NCBI GenBank assembly: GCA_020849475.1
Contig: JADLGE010000009.1
Span: 124,001-188,000, forward strand
Length of the DNA stretch: 64,000 bases
Reading direction: 5' to 3'
DNA from: Gammaproteobacteria bacterium
GTDB taxonomy: Bacteria > Pseudomonadota > Gammaproteobacteria > Ga0077536
Shown piece after piece: positions 1 through 64,000 of this stretch; position 1 is the stretch's first letter, and every line of letters begins with the position of its first letter. Under the pieces are notes generated by a model. The model saw nothing but the letters and a program-made list of their open reading frames with translations. It searched no databases and was not told the DNA's origin. The translations under genes and the position numbers were made by a program.

Positions 1-5
1 CCGAG

Positions 6-641
6 ATGGTGTTCGACTACCTGGAAGCGCGTGGCTGCAGCGTCGATTACGCGGTCGATGGCCGCGACGGTTTGCGCCTCGGCCTGGAAAACCGCTACGA
101 CGTGGTCGTGCTGGACATCATGCTGCCGGGCATGGACGGCCTCGAGCTGTGTCGCCGACTGCGCGACGAGGCGCGTCTCGCCGCACCGGTGCTGATGCTG
201 ACGGCGCGCGACACGCTGGCTGACAAACTCGCCGGCTTCGACAGCGGCGCCGACGATTACCTGATCAAGCCCTTCGACCTCGCGGAGCTCGAAGCGCGGC
301 TGCGTTCGCTGCTCAGGCGCAGCCGCGGTGGCGCGCAGGGCGACGTACTGTCGATTGCCGATCTGACCTATGACACGCGCAGCATGAAGGTCAGCCGTGG
401 TGGCCAGGACCTGGTGCTGACGCCCATCGGCCTCAAGATTCTGAAGTTGCTCATGCAGGAGTCGCCGGCGGTGGTCGACCGGCGCGCCATCGAACGCGCC
501 ATCTGGGGCGACCTGCCGCCCGACAGCGACGCCTTGCGCAGCCACATGTACAACCTGCGCAAAGTCGTCGACAAACCCTTTCCGCGGGCCTTGATTCATA
601 CCTTGCACAGCGCCGGCTTCCGCCTTGCCGCCGATGATTGA
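6..641 (+). CDS. OmpR-family response regulator (N-terminus probably lies upstream of the window)
   Basis: Receiver motifs VVVLDIMLPGMDG, MLTARD, GADDYLIKPFDLAEL; C-terminal winged helix. Open frame extends to the window edge without the usual N-terminal acidic residues. Confidence 0.92.
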   Translation: MVFDYLEARGCSVDYAVDGRDGLRLGLENRYDVVVLDIMLPGMDGLELCRRLRDEARLAAPVLMLTARDTLADKLAGFDSGADDYLIKPFDLAELEARLRSLLRRSRGGAQGDVLSIADLTYDTRSMKVSRGGQDLVLTPIGLKILKLLMQESPAVVDRRAIERAIWGDLPPDSDALRSHMYNLRKVVDKPFPRALIHTLHSAGFRLAADD

Positions 642-1956
642 ACGGCGACTGCGCCTGAACGCGCGTCTGCTGCGCGCGTTCCTGTTGCAGATAGCGCTGA
701 TCAGCGCGACCGCGGTGGCGGGTGTGTATCTCGCCGAATTCGCCATTCGCGAAATGCTCATCGTCTCGGCGCTGGAGCGCGAGGCCGATTATTTCTGGTC
801 GCGCTACAACATCACCGCCGACACGCCGGCGCCCAACACCAATTCGCTGATCGGCTATCTGTTCAACACCGACGCCGCCGAAATACCCGCCGAGTTCAGC
901 AATCTGACGCTTGGCATTCACGACCTCAAGACACCGGTGGGCGATGCGGTGGTGCATGTCAGCGAACTCGACGGCAAGCGCCTGTACCTGGTGTTCGATG
1001 CCAACAATATCCAGCAGCTGGCGACTTACTTTGGCGTTGCGCCGCTGGCGCTGATGCTGGTGGTGCTCTATTCATCGGCGTGGGTGGCTTACGGTCTCGC
1101 GCGCAAGGCGGTGTCGCCGGTGGTGCGCCTCGCGCGCCTGGTGCGCGACATCAATGTCGAGACGCCGGATCTCGCCGCATTTGAAACCACCCAACTGACG
1201 AGCGGCGCCGACACCGAGATTGAGACCTTGTCCCACGCGCTTACCCATCTCATGGGGCGGGTCGATCAATTGATCGAGCGCGAGCGTAATTTCACCCGCG
1301 AGGCGAGCCACGAATTGCGTAGTCCGCTGACCGTGATCCTGATGGCCTCGGATAATCTCCTGGTCCGCCCGTTGGACGACGCCGCGCGCGCCATGGTCGA
1401 GAAGATTCGCGGGGCCGCGCAGGACATGGTTGAACTGACCGAAGCCTTGCTGCTGCTGGCGCGCGACCATGAGGGGCAGCTTGCGACGGAAGTGGTCAGC
1501 GTCAACCAGGTGCTGCAGCAGGAATTGGCGCGCTGTCGCATGATCTACGAAGCCAAGCAGTTCGATTTCCGTTTCAATGAAAACGCTGAGCTCGAACTCG
1601 ATGCCGCGCCGCGCCTGCTCGCCATCGTGCTCGGCAACCTGCTGCGCAATGCCTGCGCCTATACCGATGCCGGCCAGATCATCATCGCCGTCGATGCCCA
1701 TCGCGTGACCATACGCGACAGTGGCATAGGCATGAGCAAGGAAAATCTCGGGCGGGTCTTCACGCCTTACTTCCGCGTGTCGCAGGCGCGCGGCAGTGGC
1801 CACGGCATCGGCCTGACGCTGGTCAAGCGCATCAGCGACCGCTGCGGCTGGCAGGTCGATATCGCCAGTGAACCCGAGCGCGGCACGGTGGTCGAGGTAA
1901 GACTGCCGGCGGCGCGGGTGGTCAAGGCGCCGCAGCAACGCGCGGCGGACGCTTGA
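625..1956 (+). CDS. sensor histidine kinase
   Basis: H-box FTREASHELRSPLTVI, N-box LGNLLRNACAYT, DSGIGM and GHGIGLTLVKRI; overlaps the upstream response regulator gene. Confidence 0.93.
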   Translation: MPPMIERRLRLNARLLRAFLLQIALISATAVAGVYLAEFAIREMLIVSALEREADYFWSRYNITADTPAPNTNSLIGYLFNTDAAEIPAEFSNLTLGIHDLKTPVGDAVVHVSELDGKRLYLVFDANNIQQLATYFGVAPLALMLVVLYSSAWVAYGLARKAVSPVVRLARLVRDINVETPDLAAFETTQLTSGADTEIETLSHALTHLMGRVDQLIERERNFTREASHELRSPLTVILMASDNLLVRPLDDAARAMVEKIRGAAQDMVELTEALLLLARDHEGQLATEVVSVNQVLQQELARCRMIYEAKQFDFRFNENAELELDAAPRLLAIVLGNLLRNACAYTDAGQIIIAVDAHRVTIRDSGIGMSKENLGRVFTPYFRVSQARGSGHGIGLTLVKRISDRCGWQVDIASEPERGTVVEVRLPAARVVKAPQQRAADA

Positions 1957-2017
1957 ATTTCGCGCGCGAGCCCCCACTTCCCATTGAGTTTCTGTTTGCA
2001 GGAGTCACTTGGCTGCC

Positions 2018-2866
2018 ATGATGCGTATCGGTCTTTTCGTCATCACCAATGCCGCCGTGCTGTTGGTGTTGTCGGTGGTGCTCAATGTGCTTGGCCTCAA
2101 TCAGCCCGGTCACGGCACCGGCGGCATCCTGGTGATGGCGGCGGTGTTCGGCATGGGCGGCTCACTGGTGTCGCTGCTGTTGTCGAAGAGCATGGCGGCG
2201 CGCGCGGTGGGCGCGCAGATTATCGATGCGCCGCGCACCGCCGGCGAGCAGTGGCTGGTCGGCACGATCGCGCGTCTCGCCCATGACGCCGGCATCGGCA
2301 TGCCGGAAGTCGCGATTTTCGAATCACCGACGCCCAATGCCTTCGCCACCGGCGCCAACAAGGACGCCGCGCTGGTCGCGGTCTCGACCGGCCTGTTGCG
2401 CAACATGACGCAGGACGAAGTGGAAGCGGTGCTTGGCCATGAGATCAGCCACGTGGCCAACGGCGACATGGTGACCCTGGCGCTGCTGCAGGGCGTGATG
2501 AATACCTTCGTGATGGTGTTTGCCCATGTGCTGGCGGCGGCGCTCGACCGCGGTGAAGGGCGTGATCGCCGCGGCATGGGTTATTACCTCGGCTACTACG
2601 TGGCGCAGGCGGTGCTGGGCTTCCTGGCGGCGATGGTGGTGATGTGGTTCAGCCGTTATCGCGAATTCCGCGCCGACGCCGGCGGTGCGCACCTGGCGGG
2701 TCGCGCCAAGATGATCGCGGCGCTCGAGCGTCTCATGCGCGGCGCCGAGGCCGAGCCCTTGCCGAACAGCATGGCGGCCTTCGGTATCAACGGTGGTTTG
2801 AGCAGCCTGCTCGCCACCCATCCGCCGCTGGAAGCGCGCATTGCCGCCTTGCGCGCGGCAGCGTGA
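2018..2866 (+). CDS. htpX: HtpX-type membrane zinc metalloprotease
   Basis: HEISH zinc-protease motif in [21 protein letters not shown]-terminal TM segments [25 protein letters not shown]-terminus. Confidence 0.9.
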
Positions 2867-2884
2867 TGGACGAATCGATACATT

Positions 2885-2912
2885 GGTAGGTGCGAATTCA
2901 TTCGCACCTACC
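2885..2912. repeat. family A palindrome GGTAGGTGCGAA-TTCA-TTCGCACCTACC
   Basis: Direct reading; perfect 12-bp stem, TTCA loop. Confidence 0.95.
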
Positions 2913-3645
2913 GGGCTTTGATCAAGACATCCGCCCGCATCGGAATACGAAAGCGTGCGCCATCGGCGCCGCAGTGCGCGGCAAAGCGCTCGCGCACTTC
3001 GGCATGCACTTCAGGGCTCAGACGATGGGCCGTGTGGGTGACGCCGATGATGCGCTTCTCGAACTCGGCAAAGTCGCGAAAGCTCGATGGCGCGAGATAG
3101 AACTGTTCAGCGCCGAGTTCGAACAAGCCTGCCGAGACCGCCGTTGCCAAGGCGCTGAACGCCGCTTCACGCACGCGCTGTTCGTTGTGGAACAGGCGCA
3201 GGATGTGGTTGAAGTCGCCGGCGAACAGCGGCTCGCTCACGTAAAGGAAGCCGCCCGGCTTCAGAATTCTGTGAATCTCGCGCAGCGCCCGTGGCATGGC
3301 GTCGATGGGTACGTGGTGTAACGACTTGAACATCATCACCCCGTCGACGCTGGCGTCCGCGCAATCGATGGACTCGGCGCCGCCGTAGCGAAAGCTTACG
3401 TTGGGAGGCGTGGGCGCCGCGAGGTTGAGCTCGTGCTGGATACGGTCGACCTCGTAGGCGAGAACTCTGCGACCGTGGCCGGCGGCAGCCACGGCGCGGG
3501 AATTGGCCGCAGCGCCGCAGCCGAGCTCAACGATGAGCTTGCCATCCAGCGTCAGCAATTGTTCGTAGATGTCCCTGTCGCTGGCCACGCGCTCGATGTC
3601 TTCGCGCAGCAACTGCATGGGCGCATGGTGGGGGAGAGCAGTCAT
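2908..3645 (-). CDS. class I SAM-dependent methyltransferase
   Basis: LIVELGCGAAANSRAVAAAG SAM-binding motif, HVPIDAMPRALREIHRILKPGGFLYVSEP. Confidence 0.85.
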   Translation of the reverse strand: MTALPHHAPMQLLREDIERVASDRDIYEQLLTLDGKLIVELGCGAAANSRAVAAAGHGRRVLAYEVDRIQHELNLAAPTPPNVSFRYGGAESIDCADASVDGVMMFKSLHHVPIDAMPRALREIHRILKPGGFLYVSEPLFAGDFNHILRLFHNEQRVREAAFSALATAVSAGLFELGAEQFYLAPSSFRDFAEFEKRIIGVTHTAHRLSPEVHAEVRERFAAHCGADGARFRIPMRADVLIKAR

Positions 3646-3823
3646 CGAAGCGGCCTCCTATGGCAGAGCAGCGATGGTAGCTGAAGCGCGGCGCAGAGGC
3701 AGCGGTGCAGGGCGGGTGGCGCAAGCGCGCGCGTGGCGAAAAAAAATTCAGGCCGCGGCTTGAAAAGTTTTTTGCTCGACCCATCTAAGCCTCATCAAAG
3801 CAATCCAGCCGGAGGCCAGTCTC

Positions 3824-4270
3824 ATGCGAACCACCATCTACGAACCCTTTTCCACCATCCGCCGTCTGCAGGACGAAATGAATCGCGCGTTTGGCGGCAA
3901 TGCGCTCGGCGCCGACGACAACTCGACCTCGGTCGTGAGTCACTGGGTGCCGGCAGTCGACATCCATGAAGAGCAGGATCGCTACGTGATCAGCGCCGAT
4001 GTGCCCGGCGTCGACCCGGCCAGCATCGATGTCAGCATGGATAACGGCGTGTTGACCATCAGCGGCGAACGTCGCTCGGAGCGTAGCGAAGAGCGCGCCG
4101 GCGGTGCGCGACGGGTCGAGCGCGTGTATGGCAACTTCTATCGTCGCTTCGCGCTGCCGGACAGCGCCGACGCGGAGAACGTCCAGGCGCGCAGCGTCAA
4201 CGGCGTGCTGGAAGTGGTGATCCCGAAGAAGGCGCAAATCCAGCCGAAGAAGATCAAGGTCGACGCCTGA
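3824..4270 (+). CDS. Hsp20/alpha-crystallin family small heat shock protein
   Basis: ACD core DVPGVDPASIDVSMDNGVLTISGERR ... GVLEVVIPKK. Confidence 0.92.
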   Translation: MRTTIYEPFSTIRRLQDEMNRAFGGNALGADDNSTSVVSHWVPAVDIHEEQDRYVISADVPGVDPASIDVSMDNGVLTISGERRSERSEERAGGARRVERVYGNFYRRFALPDSADAENVQARSVNGVLEVVIPKKAQIQPKKIKVDA

Positions 4271-4298
4271 GCCAGGCTCTGACCGCAGCCGCCAGCAT

Positions 4299-4327
4299 AA
4301 CGGGGCCACGTGGCCCCGTTTTTTTTT
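4299..4327 (+). terminator. rho-independent terminator after hsp20
   Basis: Perfect palindrome AACGGGGCCACGTGGCCCCGTT followed by a T run. Confidence 0.9.
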
Positions 4328-4435
4328 GCACGGCTTTCGAACCTTGCGGGCGATGGCGGAGGCTGAGGCATGACGCGCGCCACGCCGCTGGCCGGCAGGC
4401 GGCCGTGGCTGAGTCGCGATTGACGCAATGAGCCG

Positions 4436-5293
4436 TCAATGGCCGTCGTTATTGGCAATCAGACGCCGCGAGGCGAGATGGATGTGCAACGCTTCCAGCG
4501 CCGCGTGGATGGCGTTGTTGACCGCGTACAAGGTTTCGAAATAGCGCGGTGAACTCGCCCAGTAGCGATAGCCAATCACCACCATGTCGTCTTCGAAGGC
4601 TTCGATGCCGATGAGCGGCGTCGGCGCCTTGAGCTCTTGCGTGTGCTCGCGCACCACGGCGCCTATGGCCGCGCAGGCGGCAGGAATGTCCGCTTCCGGG
4701 TCGATGCCGATGCGGCCTTCCACCAGGCGCTTGTCGTAGGAGTTGCGCAGCACCTCGCCGACGATGTGCTTGTTGGGAATGATGATGTCTTCGCCGTCCT
4801 CGGCCACCAGCCGCGTCGACGACAGGCTGATATCGGCGACCACGCCTGAGCAATCCTGCACGTTGATGGTGTCGCCAATCTTGAACATGCGGGTCAGGAT
4901 CACGACCATGCCGGCGCCGTAGTTCGACACCGGTCCCTGGATCGCGAAGCTCGCGCCGACCGCGAGTCCACCGAGCGCGGCTATCAAGGGCGTGATGCTG
5001 ATGCCGAGCTTGCTGAGCGCCATGATCACGAACATGCCGATGACCAGCACGCGCGCGGTGCTGGCGATGAACTGGCGCAGGGTGAGGTCGACATGGCGGC
5101 GCTCCTGCACGCGCAGTAGCGCGCGCGCCACCCAGCCGGCGACCACCATGCCGGCGATGAGAATGATGACGGCGCCCGCCAGTTGAAACGCGTAGGTGAC
5201 CAGAAAATTGGTGACCAGCTGGATCACCTGCTGCAAGGTTCCCAATTCCTGCGCCATCGTCGCCTCCGCCAGCCTGTTGCCCATTGTCCCCAC
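4436..5293 (-). CDS. MscS-family small-conductance mechanosensitive channel
   Basis: TM segments, LGGLAVGASFAIQGPVSNYGAGMVVILTRMFKIGDTINV, IIIPNKHIVGEVLRNSYDKR. Confidence 0.9.
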   Translation of the reverse strand: MGTMGNRLAEATMAQELGTLQQVIQLVTNFLVTYAFQLAGAVIILIAGMVVAGWVARALLRVQERRHVDLTLRQFIASTARVLVIGMFVIMALSKLGISITPLIAALGGLAVGASFAIQGPVSNYGAGMVVILTRMFKIGDTINVQDCSGVVADISLSSTRLVAEDGEDIIIPNKHIVGEVLRNSYDKRLVEGRIGIDPEADIPAACAAIGAVVREHTQELKAPTPLIGIEAFEDDMVVIGYRYWASSPRYFETLYAVNNAIHAALEALHIHLASRRLIANNDGH

Positions 5294-5522
5294 GGTGCAG
5301 GCTCAGCATAGGCAAATTCACGGGGCGGGTACACCGATGGGGTAAGGGGAATCCACGAGCATGGCGGTCTGCCGTCGACCGGCCTGATTTGCTAAGGTAG
5401 GGCCGTAACGCCAGCGAACCTCTCGGCCCGACAGTCCGTTACGGCTTCGATCGCAGTCTTTTCACTTTCAGCGCAAGCACGCACCACCGCCATCGCGGCG
5501 GGGGCGCGTGGGGGATACGACA

Positions 5523-6989
5523 ATGAGTAATGCACAATCCACGGCGCGCCAGCCGCGTATCGTGATCATCGGCGCCGGCATGGCCGGCATTCTGACCGCC
5601 ATCAAGCTACGCGAGGCGGGCTACACGGACTACGTCATCTACGAAAAGACCGACCGCGTCGGTGGCACCTGGCGCGAAAACACCTATCCCGGCGTGGCCT
5701 GCGACGTGCCGGCCCATGGCTATACCTATTCCTTCGAGCCCAACCCGGACTGGAGCCAGACCTTCGCGCCCGGCCCGGAGATTCACCAGTATTTCGAAAA
5801 AGTCGCGCGCAAGTACGGCGTCACCGACGAAGTGCGCTTCAACGAAGAGATCCCGGAATGCATCTTCCGCGATGGTCGCTGGCATCTTAAGACCTCCAAG
5901 GGCCGCGAAGACGTGGCCGACGTGGTGATTGCCGCGACCGGCGTTTTGCACCACCCAGTGGTCGCCGATATTCCCGGCCTCGATACTTTCGCCGGCGCCT
6001 GCTTCCACACCGCGCGCTGGGACCACCGCGTGCCCTTGGAAGGTAAACGGGTGGGTGTGATCGGCACCGGCTCGACCGCCATCCAGATCACCTCGGCACT
6101 GGTCGACAAGGTCGCGCACTTCGACCTCTTCCAGCGCACCGCGCAATGGGTGATTCAGATTGAGAACAACTTCTACACCGAGCAGGACAAGGCCGATTTC
6201 CGCACCCGGCCCGAGCGCCTGAAGGAAGAGATCACCAAGATCACCGGCTTCTTCGATGCCTTCGCCAATGCCGTCATCGATTCCGAATCGGCTGAGATGA
6301 AGGAGATTGAAAAGTCCGCTCTCGACAATCTCGAGAACAACGTGCGCGATCCGGAATTGCGCGAAAAGCTGCGGCCGAATTACCGTGCCGGCTGCAAGCG
6401 CATGATCTTCTCACCGGACTTCTACGAGGCGATTCAGCATCCCAATGCCAGCCTCGTGACCGAGGGCATCACGCGCATTGAGCCCAAGGGCGTGCGCACC
6501 GCCGATGGCGTACTGCATGAACTGGATGTGCTGGTGATGGCCACCGGTTTCCGCGCCGATGCCTTCATTCGCCCGACCACGGTGCTGGGTCGCAACGGCG
6601 TCAACCTCGATGACGTGTGGGAAGACCATCCGGTCGCCTACCTGTCGATTTCGATTCCGCAGTTCCCGAACTTCTTCATGCTGAACGGCCCCAACGGTCC
6701 GGTCGGCAATTTCTCGCTGATTCGTATCGCCGAGTCGCAGGTCGCCTACATCATGCAGTTGCTGGAGCAGATCCGCGCCGGCAAGTGCCGCGAGATCAGC
6801 GTCAGCGCCGAAGCTTCGGCGAGTTTTGAAGTCGAGCGCGGCGCAGCGGCCAAGAAGTCCATCTGGGCCACCGGTTGCAAGAGCTGGTACCTGGACAAGA
6901 ACGGCGTACCGGCCAGCTGGCCGTGGACGCCGACGCGGTTCTTTGCCGAAATGCAGGCGCCGAAGCTCGATGCTTACGAGCTGAGCTGA
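5523..6989 (+). CDS. flavin-containing monooxygenase / Baeyer-Villiger-type monooxygenase
   Basis: N-terminal GAGMAGI Rossmann motif, FAGACFHTARWD (BVMO FxGxxxHxxxW-like), second GTGSTAIQ, MATGF. Confidence 0.9.
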   Translation: MSNAQSTARQPRIVIIGAGMAGILTAIKLREAGYTDYVIYEKTDRVGGTWRENTYPGVACDVPAHGYTYSFEPNPDWSQTFAPGPEIHQYFEKVARKYGVTDEVRFNEEIPECIFRDGRWHLKTSKGREDVADVVIAATGVLHHPVVADIPGLDTFAGACFHTARWDHRVPLEGKRVGVIGTGSTAIQITSALVDKVAHFDLFQRTAQWVIQIENNFYTEQDKADFRTRPERLKEEITKITGFFDAFANAVIDSESAEMKEIEKSALDNLENNVRDPELREKLRPNYRAGCKRMIFSPDFYEAIQHPNASLVTEGITRIEPKGVRTADGVLHELDVLVMATGFRADAFIRPTTVLGRNGVNLDDVWEDHPVAYLSISIPQFPNFFMLNGPNGPVGNFSLIRIAESQVAYIMQLLEQIRAGKCREISVSAEASASFEVERGAAAKKSIWATGCKSWYLDKNGVPASWPWTPTRFFAEMQAPKLDAYELS

Positions 6990-7026
6990 GGAAGGCGCAC
7001 GCCTTGAGCGCGGCGCAAGGCCGCGC

Positions 7027-7656
7027 TCAGCGGGGTTCGCCGGGCGCTTCCAGGAAGCGCGCCATGTAGAAGCCCTGGCCGAGCATGAACAGCACGGTCA
7101 GGGCCGGTCCGCCGAACATGTTGAAGTTGACCCAGATCTCCTCGCTGAAGCGTGCGGCGACGAACAGGTTCAGTACGCCCGACAGCGCGAAGTAGGCTAT
7201 CCAGCTGAAATTCAGCTGCCGCCACACGCGGTCCGGCAATTCAATCTGCGCCTCCAGCATCGAACGAATGAAGTTCTTGCCGAGCAGCACCTCGCCGCCG
7301 AGCAGGATGAGGCCAAACAGCCAGTCGAGCACTGTCGAGCGCCACTTGATGATGGCCGGGTCGTGAAATATCAAGGTTGCGATACTCATGACCACCACGA
7401 TCACGAGCGTGATCCACAGGATCTTGTCGACCTTGTGGCGCATGGCGATGAGCAGGCCGACCTGCACAAAGGTCGCGAGCATGGCCAACTGCGTGGCGCA
7501 GGCCATGTCCAGCTGATCGGCCGGCAAAGGACCCGCCAGTCCCAGCAGATCGAACAGGGTATTGATGAAGGACTCGGCAAGATCGGGCCATTGCTTGGCA
7601 CCGTAATATCCGCCAAAGAACACTATCAGGGGAACGAAGTCGAGTAGCGATTTCAT
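7027..7656 (-). CDS. YciB-family inner-membrane septation protein
   Basis: MKSLLDFVPLIVFFGGYY N-terminus, multiple TMs, WRQLNFSWIAYFALSGVLNLFVA, WVNFNMFG. Confidence 0.88.
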   Translation of the reverse strand: MKSLLDFVPLIVFFGGYYGAKQWPDLAESFINTLFDLLGLAGPLPADQLDMACATQLAMLATFVQVGLLIAMRHKVDKILWITLVIVVVMSIATLIFHDPAIIKWRSTVLDWLFGLILLGGEVLLGKNFIRSMLEAQIELPDRVWRQLNFSWIAYFALSGVLNLFVAARFSEEIWVNFNMFGGPALTVLFMLGQGFYMARFLEAPGEPR

Positions 7657-7875
7657 GCGCTGTTGGTCAATTCCATGGCCGTCGCGGCGGTCTTATTTTC
7701 CATAGAGTAAGCACAAGGCGATTACCGGCCTGTGAATCCAGGCACGGGCCAGGTTAAGGATTGTGTCGCCGCGCTGCCAGTGGCCAAGGTGAATTCAGCG
7801 AGCACGCGCAAGGTTTGCATCACCGCCTTGTGAATTGGTCCCGCCGGGCGGCGCATTGGTTCAATGGCGGCGGGC

Positions 7876-9375
7876 TCAGTCGAGGGCGGCGGACAGGCGT
7901 TCGCAATAAGTTTTCAGGATCTCGATGCGCGCGACGCGCTTGTCGTTGCCAGGCACCAGGGTCCAAGGGGCAATCTCGGTGCTGGTGCGCACCACCATGT
8001 CGGTCACGGCGCGTTCGTAATCGGCCCAGCGCTCGCGATTGCGCCAGTCCTCGGCCGTGATCTTGTGCTGCTTCCAGGGCGTCTGTTCGCGCTCACGAAA
8101 ACGGCGCAGCTGCTCTTCGGGGTCGATATGCACCCAGAATTTCAGCACCACCGTGCCGTGGTCGACCAGTTGCTCTTCAAATGAATTGATTTCGTTGTAG
8201 GCGCGCTGCCAGGCAAAGTCCGTCGCGAATCCTTCGATTCTCTCCACCAGCACACGGCCATACCACGAGCGGTCGTAGATGGTATGAAAGCCCTGGCGCG
8301 GCACATGACGCCAGAAGCGCCACAGGTAATGGTGGGCTTTCTCTTCGTCGCTCGGCGCCGCCACCGAAATCACGCGATACAGGCGCGCGTCCATGGCCTG
8401 GGTCACGCGCCGTATCGCGCCGCCCTTGCCGGCCGCGTCCCAGCCTTCGAAGACCGCCACGGTATTGACGCCCTGCGCGCGCGCCTTCCAGGCGAGGTCG
8501 TAGAGCTGGTCGCTGTATTGCTCCATGGCGCGCCGGTAGGCCTTGTCATCGACGCTGCTGGTGAGCGGCACGGCCGACAACACGCTCGGTTCGCCTGTCT
8601 TTTGCAAAGCCGGCGAACTGACGGTGACGCGCCCACTGCTGGGCGGCGCTTCCTCCAGGCGCGCGCGCAGGCGCTCGGCGAGGATCTCGCCGACGCGCAG
8701 ATCGCGAAAGCGGGTGTTGCTCGCTTCGATGATGTGCCAGGGCGCATGGGACACATCGGTCTTGCGCAAGGCGCGCTCCGATACTTTCACGAAGCGGTCG
8801 TAACTCTTGGCATAGGTCTTGGTGAGTGGGCCGACCTTGATGCCCTTGCCCTTGGCGTCTTCCTCGAGACGTTTCAACTGGCCTTTCTTCGACAGGTGGA
8901 ACCACAGCTTGATGATGAGCGCGCCATCGTCGACCAGCATGTCCTCGAAATGGCGGATGCGTTCGAGCTCGCGGTCGAATTTGTCGCGCTTGGAAAATTT
9001 GAGGGCGAGGTCGATGATCGGGCGCGTGTACCACGAGCCGAACAGGATGCCGATACGGCCCTTGGGCGGCATCGCGCGCCAGAAGCGCCAGTAGCGCGGC
9101 CGTTGCCGCTCTTCGTCGGTCTCGTCCCAGAACGCCTGGGTTTCGAGACCACGCACATCCATCCAGCGATGCAGCAGGCTGACCACGTCGCCTTTGCCAG
9201 CGCCTTCCACGCCCGACACGATGACGATGACCGGGAAGTCCGCGTCGCGCACGCGCCGCTGCAGCTCCAGCAGTTCCTGGTGCAAGGCCGGTTCGCGCCG
9301 CTCGAATTCCTCCTTGGCAACTTTGATACCCAGTTCGGCGGCTTCAAACATCGATTCTTCCTCGGCAAATTTCAA
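7876..9375 (-). CDS. pap: two-domain PPK2 family polyphosphate:AMP phosphotransferase
   Basis: Two PPK2 domains: VSGVEGAGKGDVV ... FGSWYTRP, then FEGWDAAGKGGAIRRVTQAMDARLY ... YDRSWYGRVLVERIEGF. Confidence 0.88.
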   Translation of the reverse strand: MKFAEEESMFEAAELGIKVAKEEFERREPALHQELLELQRRVRDADFPVIVIVSGVEGAGKGDVVSLLHRWMDVRGLETQAFWDETDEERQRPRYWRFWRAMPPKGRIGILFGSWYTRPIIDLALKFSKRDKFDRELERIRHFEDMLVDDGALIIKLWFHLSKKGQLKRLEEDAKGKGIKVGPLTKTYAKSYDRFVKVSERALRKTDVSHAPWHIIEASNTRFRDLRVGEILAERLRARLEEAPPSSGRVTVSSPALQKTGEPSVLSAVPLTSSVDDKAYRRAMEQYSDQLYDLAWKARAQGVNTVAVFEGWDAAGKGGAIRRVTQAMDARLYRVISVAAPSDEEKAHHYLWRFWRHVPRQGFHTIYDRSWYGRVLVERIEGFATDFAWQRAYNEINSFEEQLVDHGTVVLKFWVHIDPEEQLRRFREREQTPWKQHKITAEDWRNRERWADYERAVTDMVVRTSTEIAPWTLVPGNDKRVARIEILKTYCERLSAALD

Positions 9376-9448
9376 CTTTCACAGTAGCGAGCGCGTCACC
9401 CCGGCCGCATTGATCGCCATCAATTCCGATGTCGACGCCGCTCGCTGC

Positions 9449-11515
9449 TCACCGCGCCGTGATGCGCACCCTGTTGTCGTGGAAGGCCGCGCCGCCGGTA
9501 GGCGCGCCGGGGTCGGCGCCGGTCAGCGCATTGATGCCGATGCCGTCTTCAAAGGCCGCGTTGGGCCAGATACTTTCCGATACCAGCACGCCGCGCTGCA
9601 GGCCCTCGAACAATTCGGCATGCAGACGCACGCGGCCGCGGCTGTTGCTGAGCTCGACCTTGGCGCCGTCTTCGATGCCGAGCGCGCGCGCATCGTCGGG
9701 ATGCAGCATCACGGTCGGGCGCGACTCGCGACGTCGCGAGGTGGGTGTTTCGGTGAACGTGGAATTCAAGAACTGGCGGGCCGGCGCCGTGACCAGGCGA
9801 AACGGCTGGTCGTCGGTGGCGTTCTCGATGACATCCCAGTGATCGGGCAGGCTCGGCATGGCGCTGGCGCCGCCCGTCGGGCCGAAAGCCGCCGGCGCCG
9901 GCGCCTGCCAGTCAGCGGCGAAGTGATAACGCTTGTCGGCGTGGCCGAAACCATGAATGAAATGCGCTTCCTCGAAGCTTGGCTGCGCGTCTATCCAATG
10001 CCGGGATTCAAGCTCTTCCACGCTGCCCCAGCCCGATTCGCGCAAGGTCCAGTCGACGATGTCGCGCGCGCTCATGTCGAAGCCGCGATGCTCAGCGCCG
10101 ACGCGCTTGGCCAGTGCGCAGATCACTTCGTGGTTGGACCGGCATTCGCCCGGCGGCTCGATGATGCGCGGGCCGAAGTGGATATGCTGCTGGCCACCGC
10201 TCTGGTAGAGGTCATCGTGTTCAAGAAACATGGTGGCCGGCAGCACGATGTCGGCGACCTTGGCGGTCTCGGTCATGAATTGCTCGTGCACGCACACGAA
10301 TAGATCCTCACGCGCGAAGCCGCGATGCACGGTATTCAGATCCGGCGCGACCGACATCGGGTTGGTGTTCTGGATCAGCATGGCGGTGACCGGCGGGCCG
10401 CCGCTCAAGGCCTGCGCGTCGTTCGTCAACACCGCGCCGATGCGCGACTGGTCGAGCAGGCGCACGCTGGGGTCACGCACATCGAGGCCGTCAATCAGCG
10501 TGCGGTTCCAATGGTAGATGGCGCCGTTGTTGAAAAACGTGCCGCCGCCGCGGTGCCGCCAGGCGCCGGTGACCGCCGCGATCGAGGCCGCCGCGTGCAT
10601 GTTGACCGAGCCATTGCGCTGCCGCGCGAAGCCATAGCCCAAGCGGAAGAAGGTGCGCGGCTTGGTGCCGACGAGCCTGGCGAACTGCTCAATCTGCGCC
10701 ACCGGCACGCCGCAGATGGCCTCGGCCCACGCCGGTGTACGGCTGGCGAGATGGGCTTCGAGTTCACGCGGACAATCGGTGTAGCGGTCGAGATAGTCCC
10801 AATCGGCATGACCGTCGCGAAACAGCACGTGCATCACGGCGCACGCCAGGGCGCCGTCGGTGCCGGGTTTCACACACAGGAACAAATCGGCCTGCTTGGC
10901 GGTGGCATTGCGGTAGGTATCGATGACCACCAGCTGCGTGCCGCGCTGCTGGCGCGCGCCGACCGCGTGGCTCATGACGTTGATCTGGGTGGCGGCGGCA
11001 TTGGTGCCCCAGATCACGATCACATCGGACTCCGCCATCTCGCGCGGGTCGACGCCGGCGAGGCGGCCGGTGCCGGCCACATAGCCATTCCACGCGAGCG
11101 TGGTGCAGATGGTCGAGTGCTGGCCGGAATAACGCTTGGCATGGCGCAGGCGATTGATGCCGTCGCGCATCACGAGACCCATGGTGCCGGCATAGAAATA
11201 CGGCCACACCGCCTCGGCGCCGTGGCGCTGTTCGGCGCGCAGGAAAGCCTCGGCCACTTCGTCGAGCGCGGCGTCCCAGCTTATCGGCATGAATTCTCCG
11301 CCGCGCGCGCCGCGGCGCTTCAAGGGCGTCATGAGGCGCGCCGGGTGGTGGATGCGTTCGGCGTAGCGCGTGACCTTGCTGCAGATGACGCCGGCGGTAT
11401 AGCTGTTGTCACGCGCGCCGCGCACGCGGCCGATGGTGCGCGCGTCCAGTTTCTCGACCTCGAGTGCGCAGGTCGAAGGGCAGTCGTGGGGGCAGGCGCT
11501 GTGATGAAATGACAT
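9449..11515 (-). CDS. molybdopterin-dependent oxidoreductase (DMSO reductase family, [4Fe-4S])
   Basis: CPHDCPSTCALEVEKLD cluster motif; VIWGTNAAATQINVMSHAVGARQQRG; C-terminal molybdopterin dinucleotide-binding domain VMLHPDDARALGIEDGAKVELSNSRGRV. Confidence 0.88.
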   Translation of the reverse strand: MSFHHSACPHDCPSTCALEVEKLDARTIGRVRGARDNSYTAGVICSKVTRYAERIHHPARLMTPLKRRGARGGEFMPISWDAALDEVAEAFLRAEQRHGAEAVWPYFYAGTMGLVMRDGINRLRHAKRYSGQHSTICTTLAWNGYVAGTGRLAGVDPREMAESDVIVIWGTNAAATQINVMSHAVGARQQRGTQLVVIDTYRNATAKQADLFLCVKPGTDGALACAVMHVLFRDGHADWDYLDRYTDCPRELEAHLASRTPAWAEAICGVPVAQIEQFARLVGTKPRTFFRLGYGFARQRNGSVNMHAAASIAAVTGAWRHRGGGTFFNNGAIYHWNRTLIDGLDVRDPSVRLLDQSRIGAVLTNDAQALSGGPPVTAMLIQNTNPMSVAPDLNTVHRGFAREDLFVCVHEQFMTETAKVADIVLPATMFLEHDDLYQSGGQQHIHFGPRIIEPPGECRSNHEVICALAKRVGAEHRGFDMSARDIVDWTLRESGWGSVEELESRHWIDAQPSFEEAHFIHGFGHADKRYHFAADWQAPAPAAFGPTGGASAMPSLPDHWDVIENATDDQPFRLVTAPARQFLNSTFTETPTSRRRESRPTVMLHPDDARALGIEDGAKVELSNSRGRVRLHAELFEGLQRGVLVSESIWPNAAFEDGIGINALTGADPGAPTGGAAFHDNRVRITAR

Positions 11516-11668
11516 GGGAAGCTCCGGGAACTTGGTAAGCGCGGCGCGGCATCGTCCGTGGTGATTGAATTCATCCCAACAAGCACGCCGGACCACGGTA
11601 TCCTAGCATCGCCGCACGCGGCGAAGGGGCGTCATCGCGCCACTCAGATGGGGAGACACGACACCGAC

Positions 11669-12499
11669 ATGCACACGCAAACCACGGTCGCGGGCGGCGA
11701 CGGGCTGGCCCTCAACGTCATGGAGTGGGGACGCCGCGACGGCCCGGCGATCGTCTTCATTCACGGCTGGTCGCAGGCCACCCTGTGCTGGCAAAAGCAA
11801 TACGACAGCAGCCTCGCCGAACATTTCAGGCTGATAGCCTTCGACCTGCGTGGCCATGGCATGTCGGCGGCGCCCACCGATCCGGCCTGTTATCAGCAGG
11901 CGCGCCTGTGGGCGGCCGATCTGCGCGCGGTGCTGCGTGGGCTCAGTGTCGAATCGGCGGTGCTGGTGGGCTGGTCCTACGGCAGTTTCGTGATCGGTGA
12001 TTACCTCAATGCCTATGGCGCCGCCGGCATCGCCGGCATCAACCTGGTGGGCGGCGCGGTGCGTTTTGGCGAGCAGGCGCTCGGCGCCTATATCGGCGCC
12101 GGCTTCAGCGAGACCTTCCCGCGCGCCATCTCGCGCGATTTGACGGTCAGCATCGATGCCATGCGCGAATTCATCAACCGCTGCTTCATGATCAAGATGT
12201 CGCGCGAGGACTACGAGCGGGTGCTGTGCTTCAACATGACGGCGCGCCCCGACGTGCGCGCGGCGATGGTGATGCGCGACGACATCGACATGGATGCCGC
12301 GCTGCGCGCCTGGCGCGGGCCGCTGCTGTTGAGCCATGGCCGCAAGGACACCATGACCTTGCCGTCCTGCGCCGAGCTTGCCAGGGAACTGTGCCCGCAG
12401 GCGCACATCTCGTGGTATGACGATGCCGCCCATGGGCCGTTCTTCGAGGCGCCCGAAAAATTCAACCAGGAACTCGCGGCATTCGTGCGCGCGATTTAG
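11669..12499 (+). CDS. alpha/beta hydrolase
   Basis: IVFIHGWSQATLCW, FDLRGHGMS, nucleophile elbow GWSYGS, DDAAHGPFFEAPEKFNQ. Confidence 0.88.
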   Translation: MHTQTTVAGGDGLALNVMEWGRRDGPAIVFIHGWSQATLCWQKQYDSSLAEHFRLIAFDLRGHGMSAAPTDPACYQQARLWAADLRAVLRGLSVESAVLVGWSYGSFVIGDYLNAYGAAGIAGINLVGGAVRFGEQALGAYIGAGFSETFPRAISRDLTVSIDAMREFINRCFMIKMSREDYERVLCFNMTARPDVRAAMVMRDDIDMDAALRAWRGPLLLSHGRKDTMTLPSCAELARELCPQAHISWYDDAAHGPFFEAPEKFNQELAAFVRAI

Positions 12500-12533
12500 C
12501 TTGCCAACCCCCTTCCTACGGAGACAGAGCATC

Positions 12534-13403
12534 ATGAAACTCGACGGCCCCCTGGTCAGCACCGACTGGCTTGCGCAACATCTCAATGAGCCCGGCCTGC
12601 GGCTGTTCGACGCCACCATCTTCCTCAAGCACAAACCCGAAGGCGGCTACATTCCGGACAGCGGTCGCACGCAATGGCAGGCCGAGCATATTCCCGGTGC
12701 GGGCTTTCTCGACGTCTACCAGGAATTGTCCGACACCACCTGCGAGGTGTCTTTCATGATGCCGGCGCCAGCGGATTTCGCCGCCACCATGGCTGGTCAC
12801 GGCGTCAGCGATGACAGCACTGTCGTGCTCTACAACCAGGGTTTCCCGATGTGGGCGACGCGGGTGTGGTGGATGCTGCGCTCGATAGGCTTCGACAACG
12901 TCGCGGTCTTGAACGGCGGCTATGAGAAATGGAAGAAGGAAGGGCGGCCGGTCACGGCCGAGGTCACGCGCCATGCGCCCGGCACCTTGAGCGTGCGGCC
13001 GCGCGCCGACATGTGGGTGGGCAAGGACGCGATGCTGGACGTGGTGGCGGGCAAGGGCCCGGTCACGGTCAACGCACTGGCGCCGGCGGTCTACAGCGGC
13101 GAGAAGAATCAGTATGGCCGCGCTGGTCATCTGCCCGGCACCTATAACGTCTATTACGGCGATTTGCTCGACCCCACCACCGGCGAGTTCCTGCCGCCGG
13201 AGAAACTGCGTCCCTTGTTTGCGCAAAGCAGCGCGCTCGAGAGCGAACGCGTGATTGCCTATTGCGGCGGCGGCATCTCGGCGACTATGGATGCGCTGGC
13301 GATGCTGGTGTGCGGCCAAAGCAAAGTCGCGATTTACGATGGCTCGATGTCGGAGTGGGTGAAGGACGCGTCCCTGCCGCTCAAGCTCGGTAAGGAGCCA
13401 TGA
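12534..13403 (+). CDS. thiosulfate sulfurtransferase (two rhodanese domains)
   Basis: LVSTDWLAQHLNEPGLRLFDAT, GHGVSDDSTVVLYN, catalytic loop VIAYCGGGISAT. Confidence 0.88.
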   Translation: MKLDGPLVSTDWLAQHLNEPGLRLFDATIFLKHKPEGGYIPDSGRTQWQAEHIPGAGFLDVYQELSDTTCEVSFMMPAPADFAATMAGHGVSDDSTVVLYNQGFPMWATRVWWMLRSIGFDNVAVLNGGYEKWKKEGRPVTAEVTRHAPGTLSVRPRADMWVGKDAMLDVVAGKGPVTVNALAPAVYSGEKNQYGRAGHLPGTYNVYYGDLLDPTTGEFLPPEKLRPLFAQSSALESERVIAYCGGGISATMDALAMLVCGQSKVAIYDGSMSEWVKDASLPLKLGKEP

Positions 13404-14209
13404 GTAGCGAACAGCGTGTCAGTTACACCGTCACCGACGGCATTGCCAACATTGCCATGCATCGCGCGCCGGTCAATGCCATCGATCATCCGATGATTGA
13501 AGCCATCCACGCCGCCATGCGCCGCGCCGAGCAGGACGACGAGGTGCGGGTGCTGCTGTTGACCAGCGGCCTGGATGGCATGTTCTGTGGCGGCATGGAT
13601 CTCAAAATGGTGGCGCGCGGCGATGCGCTGGACATGCGTAACTTCCTGTACAAGTTCTACATGGAGACCATGGACATCCAGTACCGCGCGAGCAAGCCCA
13701 GCATCGCGGTGATCAACGGTCCGGCGCGTGGCGCCGGCATGACACTCGCCATCAACTGCGACATGGCGGTGGCCGCCGACGATATCGATCTCGGCTACCC
13801 CGAAGTCGACGTGGGCGTGATTCCGGCCATCCATTACGCGCATCTGCCGCGCCAGGTGAGCCGCGCCAAGGCTTTTGAACTGTTGTTCTGCGGCACGCCT
13901 GTCACCGCGCATGTGGCGGCCGAGCTCGGCATCATCAACTATGCGGTGCCGCGCGCCCATCTCATGGACAAGGCGCTGGAACTGGCGCGCGTATTGGCCG
14001 CCAAGTCGCCGACCATCATGGCCATGGGCCGTCATTCGTTCATGCGCGCCAATGATCTCGACTATCGGCGCAATGTCGAAAACCAGATCGAGACACTCTG
14101 CAATGTGTTTTCCACCGCCGACGGACGCGAAGGTCTGAACGCCTTCGTCGAGAAGCGCAAACCGCGCTGGTCGGGGCCGTGGCGCGGCACGCGTTCGAGC
14201 AATACATGA
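13400..14209 (+). CDS. enoyl-CoA hydratase/isomerase family protein
   Basis: Crotonase fold: GLDGMFCGGMDLKMVARG, INGPARGAGMTLAINCDMAVAAD; ATGA overlap with the upstream rhodanese gene. Confidence 0.88.
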   Translation: MSSEQRVSYTVTDGIANIAMHRAPVNAIDHPMIEAIHAAMRRAEQDDEVRVLLLTSGLDGMFCGGMDLKMVARGDALDMRNFLYKFYMETMDIQYRASKPSIAVINGPARGAGMTLAINCDMAVAADDIDLGYPEVDVGVIPAIHYAHLPRQVSRAKAFELLFCGTPVTAHVAAELGIINYAVPRAHLMDKALELARVLAAKSPTIMAMGRHSFMRANDLDYRRNVENQIETLCNVFSTADGREGLNAFVEKRKPRWSGPWRGTRSSNT

Positions 14210-14224
14210 AGCAAAGGTGTCGCC

Positions 14225-15004
14225 ATGACTGATCCGGTACTGCTCGTCGACAAGGCCGATGGCCTGGCTGTGCTCACGCTCAATCGCCCCGCGCGCTTGA
14301 ATGCCTTGTCGCTGGAATTGCGCCAGGCTTTGTTTGAAACCTTCGCCGCGCTCGAAGCCGACGAGCAGACGCGGGTGGTGATCCTGACCGGCGCCGGGCG
14401 CGCCTTCAGCGCCGGCCTCGATCTCGAGGAACTCGGCAGCGGCGCCGCCATCCATGGCCGCAAGCAGCCGTGGGCGGATACCGGCGCGGCGGTGCGTTCG
14501 TTCAGTGGCCCGGTGATCGGGGCCATCAACGGCGCGGCGGTGACCGGTGGCTTCGAAATCGCGCTCGCTTGCGACATGCTGATTGCGTCCAGCAACGCGC
14601 GCTTTGCCGATACCCACGGTCGCGTCGGTCTGCTGGCAGGCTGGGGCTTGAGCCAGCGCCTGTCACGCATGATCGGGCTGGCGCGCGCCAAGGAGTTGTC
14701 CCTGACCGGCAACTTCCTCGATGCCGCCACGGCCGAGCGCTGGGGCCTGGTCAACCGTGTGGTGGCGCCAGAGGCTTTACTGCCCTCCTGTCGAGAACTC
14801 GCGACTGCGATGCTCGGCGTGGCGCCGGAATTCTTGCCGCGGTACAAGCGCGTCATCGACGAGGGTTATCACATGAATCTTGCCGACGCGATGGCGTACG
14901 AGGCGCGCGAGTCGCGGGCCTGGAACGAGCACGTGAGCGCCGCCTCCCTCGAGGCGCGGCGCGGCGCGATCATGGCGCGCGGTAAACAGCAGGTCAGCGA
15001 TTGA
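14225..15004 (+). CDS. enoyl-CoA hydratase family protein
   Basis: LTLNRPARLNALSLELRQAL, GAGRAFSAGLDLEEL, INGAAVTGGFEIALACDMLIAS. Confidence 0.92.
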   Translation: MTDPVLLVDKADGLAVLTLNRPARLNALSLELRQALFETFAALEADEQTRVVILTGAGRAFSAGLDLEELGSGAAIHGRKQPWADTGAAVRSFSGPVIGAINGAAVTGGFEIALACDMLIASSNARFADTHGRVGLLAGWGLSQRLSRMIGLARAKELSLTGNFLDAATAERWGLVNRVVAPEALLPSCRELATAMLGVAPEFLPRYKRVIDEGYHMNLADAMAYEARESRAWNEHVSAASLEARRGAIMARGKQQVSD

Positions 15005-15623
15005 GCGTCTGACGGTTGCACGCGCGACGATAGGCGGCGAGTAACAGGGACAGCATCGCGGCATTGAGCAGGTGCCAGATGAAATGCGTGCCTGGCGGCC
15101 AGTGCGGGCACAGCATGAGGTCGACGCTGCGCGCCGCCAGCGACAGCAAGAACAGCAGCGCCGCGCCCAGCACATCGGCGCGCGCCCGCATGCGCCAGTG
15201 CACGATGCCGAGCAGCAGCAAGGCCACCGCCGCCGGGCTGTAGGCCAGCGAACCGTTCAGCGGCGCGGACCATTGGCTGGCAATCGTCAGCATGACCACG
15301 TACAGCAACAGGCAGGCAGCGCAGGCGGCCGGCGTGCATCGCGTCACGCGTCGCAAATACAAACCCAGGTAGCAAAGCTGAAACAGCGCGATGGGTATGA
15401 CGTCGAACAGCTGGGTCAGCGGCGTGGCGAAGGCGTGGAACAGAGCGCTGCCGACGCCGATTGCGCCGAGCAGCGCGGCGAGCAGGCGTTGGTCGTGATG
15501 CTTGCCCGCCTGTCGCCAGCCGTGGAACGCTGCGCACAGGAAGGCGAGATTGGTGAGCGTGTTGAGAGGCTCGCCCAGCAGCCCGGGCGCCAGGCGTTCG
15601 CAATAGACACTGACTGCAGACAA
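14994..15623 (-). CDS. polytopic membrane protein of the ceramidase/CREST-like superfamily
   Basis: VGSALFHAFATPLTQLFDVIPI (SxxFH...D) and GTHFIWHLLNA (HxxWH), consistent with CREST metal-ligand motifs; about 7 TMs. Confidence 0.72.
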   Translation of the reverse strand: MSAVSVYCERLAPGLLGEPLNTLTNLAFLCAAFHGWRQAGKHHDQRLLAALLGAIGVGSALFHAFATPLTQLFDVIPIALFQLCYLGLYLRRVTRCTPAACAACLLLYVVMLTIASQWSAPLNGSLAYSPAAVALLLLGIVHWRMRARADVLGAALLFLLSLAARSVDLMLCPHWPPGTHFIWHLLNAAMLSLLLAAYRRACNRQTLNR

Positions 15624-15691
15624 GGCGCGCGGCGCCGTGCGGCGCCGACCCTGTGTTTACGCAGCGTTGCCGGCGGGCCGCGCGGCAGTGC

Positions 15692-16048
15692 TTACTCCGA
15701 AGTTGGCCACACGTCTTCGAGGCTGCGCAGCGCACCGACCGCATTCGGCCAGCCCGCGTAGTGCGCGGCGTGGGTGATCATTTCCACCAGCTTGTCGCGT
15801 GGAATGCCGAGCCGGCGCGCGGCGGCGAAATGAAAACGCTGCTCGGGTTCACGCGCCAAGGCCACCAGGATGGTGCAGGTGACCAGCGAGCGTTCCTCCA
15901 ATGCCAGGGCTTCGCCCTGCCACACATCACCGAACAGATGCTCAAGCGTGTAATTGCGGAATCTCTCGGGAAACCGGTCAAGCGCGGCCGGCGTGGCGGT
16001 CAATCGTTCAAGCAGGGCGCGGCCCTTCGCCGCCTGTTCTTCACTCAT
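15692..16048 (-). CDS. carboxymuconolactone decarboxylase (CMD) family protein
   Basis: MSEEQAAKGRALLERL ... HLFGDVWQGEALALEERSLVTCTILVALAREPE ... HAAHYAGWPNAVGAL. Confidence 0.85.
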   Translation of the reverse strand: MSEEQAAKGRALLERLTATPAALDRFPERFRNYTLEHLFGDVWQGEALALEERSLVTCTILVALAREPEQRFHFAAARRLGIPRDKLVEMITHAAHYAGWPNAVGALRSLEDVWPTSE

Positions 16049-16560
16049 TGTTCGATTCCTCGGCAGTGGACAGACCGCGCGCGTGTCTTCGCAGGCGCTA
16101 CGGGGAGAAATGAAAATCGCCACCCGGCTGCTGGTGGTGTTGCTTGAATTTAAGCACAGCAGCCGGGTAGGCGAGGTGACTGGTCAGCGCCAGGCGCTGG
16201 CATGCGCGACGGACGCGCGCCGATGAAAACAGACAGTAAGATGGGCTTGGCCGGTGAATGACAGCATCCATGTTGCGTGGCGTAGCACGGACCGTTCCTT
16301 GCACCGCGCGGGAGGCGAGCTGCTTTCGCTGGGTGTGCTGGCAATTGAGAAGACGTACGCGCGCAGCGATGGGCAGACAATCTAGCGGTGAAAAATCCCG
16401 CCGGGCGATCATGTCCTGGTGCTCATGCGAAGGCTTAGGTCAGCTCACTGCCAGTCGATATGCCACTAAGGATACGTCAGGATTGACACTTGTGCACTAC
16501 CTGTAGTGGTGCGGGTGGTAAACGAAGCCTGGCCAGGCACGGCGCTCACTGCACTTTGCG

Positions 16561-17037
16561 TCAGCCTTCGGTGGCATGTCGACCCGCTGTCAGTGCTGTC
16601 AGGTAAGCGGCGAATTCGGCGTTCTCGCCGCGCAACAACTGCGGCAGGGCATCGCGAAAATCCGCGCGTGCGCACCATTCGAGCATGTAGTCCTGCCACG
16701 ATTGCCACAGGCGTAATTGCCTTGCGCTCATGTCGGGCTCGTAAAGCAACAGGTAAGCCCGTTCGAACAGCGACACCAGCATGCTGAAGATGATCAGCAT
16801 GCGTTCGCGTTGTTCGGCGCTCAAGGAGGGCGTCTGTTCGCTGGAAAACAGGCGCAGTTCGGAATGTTCGAGGGCAGTCTTCAGAAAATCCTGGTAGTTG
16901 TCCGACAGCAGTTGATAGACGGCTTCTTCTTCGTTGTCGCGCTCTTTACGCTGTTCATAGACGAACACCGCGATGGCGAGGGGCAGACCCACCACCGTTA
17001 CCACGTAGCTCAGCAGTTCCCAGGTTTCGAGATTCAT
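16561..17037 (-). CDS. hypothetical membrane-anchored protein (single N-terminal TM)
   Basis: MNLETWELLSYVVTVVGLPLAIAVFVYEQRKERDNEEE followed by a helical cytosolic domain. Confidence 0.65.
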   Translation of the reverse strand: MNLETWELLSYVVTVVGLPLAIAVFVYEQRKERDNEEEAVYQLLSDNYQDFLKTALEHSELRLFSSEQTPSLSAEQRERMLIIFSMLVSLFERAYLLLYEPDMSARQLRLWQSWQDYMLEWCARADFRDALPQLLRGENAEFAAYLTALTAGRHATEG

Positions 17038-17071
17038 GGCGCGCCCAATCAGTGGAACATCCAAAGATTGT

Positions 17072-17093
17072 AGGTGCGATTTCAATCGCACCT
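17072..17093. repeat. family A palindrome: AGGTGCGAT-TTCA-ATCGCACCT
   Basis: Direct reading; 9-bp stem, TTCA loop. Confidence 0.85.
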
Positions 17094-17107
17094 GCCAAGG
17101 CTGTGCG

Positions 17108-19123
17108 TCAGGCGCGTGCCACGCGCACCAGGGTTGAATGCACGCTGGTGCTGGCGCCCATGTCGGCGGCGCGCGCTGGATGAATGAAATTGACGTTCAT
17201 GTGACTGCCTTCCAACGACGGCCAGCGTCCCTTGTAGGACAACACCGTGCCGGGCAGCACGCTTTCATCGAGCCTCGCCACCAGGCGCAACTCGCCGGTG
17301 TCGTTGCCGACCGTCACCGTTGCGCCTTCGCGCACACCGATGCACACGGCATCGCTGGGGTTGAGATGCAGCGCCGCCGGCCCGCTGCGCGCGATGATAT
17401 GCGGGTCGTTGGCATAGGAATCGTTCATGAGCCATTTCGAGGCCGGCGTCAGCAGTCGGAAAAATCCATCAGGCGGCGGCGTATCGGCCCATGGCCGCGG
17501 CGCGCGTGGCAGGCCCATGGCCTGCGCCTGTTCGGACGCTATCTCGATGCGGCCGCTGGGGGTGTCGAACTTGTGGTCCGTGTACCAGACCACCGGTTCG
17601 TCGCCCACGGTGAAATGCCCGCGGCGCTTCAATTCGTCAAAGTCATAACCGAGCTGCATCTGCGCCATCATGGTATCGATGAGCGCGCGGTCGCTTTCAA
17701 ACAAGGCCGGCTCATCGAGATTCAAGGCGCGTGCCAGGCGACGGAATATTTCCGCGTTGGGCAGGGCGTCGCCGAGCGGTTCACTGACCTTGGCCTGCGC
17801 GCCCATGGTCAGGTGGAAGTAGCTGAACGTGAGATCGTCATATTCCAGAAAGCTTGCCGCCGGCAGGATGATGTCGGCATGGCGGGCGCTGTCGGTCATG
17901 AACAGGTCCGACACCACCATGAAAAGGTCTTTGCGGTTGAGCGCCGCGCGCAGGCGGGTCTGCTCCGGGGCGGAGGCCAGCGGATTGGTATTCCACGAGA
18001 AGAACACCTTGAACTCCGGGGCTTCGAGGCGCGCGGCGAGTTCCATATGACTGACTTTCGGCGACTCGCCGCGCGCGAGTTGCGCGCCGCCCAGCCAGCC
18101 GAGATCGACGCCGGTGAACAGCGGCGTGACATTCAGATAATAGAAACCGGCGCCAGGCTTGCCGACATTGCCCGTCAAGGCTGGCAGCAGGCCGATGGCG
18201 CGCATGATGTTGCCGCCGGTGGCCTGCCGTTGCAGGCCCTGGCCGCACCATAGCAAGGACGGGCCCGCGCCATACAACTCGGCGGCGGCGATGATGTCTG
18301 CCGCGGGGACGCCGGTTTGCGCCTCGCCCCACGCCGGCGTGGCGCACTCGATGTCGAGCTCGATGTCGTCGATGCCGATGGTGTGATTGGCGATGAAGGC
18401 GTCATCGAAGCGACCATTGCGCTTGAGGCAATGCAGCAGGCTGAAGGCCAGCGCCGCGTCGGTGCCGGGGCGTGGCTGCAGATGCAGATCGGCGGCCGCG
18501 GCGGTCTCGGTGCGCAGCGGGTCGACCACCACCACCTTGGCAGGCGTTTCGGCGAGCCAGTGCTCGTGCGCGTGGGGCGCCGAGTGTGAGGGATTGGCGC
18601 CCCACACCAGGATGCAACGGGCATCGCGCGCGGTGCGCGGGTCGAAGCCTTGAATGGAGCTGCCGTAGAGCAGCGTCCAGGCGCTATGGCCGGCGGCATT
18701 GCAGATGCTGTCCGGGTCGACTTCCGAGGCGCCGAGATGATTGAACAGCCGGTTCGGAAACAGATAGCCAATCAGCGACAGCGTGCCTGAATAGTGGGTG
18801 TGCAGGATGGATTGCGGGCCGTGCTCGGTGATGGCGGCACCCATGCGCGAGGCGACGGTCGCGAGCGCTTCGTCCCACGAAATGCGCACGAAATCATTGC
18901 TGCCTTTGCGCCCGACACGCTTGAGCGGAAATTGCAGGCGCGCGTTGCCGTCCTGCCATACGCCGTTGTAGGCCACTGCGCACTTGCTGCACAGCTTGCC
19001 GCGCGACACCGGGTGATCGGGATCGCCCAGCACGCGGTAGCGTCCATGCTCGCGCTTCTCCACCACGATGCCGCAGCCGTCATAGCAATCCCGCGGACAA
19101 TTGGTCTTGATGAACTCGCTCAT
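17108..19123 (-). CDS. molybdopterin-dependent oxidoreductase (DMSO reductase family, [4Fe-4S])
   Basis: CPRDCYDGCGIVVEK and GKLCSKCAVAYNGVW; LVWGANPSHSAPHAHEHW; C-terminal molybdopterin dinucleotide-binding domain. Confidence 0.9.
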   Translation of the reverse strand: MSEFIKTNCPRDCYDGCGIVVEKREHGRYRVLGDPDHPVSRGKLCSKCAVAYNGVWQDGNARLQFPLKRVGRKGSNDFVRISWDEALATVASRMGAAITEHGPQSILHTHYSGTLSLIGYLFPNRLFNHLGASEVDPDSICNAAGHSAWTLLYGSSIQGFDPRTARDARCILVWGANPSHSAPHAHEHWLAETPAKVVVVDPLRTETAAAADLHLQPRPGTDAALAFSLLHCLKRNGRFDDAFIANHTIGIDDIELDIECATPAWGEAQTGVPAADIIAAAELYGAGPSLLWCGQGLQRQATGGNIMRAIGLLPALTGNVGKPGAGFYYLNVTPLFTGVDLGWLGGAQLARGESPKVSHMELAARLEAPEFKVFFSWNTNPLASAPEQTRLRAALNRKDLFMVVSDLFMTDSARHADIILPAASFLEYDDLTFSYFHLTMGAQAKVSEPLGDALPNAEIFRRLARALNLDEPALFESDRALIDTMMAQMQLGYDFDELKRRGHFTVGDEPVVWYTDHKFDTPSGRIEIASEQAQAMGLPRAPRPWADTPPPDGFFRLLTPASKWLMNDSYANDPHIIARSGPAALHLNPSDAVCIGVREGATVTVGNDTGELRLVARLDESVLPGTVLSYKGRWPSLEGSHMNVNFIHPARAADMGASTSVHSTLVRVARA

Positions 19124-19339
19124 GGCCGGCCTCCCCAGGCATCACAACTCTCGGCATGTAAGCACAGGGCGCGGGCCAGCGGCAATTACGCCCAGGCACT
19201 TGCCGAAGGGGTTGACTTGGCCGGTGCCGGGGTGGAATAAGGACGGGGCTGTCGCACGGTTCTGCGTCGCCGCTGGGTTCATTCGCAGCGGCCCGTGAGG
19301 TCAGGCAGGGAATCGAAATAAATCGAAGGAGGAGGGATC

Positions 19340-19756
19340 ATGAGTCTGTTGAGTGAATTCAAGGATTTTGCCGTCAAGGGCAATGTGGTGGACATGGCGG
19401 TCGGCATCATCGTCGGCGGTGCTTTCGGCAAGATAGTGTCATCGTTCGTGGCCGACGTGGTGATGCCGCCACTGGGCATGCTGATGGGCGGCGTCAACTT
19501 CACCGATCTCGCGGTGGTGCTGAAAGATGCCCAGGGCGAGACGGCCGCGGTCGCGATCAAATACGGCGCGTTTCTGCAGACCGTGTTTGATTTCCTGATC
19601 GTGGCGTTCGCCATCTTCATGGCAGTCAAGGCCATGAACACCATGAAGCGTCTGCGGGAGAGCGAAGAAGCCGCGGCGCCACCGCCCGCGCCGCCCGAGC
19701 CATCAGCGGAACAGAAGCTGCTGACGGAAATTCGCGACCTCCTGGCCAGGCGCTGA
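19340..19756 (+). CDS. mscL: large-conductance mechanosensitive channel MscL
   Basis: [54 protein letters not shown]. Confidence 0.97.
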
Positions 19757-19847
19757 GCGTCGCGCGACGGCCACCACTGACAGGTGGCGGCCGTCGCTCC
19801 TGTCTCGTGCTGCTCTTGCCAGAGCGGCAGCCAAGCGGCGACATTGC

Positions 19848-21017
19848 ATGGCAGCCAACTCTGGAGTGCCGCCCATGCATGGCGAACCGTTCCGTGTTGA
19901 TGTAGACGAAGCCACCTTGGCCGACCTCCGTGGGCGCCTCGCGCGTGCACGCTTTCCGAGTCAGGTCAGGAACGCCGGCTGGGCCTATGGCGCCAATGTC
20001 GGCTATCTGCGCGAACTGGTTGAATACTGGCTCGATGCCTATGACTGGCGTGCGCAGGAAGCAGCGCTCAATCGCTTCCCGCATTTCCTCGCCGATGTCG
20101 ACGGCCGCAAGCTCCATTACATCCACGCACGCGCCGCGCGCGACGGCGCCCTGACCCTGGTCCTGAGTCACGGCTGGCCGGGCTCGGTGTTCGAATTTCA
20201 CAAGGTCATCGAGCCGCTCACCCATCCCGAAAATTTCGGCGGTGACGCGGCCGATGCGTTTCACGTCATCTGTCCTTCCCTGACCGGCTATGGCTGGTCG
20301 GAGCCATGGCTGGAAGAGGGCTGCGACATACGCATGGTCGCCGAGCGCCAGGTCAAGCTCATGAAGGGCCTGGGCATTGAACGCTATGGCGTGCAGGGCG
20401 GCGACTGGGGCGGACTGGTCAGTCCCTACATGGCGGTCATCGCGCCCGAGCAGGTGGTGGGCGTGCATCTGAACATGTGTTCCACCGCGTCCACCGACGA
20501 CGCCGAGGAGGCGCGTGCCCAGGGCGTGCTGCCGGGCCGCACCTGCATCAGCCGCGAGTATTACTACGAACATCGTGGCTATGCCGTCATTCAAAGCCTG
20601 AAGCCCGATCAACTGGCATTCGCCTTGAACGATTCGCCGCTCGGTCTTGCCGCCTGGATAGTGCAGAGCTTCTATGCCTGGGGCGACATCAACGGCGACA
20701 TCGAGAGCCGCTTCAGCAAGGACGAACTCATCACCAACATCATGATCTACTGGCTCACCGAGTCGATGCCTTCGGCGATTCGCCTGTATCGGGAATCGAT
20801 GCAGACGCGACGCTTCGGCCCGCCGGACACCTATATCGCCGCGCCCACCGGCGTCGCGCTGTTCAAGGACATCCCGCGACCGAAGCGCGCCTGGGCGGAG
20901 CGTCAGTACAACATCACGCGCTGGACCGAGATGCCCTCGGGCGGCCATTTCGCCGCGCTCGAAGAGCCCATGCTGCTGGTCGAGGATGTGCGTGCGTTTT
21001 TCCGTACGCTCAAGTAG
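19848..21017 (+). CDS. epoxide hydrolase family alpha/beta hydrolase
   Basis: FRVDVDEATLADLRGRLARARFP N-terminal epoxide hydrolase segment; LVLSHGWPGSVFEF; VQGGDWGGLVSPYMA nucleophile. Confidence 0.92.
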   Translation: MAANSGVPPMHGEPFRVDVDEATLADLRGRLARARFPSQVRNAGWAYGANVGYLRELVEYWLDAYDWRAQEAALNRFPHFLADVDGRKLHYIHARAARDGALTLVLSHGWPGSVFEFHKVIEPLTHPENFGGDAADAFHVICPSLTGYGWSEPWLEEGCDIRMVAERQVKLMKGLGIERYGVQGGDWGGLVSPYMAVIAPEQVVGVHLNMCSTASTDDAEEARAQGVLPGRTCISREYYYEHRGYAVIQSLKPDQLAFALNDSPLGLAAWIVQSFYAWGDINGDIESRFSKDELITNIMIYWLTESMPSAIRLYRESMQTRRFGPPDTYIAAPTGVALFKDIPRPKRAWAERQYNITRWTEMPSGGHFAALEEPMLLVEDVRAFFRTLK

Positions 21018-21083
21018 GGCGGCAGGCAGCGGTCAACCTGCTAGCATTCGCAACAGCATCCGCACTGACAGGGGAGAATTACG

Positions 21084-21740
21084 ATGAGCACTTTCTACGG
21101 CGAGCACAATCGCGCGCTTCAGGACAAGTTCGAGACCCGCAAGATGGCCGACCTCATGGAGCAGGCCATCTTCAAAACCGCGCTCGATGAAATGGACAAG
21201 CAATTCGTCGCCAGCCGCGACATGTTCTTTCTGTCGACCATCGACAACCAGGGTCGTCCGACGGTGTCCTATAAAGGCGGCGACCCGGGCTTCGTCAAGA
21301 TAGTCGACGACCAGACCATCGCTTTCCCGAGTTACGACGGCAACGGCATGTATTACTCGATGGGCAATCTGGTGGGTAATCCCGAAGTCGGCATTCTTTT
21401 CATCGATTTCGAAACCCCCAACCGCATGCGCCTGCAGGGCCGCGCTTCGGTCATGCCCAACGACCCGCTGCTCGCCGAATACAAGGAAGCGGATCTGGTG
21501 GTGCGCGTCGCCATTACCCAGACCTGGGTCAACTGCCCGCGCTACATTCATCGCTACCAGAAGCTCAACCAGTCACGCTATGTGCCGCGTGCCGATACCG
21601 ACACGCCGTTCTGCGTGTGGAAGCGCATCGAAGGCTTTCACGAAGTGTTGCGTCCGGAGGATCTCGGCCGTCCCGCCACCGAGGGCGGTTTGCTCAGCAT
21701 TGAGCAATACATGGAGAAGGTCGCCAAGGGCGAAGCCTGA
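21084..21740 (+). CDS. pyridoxamine 5'-phosphate oxidase family (FMN-binding split barrel) protein
   Basis: FFLSTIDNQGRPTVSYKGGDPGFVKIVDDQTIAFPSYDGNGMYYSMGNLVGNPEVGILFIDF. Confidence 0.85.
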   Translation: MSTFYGEHNRALQDKFETRKMADLMEQAIFKTALDEMDKQFVASRDMFFLSTIDNQGRPTVSYKGGDPGFVKIVDDQTIAFPSYDGNGMYYSMGNLVGNPEVGILFIDFETPNRMRLQGRASVMPNDPLLAEYKEADLVVRVAITQTWVNCPRYIHRYQKLNQSRYVPRADTDTPFCVWKRIEGFHEVLRPEDLGRPATEGGLLSIEQYMEKVAKGEA

Positions 21741-21875
21741 TTGCGCTCCGCGACGCCGGCTGGCGCTGGCGTCGCGGCCACTCGCCGCACCGTCGAGGTG
21801 CTAAACCGCTCAACTCGCCAGCATCTCCTGCCGCTATCCCGGGATAGACCACAAGCAGTGGGCAGCGGAGGGCGA

Positions 21876-22463
21876 GTGCAGGAACAATTTTTCGTCAATA
21901 CAGCCGCCTGTGTCGGCGCGCTGTGCCGGGTGCAGCAGACGGCCGTGGAGCTGTCGTTGGCCGCCAAGAACGCCAAGGCCATCGCCTACCGGGCCGGCAC
22001 CAAGGCGGTTGGCTTCAAACCGCTGACCGACTTCATCGATGAAATGGGACGCGACACCTCGCGCCTCGTCACTGAGATCAACGCCACTGCCCTGCGCATC
22101 GCGCGACGCGCGGTTGACGATGTGCGCCTGCAGGAAGCCAGCGCGCGATTCGGTCGCGCTCAAGACGCGCTGGCCGGCGGCAACCATTACCTGCATGGCG
22201 TGCAAGGGAAATTGCATGACGAACTGGCGACCAACCGCCAGGAGATCGCGCGCGGCCTGCGCCGTCTGCTGGACTTGTTGAGCGAGATCAGCCATCGCAT
22301 GCGGGCCGCGGCAGTGATCTCGACCCGCGCGCGCGTCGAGGCGACGCAGGCGGGCGATTACGAGAAAGGCCTGCAACTGGTCGCCGACACGGTGGAACGT
22401 TCAGCGGCCACCATTCGATCCATTATTTCGCGCTGTGACCGCCAACTGCGCGACGCGGCCTGA
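21876..22463 (+). CDS. soluble methyl-accepting-chemotaxis-protein-like helical signalling protein (no TM, no sensor domain)
   Basis: VISTRARVEATQAGDYEKGLQLVADTVERSAATI resembles the MCP tip signature (LALNAAIEAARAGExGxGFAVVADEVRxLA). Start taken as GTG at 21876; the open frame reaches 21741. Confidence 0.62.
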   Translation: MQEQFFVNTAACVGALCRVQQTAVELSLAAKNAKAIAYRAGTKAVGFKPLTDFIDEMGRDTSRLVTEINATALRIARRAVDDVRLQEASARFGRAQDALAGGNHYLHGVQGKLHDELATNRQEIARGLRRLLDLLSEISHRMRAAAVISTRARVEATQAGDYEKGLQLVADTVERSAATIRSIISRCDRQLRDAA

Positions 22464-22477
22464 GACGAGGTTTCCCG

Positions 22478-23233
22478 ATGCGCAGCACATCCCTGTATTC
22501 GAACAAGCACCAGTGGGTGGTGTTTGGTCGTGACCCGGCCAAGGTCGCCGACATCATCGACACCAACCAGTACCTGATTGTCGACGGCAAGCGTTCGCTG
22601 CTGCTCGATCCGGGCGGCATCGAAAACTTCTCGGCGATGTTGTCGGCGGTGGCGGGCTTCTGCGATATTGAGCAGATTACCGACATCTTCGCCTCGCACC
22701 AGGACCCGGACATCATTTCGTCTTTGGGCTTGTGGGATCGCGCCGTGCCCCACGCGCGCCTGCACGCGCCCTGGCTGTGGGAAGGGTTCCTGAAACACTT
22801 CGGCTGTCACAGCATCGAGTACGTGTCGATTCCCGACGAAGGCGGCAACCTCATGCTCGAGAGCGTGAACCTGGAGTTCGTGCCGGCTCACTACCTGCAC
22901 TCCTCGGGCAACTTCCATGTTTACGACAGCCGCGCCCGCATCCTTTTCAGCGGTGATGTCGGCGCCGCGCTGGAAGCACCGGAAGCACCGATGTTCGTCG
23001 ATGACTTCGCCTCCCACGTCGGCAAGATGACCATGTTCCATCAGCGCTGGATGCCGTCCAACGCGGCCAAGAATGACTGGGTCAAACGCGCGCGGCGTCT
23101 CGACATCGACATCCTTGCGCCCCAGCACGGTCGCCTGTTCCGTGGCGATGACGTGAAGCGCTTTCTCGACTGGTTCGAGGCGCTGGACGTCGGTATCGCG
23201 GTCGGCGGCGACAAGCTCGCGGAAGTGGCCTGA
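22478..23233 (+). CDS. MBL-fold protein resembling the oxygen-binding diiron protein (ODP) / flavodiiron core
   Basis: LIVDGKRSLLLDPGGIENF; IFASHQDPDIIS (HxE/DxD ligand set); VPAHYLHSSGNFHVYDSRARILFSGDVG; ILAPQHGRLFRGDD. Confidence 0.8.
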   Translation: MRSTSLYSNKHQWVVFGRDPAKVADIIDTNQYLIVDGKRSLLLDPGGIENFSAMLSAVAGFCDIEQITDIFASHQDPDIISSLGLWDRAVPHARLHAPWLWEGFLKHFGCHSIEYVSIPDEGGNLMLESVNLEFVPAHYLHSSGNFHVYDSRARILFSGDVGAALEAPEAPMFVDDFASHVGKMTMFHQRWMPSNAAKNDWVKRARRLDIDILAPQHGRLFRGDDVKRFLDWFEALDVGIAVGGDKLAEVA

Positions 23234-23248
23234 GGTCCGCGCTTGCGC

Positions 23249-24388
23249 TCAGGCGCCGAGGGCGGCGCTCACACTGCGGTGAAAATGGATGAGCCCCGGC
23301 TCATTGCGCCCGAACAGGATGCTGTCCTGCGCGCCGCTGTGAAAGCCACGCTGGATGCCTTCGCCGACCGGGAAGTCCTCGTTCTCGACCACGTGCACCA
23401 CCAGATCCATGTTCTTGTTCCAATGGCGGCGCGCGGCTTCGCTGTGCGCGGGCTCGGGGGTGTATAGCGACAGCAAGGTAATGGATTCGTCGGGCGTCGC
23501 GCCGGGATGAATCTGCCATAGCTCGATGTGGTCGAGCTGCCACACCAGCACCGTGTTCGGGAACAGCACATAGATGCTGACGATGTGCGGCATGAGGTTC
23601 CAGCGTGGCGCCTGTTCGCCGCGAATTTCTTCGATGCTCTTGCGCGGACTCACCAGGCGGAAATGCGGACCCCAATGGTCGAACGCGCCGAGGTTGTCGT
23701 AGAAGATTGAACAGATCGAATCGCGATGCAGCACGCAGAAGTGATAGGACTCGAGGAAAGTATCCAGCAGCAGCTTCCAGTTCATGCGCCGCGTCAGCGT
23801 GCGCGTCTCATAGTGATGAAAGCCGGCGAGCTTGAAGCTGGCGAGTTCGGCATTGAGCGCGCCGAGGTGGGTGTCGAGATCGAGTGAGTCCTGTGCGCGC
23901 GGCATGACCCAGATGAGACCGTCACGCTCCGCGGTGGCGAGCGGCGTCAGGCCCAGGCTCTCGTGTGGTGCGCCATCGAAAGCGCCATCGGCGGGCCGCA
24001 CCTTGAGCTTGCCATTCATGTCGTAGGACCACGCGTGGTAGGGGCAGACCAGTGCGCGTGCCTTGCCGCATTGCTCGGCAACCCGTGCGCCGCGATGGCG
24101 ACACACGTTGAGGAACGCCTGCACGCGACCTTGCTCATTGCGCGTCAGCAACAAGGGCAGGCCGCTGACATCATGGGTTTGAAAACTGCCGGGCTGCGCA
24201 AGCAGGCCGCTCATGCCGACGCACATCGGCAGGGCGCGAAACAAACGCTGCTGTTCGCGCGCGGCGGTCGCGTGACTGACGTATTCATCCACCGGCTGCA
24301 GATAGAGGTCCGGCGCCATGGCGGTGCTGCGTGTGTCGATGTAGTCGAGCAGTTGGCGACCGAGAGCAATCTGAGCGTCTTGCAGCAT
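23249..24388 (-). CDS. Rieske-type aromatic ring-hydroxylating dioxygenase alpha subunit
   Basis: Rieske ligands CRHRGARV...CPYHAWSYD; mononuclear iron motif around LLDTFLESYHFCVLHRDS. Confidence 0.92.
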   Translation of the reverse strand: MLQDAQIALGRQLLDYIDTRSTAMAPDLYLQPVDEYVSHATAAREQQRLFRALPMCVGMSGLLAQPGSFQTHDVSGLPLLLTRNEQGRVQAFLNVCRHRGARVAEQCGKARALVCPYHAWSYDMNGKLKVRPADGAFDGAPHESLGLTPLATAERDGLIWVMPRAQDSLDLDTHLGALNAELASFKLAGFHHYETRTLTRRMNWKLLLDTFLESYHFCVLHRDSICSIFYDNLGAFDHWGPHFRLVSPRKSIEEIRGEQAPRWNLMPHIVSIYVLFPNTVLVWQLDHIELWQIHPGATPDESITLLSLYTPEPAHSEAARRHWNKNMDLVVHVVENEDFPVGEGIQRGFHSGAQDSILFGRNEPGLIHFHRSVSAALGA

Positions 24389-24470
24389 CTTCGAAACCCG
24401 TGCGTTGCGTGGCCCGAGTATAGCCCGCGACCTGCATGGCACCGATGCGTCTATGCGCTGACGGCGAGGC

Positions 24471-24497
24471 AAAAAAAAGCCCGGCGCGAAGCCGGGC
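24471..24497 (-). terminator. rho-independent terminator reading on the minus strand
   Basis: Minus strand GCCCGGC-ttcgc-GCCGGGC followed by 8 T; it lies upstream of the Rieske gene start, so it is not that gene's 3' terminator. Confidence 0.8.
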
Positions 24498-24630
24498 TTT
24501 CGTTCCGACGGGTGTTGCGTTGGGACCGTCGTGGCGGATCTCTCGCCGGGTCTCGCGACCCGGGTCAATGCTGCCTGGGTGAAGATTAGATCACTTGGCC
24601 GCTGAATGCTCCCCCGAAAATGGGGGGCTA
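24471..24630 (-). ncRNA. candidate structured small RNA or attenuating leader
   Basis: AT-rich tract (about 24635-24700) then, on the minus strand, hairpins CCCCC-attttc-GGGGG and CCGGGTC-GCGA-GACCCGG, ending in the intrinsic terminator; no convincing ORF. Confidence 0.4.
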
Positions 24631-24909
24631 AGGCTTTGTATTATTTATATAAATTCTAGAATATAAAAATAACCCAATGATCTTTATAAATTAAATCCCG
24701 CGCTACTCGAAAAAGCATGAATTGATTTTTTTCAAGGCCGGCATATTTCACGGGTGGTCCCAAGGCCGACCACGAGGGCCGAGCGCGGCCCGGTGGCAGC
24801 CGAGCATACATTCTCTGCCGCGCCCACGTCTTGCGGCCCGCTTTGCCAGAACGCCGTCGGCGCGCTCGGTATATGTACAATGCGGTCAGGTCTCGGGGGG
24901 AGTTCGAGC

Positions 24910-25743
24910 ATGTCGGCGACGTTTTGGCGAGGGCTGTGCCTCGCCCTGCTGGTGATGAGTGCGTGGGGGTCGTGCGCGGCCGCTGAAGAGTCGGAAGTCG
25001 ATGTCTGGGCCACGCTGCTGCGGCCCCAGCATTTCGGCGACCGGGAGATCAGCGAGGGCAAGGATCTGGTCGAACTGCGGCTGCCGGCGCGGGCCGAGGA
25101 CGCCGGCGTGGTGCCAATAAGCATCAACGCCAAGATTCCCCAGACCGCCGAGCGCTACATCCGCACCCTCTACATCTTCATTGATCGCAATCCGCGCCCA
25201 TTGGCCGGCAAGTTCGAGCTGACGCCGGCCATGGGCAAGGCCGACATGGCCATGCGCCTGCGCATCAACCAGTTCACCGACGTACGCGTGGTGGCCGAAA
25301 CCAGCGACGGCCACCTGTACATGGACAAGGGCTACACCCGCGCCAGCGGCGGTTGCTCGGCGCCGCCGCCGTTCCTGGAACTGAAAGAAGCCCGTGAGCA
25401 TATCGGTGAGATGAAGTTTCACGCCCAGAGCAGCGAGCAGGACGGCGACGTGGCTCTCGGCCAACTGCTGATCAGCCATCCGAATATCACCGGCATGCAA
25501 CTCGACCAGCGCACGCGCGCCTACCTGCCGGCGGAATACGTGACCAAGGTGACGTTGAAGTTCAACGGCGAACACATTCTGAGCGCCGAGACCGACATCT
25601 CCATCAGCGAAGACCCGAGCTTCCGTTTCTTCTTCAAGCCCAAGAGCGGCGGCACCATGGTGGCCGAAATGACGGACTCCAAGGGGCGTCAGTTCAGTCA
25701 CAGCTTCGAGGTCGCGGGCGCAGCGGACACCGTCGCCCGCTGA
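24910..25743 (+). CDS. SoxYZ-like fused carrier protein (quinoprotein dehydrogenase-associated type)
   Basis: Signal peptide, SoxY-like N-half ending KGYTRASGGCSAPPP, SoxZ-like C-half (GQLLISHPNITGMQLDQRTRAYLPAEYVTKVTLKFNGEHIL). Confidence 0.82.
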   Translation: MSATFWRGLCLALLVMSAWGSCAAAEESEVDVWATLLRPQHFGDREISEGKDLVELRLPARAEDAGVVPISINAKIPQTAERYIRTLYIFIDRNPRPLAGKFELTPAMGKADMAMRLRINQFTDVRVVAETSDGHLYMDKGYTRASGGCSAPPPFLELKEAREHIGEMKFHAQSSEQDGDVALGQLLISHPNITGMQLDQRTRAYLPAEYVTKVTLKFNGEHILSAETDISISEDPSFRFFFKPKSGGTMVAEMTDSKGRQFSHSFEVAGAADTVAR

Positions 25744-25758
25744 GCCCGGTCTGCCGTC

Positions 25759-26370
25759 GTGGCGCGCGCCGCCGCACCCATGGAGGCATCGCATGCGCCC
25801 GCCTTGCGGGCTTGGTGGCGGCGCCCGGCACCTTACGCCGCGTTGTTGCTGTTCGCCGCTGACGCCTTGGTGCTTGAACAGGGTTTGCTGGCCGCGTTCC
25901 TGCTCATGACGGTGTGCGGCTGGTTGCTGCCGAAGGCTCTGTTGCTCAACAAGGTGCACCGCGACGCCGGGCCGACGGTGCGCCTGGCTCTGCTGTTCAG
26001 TGTCACCGCGGTTGCGATCATGGCGACCATCCATATCAACAATCATGTGGCGCGACTGCGCGCCGAGCGGCTCATTGCGGCCATCGACCTCTACCATGCC
26101 AGCCAAGGCCGTTATCCATTGGCGCTGGAGGCGCTGGTGCCGCGCTACATCGCCGCCATTCCGCGTGCCAAGTACACGCTGGCGTTCAACCAGTTCCTCT
26201 ATCACCAGCACCTGTCCGCGGCGCGCCTGGGCTATGTCGAAGTACCGCCCGTGCTGCGTCCGTGTTTCGATTTCGGGCAACGGCGCTGGCACGAGACGAG
26301 CACGATTTCAGGACAGCATTCAACATGCGACCGCGCGTTGGTGGTCGTTCAGCAGGAGACGATGCAATGA
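25759..26370 (+). CDS. hypothetical membrane protein with pseudopilin-like C-terminal segment
   Basis: Two to three TMs then RLRAERLIAAIDLYHASQGRYPLALEALVPRYIAAIPRA, reminiscent of GspG-like helices; ATGA overlap with the next gene. Confidence 0.6.
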   Translation: MARAAAPMEASHAPALRAWWRRPAPYAALLLFAADALVLEQGLLAAFLLMTVCGWLLPKALLLNKVHRDAGPTVRLALLFSVTAVAIMATIHINNHVARLRAERLIAAIDLYHASQGRYPLALEALVPRYIAAIPRAKYTLAFNQFLYHQHLSAARLGYVEVPPVLRPCFDFGQRRWHETSTISGQHSTCDRALVVVQQETMQ

Positions 26371-27164
26371 GCGTGAGAGTCGAAAAGAATGGGGCGGTGA
26401 CGACCGTCATCCATAGCCGTGCCGAGGCCCGCAATGCCATGGACCCCGCCAGCGCCGACGCGCTGACCGCCGCGTTTCTGGCCTTCGACGCCGACCCGCA
26501 AGCGAGCGTCGCGGTGTTCTGGGGTGAAGGTGGCGCCTTCTGCGCCGGCTGGGATCTGAAAGAGGCCAGCAATCTCGTTGGCCGTGTCGACCCGCTGGCC
26601 GAATTCGATTTCGGCGACGACGACGCGGCCGTACCGCGCGGCCCCATGGGCCCGAGCCGTCTTGCGCTATCCAAGCCGGTGATTGCGGCGGTCGCCGGCC
26701 CGGCGGTGGCCGGCGGTTTTGAACTGGCCCTGTGGTGCGATCTGCGGGTGATGGAAGAGAGCGCCTATTTCGGTGTGTATTGCCGACGCTGGGGTGTGCC
26801 GCTGATCGATGGCGGCACCGTGCGTCTGCCGCGCCTGGTCGGTGAAGGCCGCGCGCTCGACATCATCCTCACCGGACGCAAGGTCACGGCCGAGGAAGCG
26901 CTGCGCATCGGCGCCTGCGAACGGGTGGTGCCCGACGGCAGCGCGCGCCAGGCGGCCGAGGCGCTGGCTGTCGAGATTGCACGCTTCCCGCAACGCTGTG
27001 TGCGCGCTGACCGGCAATCAGTCTATTTGCAGCAGGGCTTGTCCGAAGCCGAAGGGCTGCGTAGCGAATGGTGGAACAGCAAGGAGGTGTTGAAAGCCGA
27101 AGGCATCGCCGGCGCCACGCGCTTCAGTGGCGGCCAGGGCCGCCACGGCAGTTTCGAGCGGTAG
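26367..27164 (+). CDS. enoyl-CoA hydratase/isomerase family protein
   Basis: GEGGAFCAGWDLKEAS, VAGPAVAGGFELALWCDLRVME. Confidence 0.9.
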   Translation: MSVRVEKNGAVTTVIHSRAEARNAMDPASADALTAAFLAFDADPQASVAVFWGEGGAFCAGWDLKEASNLVGRVDPLAEFDFGDDDAAVPRGPMGPSRLALSKPVIAAVAGPAVAGGFELALWCDLRVMEESAYFGVYCRRWGVPLIDGGTVRLPRLVGEGRALDIILTGRKVTAEEALRIGACERVVPDGSARQAAEALAVEIARFPQRCVRADRQSVYLQQGLSEAEGLRSEWWNSKEVLKAEGIAGATRFSGGQGRHGSFER

Positions 27165-27228
27165 GCGCGATTTCAATCGCACATTCATGGGTGGCGCAGG
27201 CGCATTGCCTCGCCATTGAATGTGCGAA
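27161..27228. repeat. composite family A palindrome pair (GTAGGCGCGAT-TTCA-ATCGCACATTCATGG ... CCATTGAATGTGCGAATGG)
   Basis: Direct reading; the second element is an imperfect inverted copy of the first's right side. Confidence 0.7.
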
Positions 27229-27248
27229 TGGCCGCAGCTGCCAGAACC

Positions 27249-27896
27249 CTAGTAAAGCCCCGTGCGGTAATTCTCTTCAATCAATTCGTCGACCTGGGTG
27301 ACCACCTCGGCGGCCGGCGGCGCATTGGGCGCGGCGGTCTGTTCCAGAATCATCTTGCCCAGCGATGGCAACGCCTTGCGGTCCTGACGGCTTGCCTGCT
27401 CCCACAGCTTCGAGCGCTTCACGGCCTTGGCGCAATGCAGGTAGGCCTCGTCGACCGCCACGCGGATGCCGACCCGCGGCGTCTTGCCATTGACCACCGC
27501 CGCGCCCAGCAGCGCGTCGTCTATGACGATATGGGCGCGGCCATTGACGCGCAGCAGATCCTCGAAGCCCGGCACCATGAACAACAGGCCGACGTTGGGG
27601 TTCTCGATGATGTTGCGCATGGTGTCGAGGCGGTTGTTGCCGGGCCGGTCTGGAATGAACAGGGTGTTGTCGTCCAGCACCTGCACGAAGCCCGGCGCGT
27701 CGCCGCGCGGTGAGACGTCGGCGCGACCGTCGGCCGAGGCCGTGCCGATGGATACAAACGGCGAGAGTGCGATGAATGTGCGGCAGTGGCGGTCGAGATG
27801 GGGGATGGCCTTGCGCACCGCCAATTCCAGCGGCGTGCCGATAAAGGCCTGCAATTGTTCTGTGCTGGTGAAAACCGTGGGATCGGAGGCGGACAT
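27249..27896 (-). CDS. pyridoxamine 5'-phosphate oxidase family FMN-dependent protein
   Basis: [64 protein letters not shown]. Confidence 0.88.
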
Positions 27897-28099
27897 GCAG
27901 GCGTTCCTCGGGATGTAAAGTAGTGTCGCGCGAATATAACGCAGTGCCGCGCGCGGTCGCGAGTCGGAGCGCATTGCGGTTTCATCCCTATTGCAGCGCA
28001 CTATCGAAACCGACCATATTACTCAGTACGACGGCGTGCGGCCGCGCGGGCCTGTCCCTGCCTGCGGCACCGCCCTTGCCCAATCAGAGGAGAGTGCAG

Positions 28100-29665
28100 A
28101 TGAAAATCGCCGTGCCACGCGAAGTGCACGCCGGCGAACGCCGGGTTGCGACCACACCCGAGGTCGTCAAACAGCTAATCAAGCTTGGCTTCGACGTCAG
28201 TGTCGAAGCCGGCGCAGGCGCGGCCGCGAGCTATGCCGACGAAGCCTACGCGGAAGCGGGCGCGTCGCTGGTCGCCGATACGCGCACGCTGTGGAGCGAA
28301 GCGGACATCATCTTCAAGGTGCGCGCGCCGCAGGACCATCCGACCCTGGGCTGTCACGAGGCCGCGCTGCTGCGCGCCGGCCAGACCCTGGTGTCCTTCA
28401 TCTGGCCCGGGCAAAACCCCGAGCTCATGGACAAGCTCGCCGCCACCGGCGCCAATGTGCTGGCCATGGACAGCGTGCCGCGCATTTCACGCGCGCAGAA
28501 GATGGATGCCTTGAGCTCGATGGCCAACATCGCCGGCTATCGCGCGATTGTCGAAGCGGCCGGCGTGTTCGGACGCTTCTTCACCGGCCAGATCACCGCC
28601 GCCGGCAAAGTGCCGCCGGCCAAGGTCTTGATCATCGGCGCCGGCGTCGCCGGCCTGGCCGCCATCGGCACGGCCAAGAGCATGGGCGCCATCGTGCGTG
28701 CCTTCGACACCCGCCCTGAAGTGAAAGAGCAGGTCGAAAGCATGGACGCCGAGTTCCTGATGCTCGACTTCAAGGAAGAAGGCGGCGGCACCGGCGGCTA
28801 CGCCAAGACCATGAGCAAGGAGTTCATCGAGGCGGAAATGGCGCTCTTCGCCGAGCAGGCCAAGGAAGTCGACATCATCGTCACCACCGCGCTCATTCCC
28901 GGCAAGCCGGCGCCCAAGCTCATCACCGCCGAGATGGTGGCGAGCATGCGTAACGGCAGCGTCATCGTCGACCTCGCGTCGGAGCAGGGCGGCAACTGCG
29001 AGCTGACCGTGCCGGGTGAAATCGCGGTCAGGCATGGCGTCTCGATCATCGGTTACGCCGATTTGCCGAGCCGTCTCGCCACCCAATCGAGCCAGCTCTA
29101 CGCCACCAACCTGCGTCACCTGTTGACTGAACTGTCGCCGGCCAAGGACGGCAACATCGTCATCAACATGGACGACGAAGCGATCCGTGGCGCGACCGTC
29201 ATCAAGGAAGGCGCCATCACCTGGCCGCCACCGCCGCCGACTTTGTCGGCCGCGCCGAAGAAGGCCGCGGCCGCAGCGCCGCCGCCCAAGGCCCATGGTC
29301 ACGGCCATGCGGCAGCGCCGGCCAACCCGGTGACCACGCTCGCCGTGATGGCGGTGGGGGCATTGGCGCTGTGGGGCTTGGGCAGCGTTGCGCCGGCCGC
29401 CTTCATGTCGCATTTCACGGTGTTCGTGCTGGCGGTGTTCGTCGGTTACCAGGTGATCTGGAACGTGACGCCGGCGCTGCATACACCGCTCATGAGCGTC
29501 ACCAACGCCATCAGCGGCATCATCGTCATCGGTGCGCTGCTGCAGATTTCGACGTCGGGATTCATGATCACGCTCCTGTCGGCGGCCGCCATCCTGCTCG
29601 CCACCATCAACATCGCCGGTGGCTTCCTCGTCACCCAGCGCATGTTGCGCATGTTCCAGAAGTAG
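28100..29665 (+). CDS. pntA: Re/Si-specific NAD(P)+ transhydrogenase subunit alpha
   Basis: [63 protein letters not shown]-terminal TM helices. Confidence 0.96.
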
Positions 29666-29673
29666 AGGCAGAC

Positions 29674-31053
29674 ATGGCTACCGGAATCGTCACTGCGAGT
29701 TACATCATCGCCGCCGTGCTCTTCATTTTGAGCCTGGGCGGCTTAAGCAACCCCGAAACCGCACGCCGCGGCAATGCCTATGGCATGACCGGCATGCTTA
29801 TCGCGATCATCGCCACCGTCTGCGGGCCACAGGTCACTTCCTATGCAATGCTGATGCTGGTCATGCTGATCGGCGGCAGCATCGGCTTCTATGCCGCCAA
29901 GCGTGTACAGATGACCGAGATGCCGGAGCTGGTCGCGATGCTGCACAGCTTCGTCGGCCTGGCGGCGGTGCTCATCGGTTACGCCACCTATGTCGGCGGC
30001 ACTGGCGACATGGAAGGCGCCGAGAAGACCATCCACGAAGTCGAGATCTATCTCGGCATTCTGATCGGCGCGGTGACCTTCACCGGCTCGGTGGTGGCCT
30101 TCGGCAAGCTGCGCGGCATGATTGACGGCAAGCCGCTGACCTTGCCGGGCCGGCATTGGTTGAACTTGGGTCTGGCCCTTGCCTGCCTGTGGCTGGGCTC
30201 GAGCTTCATCAATGGCGGCGGCACCTTCCCGCTGATCCTCATGACCCTGATAGCTTTCGGCTTCGGCGTGCACATGGTGATGGCCATTGGCGGCGCTGAC
30301 ATGCCAGTCGTGGTGTCGATGCTGAACAGCTATTCGGGCTGGGCGGCGGCGGCCACCGGCTTCATGCTGTCGAACGACCTGCTGATCGTGACCGGCGCGC
30401 TGGTCGGTTCCAGCGGCGCGATTCTGTCCTACATCATGTGCCGCGCCATGAACCGCCAGTTCCTGTCCGTCATCGCCGGTGGTTTCGGCTCGTCCGGCGG
30501 TGGCCCGGTGGCCGCCATCGAGGGTGAGGTCAATCCCTTGAGTCCGGAAGAGACCGCCGAAGCCTTGCGTGAAGCATCGAGCGTGGTGATCGTGCCGGGC
30601 TATGGCATGGCCGTCGCGCAGGCGCAGAACACGGTGTACGAAATCACCAAGAACCTGCGCGAGCGCGGCAAGACCGTGCGCTTCGCCATCCACCCGGTGG
30701 CGGGCCGCATGCCGGGCCATATGAACGTGCTGCTGGCCGAAGCGCGCGTGCCCTACGACATCGTGATGGAGATGGACGAGATCAACGACGACTTCCCCGC
30801 CACCGACGTGGTGCTGGTGATCGGCGCAAATGACATCGTCAATCCATCAGCGCAGGACGAACCCAACAGCCCCATTGCTGGCATGCCGGTGCTGGAAGTG
30901 TGGAAGGCGCAGACCGCCATCGTCATGAAGCGCTCGATGGCGAGCGGTTATGCCGGCGTCGACAATCCGCTGTTCTTCAAGGACAACACCCGCATGCTGT
31001 TCGGCGACGCCAAGCAGAGTCTGGACAGTGTGTTGAAGGCCTTGCAGGGGTGA
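29674..31053 (+). CDS. pntB: NAD(P)+ transhydrogenase subunit beta
   Basis: Polytopic N-terminus; dIII motif [19 protein letters not shown] ... [18 protein letters not shown] ... [31 protein letters not shown]. Confidence 0.97.
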
Positions 31054-31095
31054 GTCGTTGCGATGGGCGCGAACTGTTTCGTGCCCATCCTGCAG

Positions 31096-31216
31096 GTGCG
31101 AATTCATTCGCACGTTCACGATGGTAGATCTGCTGTGGGTCAGGCTTCAGGCTGACATTCAAGGCGAGCTGAAGCTTTCGCCGCAACACGAATGTCAGCC
31201 TGAAGGCTGACCCACA
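31096..31216. repeat. composite repeat: family A palindrome followed by two inverted family B palindromes
   Basis: GTGCGAA-TTCA-TTCGCAC (31096-31113); TGTGGGTCAGGCTTCAGGCTGACATTC (31134-31160) and its near-perfect inverted copy GAATGTCAGCCTGAAGGCTGACCCACA (31190-31216). Confidence 0.9.
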
Positions 31217-31244
31217 ATGAAGGTGATGAAGCTCGAGCCCCGCC

Positions 31245-31804
31245 TCAACGCCCCACCGCAAACCAGCCTTTGCCTTTCAAACAGCGCAGCATGCCGATGG
31301 TCATGATCTTGGCATTCGGTGCGACGGCGTGGGCTTCACCAAGCGTAGCGCCGCAACTGGCCTGATCAGCCTCGAGACCGCCGGCCGTGCCGCCGAGTTT
31401 CCACCAGCTGGCGACGGTGACTTTCTTGCGTGGATCGGCGGGCGCGGCCGCGGGCTTGGCAGTCTGTGGCAAGGGCTCGCCTGCGCGACCCGAGGGCTCG
31501 ACGCTGACCGTCGGTGAGGTATCGGGGGCCGTGCCGAGCGCAATACCGTCCGTGCCTGCCGCAGCATCGTCGGCGAACAGCACCGCATCACCGCTCGGTT
31601 TGGCGTAGATGAAGCCCGCTGCGTTCAAACAGGCTTTGTATGCCTCGACGTCCGCGCTCTTGGCGCGACAGCCTTGTTCGGTCGCCTGCATTTCGCCGGG
31701 CCCGGCGCCGCGCTTGAAAGTCACTTCGGCGCAGCCATTCAATAACACCAGCGCGCAGCCAGAGATCATGAGTGCGGCATGGCGACCGCTACGAGATAAA
31801 ATCT

Positions 31805-31808
<4 letters not shown>
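31245..31808 (-). CDS. hypothetical lipoprotein at the 3' end of the urease cluster
   Basis: Signal with lipobox LVLLNGC; TTG start overlapping the ureG stop by 4 nt (TTGA). Confidence 0.72.
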
Positions 31809-32431
<623 letters not shown>

Positions 32432-32465
32432 ATCGATTTCCTCGCGTTCATCGCGCTCATGCGCG

Positions 32466-33116
32466 TCAGGAACGAAACAAACGGGTGTATTGGGTTTCAT
32501 GCAGGGCACTGGCCATGGCCAGTGCCGGCAGGCTGCCGCCGATGTCATCGTCATCGAGTTCAAGGCCGACGGTGACGGCGGCGCAGAGGGGCTCAAGCAG
32601 CGCACAGAGCAGTCGCTGACCGGCCACCTGTCCAAGCGGAATGAGTTTCACGCCGGCCAGCACCTGGCCTTCCAGCCAGGCCCACCCATAGGCCTGCGCG
32701 GCGCTGTCGCGCGGCACCTGCCAGTGCCAGGCGGCGCAGGCGAAGCTCGCCGCCAGTGGTACGCCACGGCCCGCGGGCAAGGGCAGATGTTCGATGCCGA
32801 GGTCGCGCAACAGACGCGCGAGCGCGAGTCCGCGGTCGCAATCATCGGCGCGTAGTTCGCGGGTTTCGCGCTGCGCGACGAGCGCCGCGCTTAAGGCTTC
32901 GAACTGGTGCTCGTCGCCGTTGGCAACGGCGTCGTAGAGTCGCGCGAAAAGCGGGATGTCGACCGCGCGCAGGCCCTGCTCCATCTGGTCGCGGAGCCAT
33001 GCGGCGAGGCTCTCGGCATCGCTGACCCAGCCGAGCTCCACCGCCATTTCGAGGCCCTGCGAATAGGCATAGGCGCCGATAGGCAGGCTCGGACTCGCGA
33101 GCTGCAGGCAGCGCAT
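32466..33116 (-). CDS. ureF: urease accessory protein UreF
   Basis: [28 protein letters not shown]; position between ureE and ureG. A TTG start at about 33140 overlapping the ureE stop is also possible. Confidence 0.93.
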
Positions 33117-33136
33117 CAAGGCCGTCGCGTTTGCGT

Positions 33137-33625
33137 TCAATGGGCATGACCGTGCGCATGGGCGTGGTGACCACCGAGCGCAGTGCCGGCGTAGGCGCCG
33201 CTTTCCGGTTCGAACACCACCGCTTCCTCGGTCACCGCAAGGCCCAGCTGCTCGAGCATGTCGGCGAGTACGTGATCGCGCAGACAGCGCACCCAGCCCG
33301 GGCCTACGGCAATTGCGACATGGCGGTTGCCCAGGTGATAGCAGGCCCGCGCGAGGCGTAAGGGATCGCTGGTGCGCGCCGTCATCACCGGCTCCGGCGC
33401 GGCCTGCACGCGCACTACGCACTCATCCTCGCCGCGCAGCAGATCGCCATCGCGCAACACCGTGCCGGGCGGCAGCACGAGGGCCGCTTCGCGGCCGCTG
33501 TCCAGCACCACGCGCTGACGACTTTTCTGGCGTTGCTCAAAGGCCAAGGTCAGCGAATCGTGTATCGGCGCCACTGCGCCGCTGAGTTTCTGTATCAGGC
33601 GTTGCATGGCGCTGCTCCGCATCAA
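33137..33625 (-). CDS. ureE: urease accessory nickel metallochaperone UreE
   Basis: [15 protein letters not shown]; His-rich C-terminus [12 protein letters not shown]. Start may be internal (MQRLIQKL). Confidence 0.95.
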
Positions 33626-35325
33626 AAAAGGAAATAACGCTGCGCCAGCGGCAGCACCGTGGCCGCTTCGCAGGTGAGCAGCTCACCGTCGGCGCGCACT
33701 TCATAGGTCTGGCTGTCGACTTCGATGCGCGGTCGCGCATCGTTCAACACCATGTCGGCCTTGCCGATGCGGCGCGTGTTGCGCACCACGCCGATCAAGC
33801 GCTGCAGACTGAGCTGCGCCGGCACGCCGGCGGCGGCCGCGGCCTGGGAAATGAAAGTCATCGAGGTGGCGCCGAGCGCGCGACCATAGGCGCCGAACAT
33901 CGGCCGGAAATGCACCGGCTGCGGGGTCGGAATGGAGGCATTGGCATCACCCATCGGCGCCGCCACGATCATGCCGCCCTTGATGATGAGGCTGGGCTTG
34001 GCGCCGAAGAAGGCCGGTTTCCACAGCACGAGATCCGCTAGCTTGCCAACGGCAATGCTGCCCACTTCATGGGCAATGCCGTGGGTGATGGCCGGGTTGA
34101 TGCAAATCTTGGCGATGTAGCGTTTGACGCGGCCGTTGTCGTGGCGCGCCGGGTCGCCCGCCAATGCACCGCGCTGCACTTTCATCTTGTGCGCAGTCTG
34201 CCAGGTGCGCGTCACCACTTCGCCGACGCGGCCCATGGCCTGCGAGTCGGATGAGATCATGGAGAACGCGCCCAAGTCATGCAGGATGTCTTCGGCGGCG
34301 ATGGTCTCGCGACGGATGCGTGATTCGGCGAACGCCACGTCTTCGGCGATCGACGGTGACAGGTGATGACAGACCATCAGCATGTCGAGATGCTCATCGA
34401 TGGTGTTGATGGTGTAGGGCCGTGTGGGATTGGTGCTGGACGGCAGCACGTTCGCTTCCATGCACACTTTGATGATGTCGGGTGCGTGACCGCCGCCGGC
34501 GCCTTCGGTGTGATAGGTGTGGATGGCGCGGCCTTTGAACGCCGCCACCGTGTGCTCGACGAAACCCGACTCATTCAAGGTGTCGGTATGGATGGCGACC
34601 TGCACGTCGTGGGCGTCGGCGACCGCCAGACAGTTGTCGATGGCAGCCGGCGTCGTGCCCCAGTCCTCGTGCAGTTTCAAGCCAATCGCGCCTGCCGCGA
34701 CCTGTTGCTCGAGCGCGTCCGGCAGGCTGGCGTTGCCCTTGCCGAGAAAGCCCAGGTTGATGGGCAGGCCTTCAGCGGCTTCGAGCATGCGCGCCATGTA
34801 CCATGGCCCGGGCGTGCAGGTGGTGGCATTGGTGCCGGTGGCGGGGCCGGTGCCGCCGCCGAGCAGGGTGGTGACGCCCGACATCAGCGCCTCATCCACT
34901 TGCTGCGGGCAGATGAAATGGATGTGACTGTCGATGGCGCCGGGCGTGACTATCTGGCCTTCGGCGGCAATCACTTCGGTGCCCGGGCCGATGACGATGT
35001 CGACGCCGGGCTGCACATCGGGGTTGCCGGCCTTGCCGATGGCGACGATGCGGCCGTGACGTACGCCGATGTCGGCTTTGACGATACCCCAGTGATCGAT
35101 GATGAGAGCGTTGGTGATGACGAGATCCACCGCGCGGGTGTTGTCATGCTGGCTCTGGCCCATGCCATCGCGGATGACCTTGCCACCACCAAACGTCACT
35201 TCTTCGCCGTAAATGGTGTGGTCGTGTTCGACTTCGATGATGAGGGCGGTGTCGGCCAGGCGCACACGATCGCCGGTGGTCGGGCCATACATTTCGCCAT
35301 AGGCGCGACGTGAAACGCGGCTCAT
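33622..35325 (-). CDS. ureC: urease subunit alpha
   Basis: [62 protein letters not shown]. Confidence 0.98.
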
Positions 35326-35666
35326 GATGCGTTCTCCAGCGCGCCCATCACCGCGCCTTGAAAGCCGTACACGCGGCGTGCACCGGCATAGGCCACGAGC
35401 TGCACGGCGCGTATCTGGCCGGGCTCGAAGCGCACCGCGGTGCCGGCCGCGATGTTGAGACGAAAGCCGCGCGTCGCGGCGCGGTCGAATTCGAGCGCCG
35501 GGTTGGTTTCGAAAAAGTGATAATGCGAGCCGACCTGTATCGGGCGGTCGCCGGTGTTGGCGACTTCGATATCCAGCGTCGCGCGGCCGACATTCAATTC
35601 GATGTCGCCATCGGCGGGCAGCATTTCACCGGGAACGAATTCACCGGCAGTGAAGGCGGCACTCAT
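35322..35666 (-). CDS. ureB: urease subunit beta
   Basis: [39 protein letters not shown]. Confidence 0.97.
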
Positions 35667-35693
35667 GACATCTTGCTCCAGGGCACAGGGCTT

Positions 35694-35996
35694 TCAGACG
35701 ATGGGGTCGTGGACGGTCACGAGCTTGGTGCCGTCGGGGAAGGTCGCTTCAACCTGCACGTCGTGAATCATGGCCGGCACGCCATCCATGACATCTTCAG
35801 CCGTGAGCACCGTGCGGCCGAGCGCCATCAATTGCGCCACCGTGCGGCCGTCGCGAGCGCCTTCGAGAATGGCCGCGCTGATCAGCGCCACCGCTTCCGG
35901 ATGATTCAATTTCAAGCCGCGCGCGCGCCGTCTTTCGGCCAGCAGCGCGGCGGTGAACAGCAGCAGTTTGTCGCGTTCGCGGGGCAAGAGATCCAT
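35694..35996 (-). CDS. ureA: urease subunit gamma
   Basis: [50 protein letters not shown]. Confidence 0.98.
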
Positions 35997-36015
35997 GGTT
36001 CATTCCACTCGTGAT

Positions 36016-36852
36016 TCAGGTTGACCAGATGCGCGGCGCGTGGGCGTCGCGCGCCAGCAGGGTGGGGCGCAGCAGCGTCCACAGTCGTTCGAGACACACT
36101 CGCAGCGGCGCGACGTGCGGCGCGAGCAAGCGACACACCAGCACGTCGTCGAGCAAGGTGGCGCTGGCGAGCGCTGGTGATGCACACGCGAGGCTCTCGC
36201 GTGCGAGTTCCAGATGCCCGACATCGGCGCCGGTGGCAAGCAAAGTCGCGCACGCGGCATGGCCGCGCAGCGCAGCGCCATCCGCTTGCAGAGCTCGACC
36301 TGGCGCCGGACGCAGCCGCTCCAGCAACAGCGGCTGGCCGTCGCGATAGAGGGCAATGCGTTGATCGAGCGTGCCGTGCGCAAAGCCTTCGGCGCAGGCC
36401 GGCCGCCCCAGGCACAGCATTTCCCAACCGACAAAGCGCGCGCGCGGCGCAAGCTCGATGCGCGTGGTGATGCGCGCACGGGCGGCGTCGAACAAGAGGT
36501 TCTCCTGCGGCAGCCATTCGAGACACGCGTCGTCCGCCACCGTGAACACCTGCGTCAATTGCGAGACCAGTGCGCTGGAGCGATAGAAACGCGTGGCCGA
36601 GGGCGTGGTCAGCAGCACCTGCGCGCCGTCGGCAAGTTTGACTGACAACTGCAATTCATCGCCGCCGACGAGGCCGGCCGGCGGATGGATGAGATAGGCG
36701 TGGCACACATCGCTGCTTTCAGGATGGAAGGGCCGCTGCACGAGCAGCGGCCCGCAATGACGCTGCGCCGTCAGGCGTGTACGCGCGCCGCGCAGCGCGA
36801 ACTCGAGAGCGAGTTCGGCGCGCCACGGCAGGGTGACGGCGGGCGCACTCAA
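36016..36852 (-). CDS. ureD: urease accessory protein UreD
   Basis: VQRPFHPESSDVCHAYLIHPPAGLVGGDELQLSV; ATRFYRS; EWLPQENLLFDAAR. Confidence 0.95.
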   Translation of the reverse strand: MSAPAVTLPWRAELALEFALRGARTRLTAQRHCGPLLVQRPFHPESSDVCHAYLIHPPAGLVGGDELQLSVKLADGAQVLLTTPSATRFYRSSALVSQLTQVFTVADDACLEWLPQENLLFDAARARITTRIELAPRARFVGWEMLCLGRPACAEGFAHGTLDQRIALYRDGQPLLLERLRPAPGRALQADGAALRGHAACATLLATGADVGHLELARESLACASPALASATLLDDVLVCRLLAPHVAPLRVCLERLWTLLRPTLLARDAHAPRIWST

Positions 36853-36855
36853 GAC

Positions 36856-37467
36856 TCAGGCCATCCACAACAGACCGAAGCCCAGCACGCCGCTGGCGCG
36901 CAAGGCGCTGCGCAGGGCGACGGCGTTGCCGCTGTCCGTGACACGGCGCGCGAGCACATAGCCGACAGCATGCAACAGCACCGAACCCAGCACGAACGCA
37001 GCGCCGGCCAGGCCCTGGCCGCTGAGTTCGACACCATGGGCGTAGCCATGCACCAAGCCGGCGGCCGCGCCTGCCACCAGGCAGGCCAGCACCGGCAGTC
37101 GCGCATCGCGCGCGGCCAAGGGCCCGAGCAGCAAGACAGTGAGCGCTATGGCGATTTCCATCGCGGGTAGCGTGGGGTGATACGCGCCGAGCGCGGCGCC
37201 GACCATCAAGCCCACGATAAAGCTGAGCGGCGGCAGCAGGCGCCGCCTGGATGAAGTGAGACCGGCCCATAGTCCAATCACCAGCATGGCGCTGACATGA
37301 TCAAGACCGCTGAAGGGATGCATGAACGCCTGCCAGGCCGCCGCATGGGCTGCCAATGGATGGGCATCGGCGATGGGCGCTACGAGCAGCGCGATGACCA
37401 GGGTCAGGGCGCGATGGTGTTTGACTGACATAGAGACTTCACTCCCGAATATTTTTGAAGGGGGCAT
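36856..37467 (-). CDS. HupE/UreJ family nickel permease-like protein
   Basis: HPFSGLDHVSAMLVIGLWAGL; GLVHGYAHGVE; multiple TMs; position in the urease cluster. Confidence 0.9.
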   Translation of the reverse strand: MPPSKIFGSEVSMSVKHHRALTLVIALLVAPIADAHPLAAHAAAWQAFMHPFSGLDHVSAMLVIGLWAGLTSSRRRLLPPLSFIVGLMVGAALGAYHPTLPAMEIAIALTVLLLGPLAARDARLPVLACLVAGAAAGLVHGYAHGVELSGQGLAGAAFVLGSVLLHAVGYVLARRVTDSGNAVALRSALRASGVLGFGLLWMA

Positions 37468-38165
37468 CAGACCGACAGGTACTGGCGCACCAGATCGTCG
37501 CTCAACCTGTCCATCGCGTCACTCGCCACCACGCGGCCTTTGTCCATCACGCAGAAGCGGTCGGCGACGCGCCGCGCGAACGGCAGTTTCTGTTCGACCA
37601 GCAACACCGTCAGGCCCATCTCGCGATTCAACCGCAGGATCAAATCGCCTATCTCCTGCACGATGTTCGGCTGTATGCCTTCGCAGGGTTCGTCGAGGAT
37701 CAACAGACGCGGCTCCAGCACCAGCGCGCGGCCGATGGCGAGTTGCTGTTGCTGACCGCCGGACAAATCGCCGCCGCGCCGGCGCAGCATCTTTTTCAAC
37801 ACCGGAAACATCTCGTACACACGGGCCAGCGCCTCATGGCCCTGGCCGCCGCGGGTGGTGATGCCGATACGCAGGTTCTCTTCCACCGACAGGCGCGGAA
37901 AGATCTCGCGGCCTTGCGGTACATAGCCGATGCCGAGACGCGCGCGACTTTCTGCCGGCAGCGCCATCAGCGCGGTGCCCTCGATGCGCATTTCACCGTC
38001 ACGCACCGCTTCAAGACCCATCACACAGCGCAGCAAGGTCGACTTGCCGACACCGTTGCGGCCCATGAGGCAGGTGCAGGCGCCGGCTGGCACGTCGAGG
38101 CTGAGATCCCACAGGGTGTGACTTTCGCCGTAAAACTGGTTGAGCTTGGTGACGGTCAGCATCAC
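37467..38165 (-). CDS. urtE: urea ABC transporter ATP-binding protein UrtE
   Basis: GRNGVGKSTLLRCVMG, LSGGQQQQLAIGRALV, LILDEPCEGIQPNIVQEI. Confidence 0.95.
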   Translation of the reverse strand: MMLTVTKLNQFYGESHTLWDLSLDVPAGACTCLMGRNGVGKSTLLRCVMGLEAVRDGEMRIEGTALMALPAESRARLGIGYVPQGREIFPRLSVEENLRIGITTRGGQGHEALARVYEMFPVLKKMLRRRGGDLSGGQQQQLAIGRALVLEPRLLILDEPCEGIQPNIVQEIGDLILRLNREMGLTVLLVEQKLPFARRVADRFCVMDKGRVVASDAMDRLSDDLVRQYLSV

Positions 38166-38992
38166 GCCCCCAGGTAGACTTCGCGCACGCGCGCATCGTT
38201 TTGCACGTCATGCATGCTGCCTTCGGCGAGCACATGGCCCTCATGCAGCACCGTGACCGTGCGTGCGATGGAGCGCACGAACTCCATGTCGTGCTCGACC
38301 ACCACCACCGAGCGCTGGCCGGCCAGTGCCACCAGCAGTTCAGCGGTCCTCTCGGTTTCCTGGTGGGTCATGCCGGCGACGGGTTCGTCGATCAGCAGAA
38401 GCTGCGGTTCCTGCATCAACAGCATGCCGATTTCCAGCCACTGCTTCTGGCCGTGGGACAAGGCCCCGGCGCGCTGTTCGCGCTGCGCGGTGAGCCCGAC
38501 CAGCGCCAGGGTTTCGGCGATGCGATCCAGCGTTGCGCTGTCGAGGCGCGCGCGCAAGGAATGCCACACGCCCTTGGCCGCACGCATGGCGAGCTCGAGG
38601 TTGGTGGCGACCGGCAGTTGTTCGAACACCGTCGGCTTCTGGAATTTGCGCCCGATGCCGGCCTCGGCGATGTCGGGCTCGCTCATCTTCAACAGGTTCA
38701 ATTGTGGACCGAACCACGCGCGGCCGCTGTCGGGACGGGTCTTGCCGGTGATGACATCCATCATGGTGCTCTTGCCGGCGCCATTGGGGCCGATGATGCA
38801 ACGCAGTTCGCCGCGCTCGATGTAGAGCGTGAGTTCATTCAAGGCGCGAAAACCGTCGAAGCTGACGCTGATGTTCTCGACATACAGTGTGCCGTCGCCA
38901 ACCCGCGACGAGAAGCCGACGTTGTCACTGCCGGCATGGGTGAATTCGTCCCACCAGGTCGGTGCGCGGGCAGGATGGTCGGGCGCGTTCAT
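38162..38992 (-). CDS. urtD: urea ABC transporter ATP-binding protein UrtD
   Basis: GPNGAGKSTMMDVITGKTRPDSG, LSHGQKQWLEIGMLLMQEPQLLLIDEPVAGMT. Confidence 0.95.
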   Translation of the reverse strand: MNAPDHPARAPTWWDEFTHAGSDNVGFSSRVGDGTLYVENISVSFDGFRALNELTLYIERGELRCIIGPNGAGKSTMMDVITGKTRPDSGRAWFGPQLNLLKMSEPDIAEAGIGRKFQKPTVFEQLPVATNLELAMRAAKGVWHSLRARLDSATLDRIAETLALVGLTAQREQRAGALSHGQKQWLEIGMLLMQEPQLLLIDEPVAGMTHQETERTAELLVALAGQRSVVVVEHDMEFVRSIARTVTVLHEGHVLAEGSMHDVQNDARVREVYLGA

Positions 38993-40065
38993 GTCGACTT
39001 CTCCTTGCCGAGATAGCCGGCGATGCCACGTGGAATGAGCAAGGTCACCAGCACGAACATCGCGCCGAGCACGAACAGCCACAGCTCCGGCAGTGCGCCG
39101 GTAAACCAGGTCTTGGCAAAATTGACGACGAAGGCGCCGAGCAGCGCGCCGTACAAGGTGCCGCGCCCACCGACCGCCACCCAGATCACGAGCTCGATGG
39201 AATTCAAAGGTGAGAACTCGCCGGGATTGATGATGCCGACCTGTGGCACGTAGAGCGCGCCGGCAATGCCGGCCAGCACCGCCGACGCGCTGAACACCCA
39301 CAGCTTGTAATGCTCGACCTTGTAGCCAATGAAGCGCGCCCGGCTCTCGGCATCACGCACCGCCACCAGCACGCGCCCGAACTTGGAATTGACCAGCGCG
39401 CGACAGCCGCCGTAGGCGAGCGCCAGTGCCAGCACCGAGGCCACGAACAGGGCAATGCGCGTGGTGCTGGCCGCAAGTTCGAAGCCCAGGATGTCTTTGA
39501 AATCGGTCAGCCCGTTGTTGCCGCCGAAGCCCATCTCATTGCGGAAGAAAGCCAGCAGCAGTGCGTAGGTCAGGGCCTGGGTGATGATGGACAGGTAGAC
39601 GCCGGTGACGCGCGAACGAAACGCGAAGTAGCCGAATACGCCGGCCAGCACGCCGGGCACCAACATCACCATCGCCATTGCGTAGGGAAAGCTTGCAAAG
39701 CCCCACCACGCCAACGGCAGCTCCTGCCAGTTCAGAAACACCATGAAGTCCGGCAGCTCGGCGTTGCCATACACGCCGCGCGCGCCAATCTGGCGCATGA
39801 GATACATGCCCATCGCGTAACCGCCCAGCGCGAAGAACGCACCGTGGCCAAGACTCAGTATGCCGCCGAAACCCCACACCAGGTCGACCGACAGTGCGAG
39901 CAGGGCGTAACACAGGTATTTGCCGAGCAGGGTCACGGTGTAGGTCGACACATGCAGCGCCGAGCTTTCGCTGACGCCGAGATTCAAGGTCGGCACCAGC
40001 ACCACCAGCAGCAGCAGGATGCCGTACACGTAGCGATCAGGATGAGGAGCATGCAAGGCGCGCAT
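38989..40065 (-). CDS. urtC: urea ABC transporter permease UrtC
   Basis: LSVDLVWGFGGILSLGHGAFFALGGYAMGMYLMR; NNGLTDFKDILGF. Confidence 0.95.
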   Translation of the reverse strand: MRALHAPHPDRYVYGILLLLVVLVPTLNLGVSESSALHVSTYTVTLLGKYLCYALLALSVDLVWGFGGILSLGHGAFFALGGYAMGMYLMRQIGARGVYGNAELPDFMVFLNWQELPLAWWGFASFPYAMAMVMLVPGVLAGVFGYFAFRSRVTGVYLSIITQALTYALLLAFFRNEMGFGGNNGLTDFKDILGFELAASTTRIALFVASVLALALAYGGCRALVNSKFGRVLVAVRDAESRARFIGYKVEHYKLWVFSASAVLAGIAGALYVPQVGIINPGEFSPLNSIELVIWVAVGGRGTLYGALLGAFVVNFAKTWFTGALPELWLFVLGAMFVLVTLLIPRGIAGYLGKEKST

Positions 40066-40068
40066 CGC

Positions 40069-41703
40069 TCAAGCCTCCGCCGCGCGGCCACGCTGCGGGA
40101 ACAGTCCGCGCGGCCATTTCTGGATGAACAGGATGATGAACACCAGCACCAGAATCTTGGCCAGCACGGCGCCGGCGAAGGGTTCGAGAAACTTGTTGGC
40201 AATGCCGAGCGACAGACCCGCGACCAGCGTACCCCACAGGTTGCCGACGCCGCCGAACACCACCACCATGAAGGAATCGATGATGTAGGACTGGCCGAGG
40301 TTGGGGCCGACATTGGTCAACTGGCTCAAGGCTACGCCGGCGAGCCCGGCCACGCCCGAACCGAGACCGAAAGTCAGCGCGTCGACCCAGCCGGCGCGTA
40401 CGCCCATGGCGCGCGCCATGGCGCGGTTCTGCGCCACCGCACGCACATGCAGGCCGAGCGACGTGAAGCGCAGCAGCGCCAGCAGGGCGGCGAACACCAG
40501 GGCGCTGAAGACGATGATGTAGAGGCGGTTCCAGGTCAGTGCCAGCGCATCGCCGAGCAGCAGCTGGCCGCTCATCCACTGCGGTGTCGCGACCGCGCGG
40601 TTGAGCGGTGAAAAAACGCTGCGCACCACCTGCTGCAGGAACAGGCTGACGCCGAAAGTCGCGAGCAGGGTTTCGAGCGGTCGGCCATAGAGAAAGCGCA
40701 CGATGCCGCGCTCGATGACGATGCCGACCGCCGCCGCCACCAGAAAGGCAGCGGGAATGGCCATGAACAGCGACTGCTCAATGTGATTGGGAAACGCCTG
40801 TTGCACGACGTAGGTGGTGTAGGCGCCGAGCATCATCATCTCGCCATGGGCCATGTTGATGACGCCCATCACGCCGAAGGTGATGGCAAGACCGGTAGCC
40901 GCCAGCACCAGCACGAAGCCGAGGCTCAAGCCGAAGAAGATGGTTTGCACGAGTTCGTAATGGGCACGCCGTTCATCGATGGCGCGCAGCGCGCGGGCGG
41001 CGGCCACGCGCACATCCATGGAGGGTTCGAGCGGTTTGCCCTCGGCATCCTTGGCAAGCAGGGCGGCGAGACGGTTGCGCACTTCGCCGAGCATGCTGCC
41101 ACTGACGATGTTGACGGCGGCCAGACGTTGCGTTTCTTCAGGGCGGCCAAGCGCGGCGAGCGCGAGCACCACTTGCATGGCGCGCTTCACGCCGGCGTCC
41201 TGTTCTTTGGGCAGCGCATCCTCGAGGGCGGCGATGGTGCCGGGTGTATCGTCGGCGGCCAGCGCTTCTACCGCGGCGAGTCGCGCATCACGGTCGGAGT
41301 TGGCGAGGCCCAGGCGTGCCAGGGCGCCGCGCAACACCAGGCGCAGCTGATTGTTGATCACGACTTTCTTGAGATTGACGAGTTCTTCACTGCCGAGTTC
41401 GCTGCCGTCGAGCGCGTCGCTGATGGCAGTCTTGGGCTCGCTGGTGGCGGCGATGACCATGCGGCTGTCGGCCTTGCGCATCAACAGGCGGCCGTCGAGC
41501 AGCGCGCCGAGAATAGTGGCCGCGCGCGGCGAGCCGCTGTCGGCAATGGCGGTGATGGCGGCGCTCTTGGCTTTGAAATCGAAGCCCATGAGCTTGGCCA
41601 GCGGCAGGTCCGCGGCGGCAGCGATGCCCGGCAGACTTGCGAGCAGCAGGCATGAGGCAAGCAGCAGGCGGCCGATGGTCGAGGAGTATGTGAGGGCGGA
41701 CAT
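40069..41703 (-). CDS. urtB: urea ABC transporter permease UrtB (with N-terminal HEAT-like extension)
   Basis: GLAITFGVMGVINMAHGEMMMLGAYTTYVVQ; N-terminal repeat region typical of UrtB. Confidence 0.94.
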   Translation of the reverse strand: MSALTYSSTIGRLLLASCLLLASLPGIAAAADLPLAKLMGFDFKAKSAAITAIADSGSPRAATILGALLDGRLLMRKADSRMVIAATSEPKTAISDALDGSELGSEELVNLKKVVINNQLRLVLRGALARLGLANSDRDARLAAVEALAADDTPGTIAALEDALPKEQDAGVKRAMQVVLALAALGRPEETQRLAAVNIVSGSMLGEVRNRLAALLAKDAEGKPLEPSMDVRVAAARALRAIDERRAHYELVQTIFFGLSLGFVLVLAATGLAITFGVMGVINMAHGEMMMLGAYTTYVVQQAFPNHIEQSLFMAIPAAFLVAAAVGIVIERGIVRFLYGRPLETLLATFGVSLFLQQVVRSVFSPLNRAVATPQWMSGQLLLGDALALTWNRLYIIVFSALVFAALLALLRFTSLGLHVRAVAQNRAMARAMGVRAGWVDALTFGLGSGVAGLAGVALSQLTNVGPNLGQSYIIDSFMVVVFGGVGNLWGTLVAGLSLGIANKFLEPFAGAVLAKILVLVFIILFIQKWPRGLFPQRGRAAEA

Positions 41704-41801
41704 GGACGTTTGAACGGTCTTCGAACTACTTCGTTTACAGGGCCGCGGCCACGCTGGCGGCGCCATCCTTGCGCTGCCAGCGGGTCACGGTGGGGGAGAC
41801 G

Positions 41802-43091
41802 TTACTTGTAGTTCTGTCCCGAGCACTTCTTGGTGACAGTGTTGTAGTTGCCGCAGTTGAGCTTATCGGTCCAGTCGGCTTCGATTACCTTGCTGTCCGG
41901 CAGGAAGTCGGACCACGCATCACCGGGCACGAGACCCTCGGTCTTCCACACGGTCTCGAACTGGCCATTGGCCTGAATCTCACCAATCAGCACGGGCTTC
42001 GTGATGTGGTGATTGGGCAGCATCTTCGAAATGCCACCGGTCAGATTCGGCGTCTCGACACCGATGATGGCTTTCTGCACCGCCGCGGGATCCGTCGACT
42101 TGGCCGCTTCGACCGCCTTCACCCACATGTTGAAGCCGATGACATGGGCTTCCATCGGATCATTGAAGGTGCGCTTGTCGTTCTTGATGAACGTGTGCCA
42201 GGTCTTGAGGGCCGCCGCGTTGGCCGGGTCGTCGATGCTCATGAAGTAGTTCCAGGCAGCGAGATGACCGACCAGCGGTTTGGTGTCGATGCCGGACAGC
42301 TCTTCGTCGCCAACCGAGAACGCCACCACCGGGATGTCGGCCGCCGACACGCCCTGGTTGCCTAACTCTTTGTAGAAGGGCACGTTGGCATCGCCGTTGA
42401 TGGTCGACACCACCGCGGTCTTCTTGCCGGCCGAACCGAACTTCTTGATGTCCGACACGATGCTCTGCCAGTCAGAGTGACCGAAAGGCGTGTAGTTGAT
42501 CATGATGTCGGCTTCGGCGACGCCCTTGGACTTGAGATAGGCCTCGAGGATTTTGTTGGTGGTGCGCGGATAGACATAGTCCGTGCCCGCCAGCACCCAA
42601 CGCTTCACGCCGAGATCATTCATGAGGTAGTCGACCGCCGGAATGGCCTGCTGATTCGGCGCCGCGCCGGTGTAGAACACGTTCTTGGACGATTCTTCAC
42701 CTTCGTACTGCACCGGGTAGAACAACAGGCCGTTCAGCTCTTCGAACACCGGCAACACGGATTTGCGTGACACCGAAGTCCAGCAGCCAAACACCGCCGC
42801 GACCTTGTCCTTGGCCAGCAGTTCGCGGGCCTTTTCCGCGAACAGCGGCCAGTTGGAGGCGGGGTCGACCACCACTGCCTCGAGCTTCTTGCCGAGCAGG
42901 CCACCCTTCTTGTTCTGCTCGTCTATCAGCATGAGCATGGTGTCTTTCAGCGTGGTTTCGCTGATGGCCATGGTGCCCGACAGTGAATGGAGGACGCCGA
43001 CCTTGATGGTGTCTTCAGCCCGGACAGGCGTCGTCGACACCACCAAGGCGGCGACCATGGAGGTCAGCAGTGAACGTATGGATAATTTCAT
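41802..43091 (-). CDS. urtA: urea ABC transporter substrate-binding protein UrtA
   Basis: IKVGVLHSLSGTMAISETTLKDTMLMLIDEQN; CWTSVSRKSVLPVFEELNGLLFYPVQYEGEESSKNVFYTGAAPNQQ. Confidence 0.96.
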   Translation of the reverse strand: MKLSIRSLLTSMVAALVVSTTPVRAEDTIKVGVLHSLSGTMAISETTLKDTMLMLIDEQNKKGGLLGKKLEAVVVDPASNWPLFAEKARELLAKDKVAAVFGCWTSVSRKSVLPVFEELNGLLFYPVQYEGEESSKNVFYTGAAPNQQAIPAVDYLMNDLGVKRWVLAGTDYVYPRTTNKILEAYLKSKGVAEADIMINYTPFGHSDWQSIVSDIKKFGSAGKKTAVVSTINGDANVPFYKELGNQGVSAADIPVVAFSVGDEELSGIDTKPLVGHLAAWNYFMSIDDPANAAALKTWHTFIKNDKRTFNDPMEAHVIGFNMWVKAVEAAKSTDPAAVQKAIIGVETPNLTGGISKMLPNHHITKPVLIGEIQANGQFETVWKTEGLVPGDAWSDFLPDSKVIEADWTDKLNCGNYNTVTKKCSGQNYK

Positions 43092-43127
43092 CGAGTTCTT
43101 CCCTCGTTTTTAATGGCGTAGTAGCGC

Positions 43128-44330
43128 TTAAAGCTGTAACTGGAAGGCCAGCTTGATGGCGTCGATGTCTTGACCAGTAACGCCCGGCGCGAAGTTGGTC
43201 AGACCTTTGCTCGCGATGTCGCCGTGCTGGTAGAAGAGCGAGACGCGCGCGTTGTGGCCGTCGATGATGTAGTTCACGCCGCCTTCGATTTCGTCGCGGT
43301 TGGCGCTGGCATCGGGATAGATGGCCGAATAGCGGATGTAGGGCTGCAGGCGGCCGATGCCGACCATCTGCGGGAACATGTACAGGCCCACTACCGAGAA
43401 CGAATCACCGTCGAACTGGCAGAAGCAGTCCGGGTCGGCGAACGCCGCCAGGCTGTAGTCCGAATCGAAGTTCTTGTACTCGCCGTTGAACGTCACCACA
43501 CCCTTGTTGGCCAGCACTTTCTCGAAGATGACGTCGGTCATGAGGGCGCGGTAGTCGCCAGAGTTGAGGAATGAACCCGCGCCGTCCTCCTGGTACTGGA
43601 AGGCCACCGCCACGGTGAAGATGTCGCCGGCGGTGCCGTAGTAGGTGCCGCTGGTGTAGTAGCCGGGGTTCTTCTCGACCGACAGGAAGTTATAGGCGAC
43701 GCGACCCGCGTACATCAGGTTGTCATCCTGGTTGGGACCGGCGCCGGTCGACGACTCGAGGCCGTTGAAGACACCGAACACATATTGCAGCGCGCCGCCG
43801 GGGCCCGCCGCGCCCCACACGTTCACGCCCTGGTCGCGCTCGTAGACACCGGCGCCGCCGTTGCCGAACTTGACGCTGAAGTCCGATGACACGAACGGTG
43901 TCTTGTAGGCGTCGTAGGTGGTGGAGTAGTAGGGGCCGTTCAATTCCTGGCGTTCCGCCGGCACCAGCAGGCGACCCGCCCACACATTGAAATAGGGGCT
44001 CAGTTCGAACTTGGCGATGGCATCGAGCAGATGGAATTCTTCCAGCGCGCTGTTGCCGCAGAACACGCACTCGGTGTTCAGTTCAAACTTGATGTATTGG
44101 TGAATCTGGCCGTTGACATAGATACGTGCGCTGTCGGCATTGAAGTCCGTGCCCCAATCACCATTGGGCGCGTTGTCCTCCATGGCCGTGAACGAACCGC
44201 GCGCGCCGGCGCCGATGCTGATCCACTTGGTGTCATCGATGGCTATCTTGCCGCCCGCGTTTGCCACTGCTGCGCCGAGCAGCAGTCCACCAGTCAACAG
44301 AGCTGCTACAGGCCCTTTGTACTTGGTCAT
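43128..44330 (-). CDS. outer-membrane porin-like protein upstream of urtA
   Basis: Signal peptide, KIAIDDTKWISIGAGARGSFT, alternating beta-strand pattern, C-terminal strand DIDAIKLAFQLQL. Confidence 0.78.
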   Translation of the reverse strand: MTKYKGPVAALLTGGLLLGAAVANAGGKIAIDDTKWISIGAGARGSFTAMEDNAPNGDWGTDFNADSARIYVNGQIHQYIKFELNTECVFCGNSALEEFHLLDAIAKFELSPYFNVWAGRLLVPAERQELNGPYYSTTYDAYKTPFVSSDFSVKFGNGGAGVYERDQGVNVWGAAGPGGALQYVFGVFNGLESSTGAGPNQDDNLMYAGRVAYNFLSVEKNPGYYTSGTYYGTAGDIFTVAVAFQYQEDGAGSFLNSGDYRALMTDVIFEKVLANKGVVTFNGEYKNFDSDYSLAAFADPDCFCQFDGDSFSVVGLYMFPQMVGIGRLQPYIRYSAIYPDASANRDEIEGGVNYIIDGHNARVSLFYQHGDIASKGLTNFAPGVTGQDIDAIKLAFQLQL

Positions 44331-44769
44331 TGAGAGTCTCCTTCGGGGTCATCGTGCTGTGCATTGAGCCTGTCCGGGCAGATGGGCTTTTGCGAAGTTC
44401 GTGCCAAGCATCGAAGGCGATGAAAATCATTTGTTTAAGCGCTTGCGCGTGGCGCAGCCGCGGCGCATGCGCACTAATGCGGAGCGATATGCGGGCGCGC
44501 GCACAAAAAAGGGGATGAACGCGACACGGGCCGCGAATTCGTCGTGGCAAACGCGACAGCGCTCAATGAGGGAGCGCGCGATTGGGCGTGACATTGTCGG
44601 CCTGGCAAACAGCCACGCATGTCGCGGACGCGGAAATTCCCGCGCTCCACGGGATTTTCGCGCGGGTCTGCGTGATCCTGTGCGACTGGCATGCAGACTG
44701 TGCGCTGATCGGTAGTGGTGCGCGCCTGCGATGCTAAACTGCAACAGGCCAACCAGCGGAGTAACAGCA

Positions 44770-45414
44770 GTGTCCAGCGCGACGACCATTCCTTCTTTCG
44801 GACTCGATGCGAATGTACTGGCGGCCTTGTCGGAACGTGCCATCACCAAGACCTTTCCGCGCATGAGCGTGATAGTGAATGAGGGCGACCCGACCGACGC
44901 CATCTACATCATTCTCGAAGGACGCGTGCGTATTTATCTTGCGGACCACAAGGGCAAGGAGGTGACGCTCAACGTGCAGGGGCCGGGTGAGTATTTCGGC
45001 GAGCTGACCCTTGATGGCGGACCGCGCTCGGCCTCGGTGATGACGCTCGAACCGTCGCGCTTCATGATCATTCCGCGGGAGTCGCTGGAGAGTTTCTTTG
45101 CCACCCACCCGGAGTTCGCCATGCACCTGGTGCGCAAACTCATCAACCGGGTGCGGGTGCTGACCGAGAGGGTCAAGAGCCTTGCCCTGCAGGACGTCTA
45201 TGGGCGCTTTCGCGGCATGCTGGAAGAACTGGCAGTGGAACAGGGCGGCGAGCGGGTGGTGGAAGGCCGCATGACCCAGTCCGACATCGCGGCACGCATC
45301 GGCGCCTCGCGTGAAATGGTCAGCCGCATCCTGAGTGATCTCAAGACCGGCGGCTACGTGACCCAGGGCCGCCACCGCATCGTCATACACAAGAAGCTGC
45401 CGGCGGAATGGTAG
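44770..45414 (+). CDS. Crp/Fnr-family transcriptional regulator
   Basis: cNMP-binding segment GEYFGELTLDGGPRSASVMT; HTH MTQSDIAARIGASREMVSRILSDLKTGGYV. The upstream frame opens at 44731. Confidence 0.92.
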   Translation: MSSATTIPSFGLDANVLAALSERAITKTFPRMSVIVNEGDPTDAIYIILEGRVRIYLADHKGKEVTLNVQGPGEYFGELTLDGGPRSASVMTLEPSRFMIIPRESLESFFATHPEFAMHLVRKLINRVRVLTERVKSLALQDVYGRFRGMLEELAVEQGGERVVEGRMTQSDIAARIGASREMVSRILSDLKTGGYVTQGRHRIVIHKKLPAEW

Positions 45415-45479
45415 GTGCCAGGCGCTGATAACGCGTCGCCGCGATCCGCATCGCGATCAGGCTGTTAGAATGCACCCCG

Positions 45480-47393
45480 ATGATCAGTCTAGACGCAGTA
45501 GCGGTGCGGCGTGGTAGCCGCCTGCTGTTTGAGAACGCCACCCTCGCCATCCACGACGGCCAGCATGTCGGTATCACCGGCGGCAATGGCACCGGCAAGA
45601 CCACCCTGTTCAAACTGCTGTTGGGCGAGCTTGGCCCTGACCAGGGCAATGTGCGCCTGCCGGGCAGCATGCGTATCGCGCACATGGCGCAGGAGGTCAT
45701 CGCCACGCCGGCCAGTGCGCTCGATTATGTGATCGACGGCGACCAGCAGCTGCGCACCCATGAGCGCGCCCTGGCGGCCGCCGAGGCGGCGGGTGACGAC
45801 GCGCGCATCACCGCCGCCCATGCCGAGCTCGATCACATCGACGGCTACAACGCCCATTACCGCGCCGAACAGCTGTTGCACGGCCTGGGCTTCAGCCAGG
45901 CCGATTGCGCGCGGCCGGTCAGCGAATTCTCCGGTGGCTGGCGCATCCGTCTGAATCTTGCCCAGGCCTTGATGTGCCCGAGCGATCTGCTGCTGCTCGA
46001 CGAGCCGACCAATCATCTCGATCTCGATGCCACCCACTGGCTGGAAGACTGGCTCAAGCGTTATCCCGGCACTTTGCTGCTGATTTCCCACGATCGCGAT
46101 TTCCTCGACGCGGTGGTGAGCCATATCGCGCATATCGAGCACCAGGAAATGCGTCTGTATCGCGGCAACTACTCGGCCTTCGAAGTGCAGCGCGCCGAGC
46201 GCCTCGCCCAGCAGCAGCAGATGTATCTGCGCCAGCAGACGCGCGTGGCCGAAATCGAAGCCTTCGTGCGGCGCTTTCGCGCCAAGGCTTCCAAGGCGCG
46301 CCAGGCCCAGAGTCGGTTGAAAGAACTGGAACGCATGCAGACGGTGGCGGCGGCGCACGTCGATTCGCCCTTCGACTTCCGCATCCTCGAAGCGGACAAG
46401 GTCTCCGATCCCTTGCTGAGCCTCAATGATGTTGCGGTCGGCTATGACGGGCGCACGGTGTTGCGCGACATCAAGCTCAATCTGCATCCCGGCTCACGCA
46501 TCGGTTTGCTGGGCGCCAACGGCGCAGGCAAGTCGACCTTCATCAAGACCTTGATGGGCGAACTCGCGCCGCTGCGCGGCGTGCTGACACGAGGCACGCA
46601 TCTGCGCATCGGATATTTCGCGCAGCAGCAGCTGGAAGTGCTCGACCTTGAGGCCAGCGCCGCGCTGCATGTGCAACGCCTGTCGCCCGAGGCTTCAGAG
46701 CAGAAGATTCGCACGTTCCTTGGCGGCTTCGATTTTCATGGCGATGCCGCCCTGAGCCCCATCCGGCCTTTCAGCGGCGGCGAGAAGGCGCGCCTGGCAC
46801 TGGCGCTGGTGGCCTGGCAGCAGCCCAACCTGCTGTTGCTCGACGAGCCCACCAACCATCTCGATCTCGAAATGCGCCAGGCCTTGACCCTCGCCCTGCA
46901 GGAATTCGGTGGCGCCATCGTGCTGGTTTCCCACGACCGCTACCTGCTACGCAATTGCGTGGACGAATTCCATCTCATCGAAGACGGACGCATGCAGCCC
47001 TTCGATGGCGATCTCGATGACTATCACAAGCGCCAACAGCAGCGCGACCGTGACAGCGCCACGCCGGCGCTGGCCGTGGAGGCAGACGCCGCCGCCGGCG
47101 CGGCGCGCGGCAAGCAGGCGCGCCAGGAAGCAGCAGCGCGACGCGCGCAGGTCGCGCCGGCGCGCAATGCGGTGAAAAAGCTCGAACAGGCGATGGAGAA
47201 AATCCAGGGCGAGCTTGCCAGGCTCGAAGCGCGTCTGGCGGACAGCACGCTCTATGAAGCAGCGCGTAAGGCCGAGCTCACCGAGTTACTGCAAAAGCGC
47301 GGCGTGCTGCAGCAGCAGCTGTCAGAGCAGGAGAGCGAGTGGCTGGAGAAACAGGACGCGCTCGAGATGCTGGAGCGGGAATCAACGCAGTAG
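45480..47393 (+). CDS. ABC-F family ATPase (YheS-like)
   Basis: Two ABC domains: GGNGTGKTTLFKLL / FSGGWRIRLNLAQALM and GANGAGKSTFIKTL / FSGGEKARLALALV; linker PTNHLD motifs; C-terminal coiled coil. Confidence 0.94.
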   Translation: MISLDAVAVRRGSRLLFENATLAIHDGQHVGITGGNGTGKTTLFKLLLGELGPDQGNVRLPGSMRIAHMAQEVIATPASALDYVIDGDQQLRTHERALAAAEAAGDDARITAAHAELDHIDGYNAHYRAEQLLHGLGFSQADCARPVSEFSGGWRIRLNLAQALMCPSDLLLLDEPTNHLDLDATHWLEDWLKRYPGTLLLISHDRDFLDAVVSHIAHIEHQEMRLYRGNYSAFEVQRAERLAQQQQMYLRQQTRVAEIEAFVRRFRAKASKARQAQSRLKELERMQTVAAAHVDSPFDFRILEADKVSDPLLSLNDVAVGYDGRTVLRDIKLNLHPGSRIGLLGANGAGKSTFIKTLMGELAPLRGVLTRGTHLRIGYFAQQQLEVLDLEASAALHVQRLSPEASEQKIRTFLGGFDFHGDAALSPIRPFSGGEKARLALALVAWQQPNLLLLDEPTNHLDLEMRQALTLALQEFGGAIVLVSHDRYLLRNCVDEFHLIEDGRMQPFDGDLDDYHKRQQQRDRDSATPALAVEADAAAGAARGKQARQEAAARRAQVAPARNAVKKLEQAMEKIQGELARLEARLADSTLYEAARKAELTELLQKRGVLQQQLSEQESEWLEKQDALEMLERESTQ

Positions 47394-47404
47394 ATGCGTT
47401 GGCT

Positions 47405-50359
47405 TCAATGCAGGCGCGGCATGACGGGCGGCTCGTGTTCGGGCTGATTACGCGTTTGCGCCATGCTGCTGTGGCCGGCGCGCGCCCCAATCCAGCGCTC
47501 CAATTCCGCCGCCGGCATCGCCCGCCCCAGGTAGTAGCCCTGTATCTCATCGCAGCGATGGGCGCGCAGGAAGGCCATCTGTGCGGCGTTTTCCACGCCT
47601 TCGGCAATCACCGACAGGTGCATGCTGTGGGCCATCGCAATCACGGCGCGGGTGATGGCGGCATCGCCCGCGTCGCTGGTGAGATCGCGAATGAAGGATT
47701 GGTCAATCTTCACCTGGTCGACTGGCAGTTGCTTGAGGTTGGCGAGTGACGCATAGCCGGTGCCGAAGTCATCAATGGCAATGCGCAGGCCCAAACCCTT
47801 CAATGATTGCAGCAGGCGGCCGGCGCGTTCGCGCTCATGCATCACCGCGCTCTCGGTGATTTCGAGGGTGATATTGCGCGCATCGACGCCAGTGAGGGCG
47901 AGCGCGGCCTTGACGCTGCCCAGCCAGCCATCGTGGGCGAGCTGGCGCGCCGAGACATTGATGCCAATCTTGAGTGGCAGGCCCGCCAGCTGCCAATGCC
48001 GGGCCTGGCGGCAGGCCTGCTGGAATACCCACTCACCGATGTGATGAATGAGATCCGATTCCTCGGCGACCGGCACATACTCGCCCGGCAGTAACAGACC
48101 TTGTTGCGGATGATGCCAGCGCAACAGCGCCTCCGCGCCTGTCACCTGGTCGCTGTCCAGCGCCAGGGTCGGCTGGTAGTAGAGTTCGAATTCGCCGTTG
48201 CGCAGCGCGTGATGCAGGGCATTGGCGACTTGCAGATGCTGACGCGCGCGCGCGTCGTAGGCTTCATCGTAGTAACCGATGCCGTTGCGTTCGCGTTGCT
48301 TGACGCGATGCAGGGCGGCATCGGCGTGCTTGAACAGGCTCTCGACATCTTCACCGTCGCGCGGATAAATGCTCACACCGATGCTGCCGGTGATGCGCAC
48401 GTCGTGATGTTCGAGGGTATAGGGGTCATTGCCGATGTCGAGAAAGCGCTGCGCCTGCGCGCCGACGCCATCGGTCTGCGAGATACCGGTGAGCAGCACA
48501 CCGAACTGGTCGCCGTCCCAGCGTGCGACGGTGTCATGGGCGCGCGCCACATGGCTGAGTCGCTCCGCGATTTCCACCAGCAGTGCGTCGCCGACCGCGT
48601 GACCATGGCTGCTGTTGATGTACTTGAAGCCATCGAGATCGAGAAACAGCACCGCCAGCATGTCGCCATCGCGCCGCGCCGCGGCGATGGCCTGCGTCAC
48701 GCGGTCGGCCAAGAGCTCGCGATTGGGCAGGCGCGTGAGGGCGTCGTGAGTGGCCTGATGCGCGACCTGGCGACTCAGGGACAGGTTTTCGGTGACGTCA
48801 TGAAACGCGATGACCGCGCCCTGTCGTGAGCCGTCTTCGGCGACTATCGGGCTGGCGGTGATGCGCACCGCATAGGCGTCGCCGAAGCGCCTGTTGAGCA
48901 GCGCATAGGACGGCGAGCGCACCGAACGGTTTTCACGTAACGCCTGCTCGATGATGAGCATGGCCTTGTCGCGTTCGGCTTTCTGCGCCGACCAGAAGAT
49001 GGTCGAGATATGGCGACCGATGGCATCGCGTCGCGCTTGTTCGCTCAAGGCCTCGGCAACCGGATTCATGTAGGTGACGAGGCCGTCGTGATCGGTCGTC
49101 ACCACCGCGTCGCCGATGGCGTGCAGCGTGGCGCGCGCCAGTTCTCTTTCACGGCGCAGACTGCGCGCCGCGCGTTCCACGCGCCGCCAGCTCCACAAGG
49201 GATAGCTGCAAGCCCCGGCCAGCAGTGCCGGCGCGGGCGCCAGCCACAGATCGAATGCCAGCAGCAGCAGCACCGGCACCGAGATGGTGAGGACGGTCAG
49301 CACGGCAGCCACCGCGAGCCCCTGGCGCGGTGAACAGCGTGGATAGAGCAGCGCCGGCGCCAAGGCGAACAGCGACAGCAGCGCGGCGTACAGAGGCCCA
49401 CGCAGCGGACTGACCCAGGCGCGGTTGCGCAGGTTGTCGAGCACCGTGGCATTGAACTCGACGCCTGACATCGGCTGTGCTTCACCGGACACCGGCGTGG
49501 CGAGACTGCGGCCGAGGCCGGCGGCGGTTACACCGACCAACACGAAGCGTCCGCGCAGACTGTTGAGCAATGCGTCCTGCTGCAACACGTCGGCGAACGA
49601 CACTTCGCGAAAGCGCCCCGGCGCGCCGAGAAAATTCACCAGCAGCCGATAGTCGCGCAGCCATTGCGAGGCGCTGGCGCCGCCCACCGGCGCGCGCGTC
49701 TCACCGGGCAAGTGTTGCCATTCGCCGGGCGCCACCTGTTCGAGCATGGCCAGCGCCAGGGTCGGCCATACCGGTGACGACAGTCCCGCCTGCAGATACA
49801 CGCTGCGAATGACCGAATCGCGATCGAGCTCGGTGTCGACATGGCCAAGCTTGGCCGCGACCTGCGCGAAGGCGCGCAGCGGCTGCACTTCGCGCAAGGG
49901 GCCACTCGCGCTTTCCTGGTCAGGAAACACCGGCAGTACGACATTGCCATTGGCGGCAATCGCGCCGGCCAGGTGCGTGTCGCCGCCGTCATCGTTGGCG
50001 GCCTCGGCGAACATGATGTCGAAGGCCACGGCGCGCACGCCGGCGCGGGTCAGGCGCTCCAGCAATTGCGCATGCACATGGCGCGACCACGGCCAGCGTC
50101 CGAGCTGCTTGAGACTGCGATCGTCGATGGCGACGATCACGATGTCGTCGGGCGTGGCGCCGCGCTTCAAGCGCAGCGTGGCGTCGTAGATGACGTTGTC
50201 CCAGCGCTCGAGTAAGCCCGACAGTACCGCCAGCGCCATGACCGCGCACAGCGCGCCGGCGAGGCGTGCGGTTTCGCTGCGCGACCAGTCGACGAGCCGT
50301 GCGCGCAGCACGCTTACAAGGCCAGCGCGATCAATGGCAGGAACACCAGCATCCACCAA
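47405..50359 (-). CDS. CHASE2-PAS-GGDEF-EAL signalling protein
   Basis: CHASE2 N-terminus (DDIVIVAIDDRSLKQLGRWPWSRHVHAQLLERL), TMs, PAS, degenerate GGDEF (WDGDQF), EAL (GAEALLRW; DDFGTGYASL). Confidence 0.94.
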   Translation of the reverse strand: MVDAGVPAIDRAGLVSVLRARLVDWSRSETARLAGALCAVMALAVLSGLLERWDNVIYDATLRLKRGATPDDIVIVAIDDRSLKQLGRWPWSRHVHAQLLERLTRAGVRAVAFDIMFAEAANDDGGDTHLAGAIAANGNVVLPVFPDQESASGPLREVQPLRAFAQVAAKLGHVDTELDRDSVIRSVYLQAGLSSPVWPTLALAMLEQVAPGEWQHLPGETRAPVGGASASQWLRDYRLLVNFLGAPGRFREVSFADVLQQDALLNSLRGRFVLVGVTAAGLGRSLATPVSGEAQPMSGVEFNATVLDNLRNRAWVSPLRGPLYAALLSLFALAPALLYPRCSPRQGLAVAAVLTVLTISVPVLLLLAFDLWLAPAPALLAGACSYPLWSWRRVERAARSLRRERELARATLHAIGDAVVTTDHDGLVTYMNPVAEALSEQARRDAIGRHISTIFWSAQKAERDKAMLIIEQALRENRSVRSPSYALLNRRFGDAYAVRITASPIVAEDGSRQGAVIAFHDVTENLSLSRQVAHQATHDALTRLPNRELLADRVTQAIAAARRDGDMLAVLFLDLDGFKYINSSHGHAVGDALLVEIAERLSHVARAHDTVARWDGDQFGVLLTGISQTDGVGAQAQRFLDIGNDPYTLEHHDVRITGSIGVSIYPRDGEDVESLFKHADAALHRVKQRERNGIGYYDEAYDARARQHLQVANALHHALRNGEFELYYQPTLALDSDQVTGAEALLRWHHPQQGLLLPGEYVPVAEESDLIHHIGEWVFQQACRQARHWQLAGLPLKIGINVSARQLAHDGWLGSVKAALALTGVDARNITLEITESAVMHERERAGRLLQSLKGLGLRIAIDDFGTGYASLANLKQLPVDQVKIDQSFIRDLTSDAGDAAITRAVIAMAHSMHLSVIAEGVENAAQMAFLRAHRCDEIQGYYLGRAMPAAELERWIGARAGHSSMAQTRNQPEHEPPVMPRLH

Positions 50360-51945
50360 CGCGCGCCGGCCTTGGCCGGCACCTCGATTTTCTGCACGCT
50401 GCCATAGGCGCCTTCGACGCCGTCGCTGTCGATGGTCTTGACGTGCATGAAATACGCGCCGCCCTTGGGGCGTTTGAATCTCGCTTCGGCGCCGTCCACA
50501 TGCATGTCGATCACGGGCGCGCTGAAGTTTTCATCGCTGGCAAGCTGAAACTGGAAAGTCTGACCCGGCTCGCCGGCGCGCCAGCGTACGCTCATATGCT
50601 CCTTGTCGACGGCCGGCGCTTCCATGGCCGGCGCCGGCGGCAAGCGACGGAACTGCTGGGTATCGCTGTAGGGGCCCTGACCTTCGGCGTCGGTGACCGA
50701 TGCCACGCGCCAATGGTAGAGACCAGGCGGCAGCGCCTGCGGCGTGGTGGCATGGCTGGCGGTGATGGCGTCGTCGTCCATCACGAGGTCGGTGAATTTG
50801 TCGTCGCGTGCAACCTGCAGGTGATAGCGCGTGACTGTCGCGCTCTCGCCCCAGCTCATCGGCGGCTTCTCTTCCGGCACGCCGGCGCCCGGCGCGGGGG
50901 TGGTCAACAGTGGCGGCTCTGGACGCGCGTCGAGTTCGAAGGCGTGATCCGCACTGAGGCCTTCCAGGCCCTGGGCATCGATGCCGCGCACGCGCAGGAA
51001 GTAATGGCCGTCGGGCACATCGATGGCACGCAGGCGCGTGCCATCGGCGCGACCATCGAACAGCGGGCTGTCGAACTGCGTGTCGGCGGCGAGTTGAAAG
51101 CGATAGGCCTTGGCGTTCGCCAGCGCCGGCACGCTGAAAGCCACCGGCACCCGTTCCACGCGCAGCGGCAGCGCCGTGAGGTCGGGTTGCGGCAACAGCA
51201 CCACCGGCGCGCTGGGCGCGGCCGACGCCGTGGCGACGGTGCCATAACCCGCGTCGACATCGACGCCGCTGGCGCTGGTATTGACCGCAACCTTGCCTTC
51301 CAGCACTTCACTGCGCGTCGCATTACTGGCGGCGTTGACGCGATAACGCGTGCCACGCACCGCCGTGACGGCTGCCGGCGTGCTGATCTCGAAACGCCCC
51401 GGTCCTTTGCCGAGCGGCGCGACCAGGTTTTCCATGCGGCCCTGGGTGAGGCGCACCTGGGTGTCGTAGTAGTCGGTGTTCTCGAAACTGCCGAGCGCGT
51501 CGAGATGGAGTTCCCCCTCGGCGTGCACCAGCACGCGTGAGCCGTCGGCGAATTCGAGGGTGACATTGGCATCCTTGCCGGTCTGGATGACATCGCCGCT
51601 GCGCAATTGCATGCCGACCGTCAAGGGGCGTGCAGCGCGCTTGCCGCGCAGCTCCGCCTGGCCATGGGCGGCCGCGACCTTGGCGATGGCATCGACGCGT
51701 CGCAGCCATTCGACCGGGATGCGCAGGCGCGTGCCGGGCGGAATGTGTTGCGGATCGTTGATGCGATTGAGGGTCTGGATGCGCGGCCAGTACTTGATGC
51801 CGGCCAGGTAGCGTTCGGTGAGGTTCCAGGGATTGTCGCCGTCCTGCACGGTGTAAATCCATTCGGCGGCGTGGCCGGCGTGGCTCATCATGAGCGCAAG
51901 CAGGAACAAGGCCAGATGGAGTTGATGAACGTGGCGCGGCAACAT
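50314..51945 (-). CDS. FecR-domain protein with N-terminal LysM-like segment
   Basis: YTVQDGDNPWNLTERYLAGIKYWPRIQTLNRINDPQHIPPGTRLRIP; FecR core VRGTRYRVNAASNATRSEVLEGKVAV; C-terminal TM. Confidence 0.88.
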   Translation of the reverse strand: MLPRHVHQLHLALFLLALMMSHAGHAAEWIYTVQDGDNPWNLTERYLAGIKYWPRIQTLNRINDPQHIPPGTRLRIPVEWLRRVDAIAKVAAAHGQAELRGKRAARPLTVGMQLRSGDVIQTGKDANVTLEFADGSRVLVHAEGELHLDALGSFENTDYYDTQVRLTQGRMENLVAPLGKGPGRFEISTPAAVTAVRGTRYRVNAASNATRSEVLEGKVAVNTSASGVDVDAGYGTVATASAAPSAPVVLLPQPDLTALPLRVERVPVAFSVPALANAKAYRFQLAADTQFDSPLFDGRADGTRLRAIDVPDGHYFLRVRGIDAQGLEGLSADHAFELDARPEPPLLTTPAPGAGVPEEKPPMSWGESATVTRYHLQVARDDKFTDLVMDDDAITASHATTPQALPPGLYHWRVASVTDAEGQGPYSDTQQFRRLPPAPAMEAPAVDKEHMSVRWRAGEPGQTFQFQLASDENFSAPVIDMHVDGAEARFKRPKGGAYFMHVKTIDSDGVEGAYGSVQKIEVPAKAGARWWMLVFLPLIALAL

Positions 51946-52088
51946 GACGACTTCCTTTTCCCATCTCTGGCGCCGAGGCCATCCGTGGGTGAGCTGTGTG
52001 ATAGACCGACGGCGCGGTCCGACACCCCCATGCTACTCAAGGCAGGCGAGGAGGTCACGATTTCGCGGTTAGAATCGTGTCACTTGCA

Positions 52089-52155
52089 GCTGCGGATTCA
52101 TTCGTTCATTTTCATGCCGCGCGATTATCGTGAATGTCAGACTGAAGTCTGACAC
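52089..52155. repeat. degenerate family A element followed by family B palindrome GAATGTCAGACTGAAGTCTGACAC
   Basis: Family B at 52132-52155 read directly; degenerate A-like tgcggATTCATTCG at about 52091-52104. Confidence 0.7.
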
Positions 52156-52215
52156 TGGCGTATGAATGACTTCGCACCCTCGACCGAGCCCCAACCACAC
52201 GAGGAATCCTTCACC

Positions 52216-53139
52216 ATGAAATTCGGACTCATGAGCGGTGCATCCATGCACGGTGTCAGCGTCGATTCGATAGTCGAGCTGGCGCGGCGCGCCGAGGGCG
52301 CGGGTTTTGACACGCTGTGGATGGCGCACATCCGCTCCATCGATGCCATCGCGGCACTCGGTGTCGCCGGCCGCGAGACCTCGCGCATCGAACTCGGCAC
52401 CGCGGTCACGCCCACTTATCCGCGCCATCCGATGGCGATGGCGCAGCAGGCCTTGACCACCGCGCAGCTCAGCGGCAACCGTTTCGTGCTCGGCATCGGT
52501 CTGTCCCACAAGCTGGTGGTGGAGGGCATGCTCGGCATGTCCTATGCGCAGCCCGCGCGACACATGCGCGAGTATTTGAAGATCCTGCGACCGCTGCTAC
52601 GCGGTGAAATGGTCAATTTCGACGGCGAGGAATTCCGCGTCGCCAATTTGCAGGTGGCGGTGCCCGGCGTCAGCGACGTACCGGTGGTGGTGGCGGCGCT
52701 CGGCGAACACATGCTGCGCTTGAGCGGCCGTCTCGCCGACGGCACCAGCACCTGGATGACCGGGCCGCGCACCATCGCCGAACATATCGTCAAACATCTG
52801 CTGCCGGCCGCGGCGGCGGCGGGCCGTCCGGCGCCGCGCATCATCGGCGGTTATCCCATCGTGCTGACCAAGGACGTCGCCGCGGCGCGCGCGGTGATCG
52901 GCAAGACGCTCGAAATCTACGGGCAGTTGCCGAGCTATCGCGCGATGCTCGATCGTGAAGGCTACGGAGGCCCGGCCGATCTCGCGCTGGTCGGTGACGA
53001 AGCAACGCTGCGGCGCGAAATCGGCCGCATCCGCGACAGCGGCGTGACCGATTTCAACGCGGCCATCAGCGACACCGATGCGGGCGCCTTCGCGCGGACT
53101 TTCGAATTCCTGGCGGCGGTGAAGGGCGAGTTTGCCTGA
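52216..53139 (+). CDS. LLM-class flavin-dependent oxidoreductase
   Basis: MKFGLMSGASMHGVSVDSIVELARRAEGAGFDTLWMAHIRSIDAI; RIELGTAVTPTYPRHPMAMAQQALTT. Confidence 0.9.
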   Translation: MKFGLMSGASMHGVSVDSIVELARRAEGAGFDTLWMAHIRSIDAIAALGVAGRETSRIELGTAVTPTYPRHPMAMAQQALTTAQLSGNRFVLGIGLSHKLVVEGMLGMSYAQPARHMREYLKILRPLLRGEMVNFDGEEFRVANLQVAVPGVSDVPVVVAALGEHMLRLSGRLADGTSTWMTGPRTIAEHIVKHLLPAAAAAGRPAPRIIGGYPIVLTKDVAAARAVIGKTLEIYGQLPSYRAMLDREGYGGPADLALVGDEATLRREIGRIRDSGVTDFNAAISDTDAGAFARTFEFLAAVKGEFA

Positions 53140-53158
53140 GGCCGGGCGAGCGCGGCGC

Positions 53159-53980
53159 TCAGTAGCCGCGATGGCCGATGCTGAAATCATTGCGACCGCA
53201 GCGGTCGACACCGCGCAGCAACCATAGCGGTCGCTGCGCGAATTCCACCGGCGCGCTGTTGGATGCGCCGCCCATGTCGAGGCTGCGGTCATAGTGTGAG
53301 GTCGATGGCATGTAGCGCACCGCAAAGCCCGCGCGTCGCCGTCCCGAAGTATTGGCTTGCGAGCCGTGTACGATTTCGACGTCGTGCAGTGAGACCTGGC
53401 CGGCCTCGAGCTCGATGTTGCGCACCTTGCTCAAGTCAATGCGTGGGTCGTTAAGCACGTTGTTCAGCACCAGGTCTTCGCGCGGGCTGATTGCATGGCT
53501 GAATTCCCCCATGCGGTGCGAGCCCGGGATGACGCGCATGCAGCCGTTGTCGACGCCTACATCGTCGAGCGCCATCCATACCGTCACCGTCGCGCGCGGA
53601 CGTATCGGCCAGTACTGACCGTCCTGATGCCACGGCACTTCGAGGCCGGTGGCGGCCGGTTTGCAGAATATGGCCGAGGCCCACAGGATGATGTCGGGGC
53701 CAATGATCTGCTCGACGAGGTCGAGCAGCGTGGGGTCACTGACGTAGTCGAAGAATTCGCGCGCCAGGGTCGAATCCTGCGCGCCTTCCTGCGGCACGTG
53801 GGGCAGGGCGATGAAGTCCGGTCGCACCTCGCGGCGCGCGGCGAGCAACTTGTCGAGCGCAGCCCGCAGCGCGGTCAGACGCGTGGCGGACAAACGCCAG
53901 CCCGGCGTCAACTGGCCATCGTGATGGTAGCGCGCGACTTCCTCCGCGCTTAAGGGGGAAGCAGTGCGCGCGCCGCCCAC
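53159..53980 (-). CDS. phytanoyl-CoA dioxygenase (PhyH) family protein
   Basis: VPWHQDGQYWPIRP (HxD), MRVIPGSHRMGEF, LHDVEIVHGSQAN. Confidence 0.9.
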   Translation of the reverse strand: MGGARTASPLSAEEVARYHHDGQLTPGWRLSATRLTALRAALDKLLAARREVRPDFIALPHVPQEGAQDSTLAREFFDYVSDPTLLDLVEQIIGPDIILWASAIFCKPAATGLEVPWHQDGQYWPIRPRATVTVWMALDDVGVDNGCMRVIPGSHRMGEFSHAISPREDLVLNNVLNDPRIDLSKVRNIELEAGQVSLHDVEIVHGSQANTSGRRRAGFAVRYMPSTSHYDRSLDMGGASNSAPVEFAQRPLWLLRGVDRCGRNDFSIGHRGY

Positions 53981-53987
53981 AGGCGCC

Positions 53988-54533
53988 TCAGGCCGAAGCC
54001 ACGGCGCGCAAATTCCCTTGCTCGTCCAACATGAGACCGGCGGCGCGTGCCGCGTCCTTCATCGACGCGGGCCAACCGACGCGGCCCGGGTCGTGACCGC
54101 CGACCACCGCCAGCATCATGGCGGTCTCGCTGCCGACATTGCGGAAGCCGCGCATGATCTGCACCGGCACCGAGATCACGTCGTAGGGTTCGAGGATCAC
54201 TTCCTTCTCGCCATTCGGGCCCCAGTAAATCGCCCAGCGCCCGGTCAGCGGCATGAACACCTCCTGGGTGAGATGGGAATGCAGGGCCGCGCCCTTGCCG
54301 GGCTCGGAGCGGATCATGGCCAGATGGAAATCCTGCGGTGGGATCTGCGGCTGCATGCTGTCGTCTTCCTGCACACCGTTGCCGATGATGCTGAAGATTT
54401 CGCGCTCATGGCCTGGAATGCGCGTATCGAGAAAGGCCTCGGCCGAGCTCTTCTGATTCTTGAAACGCGCGACATTGCGCTCCATTTCTTCGACCGTGAA
54501 GTCGATGTCGGTAATTTCAGCGTACTGCACCAT
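53988..54533 (-). CDS. cupin-domain protein
   Basis: GKGAALHSHLTQEVFMPLTGRWAIYWG; PVQIMRGFRNVG. Confidence 0.85.
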   Translation of the reverse strand: MVQYAEITDIDFTVEEMERNVARFKNQKSSAEAFLDTRIPGHEREIFSIIGNGVQEDDSMQPQIPPQDFHLAMIRSEPGKGAALHSHLTQEVFMPLTGRWAIYWGPNGEKEVILEPYDVISVPVQIMRGFRNVGSETAMMLAVVGGHDPGRVGWPASMKDAARAAGLMLDEQGNLRAVASA

Positions 54534-54688
54534 GGTTGTTCTCCCCGCGAGCGAATGTGACGGCCAGACTATCGCCGCCTGCGCGGCCGTGGCAAGCCAC
54601 CCACCGATTGAGTAAGTGCCAGCGCGTGGCGCGGCGCGCGACAATGGCGGGCAATCGAAGCGGCGCCAAGGCGCGGAGCAGCTATCCC

Positions 54689-55771
54689 ATGACTACCCTT
54701 TCGGCCGGCGGCCGTGATCGTCTGCGTTTCGGCATCTTCATGCCGACCGTCAGCAACAGCCCGAATATCAGCCATTACAAGGCCGACCAGGCGGATTGGA
54801 CATTCGCCGCCAACCGCGCCATCGGCCTCGCGGCCGAGGAGGTGGGCTTCGATTTCCTGTTCCCGGTCAGCCGCTGGCGCACCATCGGCGGTGACATCGA
54901 CTACCACGGCAAGTCGCTGGAGACCATGACCTGGGCAGCCGCCATGCTGGCCTCGACTTCGCGCATCCAGATCTTCTCGACCGTGCACGTGCCGGCTTTC
55001 AACCCGGTGGTGGCGGCCAAGATGGGCGCCAGTCTCGATCACATCGGCAACGGGCGCTGGGGCATCAATATCGTCAGTGGCTGGAACCGCAGCGAGTTCG
55101 ACATGATGGGCATCGAGATGCTCGAACATGGCAAGCGTTACCAGCGCTCGGAGGATTTCATCAAAATTCTGAAGGGGCTGTGGACCGCGCCGCCCGGCAG
55201 CTTCAATTTCGAGTCCGAGCATTACACCGTGCGCGGCGGTTATGTGATGCCGCAACCGAGCGCGCGCCCGCACCCGACCATTGTCAATGCTGGCACCTCG
55301 AACGACGCGCGCGAGATGGTGGCGCGCCAGTGTGACTGGGCCTTCGTGTGTCCGGTCTCCATGGACGACGCGCAGGATCTGGCCGCTGATTTCAAGGCGC
55401 GCGCGCAGGGCTATGGACGCAGCGTGCGTCTGGTATGCATGGTGCTGCCGGTGTGGGCGGCAACCCGCGCCGAGGCCGAAGCTGAAAGAGCGCGCGTCGT
55501 CGAGCAGATGGATGCGGTGGCGGTGCGCAACTGGGCCGACGGCGTAGGCCTGGAAAGCGGCTCGTTCAGTCAGCAGACGCTGGAGACCTTCGCTTTCGGC
55601 GCCGGCTCGCTGCCGTTGCTCGGCACCGCCGACGAGGTCGCCGAGCAGATTGCCGAACTCTATCGCCGCGGCATGGATGGCGTGCTCATGAGTTATATGG
55701 ATTATCTTGGCGATACGCGGCGCTTTGGCCAGGACATCGTGCCGCGGCTGCGCGCCATGGGCGTGGTGTGA
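54689..55771 (+). CDS. LLM-class flavin-dependent monooxygenase (RutA/SfnG-like group)
   Basis: FGIFMPTVSNSPNISHYKAD, WRTIGGDIDYHGKSLETMTWAAAMLASTSRIQIFSTVHVPAFNPVVAAKMGASLDHIGNGRWGINIVSGWNRSEFDMMG. Confidence 0.9.
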   Translation: MTTLSAGGRDRLRFGIFMPTVSNSPNISHYKADQADWTFAANRAIGLAAEEVGFDFLFPVSRWRTIGGDIDYHGKSLETMTWAAAMLASTSRIQIFSTVHVPAFNPVVAAKMGASLDHIGNGRWGINIVSGWNRSEFDMMGIEMLEHGKRYQRSEDFIKILKGLWTAPPGSFNFESEHYTVRGGYVMPQPSARPHPTIVNAGTSNDAREMVARQCDWAFVCPVSMDDAQDLAADFKARAQGYGRSVRLVCMVLPVWAATRAEAEAERARVVEQMDAVAVRNWADGVGLESGSFSQQTLETFAFGAGSLPLLGTADEVAEQIAELYRRGMDGVLMSYMDYLGDTRRFGQDIVPRLRAMGVV

Positions 55772-55805
55772 CGAACCGCTGTTCAATCACTTTAAGGAAC
55801 TCAGC

Positions 55806-56312
55806 ATGAAGGCCGTACAGATTCGCCAGATGGTGCACGCAAATATCTGCGTGCGTGACATGGAGCGCACCGTGCCGTTCTACGAAATGCTCGGCTTCGA
55901 GAAATTCGCCGACCAGGAGTTCGGACCCGGCGCCGGTGTGTGGCCGGGCCTGGGGTTGGACACCCAGCGGCGCTTTCGCGCGGTGTTCATGAAGATTCCG
56001 GGTGACAAGCCGGTGCCCTTCCTCGACATCATCCAGTTCCTCGATCAGCCGACACGCGGCGAGGCCTACAAGACTTTGGACAACGTCGGCATCTGTCGCC
56101 TGTGCTTCGAAGTGGCGGACATCGATGCCGTTGCGGCGCACCTCGCCGCCCAGGGCGTCGAGTTCGTCGGGCCGGTGTCGCCGTACGAAACCGCGCCGGG
56201 CGTTGCGCCGTCAGGGGTGGAGGCGAAATTTCTTTGTGTGCGCGATCCCGACGGCACGGTCATCGAATACGCGCAGTTCGCGCAGGACGCACTGGATGTG
56301 ATCAAGGCCTAA
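55806..56312 (+). CDS. VOC (glyoxalase/bleomycin-resistance) family protein
   Basis: MVHANICVRDMERTVPFYEMLGFEKF; VGICRLCFEVADIDAVAAHL; FLCVRDPDGTVIEYAQF. Confidence 0.9.
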   Translation: MKAVQIRQMVHANICVRDMERTVPFYEMLGFEKFADQEFGPGAGVWPGLGLDTQRRFRAVFMKIPGDKPVPFLDIIQFLDQPTRGEAYKTLDNVGICRLCFEVADIDAVAAHLAAQGVEFVGPVSPYETAPGVAPSGVEAKFLCVRDPDGTVIEYAQFAQDALDVIKA

Positions 56313-56313
56313 A

Positions 56314-56337
56314 TAGGTGCGAATTCATTCGCACCTA
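56314..56337. repeat. family A palindrome TAGGTGCGAA-TTCA-TTCGCACCTA
   Basis: Direct reading; 10-bp stem, TTCA loop. Confidence 0.92.
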
Positions 56338-57186
56338 CAGGGGCCGCAGTTGCGGAAAATCTTCGTGGCGGAACGGCGCGCCATCGGGCGCCTGCGCCAT
56401 CTTCTTCAAGGGGTGACGGCCGCCGTCGTCGTGTTTCAAACCATCGACATTGGCCATGCCGTCGTGGGGGCGCGTCGCGACCCACGCATCGTCACCGAAG
56501 AAGCGCAGCGACAAGGTGCGACGGCGCACACCCGCGCGGGTCGGCGCACCGCCGTGCAGCACGGCGGGATGAAACGCCACCACATCGCCGGGCTGCACTG
56601 CCCATGACAATATCGGGAACTCATCGCGCGCCTGCTCGATGGCGGGAATGGGCGGCCACTCGGCGGGATTGAAAAGATTGGCGGCCTCGTCATCGGGATT
56701 GAAGGCGCTCGGGTTGTAGAGCGGGCCGCGGTGTGAGCCGCGAATGAATTCCAGCGAATATTCTTTTTCGACCGGGTCGAGGTTGGCCCACATCACCATC
56801 AGATGGTCTCCGCTGGCGGGCAGGTAGGGCAGGTCTTGATGCCAGGGCGTACGCCGCGTGTCGGCGCCGTCCTTCAGCCAGATCTGCTCGTACATGAGCC
56901 ACACATTGCCGCAGCCGAAAATTTCCCCTGCGACATCCGCAAGCGGCGTCTCGCGCAGAAACTGCCGATAGGCGGCGTAGCTGTCAGGGTTGGCCTGGTC
57001 TTGATAGAACGTGCCCGGCGTGCCGAGCAGCACGGGGCCAGCGCCGGGGCCGGGATTGTTCAGTGTCCACTCGTAACAGGCGCTGGCGAGTTGCAGCGCG
57101 CGGGCATCGAGCACGCCAGGCAGAAACACCACGCCGTCTTCCTGGAAGCGGGTGCGCAGAGCGGAGAGGTGATCGTGGGAAAACAT
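56335..57186 (-). CDS. phytanoyl-CoA dioxygenase (PhyH) family protein
   Basis: TPWHQDLPYLPASGDHLMVMWANLDPVEKEYSLEFIRGSHRGPLYNP; GDVVAFHPAVLHGG. Confidence 0.9.
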   Translation of the reverse strand: MFSHDHLSALRTRFQEDGVVFLPGVLDARALQLASACYEWTLNNPGPGAGPVLLGTPGTFYQDQANPDSYAAYRQFLRETPLADVAGEIFGCGNVWLMYEQIWLKDGADTRRTPWHQDLPYLPASGDHLMVMWANLDPVEKEYSLEFIRGSHRGPLYNPSAFNPDDEAANLFNPAEWPPIPAIEQARDEFPILSWAVQPGDVVAFHPAVLHGGAPTRAGVRRRTLSLRFFGDDAWVATRPHDGMANVDGLKHDDGGRHPLKKMAQAPDGAPFRHEDFPQLRPL

Positions 57187-57254
57187 GGGTGCACCTCGCG
57201 AGTGGATGGCAAGAACCATACCCGCGGGACGTAGCGGATGCCATTCCTAATTCC

Positions 57255-57281
57255 TGTGGGCCAGACTGAAGTCTGACCCAC
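57255..57281. repeat. family B palindrome TGTGGGCCAGACTGAAGTCTGACCCAC
   Basis: Direct reading. Confidence 0.85.
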
Positions 57282-57305
57282 CATGGCCGCCCAAATCTCT
57301 GCTTT

Positions 57306-58319
57306 CTAAATCAGCTTCTTGTCGCGCAGCTCGTCTTTTACGTAGGCGTAATAGATTGGCGCCGCCATCAATCCCGTCAGGCCAAAGGCCGCTTCCATCG
57401 CCAGCATCGCCAGCAGCAACTCCCAGGCGCGTGCATGAATCTGGCCGCCGACGATGCGTGCGTTCAGGAAATACTCGAGCTTGTGGATGATGACGAGATA
57501 GCTCAGTGACGCGACCGCGAGGCCCAGCGACTGGCTCAGGCTGACGGTGAAGATCATGGTGTTGGAAATGAGATTGCCGAGTATCGGTATCAGGCCCAGC
57601 ACGAAGGTCAGGACCACCAGGGTCTTGGCGAAGGGCAGCGTGACGTCGAACCACGGCAGCACTACCAAAAGATAAATCGCGGTGAACACAGTGTTGATGG
57701 CGGAGATGCGCACCTGCGCGAACACCACGCGGCGAAACGCCAGAATCAAATGCCGCGCGCGCTCCGCCAGCGCCACCGACAGCGGGCCGCGGTCCGGTCG
57801 CAGGCTGGCGCTTTCGAGCGACAGCAACGCGCCTATCACCATGCCGACCACGATATGCGCGAGCGCGCGGCCGACGCCGGTGCCGGCCACCTGAAAGACC
57901 TCGGCATGCTCGCGCAGCCAGGACACCAGCGCCTGGCGCAGTTCTTCGGTGTCTTCCGGTACGTAATGCAGCAGCCAGGCCGGCAGGCTGGCACGTGAGT
58001 GTTCAATGATTTCGGCCATGCGTTGAATGAGCGCCGGCAGGTTGCCGCCGTCATTGCGCATGAAGGACACCAGCGACAGGATGGCGCCGGACGTCGCGGC
58101 GATCACTATCGTCGCTATCAAGGCCACTGCCAGCAGGCGTGGTGTTTCGTGCTGGGTGTCAGCCTTGCGCAGCAGCGGCACCAGCGCGTCGACCAGCGCG
58201 AAGATCAGCAGGCCCGCGAGCAGCGACGGCAGCAGATGGATGTACAGCAGCCACAGCAGGCCCACACCAAACAGTATCCAGGTGGCAATGTCGTAGCGTG
58301 AGAGCGACGGCGAAGTCAT
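57306..58319 (-). CDS. AI-2E/PerM family transporter
   Basis: LPSLLAGLLIFALVDALVPLL; FVLGLIPILGNLISNTMIFTVSLSQSLGLAVASLSYLVIIHKLEYFLNARIVGGQIHARAWELLLAMLAMEAAFGLTGLMAAPIYYAYVKDEL. Confidence 0.9.
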   Translation of the reverse strand: MTSPSLSRYDIATWILFGVGLLWLLYIHLLPSLLAGLLIFALVDALVPLLRKADTQHETPRLLAVALIATIVIAATSGAILSLVSFMRNDGGNLPALIQRMAEIIEHSRASLPAWLLHYVPEDTEELRQALVSWLREHAEVFQVAGTGVGRALAHIVVGMVIGALLSLESASLRPDRGPLSVALAERARHLILAFRRVVFAQVRISAINTVFTAIYLLVVLPWFDVTLPFAKTLVVLTFVLGLIPILGNLISNTMIFTVSLSQSLGLAVASLSYLVIIHKLEYFLNARIVGGQIHARAWELLLAMLAMEAAFGLTGLMAAPIYYAYVKDELRDKKLI

Positions 58320-58401
58320 GCGAGTTCCTCGCCGCCGCAGATGCGGACAGGCCGCGCAATACGCGCGGCCCAGCGCAGACCAGGCAGGGGGCGGTTGCGC
58401 C

Positions 58402-60270
58402 TCACTTGGCCTTGGGCCCGTAGGCCACGTACACATTGCCGGGCATGCCCCACAGGCCATAGCCCGAGCCGAAGTACACCCAGCCATCGACCACCACCGC
58501 GCCGGCGCCCTTGATCGAACCGCCCTTGGCCTTCACGCCGTTGACGGTCGGGTACTCGCGCTTGGTGTCGACGTCCCAGATCACCTTGCCGGTGGCCGGG
58601 TCGTAGGCGCGCATGTGGCCGTCCATGGAGCCGGAGAAGATCGCGCCCGGAATCAATACCGCGGCCTGCGGCTGACCGGCATTGCAGCCCGGTATCGACA
58701 GACAGTCGGGTTTGGCCGCCGGCGTCTGCCACAGGGTGCTGCCATCGGCGATGTTCAATGCATAGATGCCGCCGGCCGCGCCCGGTTCGCTGCGCGATTC
58801 CCACACGTCGGAAATCGGCACATAGACATGGCTGTCGTCGGCCGCATAGCCCCATTCGATGCCGCCCAGCACGCCGCCCGGCGACAGGCGCTTCTGCCAC
58901 AGCACCGCGCCCTGCGCATCGGGGTCGATGGCATGCATCACACCCGATTTCTGACCGGCCAGCAGCACGCGCTTGCCATTCGGCAGGGTGCGCAGGATGG
59001 CCGACGAACCGAAGTCGATGTCAGGCCCGCAGCCCTTGCGCGCGATGGGGTCGGCGTTGTGCGCGACACAGGCGGCGGTAAAGGCGTCGTCGGCGGTCAT
59101 CTGCTTGTGCCAGCGGATGGCGCCGGTCTTGAGATCGAGCGCGACGATGGAGTCCGAAGTATCTGCCGCCGGCGCCGAATAGGAATCACCGGTGGTGAGG
59201 TAGATGGCGCCGGCCTTGGCATCGATGGTCGGCTGCGACCACACCGCGACGCCCGACGGGCCCCACAGCTGCGTGCCATTGCCAGCCTTGACGGTCTTTT
59301 TGGCCGGCTCGGGAATGAGGTAGGTCTTCCACAAGCGCTTGCCGGTCTCGAGTTCATAGGCGTTCACGCTGCCGCGGAAGGTGCAGCACTCGTAGGTCGG
59401 CGAACCGCCGGCCAGTTCCTCGAAGGACGCGAACGGCACGTAGACGGTGCCATCGTGGAAGGCCGCGGAGCCGGTGTTCATCGCCCACGGATGATCTTCG
59501 CCCTTGTCCTGCCACAGGATCTTGCCGGTCTCGGCATCGAGTCCGTAGACCATGGCCTTGCGGTCGGCGGCAATGAGCATCAAGGAACCGTCGGCGCGCT
59601 TGAAGGCCTGGATGGCGCCGCGCACTTCGCCGGCGGTCTCGGTCTTCCAATGCGCGCAGCCGCTCTTGGCATCGAGCGCGTAGATGCCATTGCCCGGGCC
59701 GCCGATGTAGATGCGTCCGCCGACGACCGCAGTCTGGGTCGAAACACTGGTGCCGGCCGGAAAGCCGAGCGCCCATTTGAATTCGAGGTTGGCGAGATCG
59801 GCGGGCGTGAGGCCGGCGCGGGCGGCCGGCTGGAAATGGGTGTTGTCGGCATCGAGTCCCCAGCCTGACCAGTGTGGCTGCGCGAGCGCATCGGCTGGCA
59901 GCGGCGCCGGGTTCTTGCACATCGTCAGCTGTTCGACGGTCTTGGCATCCTTGACCGTGCCCCACGGAATTTCAGACAGATAAATGGAGACGGCGCGCTT
60001 TTCGATTTCCGAGAGGGCCGCGGCCTGCAGCGTCATCTTGCCGCCGAGCAGGGCGGCGAAGATGGCCTCGGGCGGCATCTTGGCCAGTTGCTCGCGCGGC
60101 ATGGCGCGCGGCACCGGCGGATCGCTGTGGCAGGCCACGCAGGCCTTTTCAAAAGCGTGTTTGCCGATGGCCTTGTCGTCATCGGCCTGCACGGCGCCGG
60201 CGAGCAAGGCCGCGCAGCCCAAGGCCACGAGCGTGCGCAAGGTCCGGAAACCTGGGTTCTCGTTCCGCAT
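58402..60270 (-). CDS. quinohemoprotein: N-terminal cytochrome c fused to PQQ-binding-like beta-propeller
   Basis: Signal peptide; heme motif CVACHS; PQQ repeats such as GRIYIGGPGNGIYALDAKSGCAHWKTETAGEVRGAI; vicinal cysteines YECCTFRGSVNAYE. Confidence 0.9.
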   Translation of the reverse strand: MRNENPGFRTLRTLVALGCAALLAGAVQADDDKAIGKHAFEKACVACHSDPPVPRAMPREQLAKMPPEAIFAALLGGKMTLQAAALSEIEKRAVSIYLSEIPWGTVKDAKTVEQLTMCKNPAPLPADALAQPHWSGWGLDADNTHFQPAARAGLTPADLANLEFKWALGFPAGTSVSTQTAVVGGRIYIGGPGNGIYALDAKSGCAHWKTETAGEVRGAIQAFKRADGSLMLIAADRKAMVYGLDAETGKILWQDKGEDHPWAMNTGSAAFHDGTVYVPFASFEELAGGSPTYECCTFRGSVNAYELETGKRLWKTYLIPEPAKKTVKAGNGTQLWGPSGVAVWSQPTIDAKAGAIYLTTGDSYSAPAADTSDSIVALDLKTGAIRWHKQMTADDAFTAACVAHNADPIARKGCGPDIDFGSSAILRTLPNGKRVLLAGQKSGVMHAIDPDAQGAVLWQKRLSPGGVLGGIEWGYAADDSHVYVPISDVWESRSEPGAAGGIYALNIADGSTLWQTPAAKPDCLSIPGCNAGQPQAAVLIPGAIFSGSMDGHMRAYDPATGKVIWDVDTKREYPTVNGVKAKGGSIKGAGAVVVDGWVYFGSGYGLWGMPGNVYVAYGPKAK

Positions 60271-60507
60271 CAGTATCCCCTTATGTCGTGAGTGCGGTGA
60301 ATGAAAGCGCGCGCATGTCGTCGCAGCCCGCGCGGGCGTGGTGCTGGCAACAGGCGCTGTGAGTAGCGCGGGCATTATTGCAGATGGCGCCGTGCTGCGC
60401 TGCGACCCTTGATGCGCGTCAAGGACAGCATGGCGGCTTGGGGGGAACGTAGCCACGACAAGGGTGAGTGCAAGCTCACCAACCCATCATTCATGCAGGA
60501 GGGGAGT

Positions 60508-61818
60508 ATGGCCGCACTGCCACAAGACGTTTCTACTTTCGGCCGTCCGTCGGCCGATGTTCGCATAGCCAAGTGGGCGCCGACGCCCCATCCCAAGCTC
60601 GGACCGCTTGGCGCCGAGTGCCCGATGAGCGAAGAAGAAAGCGCGATCGTCGACACCCTGCGCCGCTTCGCCGAAAACGAAATGCGCCCGACCGGCGAAA
60701 TTCTCGATCGCATGACACCGGATGAAGTGATCGCGCCCGGCTCACCGCTGTGGTCGTTCTACGGCAAGTTCCAGGAACTCGGCTTCACGGTCGACCTGTT
60801 GCTCGGCATGGAACCCATGCAGCGCGCCAAGATCATGTGCCTGTTCTACGAGATCCTCGGCTGGGGTGATTCCGGTCTCGCGATCTCGGTCGGCGCCGGC
60901 ACCTTGCCGCGTTACCTGTCCCGCCTGTTCGGTAATGACTACCTGGCGGAACTGTGCGCCGACAACATCATCGGCTGCTGGGGCATCACCGAGCCCGATC
61001 ACGGCAGCGATTCACTCGACCCCGAAGGCAACGCCGCGCATGCCAAGGGCGCCTATGGACGCCCCAACTGCATCGCGACCTTGAAGTCCGACCGCATCGT
61101 CATCAATGGCCAGAAGTCGGCGTGGGTGTCCAACGGTCCCATCGGTCAAATCTGCATTCTGTACTGCGCGGCCGACAGCGGCGCCGGCGCCGACACGCGC
61201 CATGGCGCCTGTGTCATCGTGCCGTGTAATACCAAGGGCGTGAGCAAGGGCAAGCCGCTGGACAAGATGGGTCAGCGCGCGCTGCCGCAGGGTGAAATTT
61301 TCTTCGACAACGTCGAACTCGGCATGGAGCATCTGCTCGCCGGGCCTGACAGTTTCCAGCGCGCGGTCTATGCCATTCATGCCGAAGCCAACGTCCTGAT
61401 GGGCGCCTGTTTCACCGGCGTCGCCCAGCGTGCCTATGAACTGGCCCATGCCTACGCCCATGAGCGCAAGCAGGGTGGTCAGCCGCTGGTGCGGCACCAG
61501 AACGTGTTGCATCGACTGTTCAGCATGTTCCGTCGCGTCGAAGCGGCGCGCGCCGTGACGCGGCGCGCCTGCGAGTACAACATGGTCATGCAGCAGCCGG
61601 CCCTGCACGCAGCGATGGTGTCGAAAGTCACCGGCACGCAGACCGCCTTCGAAGTAGCGAGCGACGCGCTGCAGCTGTTCGGTGGCAACGGCATGACCCG
61701 CGCCTACCCGATGGAGAAGCTGTTGCGCGACGCGCGTGCCTCGATGATCGAGGACGGCTGCAACGAGATCCTCTCCATCCTTGGCGGCACCGCGCTGGTC
61801 GACCCCGAGCTGTTGTAA
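60508..61818 (+). CDS. acyl-CoA dehydrogenase
   Basis: CWGITEPDHGSDSLDPEG; INGQKSAWVSNGPIGQICILYC; DALQLFGGNGMTRAYPMEKLLRDARASMIEDGCNEIL. Confidence 0.95.
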   Translation: MAALPQDVSTFGRPSADVRIAKWAPTPHPKLGPLGAECPMSEEESAIVDTLRRFAENEMRPTGEILDRMTPDEVIAPGSPLWSFYGKFQELGFTVDLLLGMEPMQRAKIMCLFYEILGWGDSGLAISVGAGTLPRYLSRLFGNDYLAELCADNIIGCWGITEPDHGSDSLDPEGNAAHAKGAYGRPNCIATLKSDRIVINGQKSAWVSNGPIGQICILYCAADSGAGADTRHGACVIVPCNTKGVSKGKPLDKMGQRALPQGEIFFDNVELGMEHLLAGPDSFQRAVYAIHAEANVLMGACFTGVAQRAYELAHAYAHERKQGGQPLVRHQNVLHRLFSMFRRVEAARAVTRRACEYNMVMQQPALHAAMVSKVTGTQTAFEVASDALQLFGGNGMTRAYPMEKLLRDARASMIEDGCNEILSILGGTALVDPELL

Positions 61819-61947
61819 GGGGACAGGCGCACGGCGCCGCCCGCGAGGCGGACGGCGCCTGCGCTGACGTCGTAATATGCGGGCTTGCGCCTCGTGGCGG
61901 GTATCCGTCGCGAGTCATTCGTCAGTTCTTTTCCGTGGGGAGCCAGC

Positions 61948-63180
61948 ATGAAACAGGATGCCTATGTCGTCGGCGTCGGGATGACCCGTTTTGCCAAGCA
62001 CATGGACCGTACCCTGAAGTCCTTGACGGTCGAAGCGGTGCAGGCGGCCTTGGCCGATGCCGGAATCGACCAACGCGAACTGCAGGCCGCTTACATGGCG
62101 ACCGCCGGCACCGCCATCACCGTCGGCCAGGTGATGGTGCCGGGCCAGGCAGCGCTGCGCGAGATGGGCATCGGCGGCATTCCGGTCATCAATGTCGAGA
62201 ACGCCTGCGCGTCGGCCGCCACCGCCTTCCAGCAGGCAGTGCAGATGGTCAATCACGGTGTGTATGACATCGTCCTCGCGGTCGGTTTCGAGAAGCTCTA
62301 CACGCCGGACAAGGCCAAGACCTTTTCGGTCTTCACCGGCGCGGTCGATTTCGAAAGCTTCGATGCGGTCACTACCGGCATCTACGATCGTATTCGCGCG
62401 GCCGGCATCGAAGTGGACGACAGCGGCGCCGGCGCCACCCGCTCTCTGTTCATGGATGTCTATGCGGCGATGGCGGTCGAGCACATGCGTGACTACGGCA
62501 GCACGCAGCGCGACTTCGCCGCGGTCGCGTCCAAGAATTCCTTCCATGGCAGTCTCAACCCCAAGGCCCAGTATCGCGAACAGCAGAGCATCGATGAGGT
62601 CCTGAATTCGCGCGCCATAAGCTATCCCCTGACCTTAGGCATGTGCTCGCCCATCGGTGACGGCGCGGCGGCGGCTATCATCGTCAACGAAGCGGTTGCC
62701 AAGCGCTTGGGCCTCGCACGGGCGGTGAAAGTGCGCACCAGCCTGCTGCGTTCCGGCTGGGACTACGCCGACAACGAGCCCGGTGTCGCCGAGGTGGTGT
62801 GTCGCGAAGCCTACGAAGCGGCCGGCCTTGGGCCGCAGGATCTCGATGTCGTCGAATTGCACGACGCTTCTTCGCCCGCCGAGCTTATTTACTACGAGAC
62901 GCTCGGTCTGTGTGAGAAAGGCGAGGGCGCGCGTTTCGTCAATGAGGGCCACAGCAAACTCGGTGGCAAGACGCCGGTCAATCCGTCCGGCGGCCTGTTG
63001 CGCAAGGGCCATCCGGTCGGCGCCACCGGCCTCGCGCAGGTGCATGAACTGGTCGAACAGTTACGCGGCGAAGCGGGCCCGCGCCAGGTCGAAGGCGCGC
63101 GTATCGGCATGGCGGAAAACGGCGGTGGCTATATCGGCCGCGATGCTGCCGCCATCGTCATATCCATTCTCGAAAAATAA
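61948..63180 (+). CDS. thiolase family protein (lipid-transfer/SCP-x-like thiolase)
   Basis: VGVGMTRFAKHM; VINVENACASAATAFQQAVQMV; ELHDASSPAELIYYE; VNPSGGLLRKGHPVGATGLAQVHELVEQLRG. Confidence 0.93.
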   Translation: MKQDAYVVGVGMTRFAKHMDRTLKSLTVEAVQAALADAGIDQRELQAAYMATAGTAITVGQVMVPGQAALREMGIGGIPVINVENACASAATAFQQAVQMVNHGVYDIVLAVGFEKLYTPDKAKTFSVFTGAVDFESFDAVTTGIYDRIRAAGIEVDDSGAGATRSLFMDVYAAMAVEHMRDYGSTQRDFAAVASKNSFHGSLNPKAQYREQQSIDEVLNSRAISYPLTLGMCSPIGDGAAAAIIVNEAVAKRLGLARAVKVRTSLLRSGWDYADNEPGVAEVVCREAYEAAGLGPQDLDVVELHDASSPAELIYYETLGLCEKGEGARFVNEGHSKLGGKTPVNPSGGLLRKGHPVGATGLAQVHELVEQLRGEAGPRQVEGARIGMAENGGGYIGRDAAAIVISILEK

Positions 63181-63198
63181 GCAGAAGAAAACACAGTC

Positions 63199-64000
63199 AT
63201 GAGTTCGACGCCGGACCTTCTCATTCTCGCCAACCTGATTGCGGCGCGTCGCGCCAGCCATCCCACGCTCGATGTGCTGACCTTCGTCGACATCGGGCCG
63301 AAAGGTGAATACCTTGATGAAGTGCGTACCTATGACGACCTGTGGGCCAACGGCCAGCGCGTCGCCGCCACGCTCGATGACGAAGGCATGGCCGAGGGCG
63401 ACGCGTTCGCCATCGTTGCGCAGAATCATCCGGAGTTTGTCGACACCATGGTTGGCTCGTCGATAGCAGGCACGGTGTTCGTGCCCATCGACCCGCGTAC
63501 CAAGGGCAAGAAGCTTGCGTACATGCTCGACTTCGCTGGATGTCGTGGCGTGGTGATCGGTGACTACGCCGCCGCCAATCTGCTCGACATCCTCGATGAT
63601 TGCCCCAAGCTCGAATGGGTGTGGGTGATCTCGACCCAGGGCGCGACGCTGCCGGCGAGCTTCGGCAAGCTGCGCGTGCGTTCGTTCTCGGAAGTGCTGG
63701 CGCGCCCGCGCGCGGCCGACATCGAAGTGCGCGTGACGGCCGCCGACAAGCCCATGCAGATGCTCTACACCTCGGGCACCACGGGCGACCCGAAAGCCAT
63801 CCTGTCGCCCTATGCGCGCTTCGGCTTCGTGGCGAGCCTGGGTGAAATGATGGGGCTGCGTGCCGGTGACCGTCCCTACACGGGGCTCTCGCTGACCCAT
63901 GCCAACGCGCAGTTGATTACGCTCGGCAACACCTTGTTCATGGGCCTGCGCGGGGTATTCAGCCGGCGCTTCACCAAGTCGCGCCTGTGGGACATCACGC
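63199..64000 (+). CDS. AMP-binding acyl-CoA synthetase/ligase (runs off window end)
   Basis: ATG at 63199; MLYTSGTTGDPKAILSPYARF AMP-binding motif; no stop before the window edge. Confidence 0.9.
   Translation, partial: MSSTPDLLILANLIAARRASHPTLDVLTFVDIGPKGEYLDEVRTYDDLWANGQRVAATLDDEGMAEGDAFAIVAQNHPEFVDTMVGSSIAGTVFVPIDPRTKGKKLAYMLDFAGCRGVVIGDYAAANLLDILDDCPKLEWVWVISTQGATLPASFGKLRVRSFSEVLARPRAADIEVRVTAADKPMQMLYTSGTTGDPKAILSPYARFGFVASLGEMMGLRAGDRPYTGLSLTHANAQLITLGNTLFMGLRGVFSRRFTKSRLWDIT

Follow-up and report, generated by a model that had tools for sequence, protein, structure and literature searches.

A candidate trans-acting small RNA gene, probably Hfq-dependent and confined to one genus, between divergent SoxYZ and Rieske oxygenase genes in uncultivated Gammaproteobacteria

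On the minus strand of the 64-kb stretch of DNA analyzed here (the window), a strong intrinsic terminator stands shortly before the start of a gene for a Rieske-type oxygenase, which raises the question of whether it ends a separate short transcript or attenuates the oxygenase gene. The preliminary description of this DNA, which offered both readings, had placed the terminator about 80 bp upstream of the Rieske start; the measured distance to the ATG (24388, minus strand) was 82 bp, and it ranged from 67 to 82 bp across three species. The other elements that it had listed were likewise present on the minus strand, namely a hairpin CCCCC-ATTTTC-GGGGG (24626-24611), a perfect 7-bp stem with a GNRA loop, CCGGGTC-GCGA-GACCCGG (24563-24546), and the terminator itself, GCCCGGC-TTCGC-GCCGGGC-T8 (24497-24471). 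The tract at about 24635-24700, described as strongly AT-rich, turned out to be the lowest-GC 100-bp stretch of the window (25% vs. a mean of 64%). The features of the locus are listed in Table 1.

Table 1. Coordinates (window positions) and properties of the features at the candidate small RNA locus.
Feature	Position	Strand	Remarks
SoxYZ fusion protein	24754..25743	+	Pfam PF13501, PF08770; divergent neighbor of the sRNA gene
AT-rich upstream promoter region	24663..24730	-	ATTCA...TTCGAG conserved; lowest GC of the window
Core promoter-like block, ATTCTAGAATTTATATAAATAATAC	24638..24662	-	Mostly invariant in three genomes; putative promoter
Candidate sRNA gene	24470..24637	-	About 161-168 nt; exact 5' end predicted; kept as a unit in G000, G001, and G002
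Hairpin 1, GC-CCCCC-ATTTTC-GGGGG-A-GC	24608..24628	-	5' end of the RNA; stem invariant in three genomes
GNRA hairpin, CCGGGTC-GCGA-GACCCGG	24546..24563	-	Loop of GNRA type in two of the three genomes; compensatory changes at two pairs
Hairpin 4, CGACGG-TCCCAACGCAACAC-CCGTCG	24506..24531	-	C/A-rich open loop as candidate seed region; bases of both stem and loop conserved
Intrinsic terminator, GCCCGGC-TTCGC-GCCGGGC, T8	24471..24501	-	From scan, with shuffle control; stem invariant, loop varies (three genomes)
Rieske gene -10 box (separate), TATACT	24417..24422	-	Downstream of the sRNA terminator; GGCTATACTC invariant in the genus
Rieske/ring-hydroxylating oxygenase alpha subunit	23249..24388	-	Pfam PF00355, PF00848; downstream neighbor of the sRNA gene

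A DNA search of 57 genomes detected full-length homologues of the candidate RNA only in G001 (87% identity) and G002 (76%), both belonging to the same genus, and the remaining matches spanned the terminator only. A search of its own genome found a single copy, and the other two genus members likewise have one copy each. The order SoxYZ/RNA/Rieske oxygenase, including the promoter block, was identical in all three genus genomes compared. For the SoxYZ fusion protein, the listed reading frame begins at 24754, and translation probably starts at the ATG near 24910. The related records are MAGs from environmental sources. For the closest relative, the contig (L058; CAMCBY010000109.1) is titled 'Klebsiella pneumoniae', and its genes were 81% identical to those of this lineage; it is probably a mislabelled MAG.

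Identity of the RNA in the three genome pairs was 87.2, 75.7, and 75.1%, compared with 77, 72, and 69% for the Rieske coding DNA and 54, 62, and 58% for fourfold-degenerate sites. The RNA is therefore conserved at least as well as the coding DNA next to it and much better than the silent sites of that DNA. Conservation dropped at the terminator: the spacer from there to the Rieske start was 62, 58, and 59% identical (shuffle mean, 53%), and identity in the 110 bp preceding the RNA was 68, 62, and 60% (shuffle mean, 50%; maximum, 61%). No ATG was found within the RNA, its only long frame (TTG start) shifted between species, and no reading frame was conserved across the three species. A Rieske protein extended at its N-terminus by reading through the terminator was also considered and rejected, as the frame differs between species. 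Across the genus, this pattern is that of a predicted non-coding RNA gene under selection, and comparative evidence indicates that the sRNA gene is real and undescribed, although the kind of RNA is already known.

The fold of the RNA was examined in the same three sequences. Its predicted energy was -70 kcal/mol (z = -3.7), and the z-scores in the three species were -3.7, -3.5, and -1.9. When the named structure (5' hairpin, GNRA hairpin, hairpin 4, and terminator) was considered, 98.9% of cells were paired, compared with 34-55% for slid partners. Covariance analysis of the homologous intergenic regions and a search for the hairpins in close relatives had both been proposed at the outset; the hairpins were kept in both other genus genomes compared, and two pairs of the GNRA hairpin had changed on both sides (GC/AU and UA/CG/GU). 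Because only three sequences were available, covariation was limited to these two pairs in one helix, and the other stems were invariant and therefore uninformative either way. RNAalifold independently recovered the same stems, together with a short GGC..GCC helix that encloses the GNRA hairpin and is conserved in the consensus fold. In addition, a third hairpin, absent from the preliminary description and here called hairpin 4, was with its flanks among the best-conserved parts of the RNA. The bases of its 14-nt loop were conserved, with extra bases inserted within the loop in G002. We regard this three-sequence structural evidence as support, not proof, of a structured RNA.

Both putative ends of the RNA carry recognizable signals. 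In the core promoter-like block, TATAAA (24649-24644) or AATAAT (24645-24640) may serve as the -10 box, and a promoter scan gave a match at 24667-24640 (minus strand). The dyad TTCTAGAA (24661-24654), which lies just upstream of the presumed -10 box, occurs once in the window, has the consensus TTCTnGAA in the three genomes, and is a possible regulator site. The AT-rich region beyond it may represent a UP element or activator sites. Since the -35 box is weak, the predicted promoter may need an activator. At the 3' end, the terminator is one of two perfect-stem terminators of this strength in the 64 kb, the other being near 4318 on the plus strand, and none of equal strength arose in 60 dinucleotide shuffles of the window. 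The other terminator (ACGGGGCCACGTGGCCCCGT, T8; 4299-4327, plus strand) stands after an apparent gene end.

Rfam was searched at gathering and relaxed thresholds, as had been suggested earlier, and no family reached its gathering score for this RNA; the sub-threshold matches were driven by the terminator. The best of these was SorX of Rhodobacter (RF02784; 26.3 bits), which is similar mostly in its terminator. This match was below the gathering score of 46.6, SorX differs in length and body, and the RNA is not a member of that family. Elsewhere in the window, RF02514 (5' ureB sRNA) matched at 34890-35173 on the plus strand (101.7 bits); the match lies within, and antisense to, a urease alpha subunit-like gene (33622-35325, minus strand) and therefore probably reflects coding conservation, not an RNA.

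A full covariance model, terminator included, gave weak matches in other genera (E 0.001-0.01). Without its terminator, the model (R2) detected the three genus members and no others in the 36 genomes searched from the order; the weak matches in other genera were gone both there and at the family loci. Among 369 genomes of the class, model R2 gave four matches besides this genome (18.7-21.1 bits), which were treated as chance at E values of 0.01-0.08 and not as homologues. Plasmid and viral origins were also considered and rejected: the unit had no match in plasmids, and the hairpin 1 sequence had none in viral contigs. At the covariance-search sensitivity used, the RNA is genus-specific.

Given the observed sequence, its selective conservation, the partial structural support, and the separate promoter-like boxes of the RNA and the Rieske gene, we consider it highly probable that the locus is a free-standing sRNA gene, most likely encoding a stand-alone trans-acting regulator. 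RNA polymerase would start at the RNA's own AT-rich promoter near 24637, produce a structured non-coding RNA of about 165 nt, and stop at the intrinsic terminator (24471), with the 5' hairpin and the terminator shielding the ends of the transcript. Hfq loading probably occurs at the U8 tail, and hfq was found in all three genus genomes. In the RydC-Hfq structure, the U tail of the sRNA terminator contacts the proximal face of Hfq (PMC4337610). The single-stranded parts that are conserved, chiefly the C/A-rich loop of hairpin 4 and the segment between hairpin 1 and the GNRA hairpin, would then pair with distant mRNAs. In the target search, complements of the hairpin 4 loop were no commoner than a reversed-pattern control. 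Pairing with the Rieske mRNA start had a shuffle fraction of 0.02 in G000, and the fraction was not low in G001 or G002.

A free-standing RNA might instead act as a sponge or protein-binding RNA that titrates a regulatory protein or another sRNA. Its several stable, invariant hairpins would suit such a role, as would the target search, which found no mRNA target signal. We nevertheless consider this role improbable: a CsrA sponge is unlikely because the sequence contains few GGA motifs, and the RNA is not 6S RNA because the genome has a separate one. The 6S family (RF00013) resembles the RNA in length; its covariance model had no match here, its sole match in G000 was on contig C47, and each of the three genomes carries elsewhere a 6S gene that scores above the gathering threshold.

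Further, a conserved, structured RNA on the same strand and so close before the Rieske start in all three species is also what an attenuating leader or riboswitch would present, with a terminator that opens under some condition and lets transcription run on into the gene. However, a conserved -10 box belonging to the Rieske gene itself follows the terminator and lies 31-34 bp before the ATG in the genus. TATACT or TATAAT was found at -31 to -43 in 13 of 25 Rieske orthologues of the family, and the box is retained in genera without any terminator, several of these orthologues lacking one upstream. The gene therefore need not rely on the promoter of the RNA, and, as far as the sequence indicates, the terminator does not lie between its only promoter and its start. 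The spacer between terminator and gene, moreover, is near background identity. No conserved antiterminator was found, the best alternative pairings with the terminator arms varying in position and length between the three species; the terminator pairs themselves had predicted probabilities of 0.92-1.0. No Rfam riboswitch or leader reached its gathering score. Attenuation of the Rieske gene thus appears quite improbable. Of the two readings offered at the outset, the separate transcript, as a predicted sRNA, was well supported by the syntenic promoter/RNA/terminator unit in three of three genomes and its compensatory changes, and the attenuator was not.

It is highly improbable that the region is only promoter or regulator-binding DNA for the divergent genes, next to an unremarkable terminator, as the AT-rich tract and the TTCTnGAA dyad are conserved but the strongest conservation lies downstream of that tract, in hairpins with compensatory changes and an intact terminator that has no upstream same-strand gene to serve.

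A second tract was observed in genus g7 of the same family, where 168 bp were without any difference between G008 (L056, 3858-4025) and G015 (L057) and the surroundings differed at 14.7% of sites. At an even rate, the chance of such an identical run is about 3e-12, by a simple estimate for a stretch picked as the longest. The tract, which ends in a similar GC-rich terminator with T8 and overlaps a small ORF at that frame's 3' end, is located about 500 bp upstream of the orthologous Rieske gene; the terminator-less model R2 did not match it. It may be either a second lineage-specific sRNA candidate or a relative diverged beyond recognition. That both units upstream of Rieske genes descend from one ancestral, fast-evolving sRNA, unrecognizable by sequence and regulating a shared oxidative metabolism, is a doubtful proposition.

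The sRNA of the present genus, probably Hfq-dependent, trans-acting, and confined to it, adds a well-bounded, undescribed family with clear predicted ends in uncultivated Gammaproteobacteria, and leaves the general picture of RNA regulation unchanged. It also shows that comparison of relatives can distinguish an sRNA's own terminator from an attenuator of the next gene. With terminator-based attenuators and riboswitch leaders, the locus shares a structured RNA and a terminator upstream of a same-strand gene, but here the gene's own promoter box follows the terminator and no antiterminator is conserved. The closer likeness is to Hfq-dependent intergenic trans-acting sRNAs of the RydC type. The RNA has no sequence relationship to any known sRNA, and its Hfq binding is predicted, but it resembles them as a discrete, short, structured non-coding unit with a conserved promoter-like region of its own, a GC-rich intrinsic terminator with a long U tail, selective conservation, structural support (two compensatory pairs in three sequences), and a narrow phylogenetic range.
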